Positions 1-41,369 of a stretch of 41,369 nucleotides of DNA are shown here, in pieces. The notes beneath the pieces are model-generated. The model ran no database searches. It had not been told where the DNA came from and saw nothing but the letters and a program-made list of their open reading frames with translations. Source of the stretch: Eubacterium sp. Its GTDB lineage: Bacteria; Bacillota_A; Clostridia; Lachnospirales; Lachnospiraceae. Location of the stretch: positions 1-41,369 of the forward strand of contig JAFVEX010000040.1 in NCBI GenBank assembly GCA_017475785.1, given 5' to 3'. Numbering within the stretch: the stretch's first letter is position 1; every line of letters starts with the position of its first letter. A program made the position numbers and the translations under genes.

Positions 1-776
1 AGGAAGTGCTCCATCGCGTACTTCTGATCTTCGGTCGCGAAGCACTGCGCGAAGCAGTTGCCTTCGAACTTCAAAGCGGAATTGAGATCTGTCTGGTAGC
101 CGACGTTGACTGCTTCTTTTACGAGAGAAACAGCGATCGGAGCCTGTGCCGCGATCTCGTTCGCGAGCTTCATCGCTTCATCCATGAGGCTCTCGATCGG
201 ATATACATAGTTTACAAGACCCATATCCAGCGCATCCTGTGCGGTGTAGGTAGCGCGTGCGGTGTAGAGGATCTCTTTTGCCTTGCCGAGGCCGACGAAA
301 CGAGCCAGTCTCTGTGTGCCGCCGCAGCCCGGTGTAATGCCGAGGCCGACTTCCGGCTGGCCAAATGTCGCGTTCTCAGAGCAGATGCGGATATCGCAGG
401 ACATAGCAAGCTCAACGCCGCCGCCCAGGCAGAATCCGTTGATCGCCGCGATGACCGGACGCTTGAAGTTCTCGATCATCCAGCAGACGCGGTTGGAATT
501 ATTTCCGAACTGCTTGCCTTCCTCAACTGTCAGCTTGGACATCTCGGAGATATCTGCGCCTGCCACGAAGGACTGAACCTCTTTGCCCTTCTTGTTGATG
601 GTGGAAGATCCGGTCAGGACGACACAGTAAACATCTTCCATTGCAGCGACTTCGCCAAATGCCTCTTCCAGCTGTGAATACATATCTGTGGAAAGAGCGT
701 TCATGGCTTTCATATGCTCGATTTTAACGATAGCTACATGATCTTTTTTCTCAACTACTACATCTGTCATTGCCAT
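1..776 (-). CDS. crt: Enoyl-CoA hydratase / crotonase (3-hydroxybutyryl-CoA dehydratase type), 3' end outside the window
   Basis: The reverse strand from 776 reads open to base 1, giving about 258 codons starting MAMTDVVVEKKDHVAIVKIE; crotonases are usually about 260 residues, so only the last few residues are missing. It carries the oxyanion-hole segment SFVAGADISEM and both glutamates of true hydratases: one in GGGVELAMSCDI, the other in GQPEVGLGITPGCGGTQR. Family knowledge: reversible hydration of crotonyl-CoA to 3-hydroxybutyryl-CoA in the cytoplasm. An AAGGAGA ribosome binding site lies just upstream of the ATG. It is the last visible gene of the 4-hydroxybutyrate cluster. The context suggests it routes part of the crotonyl-CoA made by AbfD towards 3-hydroxybutyryl-CoA and acetate (inference). 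Confidence 0.93.
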   Translation of the reverse strand, partial: MAMTDVVVEKKDHVAIVKIEHMKAMNALSTDMYSQLEEAFGEVAAMEDVYCVVLTGSSTINKKGKEVQSFVAGADISEMSKLTVEEGKQFGNNSNRVCWMIENFKRPVIAAINGFCLGGGVELAMSCDIRICSENATFGQPEVGLGITPGCGGTQRLARFVGLGKAKEILYTARATYTAQDALDMGLVNYVYPIESLMDEAMKLANEIAAQAPIAVSLVKEAVNVGYQTDLNSALKFEGNCFAQCFATEDQKYAMEHF

Positions 777-797
777 TTTTTTGTCTCCTTAGTTGTT

Positions 798-828
798 CCC
801 TCATCGAGGATATATCCCTCGATGAGGG
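798..828 (-). other. 12-bp perfect stem-loop between the CoA-transferase and crt
   Basis: CCCTCATCGAGG (798-809) and CCTCGATGAGGG (817-828) are exact reverse complements around a short AT loop. It sits in the 84-nt gap upstream of the crt ribosome binding site. No T-run follows on the transcribed minus strand, so it is not a normal intrinsic terminator. A role in mRNA processing or in setting the crt:transferase ratio is inferred. Confidence 0.7.
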
Positions 829-860
829 GCCGCAGTTACAAAGTACTTTTATTTAACGAA

Positions 861-2432
861 TCACTCCAGACCCATCGGCTCGTCGCGGAAGATGCGAGCG
901 TCCATCAGTTTGACTGTGCCGTCCTCCTGATACTCGATCTTCGGCATGAACTCCATCTGATCCAGAACATCCTTCTGAAGGTCGATGCCCGGCGCGATCT
1001 CGATGAGGGTTACGCCGTCCTTGCGCAGTTCGAAGACTGCGCGCTCTGTGACGTAGAGAACCGGCTGGTTAACAGAATTCGCATAGTCGCCGGAGAATGT
1101 AATCTGCTCGACTTTGTTGACGAATTTCTTCTTTCCGCCTTCCTGATCGATGACCAGCTTGCCGTCTTCGCAGTGAATCTTCAGACCCTTCGCTGTGAAG
1201 GTGCCGCAGTAGACGACCTTCTTTGCGTTCTGGGTGATGTCGATGAATCCGCCAGCGCCTGCCAGACGTGTGCCGAACTTGGAGACGTTCAGGTCGCCGT
1301 TCGGAGCGGTCTCTGCGAGGCCGAGGAACGCTACATCAAGGCCGCCGCCCTGATAGAAGTCAAACTGTACATTGTGCGGGATGATGCACATGGAGTTCGC
1401 CGCGCCGCCAAACTGTGTTCCGCCGTACGGAACGCCTGCGATGGAGCCTGCCTCGACGGTCAGTGTCATCTTGTTGGAAATGCCTTCCTCTGCCGCGACG
1501 TTCGCGATCTTCTCCGGGGCGCCGGTTCCGAGGTTGACGATTGCGTCATTCGGAAGCTCCATAGCCGCGCGGCGCGCAAGAACCTTCTTCGCGTCAAGCG
1601 GAATCGGCGGGATTGCGTCTACCGGGATGCGATACTCGCCGGAGAGCGCGCCGTCGTACGGTGTGCCGATGCACTGCAGATTGTCCTCGTCAGAGCCGAC
1701 AACAACTGCGTCAACGTAGATACCAGGAATGACGACCAGTCTCGGATCCAGCGTGCCGGCCTCGACGATCTTTTCTGCCTGGATGATAACCTTACCGCCG
1801 GAGTTCTTTGCCGCCTGGCACATTGCTGTGACATCAAGCGGTCCGATCTCACGGTGAACGGTGCAGTTGCCAAGCGTATCAACATAGGATGCGCGGACAA
1901 ATACAACGTCAATCGGCATTGCCTTGTAAAGCAGCAGTTCTTTTCCGCCGATTTCGATCAGCTCAACGATGTCTTCTTTTGTGAAGGTGTTAAGCTTGCC
2001 GCCCTCGTTACGCGGATCAACAAAGGTGTTCAGACCGACATGGGTGATCGTTCCGACCTTGTGTGCTGCGATATCTCTGTACATATGTGTTACAACACCC
2101 TGCGGGATATTGTAAGCTTCGATCTTGTTCGCGAGCGCCAGATCGCCGAGCTTCGGCGCGCGATCCCAGTGTCCGCCGATGACGCGCTTGACAAGACCTT
2201 CATGACCATAGTGGTCGCCGCCGGTGCCATCGCGGTGTCCCTGACCTGCCGCGAAGAACAGTGTCAGATCTCTGGGATGACCGGTCTCCAGGAAACGTTT
2301 CTCGAGTGCCTTGGAAAGTGCTTCCGGGCACGCGCAGCTGACAAATCCGCCAGTGGCGATGGTAACACCATCATCGACCATCATAGCAGCTTCTTCAGCA
2401 CTGATAATGTTTACTTTTTTCATTGGGCTCAT
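861..2432 (-). CDS. Acyl-CoA:acetate CoA-transferase of the propionate CoA-transferase (Pct/YdiF) family
   Basis: This 523-residue protein has the size and layout of fused alpha/beta Pct-type CoA-transferases (about 520 residues). Recognisable blocks are SGEYRIP, LGTGAPEKIANVAAEEGI, FDFYQGGGLDVAFLGLAE, GGFIDITQNAKKVVYCGTFT and EIAPGIDLQKDVLDQMEFMP. The catalytic glutamate should be Glu327 in LTVEAGSIAGVP, matching the glutamyl-CoA intermediate residue of the family. From context it probably moves CoA from acetyl- or butyryl-CoA to 4-hydroxybutyrate, supplying the AbfD substrate. This is notable because the classical 4-hydroxybutyrate CoA-transferase (AbfT/Cat2) belongs to a different, shorter family. 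Two ATGs are possible: 2432, only 3 nt after GGAGG, and 2423, 12 nt after it. Exact acyl specificity is unknown. Confidence 0.9.
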   Translation of the reverse strand: MSPMKKVNIISAEEAAMMVDDGVTIATGGFVSCACPEALSKALEKRFLETGHPRDLTLFFAAGQGHRDGTGGDHYGHEGLVKRVIGGHWDRAPKLGDLALANKIEAYNIPQGVVTHMYRDIAAHKVGTITHVGLNTFVDPRNEGGKLNTFTKEDIVELIEIGGKELLLYKAMPIDVVFVRASYVDTLGNCTVHREIGPLDVTAMCQAAKNSGGKVIIQAEKIVEAGTLDPRLVVIPGIYVDAVVVGSDEDNLQCIGTPYDGALSGEYRIPVDAIPPIPLDAKKVLARRAAMELPNDAIVNLGTGAPEKIANVAAEEGISNKMTLTVEAGSIAGVPYGGTQFGGAANSMCIIPHNVQFDFYQGGGLDVAFLGLAETAPNGDLNVSKFGTRLAGAGGFIDITQNAKKVVYCGTFTAKGLKIHCEDGKLVIDQEGGKKKFVNKVEQITFSGDYANSVNQPVLYVTERAVFELRKDGVTLIEIAPGIDLQKDVLDQMEFMPKIEYQEDGTVKLMDARIFRDEPMGLE

Positions 2433-2466
2433 TTACCTCCATACATAGATTTACAGTTACAGAAAC

Positions 2467-2733
2467 TCAGTTTCTTTGTCCGATGGACACAATCGCATCC
2501 TGCACCTCGTCCTCCGAGGTGCAGATGATGCGACGATCAGCATGGATCTCTTCATAGAGATAAGGACACTGTGTGCAGCCGCGAATAATCAGAAGGGTGT
2601 CGTAATGCTCGTCCTGGCGGGCGATCTCAAATTCCGCCGCGCCGCTCGTCTCCTCCTTAATTCTGCGGTAAGCCGCCCCGCGGTCATACCGCGGATTACA
2701 TCCCCCGCAGAACTTCACAGCACACTTTTTCAT
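2467..2733 (-). CDS. Small cysteine-motif protein of unknown function inside the 4-hydroxybutyrate cluster
   Basis: An 88-residue protein begins MKKCAVKFCGGCNPRYDR and has a second motif, RGCTQCPYLYEE. I do not recognise a named family. The two Cys-x-x-Cys motifs (CGGC and CTQC) suggest metal binding or a thiol/disulfide role, but nothing else supports a specific reaction. It starts 3 nt after the abfD stop codon and precedes the CoA-transferase by about 34 nt, so it is certainly part of the operon. No signal peptide or membrane segment is visible. It could be a maturation or protection factor for the oxygen-sensitive Fe-S/FAD dehydratase, or a redox adaptor (inference). It is a real gene rather than a shadow, because the opposite strand here has no plausible protein. 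Confidence 0.8.
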   Translation of the reverse strand: MKKCAVKFCGGCNPRYDRGAAYRRIKEETSGAAEFEIARQDEHYDTLLIIRGCTQCPYLYEEIHADRRIICTSEDEVQDAIVSIGQRN

Positions 2734-2736
2734 ATA

Positions 2737-4188
2737 TTATTTACCTTCGATGTGCGCGATGTGCTTCGCCAGTTCCTTCTTCGCCTGCAGGTTGCCCTGA
2801 CGGGGAATCATAATGCGCTGTGCCTGCGGAGAACCTGCGCCGTGCATGGACTCCGGCAGATAGCCGACTGCGGCGGTACCCATCGTGATGTTCTCGATCA
2901 GGCGGAGAATCCGCATTCTGTCCTCTGTCGGAACGGACGCGACGCCCTTGAGGTACTTCTCGATGTACGGCTGCAGCTCCGGATTTCTGTAGTCTGCCTC
3001 GGACGGCTGCGTAACCATCAGGCCGCCTGCCAGATCCTGCGCGAGACGCGCGATGTCGTACGGGAATCTGGTGATGTTCTGCTTGCAGACATTTGCCAGA
3101 AGCAGATCAATCAGATAGCCGCCGGACTTCGTCGGAGCGCCCTGGGAGGAGCACGCGATACCGCAGCTGTACAGGGTCTCGTTCAGATGAATCATCTCGA
3201 TCAGTTTGTCTTTGACATGAGATGCCTTCGCGCAGCCTGCCATCTCGACCGCAACTGCTGTCGCGCCGATCAGGACATCGCCGACACCGACCTTGCAGCC
3301 GCCATAGGACTGACGGTGGAAGCCTGCGAAGCGCTCTACGATCATGCCCGCGAACGCAACTTCACCATTGAGATAGATGTTCTCATTCGGAATAAATACG
3401 CGGTCGAAGATTACAAGGACTTCATGTCCGCCGTAGGTCTGGTTGCCCACGTCAATGCTGTTGTACTCTTCCAGCTTTCTGGTGTCGCAGGACTGACGTC
3501 CGTAGATCAGCGTGATGCCTTCTGCGTCTGTCGGACATGAGAAGCAGATCGCATAGTCCTCGTCGCCCTCACGCATGGAAATCGTCGGCATAACCAGAAC
3601 CTCGTGGGAATTCACATAACCGGTCTGATGAGCCTTTGCGCCTGTTACATAAACGCCGTCCTCTGTGCGCTCGACGACATGCAGGAACAGATCCGGATCA
3701 ACCTGCTTGGAAGGAGCGAGACCTCTGTCGCCCTTAACGTCTGTCATGGCGCCGTCAACCGCGAGATCTTCATCCTGTACACGGGTCAGGAACTTTACGA
3801 ATTTCTCATGATAATTTGTGCCGCACGCTTCGTCGATCTCATAGGTTGAGCTGTAAACAGCGTTCATTGCGTCCATACCGACGCAGCGCTGGAAGCAGGC
3901 ACCTGATTTCTGGCCGAGAAGACGCTGCATTTTGACCTTCTTGATCAGATCGTCTGTGCTCTGATGGATATTCGTGAAACGGTTGATCTTCTTGCCGGTC
4001 AGATGAGAAGTCGCGGTCATCAGATCGTCGTACTCCGGATCCTCTGCCAGCTCATATGTAAGCGCGAAGGAATTCAGAGACGGGCGGATAATCGGATCGT
4101 TCACCGGATCTTCTACCTTCTTGCCAAACATCCACAGATTCAGATTCAGTTTTTTCAGGGACTCAATATACTGGTCTTTTGTCATCAT
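2737..4188 (-). CDS. abfD: 4-hydroxybutyryl-CoA dehydratase / vinylacetyl-CoA delta-isomerase
   Basis: Starting at the ATGATG at 4188, this gives 483 residues, close to the 484 of the Clostridium aminobutyricum enzyme. The longer upstream reading runs through a repeat and is rejected. All [4Fe-4S] ligands of the family are visible: Cys98 and Cys102 in GACFQRC, and His291 and Cys298 in FHRQSYGGCKVG (MM numbering). HQTGYVNS and YLPESMHGAGSPQAQR match the flavin and active-site segments, including the conserved Thr and Glu. Known reaction: radical dehydration of 4-hydroxybutyryl-CoA to crotonyl-CoA via a flavin semiquinone, and vinylacetyl-CoA isomerisation; cytoplasmic homotetramer, oxygen-sensitive. 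It is followed after 3 nt by the 88-residue gene. An AAAGGA site lies upstream with a long spacer. Confidence 0.96.
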   Translation of the reverse strand: MMTKDQYIESLKKLNLNLWMFGKKVEDPVNDPIIRPSLNSFALTYELAEDPEYDDLMTATSHLTGKKINRFTNIHQSTDDLIKKVKMQRLLGQKSGACFQRCVGMDAMNAVYSSTYEIDEACGTNYHEKFVKFLTRVQDEDLAVDGAMTDVKGDRGLAPSKQVDPDLFLHVVERTEDGVYVTGAKAHQTGYVNSHEVLVMPTISMREGDEDYAICFSCPTDAEGITLIYGRQSCDTRKLEEYNSIDVGNQTYGGHEVLVIFDRVFIPNENIYLNGEVAFAGMIVERFAGFHRQSYGGCKVGVGDVLIGATAVAVEMAGCAKASHVKDKLIEMIHLNETLYSCGIACSSQGAPTKSGGYLIDLLLANVCKQNITRFPYDIARLAQDLAGGLMVTQPSEADYRNPELQPYIEKYLKGVASVPTEDRMRILRLIENITMGTAAVGYLPESMHGAGSPQAQRIMIPRQGNLQAKKELAKHIAHIEGK

Positions 4189-4216
4189 AAGACTAAGATA
4201 TCCTTTCTCTTTTTTA

Positions 4217-4285
4217 GAACAAAGTCCGCAAGCGGACTTCAGCTCCCTCACCCTTCTCACTCATGAGGAGAGCTTGCGGGACTTT
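4217..4285. repeat. Dispersed palindromic repeat, copy A
   Basis: About 69 bp that align with 11220-11285: both contain AAGCGGACTTCA, CTCACTCATGAG or CTCACTCATGAGG, and end in GGACTTT. Within copy A, CAAAGTCCGCAAGC is the inverted repeat of GCTTGCGGGACTTTG (one extra base), and GTCCGCAAGCGGAC is itself a dyad. It lies in the gap between the 4-hydroxybutyrate dehydrogenase and abfD genes. No coding role. Confidence 0.75.
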
Positions 4286-4293
4286 GAGCGGCC

Positions 4294-4313
4294 CTGCTCG
4301 TCCAGTGGACGAG
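4294..4313. repeat. Short inverted repeat following repeat copy A
   Basis: GCTCGTCCA and TGGACGAGC form a perfect 9-bp hairpin. It is one of several in the 309-base gap 4189-4497. The rest of the gap, about 4330-4400, holds further GC-rich dyads (GTCACC/GGTGAC inside GCTGCTG/CAGCAGC) and no plausible gene. Confidence 0.6.
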
Positions 4314-4400
4314 CGTTTAGGGTGGACCGAAGTGGAACGAAGACCGCTGCTGGTCACCACAGGTGACACATTCCTTGCAGCAGCGTGCGCATCCAGCGGA

Positions 4401-4452
4401 GCGTTTTGCTTTATAGATAATTCAAGGAATTTTCTATAAAGGCGCAAAACGC
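4401..4452. other. Stem-loop sharing an arm with the neighbouring terminator
   Basis: GCGTTTTGC (4401-4409) pairs with GCAAAACGC (4444-4452), and TTTATAGA (4410-4417) pairs with TCTATAAA (4433-4440). The right arm overlaps the first bases of the hairpin at 4446-4484, so the two structures cannot form together. Confidence 0.65.
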
Positions 4453-4484
4453 TGACCGGCTGATAGACAGCCAGCCAGCGTTTT
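4446..4484 (-). terminator. Hairpin at the end of the 4-hydroxybutyrate dehydrogenase gene
   Basis: On the minus strand AAAACGCTGGCTGGCTG pairs with CAGCCGGTCAGCGTTTT (two weak positions) with an 8-nt loop. It lies 13 nt after the stop codon and ends in TTTTG. It may terminate or attenuate transcription into abfD. The T-run is short, so read-through is likely. Confidence 0.6.
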
Positions 4485-4497
4485 ATCTTATTCTACC

Positions 4498-5682
4498 TTA
4501 GAAGCACTCGCGGTATACGCGCATGGACAGTTCCTTTGTCCACGGAAGCACATAGGAGTTGGTAATCAGTCTCTGCTGGTTAGCTTCTACAGAATCAGCA
4601 AATGCCTCAATATCTTCTTCTTTGAATCCATACTCATGGAGCGGCTTCAGCGGAAGAACCTTCTCAAGGAGTTCATTCAGATACGGAATTGCGTTTGCGA
4701 CTTCACATCCTGTGATTCTCGCAACGAGCTCTTTGAACTTCATGATCTCGCCATCCGGATCCTTCTCGTCGTAGATCTCAAGGATCTTGCCGAACAGAGC
4801 GTAGTTGGACTCACCGTGCGGTACATGATAGGTGCCGCCCAGCGGGAAGCTCATGCCGTGAACTGTCGCGCAGCCAGCCTTCAGGAATGCGATACCAGCC
4901 ATGTTGGAAGCGGTAACGAACTCATCCAGATATCCAAGACGGGCATCTGGTCCGTCTTCGCCGATGCGGCGGAAGCCTTCGAGAATCAGCTCCATAGCCT
5001 TGATGGAATACATCTCGGAGGTCATGGTCTTTCTGTGCGGAGACAGGAAGGACTCTGTTGCATGAATCAGCGCGTCAATCGCAGAGGTGGCAAAAGGTCT
5101 GTACGGAAGTGTCTCAAGGAACTTCGGAATCATAACGACCTTGTTCGGGATAATATCATCGGATACCAGACCGAGCTTTGTCTCGCCGCCTGTCAGAACG
5201 CCGTCTTTCTCATCCTTAACGATTGCGACAGAAATGTTTGTGACCTCAGAACCTGTTCCGCAGGTGGTCGGAATCGCAATAACTTCCTTCTCGTGGATAA
5301 CCGGCTCTCTCTTGAAGTACATCTCATGCACGGAAGTCGGGCGCTTGCAGCCAAGCAGCTTACAGAGATCCATGATTGCGCCGCCGCCGACCGCGATGAC
5401 TCTGTCATAGGAATCGTACTTGATGTCTTCATACATCATCTCGATCATTTCCTCTGACGGCTCAAGCAGTCCGTATTTCTCCTGGAAGACATACTGACAC
5501 GGAAGGTTGTAGGACTCCATGAACGGCTTGTAGATGAACTCGTTCGTCAGAACGACGTCTCTCTCGCCCAGTCCAAACTCTTCTGCGAGCTGGCCAAAAT
5601 CAGCCATCTTATAGATGGTCGGGGCAATAATAATTTCTCTTTTGTCAGCCTGTAAAGCTTTGCTGAATTCATCCATAATCAT
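4498..5682 (-). CDS. NAD-dependent 4-hydroxybutyrate dehydrogenase (iron-containing alcohol dehydrogenase family)
   Basis: This roughly 394-residue protein has the group III Fe-ADH pattern: the nucleotide-binding AVGGGAIMDLCK, PTTCGTGSEVTN, and the metal-binding region SAIDALIHATESFLSP with GCATVHGMSFPLGG and YHVPHGESN (Asp and three His ligands). Gene order next to abfD identifies the substrate: it interconverts succinate semialdehyde and 4-hydroxybutyrate, as 4HbD/AbfH does in clostridia. Two starts are possible: 5682 (3 nt after GGAG) and 5676 (9 nt after it), and the second has better spacing. A promoter lies upstream. It is separated from abfD by 309 bases of repeats, so it may be expressed partly independently. 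The assignment to 4-hydroxybutyrate rather than another short-chain alcohol rests on context. Confidence 0.9.
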   Translation of the reverse strand: MIMDEFSKALQADKREIIIAPTIYKMADFGQLAEEFGLGERDVVLTNEFIYKPFMESYNLPCQYVFQEKYGLLEPSEEMIEMMYEDIKYDSYDRVIAVGGGAIMDLCKLLGCKRPTSVHEMYFKREPVIHEKEVIAIPTTCGTGSEVTNISVAIVKDEKDGVLTGGETKLGLVSDDIIPNKVVMIPKFLETLPYRPFATSAIDALIHATESFLSPHRKTMTSEMYSIKAMELILEGFRRIGEDGPDARLGYLDEFVTASNMAGIAFLKAGCATVHGMSFPLGGTYHVPHGESNYALFGKILEIYDEKDPDGEIMKFKELVARITGCEVANAIPYLNELLEKVLPLKPLHEYGFKEEDIEAFADSVEANQQRLITNSYVLPWTKELSMRVYRECF

Positions 5683-5723
5683 TTTCTCCTTTGTATAAAA
5701 TGAAATTAAAACGTCCAGTAGAT

Positions 5724-5752
5724 ATTATATCAGATAGCGGTTTAATTGTGAA
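5724..5752 (-). promoter_or_regulatory. Sigma-A-type promoter of the 4-hydroxybutyrate cluster
   Basis: On the minus strand TTCACA (5747-5752) and TATAAT (5724-5729) are spaced by exactly 17 bases, about 40 bases upstream of the dehydrogenase start. Confidence 0.75.
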
Positions 5753-5888
5753 CGAAGTTTTCAAAGATTTTTCGTGAAATTATTGTCGAATTCCGTTGAA
5801 AACCTATGTTTTCTTGTTGCTTCTGCACAGAAATTTTGCCGAATCACTCATCTTCAAACAGTTTCTGTTTTTATTGCATAAGTGTTTA

Positions 5889-6419
5889 TTAACTCTCATC
5901 TCCACTGCCGGCGGCGTTCTCCTGAGCACCCGCAGCTCCCTTCCCGGCGTGCAGCCTCGCCAGATGGATATACTCCTCTGCGCTCTCCACATTTCCGCTG
6001 ATTTCATCTTCTGTCATCGGGCGCCGCACCTTACATGGACTGCCAAAAGCGATATGCCCGTCCGGAACTTCCATTCCGCCCGGCACCAGCGCGCCCGCGC
6101 CGATCAGACAGTCACGGCCGATCTTCGCGCCGTTGAGCACAATCGCGCCCATGCCGATCATCGAATTGCTGCCGATTTTGCATCCGTGCAGGATTGCGCC
6201 GTGGCCGACTGTCACACCTTCACCGATTTCAATCGGGAATCCGGCGTCCACGTGAAGTACAGCATTATCCTGAATATTTGTGCGCGCGCCAATCTCCATT
6301 CTGTCTGTGTCCGCGCGGAGAACGGCATTGTACCAGATACCGCAGTCCTCTCCGATCGTCACATCCCCGAAAATCACACTTCCTGTCGCGCGGAAAACAC
6401 TTTTATCTATCCTGCCCAT
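5889..6419 (-). CDS. Gamma-carbonic-anhydrase-like hexapeptide-repeat protein (YrdA/PaaY type)
   Basis: 176 residues with a left-handed beta-helix pattern of hexapeptide repeats (IGEDCG, IGARTN, IGEGVT, IGSNSM, IGRDCL). The three metal-binding histidines of gamma-carbonic anhydrases are in place: His56 in NAVLHVD, and His73 and His78 in GHGAILHGC. The family binds Zn or Fe as a trimer; some members hydrate CO2, others hydrolyse CoA thioesters (PaaY). The nearby CoA metabolism makes a thioesterase role possible, but the promoter in between argues for a separate transcript. The last 20 residues are Ala/Gly-rich and look like a tail. An AAGGAGGG site precedes the ATG. Confidence 0.88.
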   Translation of the reverse strand: MGRIDKSVFRATGSVIFGDVTIGEDCGIWYNAVLRADTDRMEIGARTNIQDNAVLHVDAGFPIEIGEGVTVGHGAILHGCKIGSNSMIGMGAIVLNGAKIGRDCLIGAGALVPGGMEVPDGHIAFGSPCKVRRPMTEDEISGNVESAEEYIHLARLHAGKGAAGAQENAAGSGDES

Positions 6420-6658
6420 TTCCTGATCCCTCCTTTTATGAAGCTGCTTTTGCAGTCAGCACTCCCGCCATCCTCATCATTGTATCGATTTTCAAAGATT
6501 TCTTCAACCCCGGCCGCTTTCCGGCGCCTGACGTCACGGTCTGTTCACATCTCTATGGTATGATAACAAACTAAGATTCACTTGCAGGCAAACCCGCATG
6601 GTCTCATGACTTTTGGCGCTGTAATCAAATCATATCTCTGGAAGGAAAGGAGAACGAT

Positions 6659-7792
6659 ATGAAGAACGATCAAAAACGCTCCCGGAGCCGGTTTCACTCT
6701 GCCGCGGCAGCCGCGATTCTGATAGGCGTCCTGCTGGCCGCCTCCTCTTTTTCGGCATGTGGTAGTTCAAAAAACAGTGCTTCCTATAACGGAACGGGAA
6801 GCGCAGCCACAGAGGCCGCATACGACGGAGATTATGGTACGCCGTCATACGCGGCGGCAGATGATGTTGCGGAGGAGGCCGCGTGGGACGAAGACTGGGA
6901 AGCCGAGACGGCGGATGCCATTGATTCCGACATGCCTGCGGACGGTGACGAAACCTCAGAGAAGGAATATAAAAATCTGGACAAAATTGTCTACAGCTGT
7001 TACGTGGATCTGCAGACCCTCGAATATGACAAAAGTGTCTCTGCGCTGAAGGCGGCAATCAAATCTTCAGGCGGAATCATCCAGTCAGAGACGGAGCGCG
7101 ACAATGACTACAACTGGTATTACAGCGAGGACGGCAGCCGCTCCGCAAATAACCGCGCGCTGGATATGACCGTGCGGATCCCGTCTGACAAATACGATGC
7201 CTTCGTCGCGTCTCTGGAGGATTACGGAAAGGTACTCAGCAAGACGCAGAACGCAGACAACATCAGCAAAACGTACAACGATACTTCAACGTACATTTCT
7301 TCCCTGGAGACGGAGCAGAAACGTCTTCTGGAAATGATGGACAAAGCCGAAACCATCGAGGACATGATGGCTGTCGAGGAGCGCCTGACCGAGGTGCAGC
7401 GGCAGCTCAATCAGCACAAAACAACACTCGAGGCGATGGACATGGATCTGGCTTATTCGACAGTCACGCTGAATCTGCAGGAAGTGCAGAAAATCGCGAA
7501 CGACCCGGTGCCGTCTGATTCCTTCGGCACCCGCGTGAAAAAAGCCTTTCATAACGCATGGACCGCGTTTGCAGAATTCTGGGAGGATTTCCTCTTCGCG
7601 ATGATTTATCTGCTTCCGGCTATTCTGGTCATCGGCTTTATCATCTGGCTGGTTCTCTTCCTGACGCGCAAGAAACGCAGGGCGCGCAAAGAGCGCAAGG
7701 CGGCTGACCGCGCGATGTATGAGGATCTGAGACGGCGCGCGCAGGAGGCACAGATGAACTCCGTTTCTTCGAATCCTGATAAAAAAGAATAG
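6659..7792 (+). CDS. DUF4349-type membrane-anchored lipoprotein
   Basis: 377 residues. Residues 14-33 form a signal segment ending in the lipobox SFSAC, with Cys34 as lipidation site. Residues 35-105 are acidic and Ala/Tyr/Ser-rich, a likely disordered linker. The DUF4349 domain follows (VYSCYVDLQTLEYDKSVSAL through MDLAYSTVTLNLQE), including a coiled-coil stretch near residues 215-260. A transmembrane helix (MIYLLPAILVIGFIIWLVLFL) and a basic cytoplasmic tail end the protein. It is therefore probably lipidated at one end and membrane-spanning at the other, with the domain outside the cell. The family function is not established. AAAGGAG precedes the ATG; a terminator follows about 100 bases downstream. 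Confidence 0.85.
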   Translation: MKNDQKRSRSRFHSAAAAAILIGVLLAASSFSACGSSKNSASYNGTGSAATEAAYDGDYGTPSYAAADDVAEEAAWDEDWEAETADAIDSDMPADGDETSEKEYKNLDKIVYSCYVDLQTLEYDKSVSALKAAIKSSGGIIQSETERDNDYNWYYSEDGSRSANNRALDMTVRIPSDKYDAFVASLEDYGKVLSKTQNADNISKTYNDTSTYISSLETEQKRLLEMMDKAETIEDMMAVEERLTEVQRQLNQHKTTLEAMDMDLAYSTVTLNLQEVQKIANDPVPSDSFGTRVKKAFHNAWTAFAEFWEDFLFAMIYLLPAILVIGFIIWLVLFLTRKKRRARKERKAADRAMYEDLRRRAQEAQMNSVSSNPDKKE

Positions 7793-7812
7793 GGTGCTTT
7801 AAACCAGATCGC

Positions 7813-7862
7813 GTGCAGTGAGAGATTCATCGGGCTCGCCCGTATGAATCGTCTTACTGCAC
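7813..7862. other. Long imperfect hairpin in the 3' region of the DUF4349 gene
   Basis: GTGCAGT pairs with ACTGCAC, AGA with TCT, ATTCAT with ATGAAT and CGGG with CCCG, around a CTCG loop: about 20 pairs in 50 nt. No T-run follows it directly, but a classical terminator starts 28 nt further on. Confidence 0.7.
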
Positions 7863-7889
7863 ATCGACTGTTTTGGGGCGCGGAGTAAG

Positions 7890-7916
7890 CCTGCCGGGCA
7901 AGCCGGCAGGTTTTTT
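7890..7916 (+). terminator. Rho-independent terminator
   Basis: CCTGCCGG and CCGGCAGG form a perfect GC-rich stem with a 5-nt loop followed by TTTTTT. It ends the DUF4349 transcript. Confidence 0.92.
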
Positions 7917-8055
7917 GATGCGGACAATTTCTCATAATTCTTGCCGAATATTGATCCATTCATTATAATGATTGTGAACCATCAAATTGAGTTATAAGTA
8001 ATTGGCGGCTTTAACGGGAATGAATATGGATAAAGACTGCTGAAAGGAGCTTGTC

Positions 8056-9177
8056 ATGGAAAAATCAAAGGTGTTTTTTACTGATTTCCGCACAGAAATG
8101 AATGTGCCGATCGCCTCGAAGCTGCAGAAGCTCTGCCGGCGGGCGGGTATCGGCGAGATTGAGATGGAAGGAAAATTTGTCGCAATCAAAATGCATTTTG
8201 GCGAGCTTGGAAACCTTGCCTACCTCCGTCCGAATTATGCCAAAGCTGTAGCAGACCTTGTAAAAGAAAACAACGGTCTGCCGTTTCTGACAGACTGCAA
8301 CACACTGTATCCGGGCAGCCGCAGACATGCTCTTGAGCATCTGGACTGCGCAAATATTAATGGGTTTAATACAATAACAACCGGCTGCCAGATCATTATA
8401 GGCGACGGACTGCGGGGAACCGATGACATTGAAGTCCCGGTGCCGAACGGAGAATACTGTAAGACTGCATTTATCGGCCGCGCAATCATGGACGCGGACA
8501 TCGTGATCAGTCTGACACATTTTAAGGGACATGAAATGGCCGGCTTCGGCGGAGCGGTCAAGAATATTGGTATGGGCTGCGGGAGCCGCGCCGGGAAAAT
8601 GCAGCAGCATGACAGCGGCCATCCGCGTATTCGTGAGCGAAAATGCCGCGGCTGTCAGCGCTGCGCAAAAGAATGTGGTTCCAACGCGATATATTATGAA
8701 GACGGAAAGGCACACATCAACCAGGAGCTGTGCAAGGGCTGCGGGCGTTGTATCGGTGCCTGTTCCTTCGACGCAATCGTGAATGCCAACTGGGACGCGC
8801 CGCAGCTGCTCGGCCGCAAAATGGCTGAATACACCGCTGCTGTCTGTGCGGGAAGACCATGCTTCCACATCAGCCTGATTACTGATGTATCCCCAAACTG
8901 CGACTGTCACGCAGAAAACGACGCCCCGATCCTCCCGGATATTGGCATGCTGGCCTCTCTCGACCCGATCGCGCTTGATCAGGCCTGTGTTGATCTTTGC
9001 GCAAAGGAGACGCCGATCCGGAACAGCCAGGTCGGTGACAATATGGCAAAACCGGATTTTCACGATCACGGCGATGTCTGGCACAACAGCAACCCGAACG
9101 TCGCGTGGGAAGACACTCTCATCCACGGCGAAAAAATCGGATTGGGCACGCGGGAATATGAGTTGATCACGATGTGA
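8056..9177 (+). CDS. DUF362 domain protein with two [4Fe-4S] clusters
   Basis: 373 residues. Residues 1-190 and 245-355 match the DUF362 pattern (FVAIKMHFGELGNLAYLRP, FLTDCNTLYPGSRRHALEHL, ISLTHFKGHEMAGFGGAVKN, GSRAGKMQQH, and C-terminal SLDPIALDQACVDL). A bacterial ferredoxin module is inserted: Cys197/200/203/207 (CRGCQRCAKEC) and Cys226/229/232/236 (CKGCGRCIGAC). No signal peptide, so cytoplasmic. The family is widespread in anaerobes and its reaction is not established; an electron-transfer or Fe-S maturation role is inferred. AAAGGAG lies well placed upstream. It stands alone: a terminator precedes it, and inverted repeats follow in the convergent gap. Confidence 0.9.
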   Translation: MEKSKVFFTDFRTEMNVPIASKLQKLCRRAGIGEIEMEGKFVAIKMHFGELGNLAYLRPNYAKAVADLVKENNGLPFLTDCNTLYPGSRRHALEHLDCANINGFNTITTGCQIIIGDGLRGTDDIEVPVPNGEYCKTAFIGRAIMDADIVISLTHFKGHEMAGFGGAVKNIGMGCGSRAGKMQQHDSGHPRIRERKCRGCQRCAKECGSNAIYYEDGKAHINQELCKGCGRCIGACSFDAIVNANWDAPQLLGRKMAEYTAAVCAGRPCFHISLITDVSPNCDCHAENDAPILPDIGMLASLDPIALDQACVDLCAKETPIRNSQVGDNMAKPDFHDHGDVWHNSNPNVAWEDTLIHGEKIGLGTREYELITM

Positions 9178-9204
9178 TTCCTAAAGAAACACTGATTCAT
9201 TCCT

Positions 9205-9265
9205 GCAGAGTATACCCGCTCACAAAACAACTTCCAAAAACACGGCGTGAGCGGATATATTCTGC
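9205..9265. repeat. 19-nt inverted repeat (first of a pair)
   Basis: GCAGAGTATACCCGCTCAC (9205-9223) and GTGAGCGGATATATTCTGC (9247-9265) pair with two mismatches. It lies in the convergent gap after the DUF362 gene and could act as a bidirectional terminator, though no T-run is present. Confidence 0.75.
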
Positions 9266-9269
9266 GATA

Positions 9270-9327
9270 AGGACCTGTCACGAAATAAATCAAACAAATT
9301 GCGCAGAATGATTTCGTGACAGGTCCT
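9270..9327. repeat. 17-nt perfect inverted repeat (second of a pair)
   Basis: AGGACCTGTCACGAAAT (9270-9286) and ATTTCGTGACAGGTCCT (9311-9327) are exact reverse complements around a 24-nt loop. It follows the 9205-9265 repeat after four bases. It could be a transcriptional barrier or a mobile-element footprint. Confidence 0.85.
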
Positions 9328-9366
9328 ATGTCTGGCAGATAATAACGTTAGCAAGTATAAACCGGG

Positions 9367-9918
9367 TTAAATCTCCCGTAAAATTTGTTCCAGACGCTCT
9401 GCCAGAAACAATTGTCCCCTCTCTGTATACATCACCGTTACATACTCGTTGCCGGGCATTCCCCCTTCTCTTGCATACAGGCCGGCTTCTTCCCCTTTCT
9501 CTGTTGGAACCCAGTTTTCCTTTCCACCCTCATTAATCACTTTTTTCTCAAGAAACCCATTAGCTCCCAGCCACCTGTTGATTGCGGCAGCGGAAGGTTT
9601 TTTAACATTTTTATCCTTCACCGGTTCTGCAAACTGATTCAAAACATGTGAAATAGACTGGTCCTCCCTGTAATGAAACTGATTCAATATCTCGATGGGG
9701 AACGGTTCTCTTGGCTGCGAAGACCTTTTTCCGACAATCCCATCGTTTTCTTTTGTCTCCCTCAGAACATCAAGTACAAAATGAAGGCAGCGAATCACAT
9801 TGGGATTGTTAATAATTTCATCATCTGTCTCCTCATTGTTAAACGGATTTCTTCCATCTGCCATTCTGCTGAAGTAAACGATTGCTGTTTCCAGCTTCTT
9901 CATGTCAAACTCTCTCAT
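9367..9918 (-). CDS. Unrecognised 183-residue protein coupled to the Rpn nuclease gene
   Basis: I do not recognise a named family. The N-terminal part (MKKLETAIVYFSRMADGRNP, NNEETDDEIINNPNVIRCLHFVLDVL) is helical. The C-terminal part (KPSAAAINRWLGANGFLEKK, WVPTEKGEEAGLYAREG, EYVTVMYTERGQLFLAERL) looks like a winged-helix or phage-regulator-like DNA-binding fold, inferred from the helix-turn-helix-like spacing only. The ATG overlaps the upstream Rpn stop codon in an ATGA, so translation is coupled and the two products probably act together. An alternative start is Met6. No signal peptide or membrane segment. It ends 40 nt from a strong inverted repeat. It could be a regulator, immunity partner or accessory factor of the nuclease. 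Confidence 0.72.
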   Translation of the reverse strand: MREFDMKKLETAIVYFSRMADGRNPFNNEETDDEIINNPNVIRCLHFVLDVLRETKENDGIVGKRSSQPREPFPIEILNQFHYREDQSISHVLNQFAEPVKDKNVKKPSAAAINRWLGANGFLEKKVINEGGKENWVPTEKGEEAGLYAREGGMPGNEYVTVMYTERGQLFLAERLEQILREI

Positions 9919-10916
9919 GAGATATCACCTCCGCTAACCCGGAGTCTGTACTGCAGCAGATGTTCCTGTGCATCTCTTTCTGATAGATTAAAATGTCGAA
10001 TCAGTTTCTGAACAATCTTTTCATCTGGTGTGTTCTCGTCCAGATTATCTGCTATCAGCACCTGGATTCCATGATCAACTCCCTGCTGAAGTCCTTGCTG
10101 GAGTCCTTGCTGGAGTCCTTGCTGGAGTCCCTGTCTTTCACCATTCTCAAATCCTGCTTTTTGTCCCTGCGTAAAACCTTCTTTCTCGCCTTTGGTGAAA
10201 CCCTCTTTTTCACCCTGTTCAAAACCGGCTTTCATTGCAATATCAAAAATACTCATTTCCACTTTTTCCCATTCTTCTGATTGTTTTACCTCCCGGACAA
10301 TTTCATCCAACTCTACAAGCGTATCTCCCTTTTTCGGGATGTCCGGATTATCCAGTGTGCTTCGCTTCATATACTGCAGCAGACTGATCAGATCCTCTCT
10401 GCCCCGGAGGCTTGTCATATTTAAAAAGATCTTTTCGGCACCGTCACCCAATTCCAGGTCAGGAATTTCTCTGCAGACATTCCTGAACGAATACATTGCA
10501 AGATCCATACCAAAAATATCTTCCTGTGTGATAAAAATAACATAAGTTGGCGGCAGGTTTTTATACTTTGTCTTTTTCCCGGCTTTTAAAACGGGGGTGT
10601 CAATCATGCTCTGATAAAATCTCGAACGCCTTCTGATTTCATCCTGCCTGGCCTCGTTCTGCATTTCTACAGAAAACTGTGTTTTATCAGTCGCTTCTCC
10701 CCATGCATCCAATCGAATCGCTCGTTTCTTTTCCCGGTTTAAAATAACCTCCTCTACCTTCACTTGCTTCAAATCTACAGAATATCCCATGATCGTACTG
10801 ATAACAATCTCATACGCACGCTTGATTTTCATTGTAGAGAGAAATAATGCAAAGTCACTAAGATTCAGGTCTGTCTCTGACCACGGAAGATCGATGGTGT
10901 TTCGCTTATTTGACAT
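9915..10916 (-). CDS. Rpn-family PD-(D/E)XK nuclease / putative transposase-like protein
   Basis: 333 residues. The N-terminal 200 match Rpn/PDDEXK nuclease-family proteins: Asp70 in AIRLDAWGE and Glu84-x-Gln86 in FSVEMQNEARQDEIRRRSRFYQ give the D...ExQ variant of the catalytic core, followed by LPPTYVIFIT. Residues 230-285 are Gly/Gln/Glu repeats (units like GEKEGFTKGEKEGFTQG, then QGLQ repeats) that probably form a helical or flexible linker before a C-terminal helical domain. The family is linked to RecA-independent recombination and, in some cases, phage defence. A strong AGGAGGT site precedes the ATG. It overlaps the downstream gene by 4 bases. Hairpins fill its leader. In its repeated region the DNA is a perfect 12-bp tandem array. 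Confidence 0.85.
   Translation of the reverse strand: MSNKRNTIDLPWSETDLNLSDFALFLSTMKIKRAYEIVISTIMGYSVDLKQVKVEEVILNREKKRAIRLDAWGEATDKTQFSVEMQNEARQDEIRRRSRFYQSMIDTPVLKAGKKTKYKNLPPTYVIFITQEDIFGMDLAMYSFRNVCREIPDLELGDGAEKIFLNMTSLRGREDLISLLQYMKRSTLDNPDIPKKGDTLVELDEIVREVKQSEEWEKVEMSIFDIAMKAGFEQGEKEGFTKGEKEGFTQGQKAGFENGERQGLQQGLQQGLQQGLQQGVDHGIQVLIADNLDENTPDEKIVQKLIRHFNLSERDAQEHLLQYRLRVSGGDIS
10086..10133. repeat. 12-bp tandem repeat inside the Rpn gene, four units
   Basis: Units CTGAAGTCCTTG, CTGGAGTCCTTG twice, and CTGGAGTCCCTG encode the QGLQ repeats. The period is a multiple of three, so slippage changes linker length without breaking the frame. Confidence 0.9.
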
Positions 10917-10941
10917 ATATATACCTCCTGTCGTTAATGGC

Positions 10942-11035
10942 GCAGGGGCTTCTATGTCCGTTCATACCCCTGCATATTCAATTAGCTCTGCAAGGGTTCT
11001 TGTGGAGATATCCACGCTCGATGCGGTTGATCCGC
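10942..11035 (-). other. Hairpin-rich leader of the Rpn gene
   Basis: Three hairpins lie upstream of the Rpn ribosome binding site: GCAGGGG/CCCCTGC (10942-10948 with 10967-10973), GTGGA/TCCAC (11002-11015) and GCGG/CCGC (11023-11035). No promoter consensus was evident here and no gene is supported. Confidence 0.5.
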
Positions 11036-11046
11036 TAAGAAAGCAC

Positions 11047-11106
11047 AAAGACTTGCATTGACATAACGATAATACCAGACCATGATTATGTATGCAAGTC
11101 TTTTTT
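11047..11106 (+). terminator. Stem-loop with T-run, plus-strand direction
   Basis: AAAGACTTGCAT (11047-11058) is the exact inverse of ATGCAAGTCTTT (11092-11103), and TTTTTT runs to 11106. As a terminator it would act on the plus strand, but no plus-strand gene ends nearby; on the minus strand it would sit at the far end of the Rpn leader. Confidence 0.55.
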
Positions 11107-11219
11107 GAAATTCAGCTTATACCATATGTTTCCGACTTCTCTAACCGTGAATTTCGATACCGCCAGCTTCCCTGTATTATATATCTCAATAACACCATTC
11201 CATCTGTTCCTCTGAGAAG

Positions 11220-11285
11220 GAACAAAATCCACAAGCGGACTTCAACTCCCCCATTCCCTCACTCATGAGGGGAACTGCGGACTTT
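11220..11285. repeat. Dispersed palindromic repeat, copy B
   Basis: Aligns with copy A at 4217-4285 over its full length with scattered differences; the internal dyads are less perfect. The gap 10917-11443 holds only this repeat, the hairpins listed and AT-rich filler; no gene is supported in it. Confidence 0.75.
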
Positions 11286-11308
11286 CCGTTTCGGCTGCGC
11301 AACAGCAA

Positions 11309-11349
11309 AGCACCCAACGGGATCTGCTTTTGCAGAACCGTTGGGTGCT
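11309..11349. terminator. Strong stem-loop between the Rpn locus and prfB
   Basis: AGCACCCAACGG (11309-11320) pairs perfectly with CCGTTGGGTGCT (11338-11349); the loop itself contains TCTGC/GCAGA. CTCTTTT follows on the plus strand. It is probably the barrier between the accessory patch and the secA-prfB operon. Confidence 0.65.
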
Positions 11350-11371
11350 CTCTTTTAATCTGAAATATTTT

Positions 11372-11443
11372 AGGAAACACTGATTAATTCGGGCCGGTCT
11401 TCTCCCGGGAACTGAGCGGTGATGGATTAAATCAGCGTTTCCT
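11372..11443 (-). other. 14-bp inverted repeat directly after the prfB stop
   Basis: AGGAAACACTGATT (11372-11385) pairs with AATCAGCGTTTCCT (11430-11443) with one G-T pair. The right arm abuts the prfB stop codon. The sequence GTGATGGATTAA within it recurs at 36618-36640. It may stabilise the 3' end of the operon mRNA. Confidence 0.6.
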
Positions 11444-12563
11444 TTATGCCCGATTTCCCAGCGCGATCCATTTCAGATACGCGTTGATAAATCCGTCCAG
11501 ATCACCGTCCATGACGTCCTGAACCTGTCCTTTTTCGAACTCTGTCCGCAGATCCTTTACCCGCTGATACGGCTGCATGACGTATGAGCGGATCTGGTGT
11601 CCCCAGGCAATATCGGTAACCTCGCCCCTGATATCTGAGAGCTTCTCCGCGTGCTTCTCCATCTCCAGCATCAGCAGCTTGGACTTCAGCATCTGCATGG
11701 CCTTGTCCTTGTTCATGTGCTGGGAGCGCTCATTCTGGCAGGTTACGACGATTCCTGTCGGAAGGTGTGTGATACGGATCGCGGAGGACGTTTTGTTGAT
11801 GTGCTGTCCGCCGGCGCCGCTGGAACGGTACGTATCCACACGGATATCTTCGTCCCGCACCTCAATATCAATATCCTGCTCAATTTCCGGCATGACATCG
11901 CACGAGACAAAGGAGGTCTGCCGCTTGCCGTTCGCGTTGAACGGGGAAATCCGCACAAGGCGGTGAACGCCTTTTTCTGATTTCAGGAAACCGTAGGCGT
12001 TTGTCCCGTTGACCTGGAACGTTACCGACTTCACGCCGGCCTCATCGCCCTCGAGGAAATCCAGTTCCTCAAGCTTAAAGCCTTTTCTTTCTGCCCACCT
12101 GGAGTACATGCGGTACAGCATGCCGCACCAGTCCATCGCCTCGGTGCCGCCGGCACCCGCATTGAGTTTCAGGATGGCATTACAGCTGTCGTACTCGCCG
12201 GAGAGCAGGGTCTTGATCGAGATCTCATCGAGACTCTTTTTAAAATCTTCCAGCATCTCCCTGATCTCCGGAACGACGGAGTCATCGTCCTCCTCCTGTC
12301 CCATCTCGATCAGGGTTTCCATATCTTCTTTTTGTGTCACCAGCTTCTGATATGTATCCCGGTCATCCTTCAGGCTTCCCAGTTCTTTGGTCTGCGCCGT
12401 CGCCTTGTCGGGGTCGTCCCAGAAGGTTGGCTCCTCCATGTTTCGCTCTATTTCCTGTATCCTTCGCTCCTTGTTAGCGAGGTCAAAGTGAATCCCTCAC
12501 TTCCACGAGCGGCTGCTCGAGCGCAGCAAGTTCTGTCTTGAACTGCTCCAGCTCAACTACCAT
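11444..12563 (-). CDS. prfB: Peptide chain release factor 2, expressed through a programmed +1 frameshift
   Basis: Translation starts at 12563 (MVVELEQFKTELAALEQPLV) and reaches an in-frame TGA at codon 27 in CTT-TGA-C. Reading then continues in the +1 frame as DLANKERRIQEIERNMEEPT to the stop at 11444, giving 372 residues, the normal RF2 length. The anticodon-mimic SPF (206-208) and the catalytic GGQ (251-253) are present, so it recognises UAA/UGA and hydrolyses peptidyl-tRNA. Because the slip depends on slow decoding of UGA, RF2 controls its own synthesis. It is the third gene of hpf-secA-prfB, a standard Bacillota order; the gap to secA holds a structured element. Confidence 0.97.
12482..12500 (-). 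promoter_or_regulatory. prfB +1 programmed-frameshift site
   Basis: On the minus strand the slippery CTT (12488-12486) is followed by TGA (12485-12483) and C, the conserved CTTTGAC heptamer. An AGGGA Shine-Dalgarno-like element lies just upstream in GTGAGGGATTCA. Skipping the T at 12485 restores the long frame. Confidence 0.95.
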
Positions 12564-12596
12564 TCGCTTCACCTTCTTTCTTTTGTGAATATTTTA

Positions 12597-12769
12597 GTGT
12601 ATAAGCTCTCGTCAGGCATGCAGATTTCGGGCACACTTGTGTGCACGACAAGCTGCAGGTCAGACGAGGCAACAGAAATGAGGACGTGTCCATACAACGG
12701 ACGCAAGTCCGAATTTCTGTAGTGGCGCGAAAGCACCAACGGTGCGCAGCGGCACGTGAGCTTATACAC
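12597..12769. ncRNA. Multi-helix structured element between secA and prfB
   Basis: GTGTATAAGCTC (12597-12608) and GAGCTTATACAC (12758-12769) form a perfect 12-bp closing stem. Inside are three more helices: TCGTC/GACGA (12609-12613, 12663-12667) with TGCAG/CTGCA and a GCACAC/GTGTGC tip; ACAGAAAT/ATTTCTGT (12672-12679, 12713-12720) with CGGAC/GTCCG capped by GCAA; and GCACC/GGTGC (12733-12745). This is a four-way-junction layout of about 173 nt. It has no coding potential of note. It could be a cis-regulatory RNA in the operon (minus strand), an independent RNA (the GCAA loop is a GNRA loop only on the plus strand), or a palindromic mobile element. I cannot match it to a known class. Confidence 0.5.
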
Positions 12770-12794
12770 GCCGCCAGACACCAACCGCAAGAAA

Positions 12795-15365
12795 CTACTT
12801 GCGTCCGTGGCACTGCTTGTACTTCTTCCCGCTTCCGCACGGGCACGGATCGTTCGGATAGATTTTCTTTTCTTTTTTAACGGATTTTTTCGGGCCGCTC
12901 TCATCCTTATTGGTTCCGGTTACCTGCGCTACCTGCTCACGCTCTTCGGGGCGCTCCACCTGCACGCGGTACAGATACTGGACTGTCTCCTCCTGGATGC
13001 TCTCGGTCATCTCGTTGAACATGTCGTACGCAAGCATCTTGTACTCGACCTTCGGGTCGCGCTGGCCGTAGGCCTGCAGCCCGATGCCCTGCCGCAGCTG
13101 CTCCATATCGTCGATGTGGTTCATCCATTTCTGGTCAATGACACGAAGCAGTATGACGCGCTCCACCTCCCGCATCTGCTCCGGATCCGGGAATTCGGCT
13201 TCCTTCTCACTGTAGAGCGTGGACGCGCGCTTTTTCAGTTCCTGCTTAAGTTCCGCCTTGTTGAAACCCTTTACTTCATCTGCCTTGATCTTCTTCATCG
13301 GGATCAGGTCTGTCAGAACGCGGTTCAGCTGCTTCAGATCCCACTCTTCTGTGTCTGCGTCCTCCCCAATGCAGATATCGACGCAGTGATCCACCGTGTC
13401 GTAGATCATCTTGCAGATCGCGTCGCGCATATTGTCGCCGTCAAGCACATGGCGGCGCTCGTCATAGATGATCTCGCGCTGCTCGTTGTTGACGCTGTCG
13501 TAATCCAGCAGGTTTTTACGGATTCCGTAGTTATTGCTCTCGATCTTCTTCTGTGCGCGTTCAATCGCAGAGGTCAGCATCTTGTGCTCGATCTGCTCGC
13601 CCTCGGGAACGCCGAGGCTTTTGAACGTAGACATCAGCTTCTCTGAGCCGAACAGACGCATCAGGTCGTCCTCCAGAGAAATATAAAATCTGGACTCGCC
13701 GGGATCGCCCTGACGCCCGGAACGGCCGCGCAGCTGGTTGTCGATACGCCTCGCCTCGTGCCGCTCGGTGCCGATGATCTTCAGACCGCCGGCGGCGCGC
13801 GCCTCTTCGTCCAGCTTGATGTCCGTTCCTCGTCCGGCCATGTTCGTCGCGATCGTGATCGCGCCTGCCTCGCCGGCGTGGGAGACGATCTCTGCTTCCA
13901 TCTCGTGGAACTTCGCGTTCAGCACTGAGAACTCATCCGCGCGGATACCGGACTGCTTGAGCATTTTCGCCAGCAGCTCAGATGTCTCGATCGTGATCGT
14001 GCCGACCAGAACCGGCTGGCGGCGCTCATGCGCCTCCTTGATTTCTTCGATCACCGCCCGGAATTTTTCTTTCTGCGTCATATAGACAGCGTCGTTGTTG
14101 TCCTTGCGGATGACCGGGACGTTCGTCGGAATCTCGATGACGTCCATGCCGTAAATCTCACGGAATTCTTCTTCCTCTGTCAGCGCCGTACCGGTCATGC
14201 CGGCCTTCTTTTCGTACTTGTTGAAGAAGTTCTGGAAGGTGATCGTCGCAAGGGTTTTGCTCTCGCGGCGCACCTTGACGTGTTCCTTTGCCTCGATGGC
14301 CTGGTGAAGGCCGTCCGAATAGCGTCGGCCGGGCATAATTCGCCCTGTAAACTCATCGACGATGAGTACTTCATTGTCCTTCACGACATAGTCCTGATCG
14401 CGGTGCATCAGATTGTGCGCGCGCAGCGCCAGAATGATGTTGTGCTGGATCTCCAGATGTTCCGCGTCTGACAGGTTGTCGATATGGAAAAACTGCTCGA
14501 CCTTGTGGACGCCCTGCTCCGTCAGGGTGACCAGCTTCTCTTTCTCATTGACGATGAAATCGCCGGTCTCGATGATTTCCTCTCCCATCAGGGCGGTCAT
14601 CTTGTTGACCTCGCCGGATGCCTCGCCGCGCTCCAGCTGCTGCGCCAGAATGTCGCAGGTCTCGTAAAGCTTCGTGGACTTTCCGCTGGAGCCGGAGATA
14701 ATCAGCGGCGTGCGCGCCTCGTCAATCAGAACCGAGTCGACCTCGTCGATGATGGCGTAGACCAGCCCCCTCTGCACCAGCTGCTCCTTGTAGATGACCA
14801 TGTTGTCGCGGAGGTAGTCGAAGCCGTCCTCATTATTCGTGACATAGGTGATGTCGCAGTTATAGGCGGCGCGGCGCTCCTCGCTGTTCATGGAGTTCAG
14901 GACGCAGCCGACGGTCAGGCCGAGAAATTCGTGAACCTTACCCATCCACTCCGCGTCACGGTTTGCCAGATAGTCGTTGACCGTGATGATGTGGACGCCT
15001 CTGCCTGTCAGCGCGTTGAGATACGCCGGCAGCGTGGAGACAAGCGTCTTACCTTCACCGGTTTTCATCTCGGCGATACGCCCCTGATGGAGAATAATTC
15101 CGCCGATCAGCTGAACCCGGTAATGCTCCATGCCGAGCACGCGCCGGGCAGCTTCTCTCACGGTGGCAAACGCCTCCGGAAGAATGTCGTCGAGTGTCCT
15201 GCCCTCTGCGAGCTGTTCCTTAAATTTACGGGTATTGGCACGCAGCTCCTCGTCTGACATCTGCATCATCTGATTACGCATCCCCTCGATCTGGTCGACC
15301 AGAGGCGTAATCCGCTTCAGTTCGCGCTGGCTGTGCGTGCCAAAAATTTTCTCAGTAAACTTCAT
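12795..15365 (-). CDS. secA: Preprotein translocase motor ATPase SecA
   Basis: 856 residues, full length. Walker A MKTGEGKT at 100-107, [13 protein letters not shown], the preprotein-binding region, [44 protein letters not shown] and [12 protein letters not shown] helicase motifs are all present. The C-terminus carries the zinc motif [13 protein letters not shown] (Cys841, 843, 852, His853) that binds SecB or ribosomes in other bacteria. It drives ATP-dependent protein export through SecYEG at the membrane. It lies 52 nt after hpf. A GGAG site sits 13 nt before the ATG, a long spacing. The stop codon lies inside a small CGCAAG/CTTGCG hairpin (12786-12803). Confidence 0.98.
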
Positions 15366-15417
15366 GCTGTATTACATGCTCCTTATATCTTGATTGTTCT
15401 GCCGGTGACCTGCCAGG

Positions 15418-15945
15418 TCATGACTCCGGCTCAATCAGGCCATACGTATTGCCTTTCCGCTTGTACACGACGTTGACTTCATTTGTCTCCGCGTTGCAGA
15501 ATACAAAGAAGCTGTGGCCGAGCAGTTCCATCTGTACGCAGGCATCCTCCGGATACATCGGCTCAATGTCAAACCGCTTGGAGCGGACGATCTTGATATC
15601 CTCGTCCTCCAGATATTCATTGTCGATGTAGGCCTTCTGGAAGTTCTCCGCGGACTGCTTTTTGTCGACGATTTTATTTTTGTACTTGCGGAGCTGGCGC
15701 TCGATGACTTCTTCTACCAGATCAATAGAGACATACATGTCATTGCTTACCTGCTCCGAACGAATGATGTTCCCCTTGACCGGAATCGTGACTTCAATTT
15801 TCTGGCGCTCTTTTTCAACACTCATTGTAACGTGTACATTTGTGTCCGGCTTGAAGTAGCGCTCCAGTTTTCCAAGTTTTTCTGTGACTGCTTTTCGGAG
15901 TCCGTCTGATACTTCGAGATTTTTTCCACTGATGGTAATGTTCAT
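15418..15945 (-). CDS. hpf: Ribosome hibernation promoting factor, long form
   Basis: 175 residues: the N-terminal HPF/YfiA domain (1-100, MNITISGKNLEVSDGLRKAV) plus the C-terminal dimerisation domain (about 118-175, IVRSKRFDIEPMYPEDACVQ through VNVVYKRKGNTYGLIEP) that marks the long form. It binds the 30S decoding region and joins two 70S ribosomes into inactive 100S particles in stationary phase or stress. An AAAGGAG site precedes the ATG. It starts 29 nt after the SPFH gene and heads the hpf-secA-prfB set. A TATAAA box just upstream suggests a promoter near the SPFH gene end, but no -35 was certain. Confidence 0.97.
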   Translation of the reverse strand: MNITISGKNLEVSDGLRKAVTEKLGKLERYFKPDTNVHVTMSVEKERQKIEVTIPVKGNIIRSEQVSNDMYVSIDLVEEVIERQLRKYKNKIVDKKQSAENFQKAYIDNEYLEDEDIKIVRSKRFDIEPMYPEDACVQMELLGHSFFVFCNAETNEVNVVYKRKGNTYGLIEPES

Positions 15946-15974
15946 ACATTGGCTCCTTTCTTTTTTATACTTCC

Positions 15975-16784
15975 CTACAGCAGCTTGCAGCCGCAGTTCG
16001 GGCAGAATTTCGTGCCGGTGGTCTTCGCGCCGCAGTTCGGGCAGTAATTGGGAATCTGCTGTGCCGCGGGCGCCGTATAGACAGCCGGGCCTGACGCCGC
16101 GCCGCCGATCATGCTCTGGGAAGCCTGTGCCTCCGCGACCTTCTGCACGCCCTCAGGATATGTGAAACTTGAGATGACGAAATCCGTGATCGCGATTCCG
16201 ATCAGGCGCATTTCGTAATCCAGATCGGAACAGATGCCCGCGGCGATCTGATCCGCGTTTGCCTGCAGGTGGAAGAGATCCTTCCCCTCCTGCACGATCC
16301 ATTTCATCAGGAGCTGATCCAGCTTTGAGATTACGCGCTCCCTGACATCCTCGATGCCGAACTGCTGCTGAATTCCGGCGATCTTGTCAATCAGCGTCTG
16401 ATAATCATCTACACGGCAGTTGAACGTCCCAAAGGAACGAATCGGCATACCGCCAGGCAGCGTCTCCACCGGAATATTGATGGCGTTTTTGGTTCCCCAC
16501 CGGACTGTGACCTCTTTTGTATTGATAAAGAGTACTTCTGCGCGAAGTCCGCTGGTAAAGCCAAATTTAAATCCAGCGAGCGAAGACAAAAACGGCACGA
16601 TATCAGACGCGATATCAAAGCTGCCTTCGTCGCGGAATATCCCCTCGATTTTCCCGTTGTAGAGGAAAAGAGCATCCTGGCCCGGATGAATCACAAGGCG
16701 GCTTCCTTTTTTGATCTCGTTATCTTTCCATTTCCAGAAAAGAACTTCTTCTCCGTATTCCTGCCATTCGATCACCTTGGCCAT
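15975..16784 (-). CDS. SPFH-domain protein with C-terminal zinc ribbon (YdjI-like)
   Basis: 269 residues: an N-terminal SPFH/virion-core-like domain (VIEWQEYGEEVLFWKWKDNE, LVIHPGQDALFLYNGKIEGI, FTSGLRAEVLFINTKEVTVR), a helical region around 120-225, and a zinc ribbon at the end (YCPNCGAKTTGTKFCPNCGC). It resembles B. subtilis YdjI, encoded beside pspA and ydjGH, where these proteins help recruit PspA to the stressed membrane. No transmembrane helix is visible, so it should be cytoplasmic and membrane-associated by contacts with its neighbour. It is separated from the YdjG-like gene by 102 nt with a small TCTGCCG/CGGCAGA hairpin; GGAGGGAC precedes the ATG. Confidence 0.88.
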   Translation of the reverse strand: MAKVIEWQEYGEEVLFWKWKDNEIKKGSRLVIHPGQDALFLYNGKIEGIFRDEGSFDIASDIVPFLSSLAGFKFGFTSGLRAEVLFINTKEVTVRWGTKNAINIPVETLPGGMPIRSFGTFNCRVDDYQTLIDKIAGIQQQFGIEDVRERVISKLDQLLMKWIVQEGKDLFHLQANADQIAAGICSDLDYEMRLIGIAITDFVISSFTYPEGVQKVAEAQASQSMIGGAASGPAVYTAPAAQQIPNYCPNCGAKTTGTKFCPNCGCKLL

Positions 16785-16886
16785 AATGTCCCTCCGTCGT
16801 TGATGGTTTCTGTCTGCCGCAATGCCATGAAGATTCCATCTGCCGTCACGGCAGAAGCTGATCCAGGCGTTTTTTGCCGCAGTTCC

Positions 16887-17945
16887 TTAATGTGTCGCCA
16901 TGACAATAATAAAAATGATGGCGATAATCGCCAGGATAAACAGGATAATTTTCACCGGGCTCTTCGGATAGGATCCGCTGATTGCCCCTGTTTCTCCGTT
17001 TATGACGACGTGATAGGTCTCGTTTCCGTACTGATAGGAAGTCGTGTAGACCGGAAGCATGACATACTTGAATGTCTCATTGCGGTAGGTGCTCTGTACC
17101 TTCAGATCCCGCACAGCGTCAAACCGGCCAAGAACGTCCTGGCGCGCGTCGGCGGTGAGCTTCTGCTCCATAATCTTTCTGGCGTCATTGTGCCCGCTCT
17201 CCAGCGGTTTTGTAAAGCACTCCGCGCGGTATCCGGCAAAATAATCCGGCGACCAGGAGACTGCCTTCGTCGTCCCGAAGGACTCGACATTGCCAAGCAG
17301 AGCGAGATCCATATGCTCTGTCGCTCGGACCAGCACGTCGTCAAAATTGTGCGAGACGTGCCCATTTGTGAAGAACCAGTCCGTGTGCGTCTCTGTGTGA
17401 ACCTTCCCGTCCGGCCCTTTCTTGTGTTCCACGCGGTTTCTGCCGCCCTGCGCCGTGTAATACGCGCTTGCTCTGGCGTCAAATGTCCAGTAGGGCAGGT
17501 AGATTCCTGTCAGCTTGCCGGACTGATACAGGTTCTTCAGCGCGTTCGGCGCAAAAGACCTCTTGGACAGCCAGTTGCGGAAAATTTCTCCGACCTGCTT
17601 CTGGTCAATCCTGAAGGGCACGATGCCGTCCGGCGGCAAAGCCTGCTCCTGCTTTTCCGCCAGGACGTACACATTTCCGCAGTAAGGGCAGTTCACAGAC
17701 GTGCAGTCCGCGTCCACCTCTATCTTCGCGCCGCACCCTTTGCACTGCATGGTGCTGGTCTCGCGCCCGGGATCCGGCCGGAGCCCCGCGAGCCTGTCTC
17801 TGGTAAGTGTGTGCTCCACCACCTTTGACGCGTCGTTTACGATCGGGATCTGATGCCCGCAGCTCTCGCACTGGAGCGCCTGGCTTTTCGCGTTAAAGGT
17901 CATGCGGCTTCCGCAGTTTTCACACTGATATGACTTTGTTTCCAT
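16887..17945 (-). CDS. YdjG-like membrane protein with two N-terminal zinc ribbons
   Basis: 352 residues. Two CxxC...CxxC ribbons occur at Cys8/11/26/29 and Cys68/71/86/89. A middle domain (GIVPFRIDQKQVGEIFRNWL, YLPYWTFDARASAYY, DDVLVRATEHMDLALL) is followed by a single C-terminal transmembrane helix (KIILFILAIIAIIFIIVMA). It matches the B. subtilis YdjG type, sometimes mislabelled as a PriA-related helicase because of the ribbons; no helicase motif is present. It begins 3 nt after the pspA stop. It probably anchors PspA and the SPFH protein at the membrane. B. subtilis also has ydjH in this operon; no equivalent is seen here. Confidence 0.82.
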   Translation of the reverse strand: METKSYQCENCGSRMTFNAKSQALQCESCGHQIPIVNDASKVVEHTLTRDRLAGLRPDPGRETSTMQCKGCGAKIEVDADCTSVNCPYCGNVYVLAEKQEQALPPDGIVPFRIDQKQVGEIFRNWLSKRSFAPNALKNLYQSGKLTGIYLPYWTFDARASAYYTAQGGRNRVEHKKGPDGKVHTETHTDWFFTNGHVSHNFDDVLVRATEHMDLALLGNVESFGTTKAVSWSPDYFAGYRAECFTKPLESGHNDARKIMEQKLTADARQDVLGRFDAVRDLKVQSTYRNETFKYVMLPVYTTSYQYGNETYHVVINGETGAISGSYPKSPVKIILFILAIIAIIFIIVMATH

Positions 17946-17948
17946 ATA

Positions 17949-18638
17949 TTACAGGCCGAGCTTCGCCTTCAGCGCTTCCAGCTCGGAATCCACATCCGGG
18001 TTATTCTCGGTGTCGTACTTCGCCTGAAGGTCCTTGACCGTCTGATGTGCCGCGGACTCATTCAGCTCTGCGCGGGCATTTGCCTCGTCGAGCATCTTGT
18101 TCGCCTTCTCCTCCATCCGGTCAAACGCCGCTTCGCTGCTGGATGTATCGATATTGCCGACCTTCTCGGTAAGCTCGTTGATCTTCTCCTGCGCCTTCGC
18201 CGCGGCAACCTTTGCCTTGATCGAAGCCTTGCGGTCATTCAGCTCGTCGATGTCTCTGGCGAGCTTGTCGTGCATCTGTTTCATCTTCTGCGCATTTGCG
18301 TCAGCATTTGCGGCCATCTGCTCTCTGTAGGCAAGATCCTTTGAAAGCTGCGCCTTGCGCTCCAGGAATGTCTTCGCGTCTGTTTCATTTCCGGCAATCA
18401 GGGCTTTTTCAGCGTATTTCTCCATCTTGGAGATTTCTTCCTTAAGCTCATCGAGCTGACGGTTCGCCTTCGTAGCCTCGGCCATGACTGCCGTGGTCTC
18501 TGCTTTAACTCTGCCAAGGTCGCTTTCCATATCGCGAAGATACTGGTCAATCATCTTCTCCGGATCCTCAGCCCTGTCCAGCAGCTGGTTGATGTTTGCC
18601 GCCATGATGTCTTTGAAACGCTTTAAAATACTTGCCAT
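17949..18638 (-). CDS. pspA: PspA/IM30/LiaH family membrane-stress protein
   Basis: 229 residues, almost entirely coiled coil, starting MASILKRFKDIMAANINQLL, the amphipathic helix that binds membranes, followed by DRAEDPEKMIDQYLRDMESD, a signature of the family. These proteins form ESCRT-III-like rods and sheets that stabilise damaged membranes. It is the first gene of the three-gene block with YdjG-like and SPFH proteins. A clear vegetative-type promoter and a short leader hairpin (TGTTTC/GAAACA, 18670-18686) precede it; I do not see an alternative-sigma-factor consensus. Confidence 0.93.
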   Translation of the reverse strand: MASILKRFKDIMAANINQLLDRAEDPEKMIDQYLRDMESDLGRVKAETTAVMAEATKANRQLDELKEEISKMEKYAEKALIAGNETDAKTFLERKAQLSKDLAYREQMAANADANAQKMKQMHDKLARDIDELNDRKASIKAKVAAAKAQEKINELTEKVGNIDTSSSEAAFDRMEEKANKMLDEANARAELNESAAHQTVKDLQAKYDTENNPDVDSELEALKAKLGL

Positions 18639-18700
18639 ATTGATTTCCTCCGTGCTTGAAAGATTTGCCTGTTTCTTCTTGAAACAGAATGGATATGGTT

Positions 18701-18729
18701 ATTATATGCTATTTTTCGGTACTTGTGCA
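18701..18729 (-). promoter_or_regulatory. Promoter of the pspA operon
   Basis: On the minus strand TGCACA (18724-18729) and TATAAT (18701-18706) are 17 bases apart, about 62 bases upstream of the pspA start. Confidence 0.75.
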
Positions 18730-18793
18730 GATTGTTTTGTGAATTTTATATGGATTTTACAAAATGATTGCGCGCTGTGGTCTTTTTTTCTTA

Positions 18794-19642
18794 TTATCTG
18801 TCTTCCAGCAGCGCTCTGTAAATTTCCTTTTTGGAGACGCCTCTGTCCGCGGCGACCCGCTTCATCGCTTCTTTCCTGTCCATCCCCTGTCCAGTGTAAA
18901 AATCCATGTGCTCAGCAGGCGTCAGCTTTTCCCACTCCCGGATGGCCTCTGCGCGGATTTCTTCCCGCGGTTTTCCCGCCAGAACCAGGACATATTCGCC
19001 GCGCGGCGCCTCTGCCTCATAGATTGCAGCTGCTTCATCCAGTGTGGTCCGGATCACGGTTTCGTGCAGCTTTGTCAGTTCCCTGCAGAGCGACACGCGG
19101 CGGTCTCCTCCAAGGACGGCGCGCAGCTCATCCAGTGTCCTGCGGAGGTGGTGCGGCGCCTCATACAGCACGATCGTGCGGGTCTCCTGCCTGAGTTCTT
19201 CGAGAACTTCTCTTCTCTCCTTGTTTTCACGCGGCAGAAACGCCTCGAACACGAACCGGCGTGTCGGAAGCCCCGAAATCGTGAGCGCCGTAATAACCGC
19301 AGCCGGCCCCGGCACAGCCGTGACTGCGACGCCCGCGTCCCAGGCCATCACTGCCAGCTCCTCGCCGGGATCCGAGATCCCGGGCGTTCCGGCGTCTGTA
19401 ATCAGGGCAACCGTCTCTCCCTTTAGCATCCGCTCAACCAGGCGGCGCCCCTTTTCATATTTATTATACTCATGATAACTGGTCATCGGCGTGTGAATGT
19501 CAAAATGATTCAGCAGGCGGATGCTGTTGCGCGTATCCTCCGCCGCAATGACATCTGCCTCCCGCAGCGCGCGGACCGCGCGCATGGAGATATCCTCCAG
19601 ATTGCCGATCGGAGTCGCGCACAAAATCAGTTTTCCCGCCAT
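18794..19642 (-). CDS. rsmI: 16S rRNA (cytidine(1402)-2'-O)-methyltransferase
   Basis: 282 residues with the tetrapyrrole-methylase fold signature of RsmI: LILCATPIGNLEDISMRAVR at the N-terminus, VIAAEDTRNSIRLLNHF, TSYHEYN, ALITDAGTPGISDPGEELAV and VTAVPGPAAVITALTISGLP. It uses SAM to 2'-O-methylate C1402 in the ribosomal P site. It is the last gene of holB-ricT-trmN6-rsmI, starting 3 nt after trmN6. No clear terminator follows before the pspA promoter. Confidence 0.97.
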   Translation of the reverse strand: MAGKLILCATPIGNLEDISMRAVRALREADVIAAEDTRNSIRLLNHFDIHTPMTSYHEYNKYEKGRRLVERMLKGETVALITDAGTPGISDPGEELAVMAWDAGVAVTAVPGPAAVITALTISGLPTRRFVFEAFLPRENKERREVLEELRQETRTIVLYEAPHHLRRTLDELRAVLGGDRRVSLCRELTKLHETVIRTTLDEAAAIYEAEAPRGEYVLVLAGKPREEIRAEAIREWEKLTPAEHMDFYTGQGMDRKEAMKRVAADRGVSKKEIYRALLEDR

Positions 19643-19645
19643 ATG

Positions 19646-20398
19646 TCACCTTCCATAAATCTGTAAAACTTCGTCCGTGTAGACGCCGGGACGCTCATAT
19701 ATAATGAGCGGCGGCTCCACGCGCATTCCGGAGCGGCCGCCCCGGACAGCCTCAATGAGAACGAGGTTCGGCTCGCGGTCCGCGTACGGGTGGACGAGCC
19801 GCATGCGCTTTGGCTCAAGGTTGTGTTTTGACAGCGTCCGCAGGATCTCGGCAAGACGGAACGGTCTGTGCACCATAAACAGTTTTCCGCGGCTTTTTAG
19901 TAATTTTGCCGAGGATTCCGTAAATTCATCGAGCGTACAGCAGACCTCATGCCGCGCGATGCGCAGACTCTCATCGGGGTTGACGAGACCGTGATCGCCG
20001 ATCATGTACGGCGGATTCCCTGTCACAACATCAAAAGAAGCCGCACCAAACAGCTGTGCAGCTTCCCTGATATCCCCGTTGACAATCCGGATCCGCTCCT
20101 CCAGATGGTTGTACGCCACACTCTTTCTGGCGAGCGCGGCACTCTCTGCCTGAATCTCAAGGCCGGTAATTCCGCCCGCTTCGGTCCGCGCTGCAAGCAG
20201 AATCGGAATAATGCCATTTCCGCAGCCCAGATCAATCACGCTCTCTCCCTGGCGCACATCCGCGAAAGAAGCCAGCAGCACTGCGTCAATTCCAAACCGG
20301 AATCCTGTTTCTGACTGATACAGATAATACCCGTTCTGTAAATCATCCAGCTGTATGCCTGCCTTCGGATTCCGGTTCCGGCTGTTCTGCTCTGCCAT
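19646..20398 (-). CDS. trmN6: tRNA1(Val) (adenine(37)-N6)-methyltransferase family protein (YfiC/YabB-like)
   Basis: 250 residues: class I SAM-binding motif VIDLGCGNGIIPILLAAR followed by GLEIQ, and the N6-adenine methyltransferase motif NPPY in DVVTGNPPYMI. The N-terminal GYYLYQSETGFRFGIDAVLL is typical of the YfiC group. It should methylate A37 of a tRNA, though exact tRNA specificity in clostridia is not established. Gene order matches B. subtilis yabB, but yabA, normally between ricT and yabB, is absent. The gap to ricT is 15 nt. Confidence 0.9.
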   Translation of the reverse strand: MAEQNSRNRNPKAGIQLDDLQNGYYLYQSETGFRFGIDAVLLASFADVRQGESVIDLGCGNGIIPILLAARTEAGGITGLEIQAESAALARKSVAYNHLEERIRIVNGDIREAAQLFGAASFDVVTGNPPYMIGDHGLVNPDESLRIARHEVCCTLDEFTESSAKLLKSRGKLFMVHRPFRLAEILRTLSKHNLEPKRMRLVHPYADREPNLVLIEAVRGGRSGMRVEPPLIIYERPGVYTDEVLQIYGR

Positions 20399-20413
20399 CT
20401 CTGCCCCTGCTGC

Positions 20414-21718
20414 CTACTCTCTCGTCTGCTTTGCCTGCTGGTTTCCCTGCTCGCTCCGCTCGCCAGAGCGTCTGCGGTGCCTTCTGCGCCGCCGCTTATC
20501 CTGGCCGGCCTTTGCTGCGCCGGCAGCTTCAGAAGCATCCCCGGCGCCCGCAGCTGTATCAGCGGTTTTTGTTTTATACTGCTCCGCGCCTTTAGACATG
20601 TCAGCGGCTTTTGACCTCGACTGCTCCGCGCTTCTCGTTTTCGGCAGATCTGCCGCTTTGCCTCTGGCGTTCTCCGCTCCCCTGGCTTTCTCAGATCCCC
20701 TGGCAGCCTCTGATCCTCTGCCTCTTTCGGAAACACCGGAATCCTGTTTTGCGGCTTTTTCCGCCAGACTCTGCTCCACGGCTCTTGCTCTGCGGTTTTT
20801 CCGCTCGGCGGCGCGCTCCCGCGCCTGTTCCCTGGCCGCCGCGGCGCGCTGCTCCTGCTCCGCGCGCGCGTCACGCTCCTTGCGCCTTCGCGCGCCCTTT
20901 TTGTGACGCTCGATAATCGTAATTTCGTCCGCGGCCATCTCCTCAACCGTCGTCTCATCGTCCGTCTCAATCAGAACGCGGACAGACTGCTTCAGAATGT
21001 TGACCGTCTGAACCTCGCCCGAGATTCCTTCCGCGTTCTGGACGATATCGCCGACATTGGGCAGCTGCCTGTTGAGGTATTCGTAGGTCTCCTGCTCATT
21101 TTTCAGACAGCACATCAGCCGCCCGCACGCGCCGGAAATCTTCGTCGGATTGAGCGACAGATTCTGCTCCTTCGCCATTTTGATCGATACCGGGATAAAA
21201 TCCGTCAGGTACGTGCTGCAGCAGACCGGACGGCCGCAGATGCCGATGCCGCCGAGAAGCTTTGTCTCGTCACGCACGCCAATCTGCCGGAGCTCAATTC
21301 TCGTCTTGAACACAGAGGCAAGATCCTTGATCAGCTCCCGGAAGTCGACGCGTCCGTCCGCGGTGAAATAAAACACCAGCTTCTTGTGGTCAAACGTATA
21401 CTCCGTGTCGATCAGCTTCATCTCCAGGCCGTGCTCCCGGATCTTTTTTTTGCAGACCGCAAACGCCTCCCGCGCCTGCCTCTCGTTCTCCAGCCTCTTT
21501 TCCTCATCCTGCGCCGACGCCACCCGGATCACCTTGCGGAGCGGCTGCGTCACCTGCGCGTCTTCCATGTCCTGCGGGGGCATTACCACGCGGCCGCTCT
21601 CCACGCCGCGCGCCGTCTCCACAATGACACGGCTGCCGGTCTTTATCTCATAATCCGCAGGATCAAAATAATATATTTTCCCAGCGTGCCGAAATCTCAC
21701 GCCGATAATTCTAACCAT
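20414..21718 (-). CDS. ricT: PSP1/RicT (YaaT) family regulator with a long low-complexity tail
   Basis: 434 residues against about 275 in B. subtilis. The PSP1 core (1-265) is intact: VRFRHAGKIYYFDPADYEI, YTFDHKKLVFYFTADGRVDF and the conserved Cys region GGIGICGRPVCCSTYLTDFI and KISGACGRLMCCLKNE. RicT joins RicA and RicF in a complex that stimulates RNase Y mRNA processing and phosphorelay in Bacillus. Residues 275-434 are Ala/Arg/Glu/Lys repeats (RARAVEQSLAEKAAKQD, ARGSEKARGAENARGKAADL, KRRRRRHRRRSG), probably disordered and RNA-binding, an inferred extra function. It starts 3 nt after holB. Confidence 0.92.
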   Translation of the reverse strand: MVRIIGVRFRHAGKIYYFDPADYEIKTGSRVIVETARGVESGRVVMPPQDMEDAQVTQPLRKVIRVASAQDEEKRLENERQAREAFAVCKKKIREHGLEMKLIDTEYTFDHKKLVFYFTADGRVDFRELIKDLASVFKTRIELRQIGVRDETKLLGGIGICGRPVCCSTYLTDFIPVSIKMAKEQNLSLNPTKISGACGRLMCCLKNEQETYEYLNRQLPNVGDIVQNAEGISGEVQTVNILKQSVRVLIETDDETTVEEMAADEITIIERHKKGARRRKERDARAEQEQRAAAAREQARERAAERKNRRARAVEQSLAEKAAKQDSGVSERGRGSEAARGSEKARGAENARGKAADLPKTRSAEQSRSKAADMSKGAEQYKTKTADTAAGAGDASEAAGAAKAGQDKRRRRRHRRRSGERSEQGNQQAKQTRE

Positions 21719-21721
21719 TTG

Positions 21722-22729
21722 TCAGTTCTCCCTGATAGTCAAAAACAACAGCTCCATCACGAGATCGAAATTTACATTCGCGCGCAGCCTGGTCGCGGCC
21801 GTCCCGATTGCCTGAATGATGGTCTCGATTCCCTCATAAGAGCTGACCGAAGCGCGCTCCTTGATCGCGTTGATTTCATCTTTAAATACAAGATTGTCGA
21901 TTTCCCGCGTGGCCTTGAACAGCAGCACGTCCCGGAACCACATCTCAAAAATCTCCAGATACGCGTATACGCTCTGCTTTTCGGAGGCCATGAACTTCAT
22001 CGCGTCGATCAGATCCAGGCTGTCCATGCGTCTGGAGGCTTTCATCAGCCGCACGGCATTCTGCGTCATATGCATAAACTCCGAAGATTCCGCGGCCTTG
22101 ATTGCCTTTCCCACATTTCCCTGCGCGTAGGAAGCCTCTATCTCAGCCTGATAATCCGGTACGTGAAGATTCTGCATCAGATACTCCTTGACCTGCTCGT
22201 CGCCAACCGGCTTGAGGCTGAGCGTAACGCAGCGCGACTGGATCGTCGGCAGCAGAATGTCCGGATTTTCCGCAAGCAGAATGATAACGACATACGACGG
22301 CGGTTCTTCAATCGTCTTCAGCATCGCGTTCTGCGCAGAGGGCGTCAGCTTTTCCGCTTCATCTATAATATAGATCTTATACGCGCTCTCGTACGGACGG
22401 ATGTCTACGGTGTCCACAAGCTGTGAGCGGATATCGTCCACGCCGATGCTTCCCGGCTTCTCGTGCGTCACATAAATCACATCCGGATGGTTTCCGCTGA
22501 GCATCTTCGCGCAGGACGGACAGGTAAGGCACGGATCATCCCCGCCTGATTCGCAGAGCAGATCCATCGCAAACAGAGAGGCCAGCAGGTTTTTTCCGGA
22601 TCCCTCGTCTCCGCCGAAAATCCAGGCATGCGAAACATTGCCGCTCTTTACGACATTCCTGAGATGCGCCTTGATTTCTTCATGTCCGACAACCTGATCG
22701 AACCCCATGAATTTTTCCAGTTCACGCAT
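21722..22729 (-). CDS. holB: DNA polymerase III delta' subunit
   Basis: 335 residues from the ATG at 22729 (MRELEKFMGFDQVVGHEEIK), chosen because GGAGG lies 7 nt upstream; the longer open frame has no support. AAA+ clamp-loader features: Walker-A-like GGDEGSGKNLLA, the zinc motif CLTCPSCAKML with an upstream Cys, IIDEAEKLTPSAQNAMLKTI, EEPPSYVVIILLAEN and the SRC motif TIQSRC. It loads the beta clamp together with tau and delta subunits. It heads the four-gene operon. The Walker A lysine is present (GKN in place of GKT/S), so nucleotide binding may be weak. Confidence 0.95.
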   Translation of the reverse strand: MRELEKFMGFDQVVGHEEIKAHLRNVVKSGNVSHAWIFGGDEGSGKNLLASLFAMDLLCESGGDDPCLTCPSCAKMLSGNHPDVIYVTHEKPGSIGVDDIRSQLVDTVDIRPYESAYKIYIIDEAEKLTPSAQNAMLKTIEEPPSYVVIILLAENPDILLPTIQSRCVTLSLKPVGDEQVKEYLMQNLHVPDYQAEIEASYAQGNVGKAIKAAESSEFMHMTQNAVRLMKASRRMDSLDLIDAMKFMASEKQSVYAYLEIFEMWFRDVLLFKATREIDNLVFKDEINAIKERASVSSYEGIETIIQAIGTAATRLRANVNFDLVMELLFLTIREN

Positions 22730-22792
22730 GCCGTCCCCTCCATGTCTGCCGCGCGGCGCGCGGCGCCTTCCTTTCTTTTTCGCTGATAGTAT

Positions 22793-22821
22793 AGTATAGC
22801 ATAGAATGCAAACCCGGTCAA
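22793..22821 (-). promoter_or_regulatory. Promoter of the holB-ricT-trmN6-rsmI operon
   Basis: On the minus strand TTGACC (22816-22821) and TATACT (22793-22798) are 17 bases apart. A very GC-rich dyad (GCCGCGCG/GCGCGCGGC, about 22749-22765) lies between it and the ribosome binding site. Confidence 0.8.
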
Positions 22822-22882
22822 AGTGTGGTACAATCTGTCCAGAAATGATTAGGAAACGATTCCAGAAAAACAAGGTGACAAT

Positions 22883-23506
22883 ATGGGAAAACTGTTCTAT
22901 CTCATGGGAAAAAGCGCCACCGGAAAGGATCACGTCTATCACGCCCTTTTGTCCGATCAGGCGCTTGATCTGCATCCGCTTGTACTCTATACCACGCGCC
23001 CGATGCGCGAAGGCGAGCGCGACGGACGCGAATACCACTTTACCGACCTCTCTCATCTGCAGACGCTGCGCGAAAAAGGCCTTGTCATCGAAGAACGGGT
23101 CTACCAGACCATCAGCGGCCCCTGGCATTACGCCACCGTAGATGACGGAAGCCTCCGGCTTGACAGGCAAAGCTATCTTTCCATCGGAACACTTGAATCC
23201 TTCCGGAAAATCCGCGCGCATTTCGGCCCGCAAGCCGTAATCCCGCTGTATCTGGAGACCGAAGACGGACTACGGCTCACGCATGCCCTGCAGCGTGAAA
23301 AAAAGCAGCCGCGGCCAAATTACGCGGAACTCTGCCGACGCTTTCTTGCCGACAACGAGGATTTTTCCGAAGATAAAATTACCGGAGCCGGCATTACAGA
23401 CCGCATCCCGAACAACACCACGCTTGCGGCGTGCATAGAAGCTGCGCGCGGCCGGATCATGGATTGTCTGTCAGAAAAGATCGTTGAACCGGACAGAACT
23501 ATATGA
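22883..23506 (+). CDS. Guanylate-kinase-like protein
   Basis: 207 residues: P-loop GKSATGKD at 9-16, and YTTRPMREGERDGREYHF, the GMP-binding signature of guanylate kinases. The central part (YQTISGPWHYATVDDGSLRL) and the end (ITDRIPNNTTLAACIEAARG) diverge from housekeeping Gmk. It may phosphorylate GMP, or be a paralogue with another role; the catalytic arginines cannot be checked without an alignment. It stands divergent from holB. A TACAAT box at 22830 could be its -10 and AAGGTG its ribosome binding site. A LysR gene follows after 56 nt. Confidence 0.85.
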   Translation: MGKLFYLMGKSATGKDHVYHALLSDQALDLHPLVLYTTRPMREGERDGREYHFTDLSHLQTLREKGLVIEERVYQTISGPWHYATVDDGSLRLDRQSYLSIGTLESFRKIRAHFGPQAVIPLYLETEDGLRLTHALQREKKQPRPNYAELCRRFLADNEDFSEDKITGAGITDRIPNNTTLAACIEAARGRIMDCLSEKIVEPDRTI

Positions 23507-23562
23507 TATAGTAGAGTCTGTTGTTATCATAAATTCAAATCCTCAGAAAAGAGAACACGCCA

Positions 23563-24474
23563 ATGATGGACATCACTTACGACTACTACCGCATCTTTTA
23601 CTATGTAGCCAAATACAAAAGCTTCACCCGCGCGGCTTCTATCCTCATGAACAGCCAGCCAAACATCACGCGCTCGATGAATAACCTTGAGCGGCAGCTG
23701 GGCTGCAAGCTGTTTATCCGCTCCAACCGCGGCGTCCGCCTGACGGCTGACGGACAGAGCCTCTACAAGCACGTCGCGGTAGCCTTTGAACAGCTGCAGA
23801 CGGCCGAGCGCGAGCTGGAGAACGCGGCGAATCTGCAGAGCGGATCTGTCACGATCAGCGCAACGGAAACGGCTCTGCACGGGATTCTGCTCCCGGTGCT
23901 CCGCTCTTATCACGCGGAGTACCCTGAAATCCATCTGCGGATTTCCAATCAGAAAACCTACAGCGCCGTGGAGGCTGTCCGCAACCGTCTGTCCGACCTG
24001 GCTGTCGTCACGACGCCGACGCAGATCACGAAACCGCTGACAGAGACGCGCCTGCTGGATTTTCACGAGGTTCTGGTATGCGGGCCGCGCTACGCGGATC
24101 TCGCCAGGCAGCCGCGGCATCTGTCCGAGATCTCTTCCTGCCCGATGGTCAGCCTCGGCCGGGAGTCCATGACCTTCCAGTTTTATAATGACTTTTTCTT
24201 CCAGCACGGCCTAGAGTACACGGTGGATGTGGAAGCGGCAACCGCAGACCAGCTTCTTCCGCTGATTATGCACGATCTGGGCATCGGGTTCGTTCCGGAA
24301 AGCCTGATTGAAGGCAGAAACCTTTCCGACGGCATCTGCCGGATCCCGCTGGTCGAGGAGATTCCGATGCGGTCCATCTGCCTGATCGAATATGCCGGCA
24401 CTTCTCTGGATTCCGCTGCCGCCAGGCTGAAGGAGATGCTGCTGCAGGCAGCTACAGAAAAGAAAGAATTGTAA
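23563..24474 (+). CDS. LysR-family transcriptional regulator
   Basis: 303 residues: N-terminal winged HTH (YDYYRIFYYVAKYKSFTRAA, SQPNITRSMNNLERQLGCKL, FIRSNRGVRLTADGQ) and a C-terminal periplasmic-binding-protein-like effector domain (SGSVTISATETALHGILLPV, ADQLLPLIMHDLGIGFVPES). Cytoplasmic DNA-binding protein. The effector is unknown. It ends 78 nt upstream of the purine permease, which has its own promoter, so it may control that gene in response to a purine or related signal (inference). Confidence 0.93.
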   Translation: MMDITYDYYRIFYYVAKYKSFTRAASILMNSQPNITRSMNNLERQLGCKLFIRSNRGVRLTADGQSLYKHVAVAFEQLQTAERELENAANLQSGSVTISATETALHGILLPVLRSYHAEYPEIHLRISNQKTYSAVEAVRNRLSDLAVVTTPTQITKPLTETRLLDFHEVLVCGPRYADLARQPRHLSEISSCPMVSLGRESMTFQFYNDFFFQHGLEYTVDVEAATADQLLPLIMHDLGIGFVPESLIEGRNLSDGICRIPLVEEIPMRSICLIEYAGTSLDSAAARLKEMLLQAATEKKEL

Positions 24475-24485
24475 CAATCTCTTAA

Positions 24486-24514
24486 TGGACAAGAGTTTAT
24501 AATTATTTTATAAT
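24486..24514 (+). promoter_or_regulatory. Promoter of the purine permease gene
   Basis: TGGACA (24486-24491) and TATAAT (24509-24514) are 17 bases apart. Only about 30 nt of leader remain, too short for a purine riboswitch. Confidence 0.78.
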
Positions 24515-24552
24515 TGTCAGGTATTTTATCAATACTCTGGAGGAATTTAAAT

Positions 24553-25929
24553 ATGTTTGAAAAACTCTTTAAGCTCAAAGAGCACAACACGACTGTCCGC
24601 ACGGAAGTCATCGCCGGACTGACAACCTTCCTGGCCATGGCGTACATTCTGGCAGTCAACCCGAACATCCTCGGCACGGTCATGGACCGCAGCGGTGTGT
24701 TCGTCGCGACTGCGATCGCCTCTGCGTTCGCAACCTTCTTTATGGCTTTTGTAGCCAATTATCCGATCGCGCTTTCCGCCGGCCTGGGTCTGAACGCGTA
24801 TTTCGCGTACACGGTCTGCCTCGGCGAGCTTGCCGATGTGGAAAATCCCTTCACCATCGCGCTGACCGCTGTCCTGGTAGAGGGTATTATCTTTATTATT
24901 CTTTCCGCCTTCAAGGCGCGTGAGCAGATCATCAACGGCATTCCGCAGAACCTGAAAAACGGCATCACTGTCGGCATCGGCCTGTTTATCGCTTACATCG
25001 GGCTTCGCGGCGCGAATATCCTCAGCTTTACCGGCGAGGGAAGCGATATGGTCATCGGCATCGGCGATTTCGGAAGCGCGGAAGTGGCGCTCGCGCTGAT
25101 CGGATTCCTTCTGATCTGCGTGCTGGTGCACTACAATGTCAAAGGCGCGATCCTGATCGGCATTCTCGCGACATGGGTGCTGGGCATGCTCGCGCAGGCA
25201 TGCGGCTGGTATGCCGTCAACCCGGACGCAGGCGTTTTCAGCGTCTTCCCGGATTTCTCGCAGGGACTGCAGCTTGGCGGTCTGGCAAATACCGCGTTTA
25301 AATTCAACTTCGCGTGGGTCGGCTCACACCTGATCCAGTTTATCGCGATCGTTTTCTCGTTCCTGTACGTCGACCTCTTCGACACCATCGGAACGGTCAT
25401 CGGCGTCGCGGATAAGGCAAATCTGCTTGACAAGGACGGCAAGCTGCCGCGCGCAGGAAAGGTTCTGATGGCAGACGCAGTCGGCACAACTGTCGGCGCG
25501 TGCCTCGGCACCTCCACCATCACCAGCTTCGTTGAGTCCAGCGCGGGCGTCGCAGAAGGCGGAAGAACCGGCCTGACAGCCTTTACGACAGGCTGCATGT
25601 TCGTCATCGCGCTGCTGCTCTCCCCGATCTTCCTGGCGATCCCGTCCTTCGCGACGGCTCCGGCGCTTCTGTACGTCGGCCTGCTGATGTCCAGCAGCGT
25701 CAGAAAGATTTCCTTCGACGGCGATATCGCGGACACCGTCGGCGCGTTCCTCGCAATGGTCATGATGCCGCTGGCATACTCCATCGCAACCGGCATTATG
25801 TTCGCAATCCTCGCGTGGGTCATCCTGAAAGTCTGCACAAAGAAGGCGAAAGACATCTCCCCGGCAATGTGGGTCATTTTCGTACTCTTCCTGCTGAGGA
25901 TCGTAACCCTCATCACACACTTCCAGTGA
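24553..25929 (+). CDS. NCS2 family guanine/hypoxanthine permease (AzgA/PbuG type)
   Basis: 458 residues from the ATG at 24553, chosen for the GGAGG seven nucleotides upstream. About 12-14 membrane segments. Family marks: TTFLAMAYILAVNPNIL near the start, ALSAGLGLNAYFAYTVC, DLFDTIGTVIGVADKANLLD, MADAVGTTVGACLGTSTITS and FVESSAGVAEGGRTGLTA, the AzgA-type QxxE/NxxT-like region. It should import hypoxanthine, guanine or adenine with protons. A LysR gene lies upstream and a strong terminator downstream, so it is monocistronic. Confidence 0.94.
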   Translation: MFEKLFKLKEHNTTVRTEVIAGLTTFLAMAYILAVNPNILGTVMDRSGVFVATAIASAFATFFMAFVANYPIALSAGLGLNAYFAYTVCLGELADVENPFTIALTAVLVEGIIFIILSAFKAREQIINGIPQNLKNGITVGIGLFIAYIGLRGANILSFTGEGSDMVIGIGDFGSAEVALALIGFLLICVLVHYNVKGAILIGILATWVLGMLAQACGWYAVNPDAGVFSVFPDFSQGLQLGGLANTAFKFNFAWVGSHLIQFIAIVFSFLYVDLFDTIGTVIGVADKANLLDKDGKLPRAGKVLMADAVGTTVGACLGTSTITSFVESSAGVAEGGRTGLTAFTTGCMFVIALLLSPIFLAIPSFATAPALLYVGLLMSSSVRKISFDGDIADTVGAFLAMVMMPLAYSIATGIMFAILAWVILKVCTKKAKDISPAMWVIFVLFLLRIVTLITHFQ

Positions 25930-25952
25930 TGTGATGTCCTGTCGTATAAACC

Positions 25953-25988
25953 AACAGCCCGTGCGCGCGCACGGGCTGTTTTCTTCTT
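25953..25988. terminator. Bidirectional rho-independent terminator
   Basis: AACAGCCCGTGC and GCACGGGCTGTT form a perfect stem around GCGC, followed by TTCTTCTT on the plus strand. It serves the permease and probably the converging serpin gene. Confidence 0.88.
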
Positions 25989-26020
25989 CAACAAACTGTT
26001 CTGACGCAGGGCACAGCTCC

Positions 26021-27541
26021 CTACAGGTTTCTGACTGCCCCGATAAACAGCGGCAGCCCCGTTTCCGTATCAATAATCGCGTAGACAAACGGCCTGTTCA
26101 GGTAGACCTTCTTGATGGTCGGCTGACGGGCGGGAAAGGCGGCGGAGGCCTTCATCATGATCGCGGTGACTGCCGCGGCCTCTGTTCCGTCCTTGTTCAG
26201 CTCAATATGCGTCTTATGCAGAACATCGTCAATGCAGATCGAAGGCGAAGCCATTCTCGAAAAATCTGCCGCGCCGGAAAAGGCTGTCTTTATGCCGAGC
26301 TTCTTCAGCGGCTTCGTCATCGAGCAGCTGTAATCATAGCTGAATTCCGGCATCCGCGTCTGCACAATAATATCCTCTGTCACCCTGTTCAGATATGCAG
26401 TGACCAGATCCTCTCCTGAAAGGCTCTTGATAAACTGATCGACTGTCTTGTCCTTCGGCGGCAGAAGCGCCAGAAATGCCGTTGTGCCTCCGCTGTAAGG
26501 CTTGACAAAACCGTCCGCGCCATTGACCGTGACATACGCGTGCTCTGTGCCTTCCAGATCATTCACGCGCTTCTTGCTGCCGTTCTCATTGGTGAATGTC
26601 CGCTTCACAGTGTCGCTGTACGGATCCGCCCACGCGCCCTTAAACCAGACCGCGTTGATCACGGCAGTTCTCATCTCCGGAGACAGCTGCTGGATGATGG
26701 AAGGAATTTTCCCGTTTGTCTTCTCGGACACCCAGGCGTTGATATCATCGACCGTCTTCTGGCTGAACGGCGCCTTATACAGCTCCGCGCCGTCATAGTT
26801 CTGTATTTTTTTCAGGAAGGAATCCTTGATGGTCTGCTCCCCTTCCTTGTACCAGATGGAATTGGCCACCTTATAGGCCACCGAATCCGGAGCGTCGACC
26901 CGCTTGTGCAGGGAGGTCAGGTACTTGCTGTACTTTGTCTCCGAGATGCCGCCAAGCGCTGTCTTCATTTCCGTCAGCGTCTTTCCCGCAGCTCCGTTCT
27001 CCACGATGGAGAGCGCCGTCAGAATGGAATCCGGGGAGATCAGGATATTCCCCTTGCTTTCATCGTAAGCAATACTTTTCTGCAGCAGCTGCACAGATGT
27101 ATTTGCGATTGCCTTAACGTAAGCGCTTTTGATTTTCACCTTCCCGGCGGGGGCAGGCGCCGCGGCCGCGGCGGAAGCTTTTTTTACGACCACCTTGCAC
27201 TTGTATGTCTTTTTCCCGACCTTTGCCCGCACATAACAGGTGCCGGTCTTCTTTCCCGCCTTGATGACTGCTGTCTGGCCGTATTTTCCACTCTTCTTTT
27301 TGATTGTAACCAGCTTTTTTCCGGAGACTGTCCATTTGACTGTTTTTCCGGCGCCTTTAACCTTCAGCGTCTTTGTCTTTCCGGTTTTCAGCGTCATCTT
27401 TTTTTTCGAGAGGCTGACCTTCTGGCTGCCGGCAGACGCCGCCTGTACGGCGGATTCTGTCAGCGGGGCAGAACATGTCAGCAAGAGCGCCAGTACTGCG
27501 GCAAACACAAACAACCGCCGGCGCAGCGATAAGCTGTTCAT
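26021..27541 (-). CDS. Secreted serpin with N-terminal Ig-like domain
   Basis: 506 residues from the ATG at 27541 (GAGGAGGT upstream). Residues 1-35 form a signal peptide. Residues about 40-115 are a Lys-rich bacterial Ig-like (BIg2) domain (LSKKKMTLKTGKTKTLKVKG, KTGTCYVRAKVGKKTYKCKV). The serpin fold follows: NILISPDSILTALSIVENGA, INAWVSEKTNGKIPSIIQQL, INAVWFKGAWADPY, and FVYAIIDTETGLPLFIGAV at the end. The reactive loop hinge KDGTEAAAVTA has the small residues of inhibitory serpins; P1 is near Ser/Ala in IMMKASAAFPAR, which suggests elastase- or subtilisin-like targets. It probably protects the cell surface against host or competitor proteases. No sortase motif; the Lys-rich domain may bind the wall. 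Confidence 0.92.
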   Translation of the reverse strand: MNSLSLRRRLFVFAAVLALLLTCSAPLTESAVQAASAGSQKVSLSKKKMTLKTGKTKTLKVKGAGKTVKWTVSGKKLVTIKKKSGKYGQTAVIKAGKKTGTCYVRAKVGKKTYKCKVVVKKASAAAAAPAPAGKVKIKSAYVKAIANTSVQLLQKSIAYDESKGNILISPDSILTALSIVENGAAGKTLTEMKTALGGISETKYSKYLTSLHKRVDAPDSVAYKVANSIWYKEGEQTIKDSFLKKIQNYDGAELYKAPFSQKTVDDINAWVSEKTNGKIPSIIQQLSPEMRTAVINAVWFKGAWADPYSDTVKRTFTNENGSKKRVNDLEGTEHAYVTVNGADGFVKPYSGGTTAFLALLPPKDKTVDQFIKSLSGEDLVTAYLNRVTEDIIVQTRMPEFSYDYSCSMTKPLKKLGIKTAFSGAADFSRMASPSICIDDVLHKTHIELNKDGTEAAAVTAIMMKASAAFPARQPTIKKVYLNRPFVYAIIDTETGLPLFIGAVRNL

Positions 27542-27610
27542 TTCGCACCTCCTCACAAACTATCTGTCTTTTTGCAAAAAATGCACCTGTTTTCCCGCAT
27601 CTTTGTCTAT

Positions 27611-27639
27611 AGAATAGCACCTGAGTGAATATCCGTCAA
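27611..27639 (-). promoter_or_regulatory. Promoter of the serpin gene
   Basis: On the minus strand TTGACG (27634-27639) and TATTCT (27611-27616) are 17 bases apart. Confidence 0.75.
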
Positions 27640-27700
27640 ACAGCGATTTACGTAACCCTTGAAAACCTGTGAACTACTTCCGGATCTTCGCACTTCCCTA

Positions 27701-27730
27701 TTTACAAGAAGCAGGGTTTTCCGTTATGAT
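27701..27730 (+). promoter_or_regulatory. Promoter of the SGNH-like gene
   Basis: TTTACA (27701-27706) and TATGAT (27725-27730) are 18 bases apart, about 85 bases upstream of the start codon. Confidence 0.6.
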
Positions 27731-27815
27731 AAATAAATCCTACCTTAAAAGCACCTGTTAAGCATCCGCTGATCCTCTCCGGTTCCGGAGTGAATCTTTT
27801 TATATAAGAGTTATC

Positions 27816-29018
27816 ATGAGTACAAAAAGGAAACATTCCCCGCGCCTGCTGCGCTGTCTGTCGCTGCTTCTGCTGCTCGCCGTGCTTCTTCCGGCGAACG
27901 CAGTATATGCCGCCCAGATTACAACAAAGAAAACAGAGGCGCTCAAAAAGCAGTATGCAAGTGCCCCGGAAAACGGGATTGCCGCCGCCGGCAGTTCCTC
28001 TATCTCTTCATGGGATATGAACTGGAGCTTCGAAGAGACCGGTTATTCCCCCTCGATGCTGTACAATTACGGAATCAACGCGACCACCGCGCAGGAGTGG
28101 AATAACGCATACTATATCGCCGCTGTCGCCGACAAATCTCCACTCGTCACCATCCTGTACGGCGCAAACGGGCTGCAGGAAGAGCTCAGTGACGCGGATT
28201 ACAATAAGCCGGCCGCAAGCTGGACGTGCTATGAGACCCTTTATTTTATGGAGACTTTGCGGGATGTGCTGATCAGCAACGGCGTTCCGTCGCCCTACAT
28301 GATTTTTGTCTCGGCCGTCAAGACGCCCAGCATGTACAAGGCTTCCCAGTCTGAAACCACGTCCTGTCCCTTCTGGGACCGGATTGACCTGCTCAACGCT
28401 CAGATGAAGCAATATGCCGATGAGCACAGCTGGTGCGAGTATTTCGACATTGAATCGTACCTGTATCACAAAGACACGCGGACAGGTGAGCTTCTGTATT
28501 ACACCGGAACCGGCACGGAAGACGCCACCGCCGCTGAACTCATCTCCAAAAAGAAGAAAAGTGCCTTTTTTAAAACGGATTTGAAGCATCAGTCCGAAAC
28601 CGCCTATCGGCAGATCTGGTCCGGAATTGCCAAAAAAGCCGTCTCGACCGCGGCCAAAAAAGCGAAGCAGCTGCAGGAGCTTCGTCAGAAGCAGGCGCAG
28701 GAAGAATTGCTCCGCCAGGAAAAGCTCCGCCAGAAGGAAGCGCAGAGACAGGCCATCACAAAGACGGTCAAAGCACAGACGGCGAAGCAGCTGAATCTGA
28801 AAAAAATAGCCGCTGCCATAAAGCAGCAGCAGAAACTGATCCTGGAAAAGAAGCGCCAGCAGCAGAAGCTTCTGGAGGAGAAAAAGCGCCTCAAGAAAAG
28901 CCGTCTGCAGCAGAAGAAAAACCAGCTGCGGCAGAAACGGCTTCGCAAACTGACCATCCAGAGGCAGAAGCGCCTGCGCAGGCTCGCGCTTCTGAAGAAG
29001 AAGCGGCTGTCGCGCTAA
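27816..29018 (+). CDS. Secreted SGNH-hydrolase-like protein with a highly basic helical tail
   Basis: 400 residues. Signal peptide 1-32 (cleavage after VYA). Residues 55-270 look like an SGNH hydrolase: GSSSIS (Ser61 as nucleophile in place of GDS), LYGANGL with Asn118 (block III, GxND with D changed to G) and DLKH with Asp255 and His258 (block V). The fold is a weak assignment based on these blocks and their spacing. Residues 275-400 are nearly all Lys, Arg, Gln, Leu and Ala (LRQKQAQEELLRQEKLRQ, KKRQQQKLLEEKKRLKKSR), a long positively charged helix that could bind teichoic acid, peptidoglycan or nucleic acid. The start has no clear ribosome binding site. Its role may be esterase or acyl transfer on the envelope. 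Confidence 0.7.
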   Translation: MSTKRKHSPRLLRCLSLLLLLAVLLPANAVYAAQITTKKTEALKKQYASAPENGIAAAGSSSISSWDMNWSFEETGYSPSMLYNYGINATTAQEWNNAYYIAAVADKSPLVTILYGANGLQEELSDADYNKPAASWTCYETLYFMETLRDVLISNGVPSPYMIFVSAVKTPSMYKASQSETTSCPFWDRIDLLNAQMKQYADEHSWCEYFDIESYLYHKDTRTGELLYYTGTGTEDATAAELISKKKKSAFFKTDLKHQSETAYRQIWSGIAKKAVSTAAKKAKQLQELRQKQAQEELLRQEKLRQKEAQRQAITKTVKAQTAKQLNLKKIAAAIKQQQKLILEKKRQQQKLLEEKKRLKKSRLQQKKNQLRQKRLRKLTIQRQKRLRRLALLKKKRLSR

Positions 29019-29103
29019 GGAACTGTAGCAGAATAACTTGATCATTTTCCTTGCCAATTGTTCCTGATTGCTGCGGCGAAAATACTCAACAATTAAGCTT
29101 CTT

Positions 29104-29161
29104 TGTGCATAAAAATACATCACAGGCACTGCGGGTGTTCCTGTGATGTATTTTTTGTGCA
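29104..29161. terminator. Long bidirectional terminator
   Basis: AAAAATACATCACAGG (29111-29126) pairs with CCTGTGATGTATTTTT (29139-29155 region), extended outward by GTGCA/TGCAC. A T-run is present on both strands, so it ends the SGNH gene and the converging transporter operon. Confidence 0.88.
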
Positions 29162-29236
29162 CTTGATTGCTTCGTGCGACAGTCTCCGGAAAGTATAAAT
29201 ATCAGAAAATCTTTTTTTGCGCTTCTCTGGATACAA

Positions 29237-30564
29237 CTACATGCGCGCCCTTCTTGCTTCCAGTTCCTCAGTCATGGCGCCCCGCAGGCCGTCGAGCTTA
29301 TAGAACCAGGTCAGCACGGCGATCGCGGCACAGAGAATTACCGGAATCCAGATGAAGCAGACTTCAATGTGTGTCAGTGCCTTCTGTGTCTGCACCGCGT
29401 TCGCCACATATCCGCCCCGCTTCAGGAACGCGCCGATGATAAAGCTGGTCAGCCCCATGCCGCCTTTTACAAAGAATCCTGAAAGGCCGCGATCAGGCCG
29501 GCGACCGACGCGTTTTTTTCATACTCAGAATAATCAATGACGTCCGGCTGCATGGCGAAGGTGATTCCAAATATCCCATAAATTCCGAGACCTGTGATGA
29601 CCAGCCCTGCCAGCAGGCAAAAAGCAGAGTTCCTGCCGAGGAATATCAGCAGATCACCGGCAATATAAATCGCGACGCTTACGAACATCAGGCTCCGCTT
29701 GCTGAAGCGTTTCTCAAGAGAAGGCAGGAGCAGGAGCATCGGAAGGCCGGACAGAATTCCCAGAATCCCGACCAGTGACAGCCAGTCAGATCTTCCCAGA
29801 TTATATTTGAAATAATAGATAACCGTTGTGCTGCGCACGACGTAGAGCGAAAAGTAGAACAGATTCAGCAGGAACAGAATCCACGCCTGGCCTGTCAGTC
29901 CCTTAAAGCTCTCCCTCAGAGAAGCATGCTCGTTGCTGACGGTCGGAGGCACGACTTCTTTTGTGCTCGCGAATGTCAGGAAGAAGATGCACATCGCGAG
30001 AATCCCGTACACGGTCATCGTGATCAGATACCCGCGCGCCTCATTCCCGGCTCCGAAGAAGCGGACAAGCGGCGCCGTGATAGACATGACGATGGCTGTG
30101 CCGATCATTGCGCAGACCATTCTGGTCGAAACGAGAATGTCCCGCTCATGCACATCAGACGTCAGCCGCGGCACAATCGTGTTCAGCGGAATATTGACAA
30201 CCGTGTAGGCTGTGCAGAGAAGACAGTACGTCACATACGCCCACACGAGCTTCCCGCTGCCGCCGAAGTGCGGGATATAAAAAGTCAGAAATGTAAACAG
30301 CGCAAACGGAACTGCGCCGAACAGGAAATACGGTCTTCCCTGTCCCCATCTTGTGTGTGTCCGGTCCACGAGCATGCCCATGCCGGTATCGGTCAGCGCG
30401 TCGATAAACTTCGTCACCAGCATCATTGTACCGGCTGCCGCCGCTGTAATTCCAAATACATCTGTATAAAACACCATCAGGTATGACGCCATTGTGCTGA
30501 ACACAAGGTTGCATCCCAGGTCGCCGATCCCGTAGCCGATTCGCTTACCCCATCTGCTTTTCAT
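29237..30564 (-). pseudogene. GPH-family sugar transporter interrupted by a one-base frameshift
   Basis: The first 365 codons encode a glycoside-pentoside-hexuronide:cation symporter (GYGIGDLGCNLVFSTMASYL, DALTDTGMGMLVDRTHTRWG, RPYFLFGAVPFALFTFLTFY, PDVIDYSEYEKNASVAGLIA) and stop at 29467. The missing end continues in another frame (GFFVKGGMGLTSFIIGAFLK, then two more hydrophobic segments) to 29237. Adding one G at 29478-29479, turning CAGGA into CAGGGA, restores AFQGFFVKGGMGLTSF. So this is a single-base deletion in a short G run, either real or a sequencing error. The 5' product would lack its last two or three helices. It is the third gene after SDR and kinase and lies 16 nt from the kinase stop; the intact form would import a sugar or polyol with Na+ or H+. 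Confidence 0.85.
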
Positions 30565-30580
30565 TTTTAAATCCTTTCCT

Positions 30581-32179
30581 CTACTCCCAGTCCATCACTT
30601 CAATGGCCTTTGCTTCTACAGCCAGACCAGCCTTATAGTGTTCCATAAATTTCTCAAATCCTTCTACATCGCGCGCGTCCGGCTCAACTGTCGACCCGCC
30701 TATCATGCAGAAAATCCGGTTTTCCAGAAATGCCTCAAGCGTCTCACCGGTTCTGTGGTCTGCCAGATAAGCTGCCAGCAGCGTGATCCCCCAGGCTCCT
30801 CCTTCGCTGGCAGTGTCCATCACGGTTACAGGCGCGTTTACCGCTGCCGCGAGATACCGCTGCCCGACACCTTTGGTCTTAAAAAAACCGCCGTGCCCTG
30901 TCATGTTTTTTACAGAAACCCGCTCATCCTTCATCAGGATGTCCATTCCCATTTTGACAGCGCCAAGCGAGGTGTACAGATGCACGCGCATAAGATTCGC
31001 GAGGTTAAACCGGCTGTTCGGCATCCGCAGGAAGGCCAGCCGCCCTTCATTGAGCATGGTAATGTTTTCTCCCGAGTAGTATCCGTACGCAAGCAGTCCG
31101 CCGCAGTCCCGGTCCCCCTGAAGAGAATTGGTGTAAAGCTTTCCGAACAGTTCCCCCATATCCGCGTGGATACCCATCAGCTCTGCAAACTCCGCAAAAA
31201 TACCGACCCAGGCGTTCAGATCCGACGTTCCGTTGTTTGCGTGGGACATCGCCACCGGGTATCCTGTGGGCGTCGTCACCATATCGATTTCCCTGTAGAG
31301 CTTTGAGAGCTGTTTTTCCAGCACAACCATCGCAAACGTACTGGTTCCCGCGGAGACATTCCCTGTTCCGGGGGCAATGGAATTGGTCGCCGTCATACCT
31401 GTCGCGGCGTCGCCTTCCGGCGGACAGAGCGGTATCCCGGCGCGCAGATTTCCTGTTTCATCGAGAAAGGCCGCACCCTCCTCTGTCAGGTATCCGGCGC
31501 ACGTTCCGGCTGTCAGCACACGGGGAAACAATTCCTCAGCCTTTTTTTCGACCCCGTGCTGCGCAATCCGTTCGTTGAATTTCCGCATCATTCCGGCATC
31601 GTAGTCCTTTGTCTCCGAGTCAATCGGAAACATCCCCGCGGCATCCCCGATGCCGATCACGCGTTCCCCCGTCAGCTTCCGGTGAATATATCCGCTCAGC
31701 GTAGAAACATAATCAAGCCGACTGACATGAGGCTCCCCGTCCAGAATTCTCTGATAGAGATGCGCGGCGGTCCAGCGGAGCGGAATATTGAACTGGAACA
31801 GTTCGGTCAGCTCATCTGCTGCCTGCTGTGTATTGGTATTGCGCCAGGTCTGAAATGGCGCGATCTGTCTGCCGTCCGCGTCCAGCGCCATATAGCCGTG
31901 CATCATGGCGCTGATCCCCATTGCTCCCGCAGTCTGCAGGATGACGCCGTACTGTTCCAGCACTGCCTGCCGGAGGGAGGCGTAGCAATGCTGAATGCCG
32001 CTGTGGATCGCATCCAGATCAAAGGTCCAGATGTGGTTGACCAGCTGGTTCTCCCAGTCATGAATTCCGACAGCAAGAACGTTTCCTGCCAGATCTGTCA
32101 GAACAGCCTTAATACGCGTCGATCCCAACTCAATTCCAAGTGCCGTTTTTCCCTGTTCGATCATCATTCTCTGATTCAT
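30581..32179 (-). CDS. FGGY-family carbohydrate kinase
   Basis: 532 residues. ATP-binding fold signatures: ALGIELGSTRIKAVLTD near the N-terminus (phosphate-1), GISAMMHGYMALDADG, PLCPPEGDAATGMTATNSIA with GTGNVSAGTSTFAMV (phosphate-2 region), and NMTGHGGFFKTKGVGQRYLA to ASEGGAWGITLLAAYL at the C-terminus. It resembles xylulokinase/ribulokinase relatives; the sugar cannot be told from sequence. It follows the SDR gene and a 57-bp tandem repeat and precedes the transporter. It probably phosphorylates the ketose formed by the SDR. GGAG lies upstream of the ATG. Confidence 0.9.
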   Translation of the reverse strand: MNQRMMIEQGKTALGIELGSTRIKAVLTDLAGNVLAVGIHDWENQLVNHIWTFDLDAIHSGIQHCYASLRQAVLEQYGVILQTAGAMGISAMMHGYMALDADGRQIAPFQTWRNTNTQQAADELTELFQFNIPLRWTAAHLYQRILDGEPHVSRLDYVSTLSGYIHRKLTGERVIGIGDAAGMFPIDSETKDYDAGMMRKFNERIAQHGVEKKAEELFPRVLTAGTCAGYLTEEGAAFLDETGNLRAGIPLCPPEGDAATGMTATNSIAPGTGNVSAGTSTFAMVVLEKQLSKLYREIDMVTTPTGYPVAMSHANNGTSDLNAWVGIFAEFAELMGIHADMGELFGKLYTNSLQGDRDCGGLLAYGYYSGENITMLNEGRLAFLRMPNSRFNLANLMRVHLYTSLGAVKMGMDILMKDERVSVKNMTGHGGFFKTKGVGQRYLAAAVNAPVTVMDTASEGGAWGITLLAAYLADHRTGETLEAFLENRIFCMIGGSTVEPDARDVEGFEKFMEHYKAGLAVEAKAIEVMDWE

Positions 32180-32255
32180 TGTAATCTCCTGCTGTCTTTT
32201 CTGTTATCGTTGTCTTCTGTTAACCTTCCTGTTATTGTTGTCTTCTGCTGTGATT

Positions 32256-32392
32256 CCTGCAATCGCTGCCTTCTGCTGTAATTCCTGTATCTCCGGCTTC
32301 CTGCTGTCTGTTCCTGCAATCGCTGTCTTCAGCTGTAATTCCTGTATCTCCGGCTTCCTGCTGCCTGTTCCTGCAATCGCTGTCTTCAGCTG
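32256..32392. repeat. 57-bp tandem repeat between the SDR and kinase genes
   Basis: Two full 57-bp units (32256-32312 and 32313-32369) and a partial third (to 32392). Each unit has two related halves (CCTGCAATCGCTG... and CCTGTATCTCCGG...), and weaker half-units continue to about 32230. It fills the 218-nt operon gap. It is not part of either protein. Confidence 0.9.
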
Positions 32393-32397
32393 CTTCG

Positions 32398-33174
32398 TCA
32401 GAAGCAGGTAAACGCGCCGTCGATGGAGAAATCCGCTCCTGTTGTAAAGCTGCTTGTGTCTCCCGCGAGGTAGACGCAGATGGATTCCAGCTCCTCTGGT
32501 TTGCCGAGCCGTCCCATCGGCGCCATGGCGTTCCACTGCTCAATCAGCGGAATTAAAGTCGGAGAACTCAGCGTAAGATCTGTCCCGATATATCCCGGGC
32601 TGATGGAATTGACGCGGACTCCGCGCTTCGCCCACTCAATCGCCAGTGATTTTGTCAGCTGAATGACGCCTGCCTTCGAGGCATTGTACGCGCACTGCGG
32701 CTGAGGAACATTTACGATATGCGCCGACATGGATGCGGTGTTTATGATAGATCCGCCCCCGTGCGCCAGCATGTACTTTCCGGCCGCGATATCCGTCAGG
32801 AAGATCCCGTTCAGATTGATGTTGATCACCTTCAGCCACTGCTCATATGTCATCTCCTCAGCCGGCGCATTGATGCAGATTCCGGCATTGTTGTGGCAGA
32901 AATCAAGTCCGCCAAGCTCCGTGACAACCTGCTCGATCATCGCGTCAACCTGTTCCGGATCTGTGCAGTCTGTGCGGATGGCGATGACCTTTTGCCCGGT
33001 AGCTTCTGCGATCTCGCGGGCGGTCTTCTTTGCTTCCTCAAGATCAAGATCAACAATTGCCACATCGGCGCCGGCCTCCGCGAAAGCAGCAGCTGTGCAT
33101 TTTCCGATTCCTCTTGCCGCGCCTGTTACAAATCCCTTTTTTCCATCCAGTCTCATTTTCTCGATAATACCCAT
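32398..33174 (-). CDS. Short-chain dehydrogenase/reductase, sorbose-reductase-like
   Basis: 258 residues. Cofactor motif TGAARGIG at 17-24, NNAG at 95-98, Asn120, and the catalytic Ser150, Tyr163 and Lys167 (YNASK). Asp42 after beta-2 favours NAD(H) over NADP(H) (inference). The segment SAHIVNVPQPQCAYNASK resembles fungal and bacterial sorbose/mannitol-type reductases. It probably interconverts a polyol and a ketose that the neighbouring kinase phosphorylates. It is the first gene of the operon, with AAGGAGAAAAG before the ATG, and is governed by the promoter and operator at 33255-33314. Confidence 0.9.
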   Translation of the reverse strand: MGIIEKMRLDGKKGFVTGAARGIGKCTAAAFAEAGADVAIVDLDLEEAKKTAREIAEATGQKVIAIRTDCTDPEQVDAMIEQVVTELGGLDFCHNNAGICINAPAEEMTYEQWLKVININLNGIFLTDIAAGKYMLAHGGGSIINTASMSAHIVNVPQPQCAYNASKAGVIQLTKSLAIEWAKRGVRVNSISPGYIGTDLTLSSPTLIPLIEQWNAMAPMGRLGKPEELESICVYLAGDTSSFTTGADFSIDGAFTCF

Positions 33175-33254
33175 TTCTTTTCTCCTTTTTTTGATTTTTG
33201 ATTTTCGGATTTCTTTTCTGTTATTTTCTTGCTTTTTTGTTTTTGTTATTTTAT

Positions 33255-33275
33255 TTTGTAAATACGTTTTACAAA
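33255..33275. promoter_or_regulatory. Operator O1, dyad at the SDR operon transcription start
   Basis: Arms TTTGTAAA (33255-33262) and TTTACAAA (33268-33275) are perfect inverse copies with a 5-nt spacer. It lies immediately downstream of the SDR -10 box, a position that blocks transcription when bound. Confidence 0.85.
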
Positions 33276-33285
33276 TCGTGATTAC

Positions 33286-33314
33286 ATATTAGCGCATGCT
33301 TTCCTGTTCGTCAA
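33286..33314 (-). promoter_or_regulatory. Promoter of the SDR-kinase-transporter operon
   Basis: On the minus strand TTGACG (33309-33314) and TAATAT (33286-33291) are 17 bases apart. Confidence 0.8.
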
Positions 33315-33362
33315 TATACATTTTAGACAAGATTCGGCATGATCTTTTGTCAGTCTTTCACA

Positions 33363-33391
33363 GTGACAACCGCACGCAAATATGTTATATT
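33363..33391 (+). promoter_or_regulatory. Promoter of the ROK regulator gene
   Basis: GTGACA (33363-33368) and TATATT (33386-33391) are 17 bases apart; O2 starts three bases downstream. Confidence 0.75.
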
Positions 33392-33393
33392 AA

Positions 33394-33414
33394 ATTGTCA
33401 ATGCATTTTACAAA
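33394..33414. promoter_or_regulatory. Operator O2 at the ROK gene transcription start
   Basis: ATTGTCAA (33394-33401), a 5-nt spacer and TTTACAAA (33407-33414). The right arm is identical to O1, the left differs at two positions, and the spacing is the same. It overlaps the predicted start of ROK transcription, which implies autoregulation. Confidence 0.78.
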
Positions 33415-33432
33415 ATAGGAGTGCTTAATTAT

Positions 33433-34560
33433 ATGGCAAAGAGCATTACGCCAAATCAGATCCGGCAGACGAACCGGCAGCTGATTTACCATTATATATA
33501 TGAACACAGAAAGGTTTCCCAGCAGGAGCTTTCCTATGCGCTCCACTTAAGCCGGCCGACCGTCACCTCCAATCTGACAGAGCTGGAGTCAAAGGGACTG
33601 ATTTTCAAGGACGGGCAGATTGACTCTGAACTTGCGGGGCGAAAGGCGGCAGCCTACGCCATCGTGCCAGATCACCGCGTCGGAATTGGCGCGGAAATTA
33701 CCAAGAAGGAGTTGAAGATCATCGCGGTAAATCTCTACGGCGAGCAGATGAAGCACTCTGTCATCTCCCTGCCTTTTGAGAATTGCTCTGATTATTATGA
33801 GCGCGCCTGCGAAGAAATTCAGTACTTTATAGATTCACTGGGTGTGCCCTCTGACCAGATTCTCGGTGTCGGAATTGCTGTGCAGGGGCTTGTCTCCCCG
33901 GATGGCCAGACCATTACCTACGGAAAGATTCTGGATGTGACGGGGCTTTCTGTCACTGCTTTTTCCCGCTGGCTGCCCTTTCCGTGCAGGTTTGTCCACG
34001 ATGCCACCAGTGCGGCCATTTCGGAGCTCTGGGTCTCTCCGGAGCTTCAAAATGCGTTTTATCTGTCACTGAGCCGGCATCTGGGCGCTGCGCTGATTTC
34101 CCGGAGAGAGATCTTTTCCGGAAAACACGGGCACAGTTCGACCATTGAACACATTCGCGTCCGTCCGCGCGGCGATTTATGTTACTGCGGCAGACGAGGG
34201 TGCGCCGAGACGATCTGTTCCATGGAAGCGCTGCTCCAGGGCGAAGAGTCACCGGATGATTTTTTTGAAGTGGTGCGCGCAGGAGATTCTGATGCCGTAA
34301 AGCGCTGGAATGGCTGGCTCTCGAATCTGGCAGACGTGATAAATCTGGCGCATCTGGTCTACGACACGGACTTTATTCTGGGCGGTTATCTTGCCTCCTG
34401 GCTGGAGGAGCGCGATCTCCGGTATTTATATAAGGAAATTGCCGCAAAAACGCCGTTTGACGAGCCGCAGGACTTCCTCCGGATCAGCAAGATGCCGAAA
34501 CACAACATCACAACAGGAGCCGCGCTGCCGTATATCCGGGCATTTCTGCAGGAAATCTGA
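33433..34560 (+). CDS. ROK-family transcriptional repressor (NagC/XylR type)
   Basis: 375 residues from the ATG at 33433 (AGGAG 11 nt upstream; the GTG at 33421 overlaps that site). N-terminal winged HTH (VSQQELSYALHLSRPTVTSN). The ROK domain follows with the zinc motif: His240, then Cys250, Cys252 and Cys257 in CYCGRRGCAE. Asp190 in HDATSAA sits at the catalytic position of ROK kinases, but the N-terminal phosphate loop is degraded, as usual in repressors. It is divergent from the SDR operon with two operators in between; binding should be relieved by the sugar or its derivative. A HAD-PNPOx gene follows after 137 nt. Confidence 0.94.
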   Translation: MAKSITPNQIRQTNRQLIYHYIYEHRKVSQQELSYALHLSRPTVTSNLTELESKGLIFKDGQIDSELAGRKAAAYAIVPDHRVGIGAEITKKELKIIAVNLYGEQMKHSVISLPFENCSDYYERACEEIQYFIDSLGVPSDQILGVGIAVQGLVSPDGQTITYGKILDVTGLSVTAFSRWLPFPCRFVHDATSAAISELWVSPELQNAFYLSLSRHLGAALISRREIFSGKHGHSSTIEHIRVRPRGDLCYCGRRGCAETICSMEALLQGEESPDDFFEVVRAGDSDAVKRWNGWLSNLADVINLAHLVYDTDFILGGYLASWLEERDLRYLYKEIAAKTPFDEPQDFLRISKMPKHNITTGAALPYIRAFLQEI

Positions 34561-34697
34561 GAAGCCGCGGTACGGGACACCTGATAACGTTCCTTGCCGC
34601 CCGTTCAGAAATTGTGTGAAGATTCATACGGTTTCTTGAACTCCTGGTTTTGACGAATACATCAAAATATATTTGAAAAAAGAGAGGCTTTCGCATT

Positions 34698-35810
34698 ATG
34701 AAAAAAACAGTGATTTTTGACATTGGAAATGTACTGATCCGCTTCCGCTGGATCGATTTTATCCACGAACTGTTTGATGATGAAGAAGTGATCCGCGGCG
34801 TAGAGGACGCGATGTGGATGACGGGTTTGTGGACAGAACTGGATCGGGGTATTGTGCGCGAGGATCTGATTCTGGAGGATATACTCTCCCGCAGGCCGGA
34901 GCACGCGGAGGCAATCCGGAAGACCTTTGACAACATCGGCAAGGCGGTTGAGCGCTGCGACTACGCGGTTCCCTGGGTGCGCTCCATCAAGGCAGCCGGA
35001 CACCAGGTGCTCTTCCTCTCCAACTACTCCGATATTCTCAGGCGCTCCAACGAAGATGTTCTGAATTTCCTGCAGTATATGGACGGCGGTATCTTCTCCT
35101 GTGACGTCGGAATGATCAAGCCGGATCCGTCCATTTTTCAGCGGCTCTGTGATGAATACGAACTGAATCCCCGCAGCTGTCTGTTTGTCGATGACAACAA
35201 GGCAAATGTGCGCTCAGCCAACGCGTTCGGTCTCCCGGCGGTGCGCTTTAAGGACTACGAGCAGGGTCACGCTGCCGTCAACGCGTTTCTCGAAAACAGC
35301 ACGCCGCCGTTCCGCACCATGCGCCGCTCCCGGCAGCAGCTCTCACAGCAGGAGTGTGTGGAAATCCTGCAGCGGGCCACCTCCGGCGTGCTCGCGCTGA
35401 ACGGAGACGCCGGCTACAATTACGCGGTGCCGCTGAGCTTCGCCTATGTGGATGGGAAAATCCACTTCCACTGCGCGAAAAAGGGTCACAAGATCGACGC
35501 GATCCGCCGCAACCCGCGCGTATCCTTCTGCGTCATTGATCAGGATCTGGTTGATCCAGCAAACCTGACGACGCTGTTCCGGAGCGTCATTTCCTTCGGG
35601 CACGCGCGCATTTTGGAGGATCCCGACGAAATCCGGGCGTCCGCGCGGCTGCTCGGCATGAAATATGCCCCCGATTATCCGGAGAAGGCCGAAGAAGAGA
35701 TCAACCAGACCTTCGACCGGCTCTGCTGCGTGGAAATCACGATCGATCACATGACCGGAAAGGAAGGCATCGAGCTGACGAAGATGCGAAATACCACGTC
35801 AGCTGGCTGA
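34698..35810 (+). CDS. Fusion of a HAD-IA hydrolase and a PNPOx-like flavin-binding domain
   Basis: 370 residues. Residues 1-205 are a HAD-IA phosphatase domain: FDIGNVLI with nucleophile Asp8 (Gly rather than Asp at +2), FLSNYSD, MIKPDPSIFQRL and FVDDNKANVRSANAFG. Residues 210-365 are a pyridoxamine 5'-phosphate oxidase-like split-barrel domain of the NimA type: MRRSRQQLSQQECVEILQRA, GYNYAVPLSFAYVDGKIHFH, GHKIDAIRRNPRVSFCVIDQ. One protein thus joins a phosphatase to a flavin- or heme-binding barrel. It might hydrolyse a flavin or vitamin B6 phosphate, or be bifunctional in detoxification; no substrate can be assigned. Its last 74 bases overlap the converging PAP2 gene. The ribosome binding site is weak (AGAGAGG). 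Confidence 0.88.
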   Translation: MKKTVIFDIGNVLIRFRWIDFIHELFDDEEVIRGVEDAMWMTGLWTELDRGIVREDLILEDILSRRPEHAEAIRKTFDNIGKAVERCDYAVPWVRSIKAAGHQVLFLSNYSDILRRSNEDVLNFLQYMDGGIFSCDVGMIKPDPSIFQRLCDEYELNPRSCLFVDDNKANVRSANAFGLPAVRFKDYEQGHAAVNAFLENSTPPFRTMRRSRQQLSQQECVEILQRATSGVLALNGDAGYNYAVPLSFAYVDGKIHFHCAKKGHKIDAIRRNPRVSFCVIDQDLVDPANLTTLFRSVISFGHARILEDPDEIRASARLLGMKYAPDYPEKAEEEINQTFDRLCCVEITIDHMTGKEGIELTKMRNTTSAG

Positions 35811-36300
35811 CCGCCAGCGCGATCAGAAATCCGGCGATCACATCCGACGGATAGTGCACGCCCACGAACAGACGGCTGAATGAAATCACCGCAGCCAGGA
35901 TCACCAGCGGCACGCCAGCTTTCTTTGGCAGCATCCGAAGCAGTACAAGCGAGCAGGCAAAGCCGTTGGCGGCATGTCCGGACGGAAATGACGCGTCCGC
36001 CTGCCTCTCAATAATGAGCTGAACCGCGGGAAACAGATCATATGGCCTCGGCCTGGCTGCCAGAGGCTTAATCAGCAGGTTCACGATCACGTAACAGACT
36101 GCGACCGAGACTGCCGCGACAGCCCCCGCCTTCCTCGTTCTTTTGAAAAAAAGCAGCAGCACGACCAGCGCGATCCAGAATATTCCGCTGTCCCCGAGGT
36201 GGGTGATCCCTTTCATGAGCGGAACCAGAATGCCGACGCGCAGATTTTCCTGTATCCATTCCAGAACGGAGACGTCCCATGCTGTAATCAGTTGTGCCAT
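35737..36300 (-). CDS. PAP2-family membrane phosphatase
   Basis: 187 residues from the ATG at 36300 (GGGAG upstream). Five or so membrane helices and the three PAP2 motifs: KPLAARPRP, PSGH in ASFPSGHAANG, and SRLFVGVHYPSD. These enzymes remove phosphate from lipid phosphates such as undecaprenyl pyrophosphate or phosphatidate at the outer face of the membrane. The 3' end overlaps the HAD-PNPOx gene by 74 bases, tail to tail; both reading frames have conserved domains close to the overlap, so both seem real. A longer start at 36384 is possible but adds no recognised sequence. Confidence 0.9.
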   Translation of the reverse strand: MAQLITAWDVSVLEWIQENLRVGILVPLMKGITHLGDSGIFWIALVVLLLFFKRTRKAGAVAAVSVAVCYVIVNLLIKPLAARPRPYDLFPAVQLIIERQADASFPSGHAANGFACSLVLLRMLPKKAGVPLVILAAVISFSRLFVGVHYPSDVIAGFLIALAVSQLTWYFASSSARCLPFRSCDRS

Positions 36301-36407
36301 ATTCGTTATTCTCCCGACGATATGAATGACGACTTCCGTATTATAAACATCTGTTGACAGATTGTCCAGCACCGGCAGCCGCACAGATTGAGTGACGCCG
36401 CAGAGGG

Positions 36408-36445
36408 TCGCAGGCGAAATTCAGCGGCACCGCGTAATTGCAGCT
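36408..36445 (-). pseudogene. Remnant resembling the PNPOx domain, inverted relative to its neighbour
   Basis: On the minus strand AATTACGCGGTGCCGCTGA matches 35417-35436 exactly, with similar flanks, and would encode NYAVPLNFAC against NYAVPLSFAY in the fusion protein. The similarity fades on both sides within about 20 bases, and the frame stops soon after. It is either a decayed second PNPOx gene or a small inverted duplication. Confidence 0.55.
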
Positions 36446-36468
36446 GTCTTCAAGGCCAGCCTTTCCCA

Positions 36469-36537
36469 TCATACATCACCCCTCTTTGACAGGATACACA
36501 GCGTAAGCAGCACAATAAAAAGAAGCATATAATTCAT
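36469..36537 (-). CDS. 22-residue hydrophobic mini-protein inside a hairpin
   Basis: ATG at 36537, preceded by GAGGAGGT with ideal spacing, opens a 22-codon frame beginning MNYMLLFIVLLTLCILSKR and ending at a TGA at 36471-36469. It is one hydrophobic helix followed by Ser-Lys-Arg. The ribosome binding site is in the loop and the start codon in the stem of the hairpin at 36522-36580. Size, hydrophobicity and structure recall type I toxins or leader peptides, but no antisense RNA promoter was identified. It could also be chance inside the terminator of the ABC operon. Confidence 0.4.
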   Translation of the reverse strand: MNYMLLFIVLLTLCILSKRGDV

Positions 36538-36580
36538 GTTTCCACCTCCTCGTCTCTGATGGAAACATGTTATATGCTTC
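36522..36580 (-). terminator. 20-bp hairpin with T-run after the ABC transporter operon
   Basis: GAAGCATATAA/TTATATGCTTC and CATGTTTCC/GGAAACATG form one stem with a 2-nt bulge and a 17-nt loop. On the minus strand CTTTTTATT follows. It can serve as an intrinsic terminator for the ABC operon that ends at 36638, though the stem is AT-rich. The gap 36301-36637 holds this, the PNPOx remnant, the mini-ORF and a short tandem repeat. Confidence 0.6.
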
Positions 36581-36617
36581 AGCTTAAAATTAGTTTAAAA
36601 TCCTCTGGAAGGTGAGC

Positions 36618-36639
36618 AGTGATGGATTAGTGATGGATT
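36618..36639. repeat. 11-bp direct tandem duplication at the end of the ABC gene
   Basis: AGTGATGGATT occurs twice in a row, and the gene's stop codon is at its edge. A similar GTGATGGATTAA with a following GCGTTTCCT lies after prfB near 11420-11443. Confidence 0.6.
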
Positions 36640-38395
36640 AATCGCCGCTTCCTCCGATGCTCCAGTCCGCGCTCGCGTTCTGAAGCTGTACCATCCGCCG
36701 GAACATTCCGTCCTCTCTGCCAAGGAGTTCCGCGGGAGTTCCCTGCTCTGTGACTTTTCCCTCCGCCAGTACGACAATCTGATCCGCCGCCTCGACCGTG
36801 CGCATGCGGTGCGCGATGACCAGTACCGTCTTATTTGCCAGCAGGCGGGAAAGTGCTTCCTGCACTTTCGTCTCGTTTTCCACGTCGAGGGAGGCCGTCG
36901 CCTCATCCAGCAGCACGATCGGCGCGTCCTTCAAGAGCGCGCGGGCAATCGATATTCTCTGCCGCTCCCCGCCGGAGAGCTTCGCGCCGTTTTCTCCGAT
37001 CGGCGTGTGGTACCCCTCCGGAAGCTTATCGACGAATTCATCACAATTTGCGGCAGCCGCAGCCACGCGAACCTCTTCGTCCGTCGCCCCGTGCTTTCCA
37101 AGACGGATATTTTCCATCACGGTGTCGTCAAACAGCACGACATCCTGAAACACCATGGAATAGTCGGTCAGCAGCGCTTCCGGATCCACCGTGGAGATGT
37201 CGACCCCGCCGACCTCTATCGTTCCTTCCTGGATATCCCAGAGTCTCGCCGCCAGCCGCGCGCAGGTGCTCTTGCCCGATCCTGACGGTCCTACGAGCGC
37301 CGTCACTTCTCCTTCTTTTGCCGTGAAGCTGACGCCCCGGAGCACCTGCTTGTCGTCGTATGCGAACCCCACATTTCTGAACGTGATATCGTGGCCATCG
37401 GGTGTAAACGTATCTGCCCCTTCCGCCGTCTCTGAATCATAGATCTCCGTCAGGCGGTTTGCTGACACCTGCGAGAGAAACATCTCGGCGATCAGCGCGA
37501 GGCTCTGATCAAATGGCGCGTAAACGCGTGTGATGATCAGCAGGAACATGAAAAACATCATGAAGTTGATTTTTCCCGAGAGAATCAGCCCTGCTCCGGT
37601 CAGGATCGTTGTCGCGACGCCGAGGCGCATGATCACACTGGCGCCGTTCACAAACAGTCCCGTGACCAGCTCTCCCCTGATCATGACCGCTTCGTGATTG
37701 TCAATCTTGTCATAAAGGCCTTTCAGATAACGCTTTTCCTGATTGGTCGCGTGAATTTCACGGATGTTTTCAAGGGTCTCCTGAATGCCGTCCGAAACCT
37801 TCAGCGCAGCCTCTTTGGTCCGTCTGGAATTCCGCTCTGCTATTTTTCTGCTTCCAAACAGCAGCCCGAAGGCCACCGGGACGCCCCACAGACACGCAAT
37901 GGCAAGCTTCCAGTTATAAATGAGCAGCACGACAGCGATCAGCGCCGTGGAAAAATAGGAACCGTAAAGATACCCGAGGCAGTGAGACCAGACATGTTCC
38001 AGACGGTTCACATCTCCCATGATCGTCTCCGTCAGATCTGCCAGATCCCGCTTTCCGAAATAACCGAGCGGAAGCCTGCGAAGACGCTCCGCAAGGCTGA
38101 TTCTGACTGCTTTTACCTCCCTGTAAACCAGGCCGTAGGTCGCCCTGTACTGCTGGAAATGCGTGATCAGCGACAGCACGACAAATGCAGCCGTCAGGAG
38201 CAAAAAGAATCCCAGGCCGGGGAGCGGCGCTCCGTCCGTCAGCGTATTCATAAACCGGCCCATCATAAGGTACAGGATCCCGATGCCTCCCATTACCACG
38301 AGATTTACGATGATTGTCCAGACCATGCCCGCCTTCACATTCCTGACGCCCTGGTCTGTCAGCGCATACTTATGCTGAAATTCTTTTCCAAACAT
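36638..38395 (-). CDS. ABC exporter, second half of a heterodimeric pair
   Basis: 585 residues: a six-helix exporter membrane domain (1-325) and an ATPase domain (330-585) with Walker A GPSGSGKST (369-377), Q-loop in MVFQDVVLF, signature LSGGERQR (473-480), Walker B IVLLDE with catalytic Glu498, D-loop SLD and H-loop AHRMRTVEAAD. It starts directly after the upstream ABC gene's stop codon (TAA then ATG), so the two subunits are translationally linked. It probably exports a drug, peptide or siderophore-like compound. The TetR gene upstream suggests an induced efflux system. Confidence 0.93.
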   Translation of the reverse strand: MFGKEFQHKYALTDQGVRNVKAGMVWTIIVNLVVMGGIGILYLMMGRFMNTLTDGAPLPGLGFFLLLTAAFVVLSLITHFQQYRATYGLVYREVKAVRISLAERLRRLPLGYFGKRDLADLTETIMGDVNRLEHVWSHCLGYLYGSYFSTALIAVVLLIYNWKLAIACLWGVPVAFGLLFGSRKIAERNSRRTKEAALKVSDGIQETLENIREIHATNQEKRYLKGLYDKIDNHEAVMIRGELVTGLFVNGASVIMRLGVATTILTGAGLILSGKINFMMFFMFLLIITRVYAPFDQSLALIAEMFLSQVSANRLTEIYDSETAEGADTFTPDGHDITFRNVGFAYDDKQVLRGVSFTAKEGEVTALVGPSGSGKSTCARLAARLWDIQEGTIEVGGVDISTVDPEALLTDYSMVFQDVVLFDDTVMENIRLGKHGATDEEVRVAAAAANCDEFVDKLPEGYHTPIGENGAKLSGGERQRISIARALLKDAPIVLLDEATASLDVENETKVQEALSRLLANKTVLVIAHRMRTVEAADQIVVLAEGKVTEQGTPAELLGREDGMFRRMVQLQNASADWSIGGSGD

Positions 38396-40198
38396 TTATT
38401 TCACCTCCCCTGCCGCAATGCGCCACTTGACCGCTTTGTTGTAATCCGCCCACATCCGCGCGTACAGTCCGTCCGCGTCCAGCAGGCTCTCATGCGTTCC
38501 ATCTTCCGCAATCCGGCCGTTTTCCAGCACAATGATCTTATCCGCGCCTGTTACCGTAGACAGCCTGTGGGCGATCATGATCACAGTGCGCCCTCTTGTC
38601 AGCGTGGCAAATGCCTTCTGAATCAGCGCCTCGTTTTCTGGGTCGGCGAAGGCCGTCGCCTCGTCAAGGACGATGATCGGAGCATCCTTCAGAATCGCTC
38701 TGGCGAGCGCGATTCTCTGCTGCTCCCCTCCGGAAAGGTACGTGCCCTCTGTTCCGATGACCGTATCCATTCCATCCGGCAGCTTCTCAATGATATCACT
38801 GCACTGTGCTGCGCGGAGTGCCTCCAGAACCTCCTCCCGGGTAGCTTCGGGGCGCGCGGCACGTACATTTTCGAGAATCGAGGTCTTAAAGAGATGATCA
38901 TTCTGAAATACGAACGCGATGTGATCCATCAGTACACGGGAATCGATTTCCCGCACGTCCACACCTCCGACTTCCACGCACCCGGAGGAAACATCCCAGA
39001 ACCGCGGAATCAGGCTCGCGGCCGTTGTCTTCCCTCCGCCGGAAGGTCCGACCAGCGCCACTGTCTGCCCCGGCTGCACGTCAAACGAGACATGGCTGAG
39101 CGCCGGAATGTCCGCTCCCTCATAGGAAAATGTAACATCCCTGAACGCAATCCCGTTGTTCTCGGGCACCTTGGGATTCCGGCTCTTCTGCAGTACCGGC
39201 GCGCTCATCACGTCATTAATCCGCCCCAGTGCCGTGCCGGCCAGCATCATGCCGCTGGCCGCGAACATGATCTTTGCGAGTGCTGTGGATATGATGGCCG
39301 AGAAAACTGCGTAAAACGCAAAATTGGTGACAAAACCGGCGAAGTTTCCCTTTGCCAGCGCGCCCGGCGCAAGCAGAAGCGCCGCAGGAACCAGAAAGAT
39401 AAACGCACCCTCCGTAAACGTCAGGTTGACCGACTGGGGAAGGCGGCACGCGACATCGGTATATTGCTCCGCCTTGCCGCTGTAATCTTCGATGGCCTCC
39501 TTGAAGGCTTTAAAGGAATAGACGGTCTGCTGGAATATCTTAACGACCGGAATTCCTCTGACATACTCCGTGCCCGCCTTGCTCATCGTGTCCTGCGCCC
39601 TCTGGTACTCCATCATCAGCTGCGCGTTTTTTCCGCCCATCATTGTGAACATCGCCGCAACAGAAATCACCGCCGCGAGAAGACACGCCAGTCCCATGCG
39701 CCAGGCAAACACAAACATCAGCACCAGCATGGAAACAAACATCGCGACAGTTCCCGCGATATCCGCCAGGTTGTGCGCGAGAAGCGTCTCGGTCTCGGCA
39801 GCCGCGCCGTCCAGCCGGTTCCGCAGAAGACCCGAGGCATTGCTGTCAAAAAAACCGAGCGGCGCCTTCATCAGGTGCGCCATTCCTTCCTTGCGGATAT
39901 TGGCAGCCGTCCGGAAGGCGGCAAGATGCGTACACATCAGCGCCGCAAAATAAATGACAATTCCGGCAACCGCAAATCCAAATGCCATCCAGCCATAGGA
40001 CGCGACACCTGTCGCTTTCGTCCATTCAGGCGCGGCGGCAATCAGGTCTCTCGCGGCCAGCCAGATCAGCACATACGGCATCATTCCCAGAATCATGGCG
40101 ACCACGGAGAGTCCCAGCCCCAGAAACGTGAGCCCCTTGTAATTCCCCGCATATCCCAGAAGGACAGCGAGATCACTTTTCTTCTTTTCATTCTTCAT
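38396..40198 (-). CDS. ABC exporter, first half of a heterodimeric pair
   Basis: 600 residues from the ATG at 40198 (GAGGAGG upstream; the longer reading to 40264 has no support). Membrane domain 15-325, ATPase domain 345-600: Walker A GPSGGGKTT (384-392), VFQNDHLF, signature LSGGEQQR, Walker B IIVLDEATAFADPE and H-loop AHRLSTVTGAD. Both subunits keep the catalytic Glu and His, so both ATP sites could be active, unlike many heterodimers with one degenerate site. The substrate is unknown. A terminator separates it from tetR, and I could not identify its promoter with certainty in 40199-40320. Confidence 0.93.
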   Translation of the reverse strand: MKNEKKKSDLAVLLGYAGNYKGLTFLGLGLSVVAMILGMMPYVLIWLAARDLIAAAPEWTKATGVASYGWMAFGFAVAGIVIYFAALMCTHLAAFRTAANIRKEGMAHLMKAPLGFFDSNASGLLRNRLDGAAAETETLLAHNLADIAGTVAMFVSMLVLMFVFAWRMGLACLLAAVISVAAMFTMMGGKNAQLMMEYQRAQDTMSKAGTEYVRGIPVVKIFQQTVYSFKAFKEAIEDYSGKAEQYTDVACRLPQSVNLTFTEGAFIFLVPAALLLAPGALAKGNFAGFVTNFAFYAVFSAIISTALAKIMFAASGMMLAGTALGRINDVMSAPVLQKSRNPKVPENNGIAFRDVTFSYEGADIPALSHVSFDVQPGQTVALVGPSGGGKTTAASLIPRFWDVSSGCVEVGGVDVREIDSRVLMDHIAFVFQNDHLFKTSILENVRAARPEATREEVLEALRAAQCSDIIEKLPDGMDTVIGTEGTYLSGGEQQRIALARAILKDAPIIVLDEATAFADPENEALIQKAFATLTRGRTVIMIAHRLSTVTGADKIIVLENGRIAEDGTHESLLDADGLYARMWADYNKAVKWRIAAGEVK

Positions 40199-40323
40199 GC
40201 AGCTTAAATCCTCCTCAATGTAATAAAATATACTATCCGTTATCCCAGAGTCCGCAGACAACAAATAAACACCTGTTCCTCTTTGACCGCTGTCACCTGA
40301 CCCAAATTGATTACTAACAAAAG

Positions 40324-40347
40324 AAAAAAGGCCCGAAGGCCTTTTTT
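40324..40347. terminator. Bidirectional terminator between tetR and the ABC genes
   Basis: AAAAAAGGCC, loop CGAA, GGCCTTTTTT. A perfect stem with T-runs on both strands. The gap 40348-40475 holds no convincing gene. Confidence 0.92.
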
Positions 40348-40475
40348 ACAAGTCATATCCAGTTTTCCATATAGTGGTTTGAGATTCATCGTCTGTCCTT
40401 TTTACACAGAATCTGCTGCATCCCAGGTGCTGTAGAAAGCCATAAATGCTTTCAATCCTTCTGTCGGATCCTGTG

Positions 40476-41087
40476 TCAGCAGCCCAGCAGGTCGTGCCAA
40501 CCCGGCATAAAGAAAGCCTCAATGGTCTGCAGGTAATGCATGGCGTCATCAAACGGATACTCATGCACGATCGGCTCAAACATGGCCGTGGTGTACGCGC
40601 TCATCAGAATGTGCAGCTCTTCGGGACTAATGTCTCTGACCGGTACGCCCCGGGCGCGGAGCTGATCGAAGACTTCGAGCATCCGTCTCTGGTGCTCTTC
40701 GACCATATCGTCGATAAAGTGCTCGTACTTTGTTCCCTGCGAACAGCACAGGATCAGACGGAAGGCGTCCAGATTCGGGTAGATGACCTCCCTGATCATG
40801 TCAATCTCCGAATCCTGCCACATGGCGTCGTAATTGCCTGTCAATGCCCCGTCATACCCACGCCGGACATGCGCCTCCATCCAGCGGTTCATTTCCTGAA
40901 GCGCCGGTTCCACCAGCGCGGCAAACATATCTTCCTTGTCCTTAAAGTGGCGGTACAACCCGCCGGACGTAATACCTGCCCGCGCGGCGATCGACCGTGT
41001 GGACGCGTTCTGATAGCCCTTCTCCAGAAACTCCTGCCTGGCAGCCGGAATGATCCGGTTGTGGCTTTCCGTCTTGTCTCTTGGCAT
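40476..41087 (-). CDS. TetR/AcrR-family transcriptional repressor
   Basis: 203 residues from the ATG at 41087 (MPRDKTESHNRIIPAARQEF); an ATG at 41105 adds six residues, and neither has a good ribosome binding site. N-terminal HTH: ASTRSIAARAGITSGGLYRH FKDKEDMF is the standard TetR DNA-binding helix set. The C-terminal part (about 75-203) is the helical ligand-binding and dimer domain, variable and unassigned. It most likely represses itself through the dyad at 41107-41136 and controls the ABC exporter genes downstream, although a terminator lies in between. Confidence 0.92.
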   Translation of the reverse strand: MPRDKTESHNRIIPAARQEFLEKGYQNASTRSIAARAGITSGGLYRHFKDKEDMFAALVEPALQEMNRWMEAHVRRGYDGALTGNYDAMWQDSEIDMIREVIYPNLDAFRLILCCSQGTKYEHFIDDMVEEHQRRMLEVFDQLRARGVPVRDISPEELHILMSAYTTAMFEPIVHEYPFDDAMHYLQTIEAFFMPGWHDLLGC

Positions 41088-41106
41088 ACTCTTGCAGTCT
41101 TTCATC

Positions 41107-41136
41107 AGTAATCATTGATAGCGGTCACTGATTACT
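41107..41136. promoter_or_regulatory. Probable TetR operator
   Basis: AGTAATCA (41107-41114) and TGATTACT (41129-41136) are exact inverse copies separated by 14 bases. The second arm overlaps the -10 box of the tetR promoter. Confidence 0.7.
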
Positions 41137-41162
41137 ATAAACGTTTTCTCAAAATATGTCAA
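41134..41162 (-). promoter_or_regulatory. Promoter of the tetR gene
   Basis: On the minus strand a consensus TTGACA (41157-41162) and TATAGT (41134-41139) are 17 bases apart. Confidence 0.88.
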
Positions 41163-41308
41163 GATAGTTTTGCCAAACTTTTTTCACGGCCCTTGCAGCG
41201 CTGCTTCCAAAGATACAGTTAAGGAAACCCCTCTGTGTTAGGCTAGATGTCAGTGAAGCAAAATAACTTTTGTGGTAGTATATAGCTATCACAGGAAGGA
41301 GCTTCACT

Positions 41309-41369
41309 ATGAATTACAAACCCGAATACAAGGAAGCGTTGTTACGCAGAATGCTTCCCCCAAACAACG
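41309..41369 (+). CDS. Start of an insertion-sequence transposase, cut by the window edge
   Basis: AGGAAGGAGC precedes an ATG at 41309 that opens MNYKPEYKEALLRRMLPPNN and runs off the end. This opening is typical of small IS3/IS911-like transposase OrfA proteins (HTH DNA-binding subunit), where MLPPxN is followed by a helix-turn-helix. Only 20 codons are visible, so the family is a judgement from the first residues. The element's left end is probably between about 41215 and 41300, but no terminal inverted repeat can be proven without the right end. Confidence 0.65.
   Translation, partial: MNYKPEYKEALLRRMLPPNN

Follow-up and report, generated by a model that had tools for sequence, protein, structure and literature searches.

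An Rpn-family nuclease gene overlapping the gene of a putative stand-alone RecQ-tail relative at an accessory site in Lachnospiraceae

In RpnLS toxin-antitoxin systems, the antitoxin is encoded within the nuclease gene itself. The published description reports that RpnS, the antitoxin, is made from an internal start in Rpn genes of E. coli and in a C. difficile Rpn gene, that four-residue repeats begin 8–20 residues past this start, that second rpnS copies occur downstream of some rpn genes, and that E. coli RpnA cleaves DNA without any further protein (PMC10327210). Lachnospiraceae RecQ helicases supply a second point of comparison: they carry, after HRDC, a tail domain of approximately 115 residues, and both of the tail-bearing proteins that were scanned contain DEAD, Helicase_C, RecQ zinc-binding, RQC, and HRDC domains. 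Here, we describe a locus in a contig of Eubacterium sp. (Lachnospiraceae; JAFVEX010000040.1), the whole 41,369 nucleotides of which are referred to as the window. Its Rpn gene shares with the E. coli systems RpnA–E and RpnP2 the nuclease family, the D/E/Q core, the four-residue tail repeats, and an RpnS-like C-terminus (PMC10327210). Unlike them, it has an internal RpnS ribosome-binding site that appears degraded, and it is coupled to a downstream gene whose product, hereafter the partner, is a different protein from the second RpnS copies reported there.

Both genes, and the features within them, are read from the minus strand. The nuclease gene (RpnL form; 9915..10916) encodes 333 residues from an ATG start behind the Shine-Dalgarno sequence AGGAGG (10924..10929; duplex energy with the anti-SD of −11.6 kcal/mol), and the partner gene (9367..9918), also with an ATG start, encodes a 183-residue protein comprising an N-terminal module and a RecQ-tail/KilAC-like winged helix. 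As the initial annotation had read from the sequence, the Rpn stop and the partner start share the tetranucleotide ATGA (9915..9918). That annotation took such tight coupling to mean a fixed ratio of the two products, a deduction that does not hold, as a separate, strong Shine-Dalgarno sequence for the partner lies within the 3′ end of the Rpn gene (GGAGGTG, 9926..9932; −10.8 kcal/mol against the anti-SD), so that partner translation need not follow Rpn output exactly. The corresponding pair of the sister species Eubacterium sp. RGIG4369 (locus L001, genome G001) also has a 4-nt overlap, and the gene order hpf-secA-prfB-Rpn-partner is common to both. Between the window and L001, dN/dS is 0.057 for Rpn and 0.061 for the partner, with dS near saturation; both genes are under purifying selection. 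Given these ratios and the recurrence of the overlapping genes at one location (secA-prfB-Rpn-partner) in both species, the pair is intact, overlapping, and selected, and represents more than a chance association. DNA conservation with L001 also reaches upstream of the prfB ATG given in the open reading frame list (12440-12593), which would be in line with an N-terminal portion of RF2 that is translated through a programmed frameshift.

The window gene is almost certainly an Rpn nuclease. Its product matches PF12784 (E 3.6e-9; 37.1 bits, above the curated cut-off of 27.4) and TIGR01784 (E 7e-19; 68.7 bits, above the curated cut-off of 52.1), profiles of the family also listed as COG5464, and has 1910 homologues at E ≤ 1e-3. 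The core residues D70, E84, and Q86 (10659..10709; codons 10707-10709, 10665-10667, and 10659-10661, respectively) do not vary in any of the 121 sequences of an alignment comprising the query and the best 120 listed of the 1910 homologues; both the family and the core named by the initial annotation are thereby borne out. The helix-strand order of the structural model matches PD-(D/E)XK by inspection, at a mean pLDDT of only 70. A 12-nt tandem array of 4.2 copies (10080..10130; Tandem Repeats Finder) encodes the four-residue repeats of the Rpn tail, which are variable, and the protein measures 333 residues in the window versus 306 in L001. On its sequence, the nuclease is placed in the RpnLS anti-phage toxin-antitoxin family. 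Residue 45 (codon 10782-10784) is Tyr in the window and Glu in 116 of the 121 aligned proteins.

The published intragenic antitoxin had no place in the interpretation offered by the initial annotation. From internal Met221 onward, the window Rpn comprises an RpnS-like C-terminal region (9918..10256) whose position matches that of the separately translated RpnS (PMC10327210), and Met221 is kept in 121 of 121 aligned homologues. The Shine-Dalgarno sequence 5′ of Met221 (10257..10276) is degenerate, with GAA as the Glu217 codon (10266-10268). When Shine-Dalgarno strength at this position was compared across 36 distinct Rpn genes (the window, L001, and 34 others), the duplex energy was −4.2 kcal/mol in both the window and L001 and −9.1 to −11.9 kcal/mol in 28 of the 34 others; four more had a weak site (−6.0 to −6.6 kcal/mol), L070 lacks a start codon at the internal position, and L107 is cut by a contig end. 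The second Rpn gene in the genome of L001 (L063) has a site of −9.8 kcal/mol. Genome G228 contains both families but apart, with the partner overlapping YhcG, and its best-matching Rpn (L069) retains a site of −10.2 kcal/mol.

In relatives, the internal site looks to be selected at the nucleotide level, since Glu217 is encoded by GAG in all 14 close relatives (GAA in the window and L001) despite GAG making up just 193 of the 487 Glu codons across those genes; the neighboring Glu215 is GAA in 13 of the 14, and codon 218 begins with G in every one, making TGGGAGG. Synonymous recoding reaches the observed site strength with P 0.03–0.44 per gene among the 28 strong-site genes, so the weight rests on consistency across genes, which are themselves related. 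In the partner-linked lineage, by this comparison, the internal ribosome-binding site for RpnS appears to have been degraded. A coupled downstream gene was looked for at the four weak-site loci and found at none of them, indicating that the internal site can weaken without a partner; moreover, as site loss and partner gain are confined to one lineage, they form a single coincidence, equivalent to one evolutionary event. The window Rpn has a possible alternative internal start at TTG203 (−8.1 kcal/mol), and L001 has a nearby ATG at −5.8 kcal/mol. Across loci L065-L093 and L106-L115, a conserved internal Shine-Dalgarno sequence precedes a start codon approximately 143–154 residues past the catalytic Asp. 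This arrangement, in which the Shine-Dalgarno sequence of the close relatives reads TGGGAGG, is a signature by which RpnS starts can be recognized in Rpn genes of the Lachnospiraceae; GAG at Glu217 and TGGGAGG together offer a codon-level means of locating them.

The partner is best described, from sequence comparison and structure prediction, as a stand-alone relative of the RecQ C-terminal tail with an extra N-terminal module, whereas in RecQ the tail is part of the helicase. Its residues 65–183 (9370..9726) make up a predicted winged-helix domain homologous to the approximately 115-residue RecQ tail (hhalign probability 99.5), and an HMM built from 24 tails, with partner copies excluded, matches 38 of 38 partners, whereas 76 control sequences made by shuffling or reversal gave no match at E ≤ 10. 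Among the partner-family proteins, P0004 is 79% identical. Residues 1–62 (9733..9918) form a module of two helices with the motifs ADGxNPxNN and NNPNVIRC in the alignment. Searching 299 family genomes with a model of this module gave six matches, namely five full-length genes (strong) and one weak fragment (E 0.0076), and no RecQ-length frame. The winged-helix end suspected in the initial annotation is supported by the AlphaFold2 model (mean pLDDT 89), by a weak match to the KilAC domain of phage antirepressors (PF03374, E 0.0041, 17.9 bits, below the curated cut-off of 25.3; phrog_63, E 3.9e-5), and by the top two structural matches in BFVD, a phage repressor-domain protein (E 0.003) and an antirepressor (E 0.007), which have probabilities of 0.99 and 1.00 yet TM values of 0.23–0.40. 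The Pfam scan of the partner found no other antirepressor domain, and comparison with PADLOC models gave no match at E ≤ 1.

Five genomes of the genus of L001 (G001, G300, G082, G301, and G302) were searched for the pair. It is present as a whole in G001; G300 has the last 29 partner residues at a contig end beside a hydrolase gene, in DNA 90% identical to L001; in G082, prfB is followed directly by that same hydrolase gene, leaving the site unoccupied; and G301 and G302 have other genes after prfB, the partner search of both genomes being empty. By this presence and absence within one genus, the pair forms an accessory unit whose position behind prfB is constant, in keeping with the accessory status proposed for it earlier. 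The inverted and dispersed repeats that had been read as flanking an island do exist, but neither delimits an island by itself: they consist of one palindrome (9270..9327; 22-nt arms at 9270-9291 and 9306-9327, 91% identical), which lies where the partner gene and an Fe-S protein gene converge and is terminator-like judging from its position only, and one dispersed repeat (11220..11285) with a second copy at 4217-4285 (83% identity in a 69-column alignment; blastn of the window against itself). The same self-comparison shows a 132-nt direct repeat with 74% identity at 36869-37000 and 38627-38758.

Away from this site, the two families rarely meet. Among 34 tabulated partner loci (L001-L031 and L096-L098), just one neighborhood, that of L001, contains an Rpn, and two Rpn profiles run against 40 partner-bearing loci (36 distinct places: the 34, overlapping copies, and L131-L132) again matched only L001. 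Conversely, partner models run against 47 Rpn-search loci, some overlapping at one place and mostly with a flank of about 1.4 kb, matched only the two covering the L001 copy itself. Of 299 family genomes, 93 match the Rpn protein P0002 (E ≤ 1e-20), five contain a full-length partner, and G001 alone has the two adjacent.

The neighbors that the partner family does have point to a role around DNA-processing enzymes. Among 59 direct-neighbor proteins, AAA_19 occurs in 10, UvrD-helicase in seven, RQC in five, and HHH_RecD2 in three; among 83 genes three to four places away, UvrD-helicase and YhcG_C each occur once in the 25 families listed. UvrD-RQC helicases with a zinc ribbon adjoin the partner in L009, L024, L029, and L097, as does one in L006 whose zinc ribbon matches only at E 0.001. 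Other neighbors include AddA (L017), RecD2 (L013), an SF1 helicase with DUF2726 (L022), and the nucleases NERD (L021) and YhcG/DUF1016 (L096). Neighbors of 304–309 residues in L015 and L016 had no Pfam match, and the one in L016 matches the PADLOC candidate PDC-S68 and the HEAT_CxxC_PDDEXK model. A same-strand upstream gene overlaps the partner in seven of the 34 loci and is Rpn, YhcG, or UvrD-RQC in all seven, five of which belong to one ortholog group. Several of the contexts are defense-like according to PADLOC, which identified AbiEii as well as type IV restriction in the vicinity of L097. These neighborhoods support the view that the family often accompanies DNA helicases and PD-(D/E)XK nucleases; loci that share a synteny group do not count as independent cases, and many partner loci lie beside genes without a DNA role (HydF, SurE, HD, transporters).

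Our main reading, to which we assign a probability of roughly one half, is that an RpnLS-family nuclease gained a coupled RecQ-tail accessory, which would regulate or target Rpn and partly replace RpnS restraint. An Rpn at an accessory site behind prfB has acquired a translationally coupled second gene in one Lachnospiraceae lineage. Its product, presumably recruited as a helicase/nuclease accessory protein, may use its winged helix and N-terminal module to bind DNA, its enzyme, or both, and may control where or when the nuclease acts; it may also have come to restrain RpnL, at least partly, in place of RpnS, this last step being suggested by the degraded internal site. The parts of this reading differ in strength. 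The partner is quite likely a nucleic-acid-processing accessory, and it is somewhat more likely than not to work with the window Rpn. That it replaces RpnS is put forward only tentatively, and the RpnS region still present within the window Rpn counts against it. Rather doubtful is the broader proposal that RpnS was replaced by a coupled protein of the helicase/nuclease toolkit, with the RecQ-tail family providing a subunit for regulation or targeting that can be exchanged among RecQ, UvrD-RQC, RecD2, AddA, DruE, Rpn, YhcG, and NERD.

A simpler account holds that an ordinary RpnLS gene and an unrelated DNA-repair accessory neighbor share one accessory unit, with the overlap reflecting compact gene order only. 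The occurrence of the partner family beside many different genes and the lack of a partner at every other Rpn locus examined agree with such a downstream hitch-hiker, but we consider it unlikely because the 4-nt overlap and the partner Shine-Dalgarno sequence have been kept despite near-saturated synonymous divergence, and because a nuclease or helicase at seven of seven overlapping loci is not expected by chance, even if one ortholog group accounts for five. A similarly low probability attaches to the partner being a DNA-targeting (specificity) subunit and not a restraint, whose winged helix would recognize DNA structure and load Rpn, the loss of the RpnS site then being neutral; its RecQ-tail homology and the many DNA-processing enzymes beside the family, several in defense contexts, would fit this role, although E. 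coli RpnA is reported to cut DNA alone (PMC10327210). The initial annotation favored a dedicated two-gene pair of the toxin-antitoxin or defense kind, and a classical form of it, with the partner as dedicated protein antitoxin and operon autorepressor, would be compatible with the operon order, the winged-helix end, and an RpnS start that this lineage appears to have lost. We regard it as improbable: with one Rpn match among 40 partner-bearing loci, the partner occurs mostly without an Rpn neighbor, adjacency is found in G001 only among the family genomes, and partner relatives accompany repair helicases, the domain itself being fused to RecQ. Very improbable, and disfavored here, is a degraded phage antirepressor gene captured beside Rpn, as the weak KilAC match, the antirepressor-type structural matches, and full-length relatives with 31% identity in two gut ‘Bacteriophage sp.’ records have to be set against an intact gene under purifying selection with a specific N-terminal module, an empty partner search of viral_contigs and plasmids, a RecQ-tail match far stronger than that to KilAC, and bacterial-type defense genes on both of those records.

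With a regulating or targeting RecQ-tail accessory as the preferred reading, the pair can be regarded as a natural experiment on the loss of a gene-within-gene antitoxin. It also draws attention to an unnamed protein family linked to the RecQ tail and to repair and defense enzymes, a link that makes the function of the RecQ tail testable through stand-alone proteins. Among the papers listed in searches of the open-licence literature, none describes by title or abstract the partner family, a link between the RecQ tail and KilAC, or the loss of an RpnS start, and RecQ, KilA, and Rpn are absent from the main text of a paper on YprA helicases (PMC12458937).

Several other arrangements of the partner family were observed. 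A recurrent Lachnospiraceae UvrD-RQC helicase of approximately 1100 residues overlaps a downstream partner-family gene by 10–19 nt (L006:2465-6567, L009:77-3960, L024:2711-6552, L029:2636-6492, and L097:2351-6234). These pairs share the partner family with the window locus and differ from it in the enzyme: in place of Rpn stands a helicase that contains a Zn-ribbon and an insert resembling a nuclease. The five helicases have in common an inserted stretch (E...TPDFxI...YIEHFG) that, by our assignment of the motif, presumably resembles a PD-(D/E)XK nuclease. No published description of these pairs was found in the open-licence literature, and they are candidates for an uncharacterized repair or defense helicase-nuclease. 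On the two gut ‘Bacteriophage sp.’ records, the partner relatives lie immediately behind the DruE helicase of Druantia I (L132:7361-11466) and with PtuA/PtuB (Septu) and a UvrD helicase (L131:162-5049), as identified by PADLOC. At four loci (L007, L008, L010, and L019), the gene downstream of HydF, a GTPase of hydrogenase maturation, includes a partner paralogue with a C-terminal extension. Finally, relatives of 326–332 residues (L098:2190-3179 and P0137-P0143) consist of the partner part followed by approximately 140 more residues, which in L098 look RNase H-like by eye.
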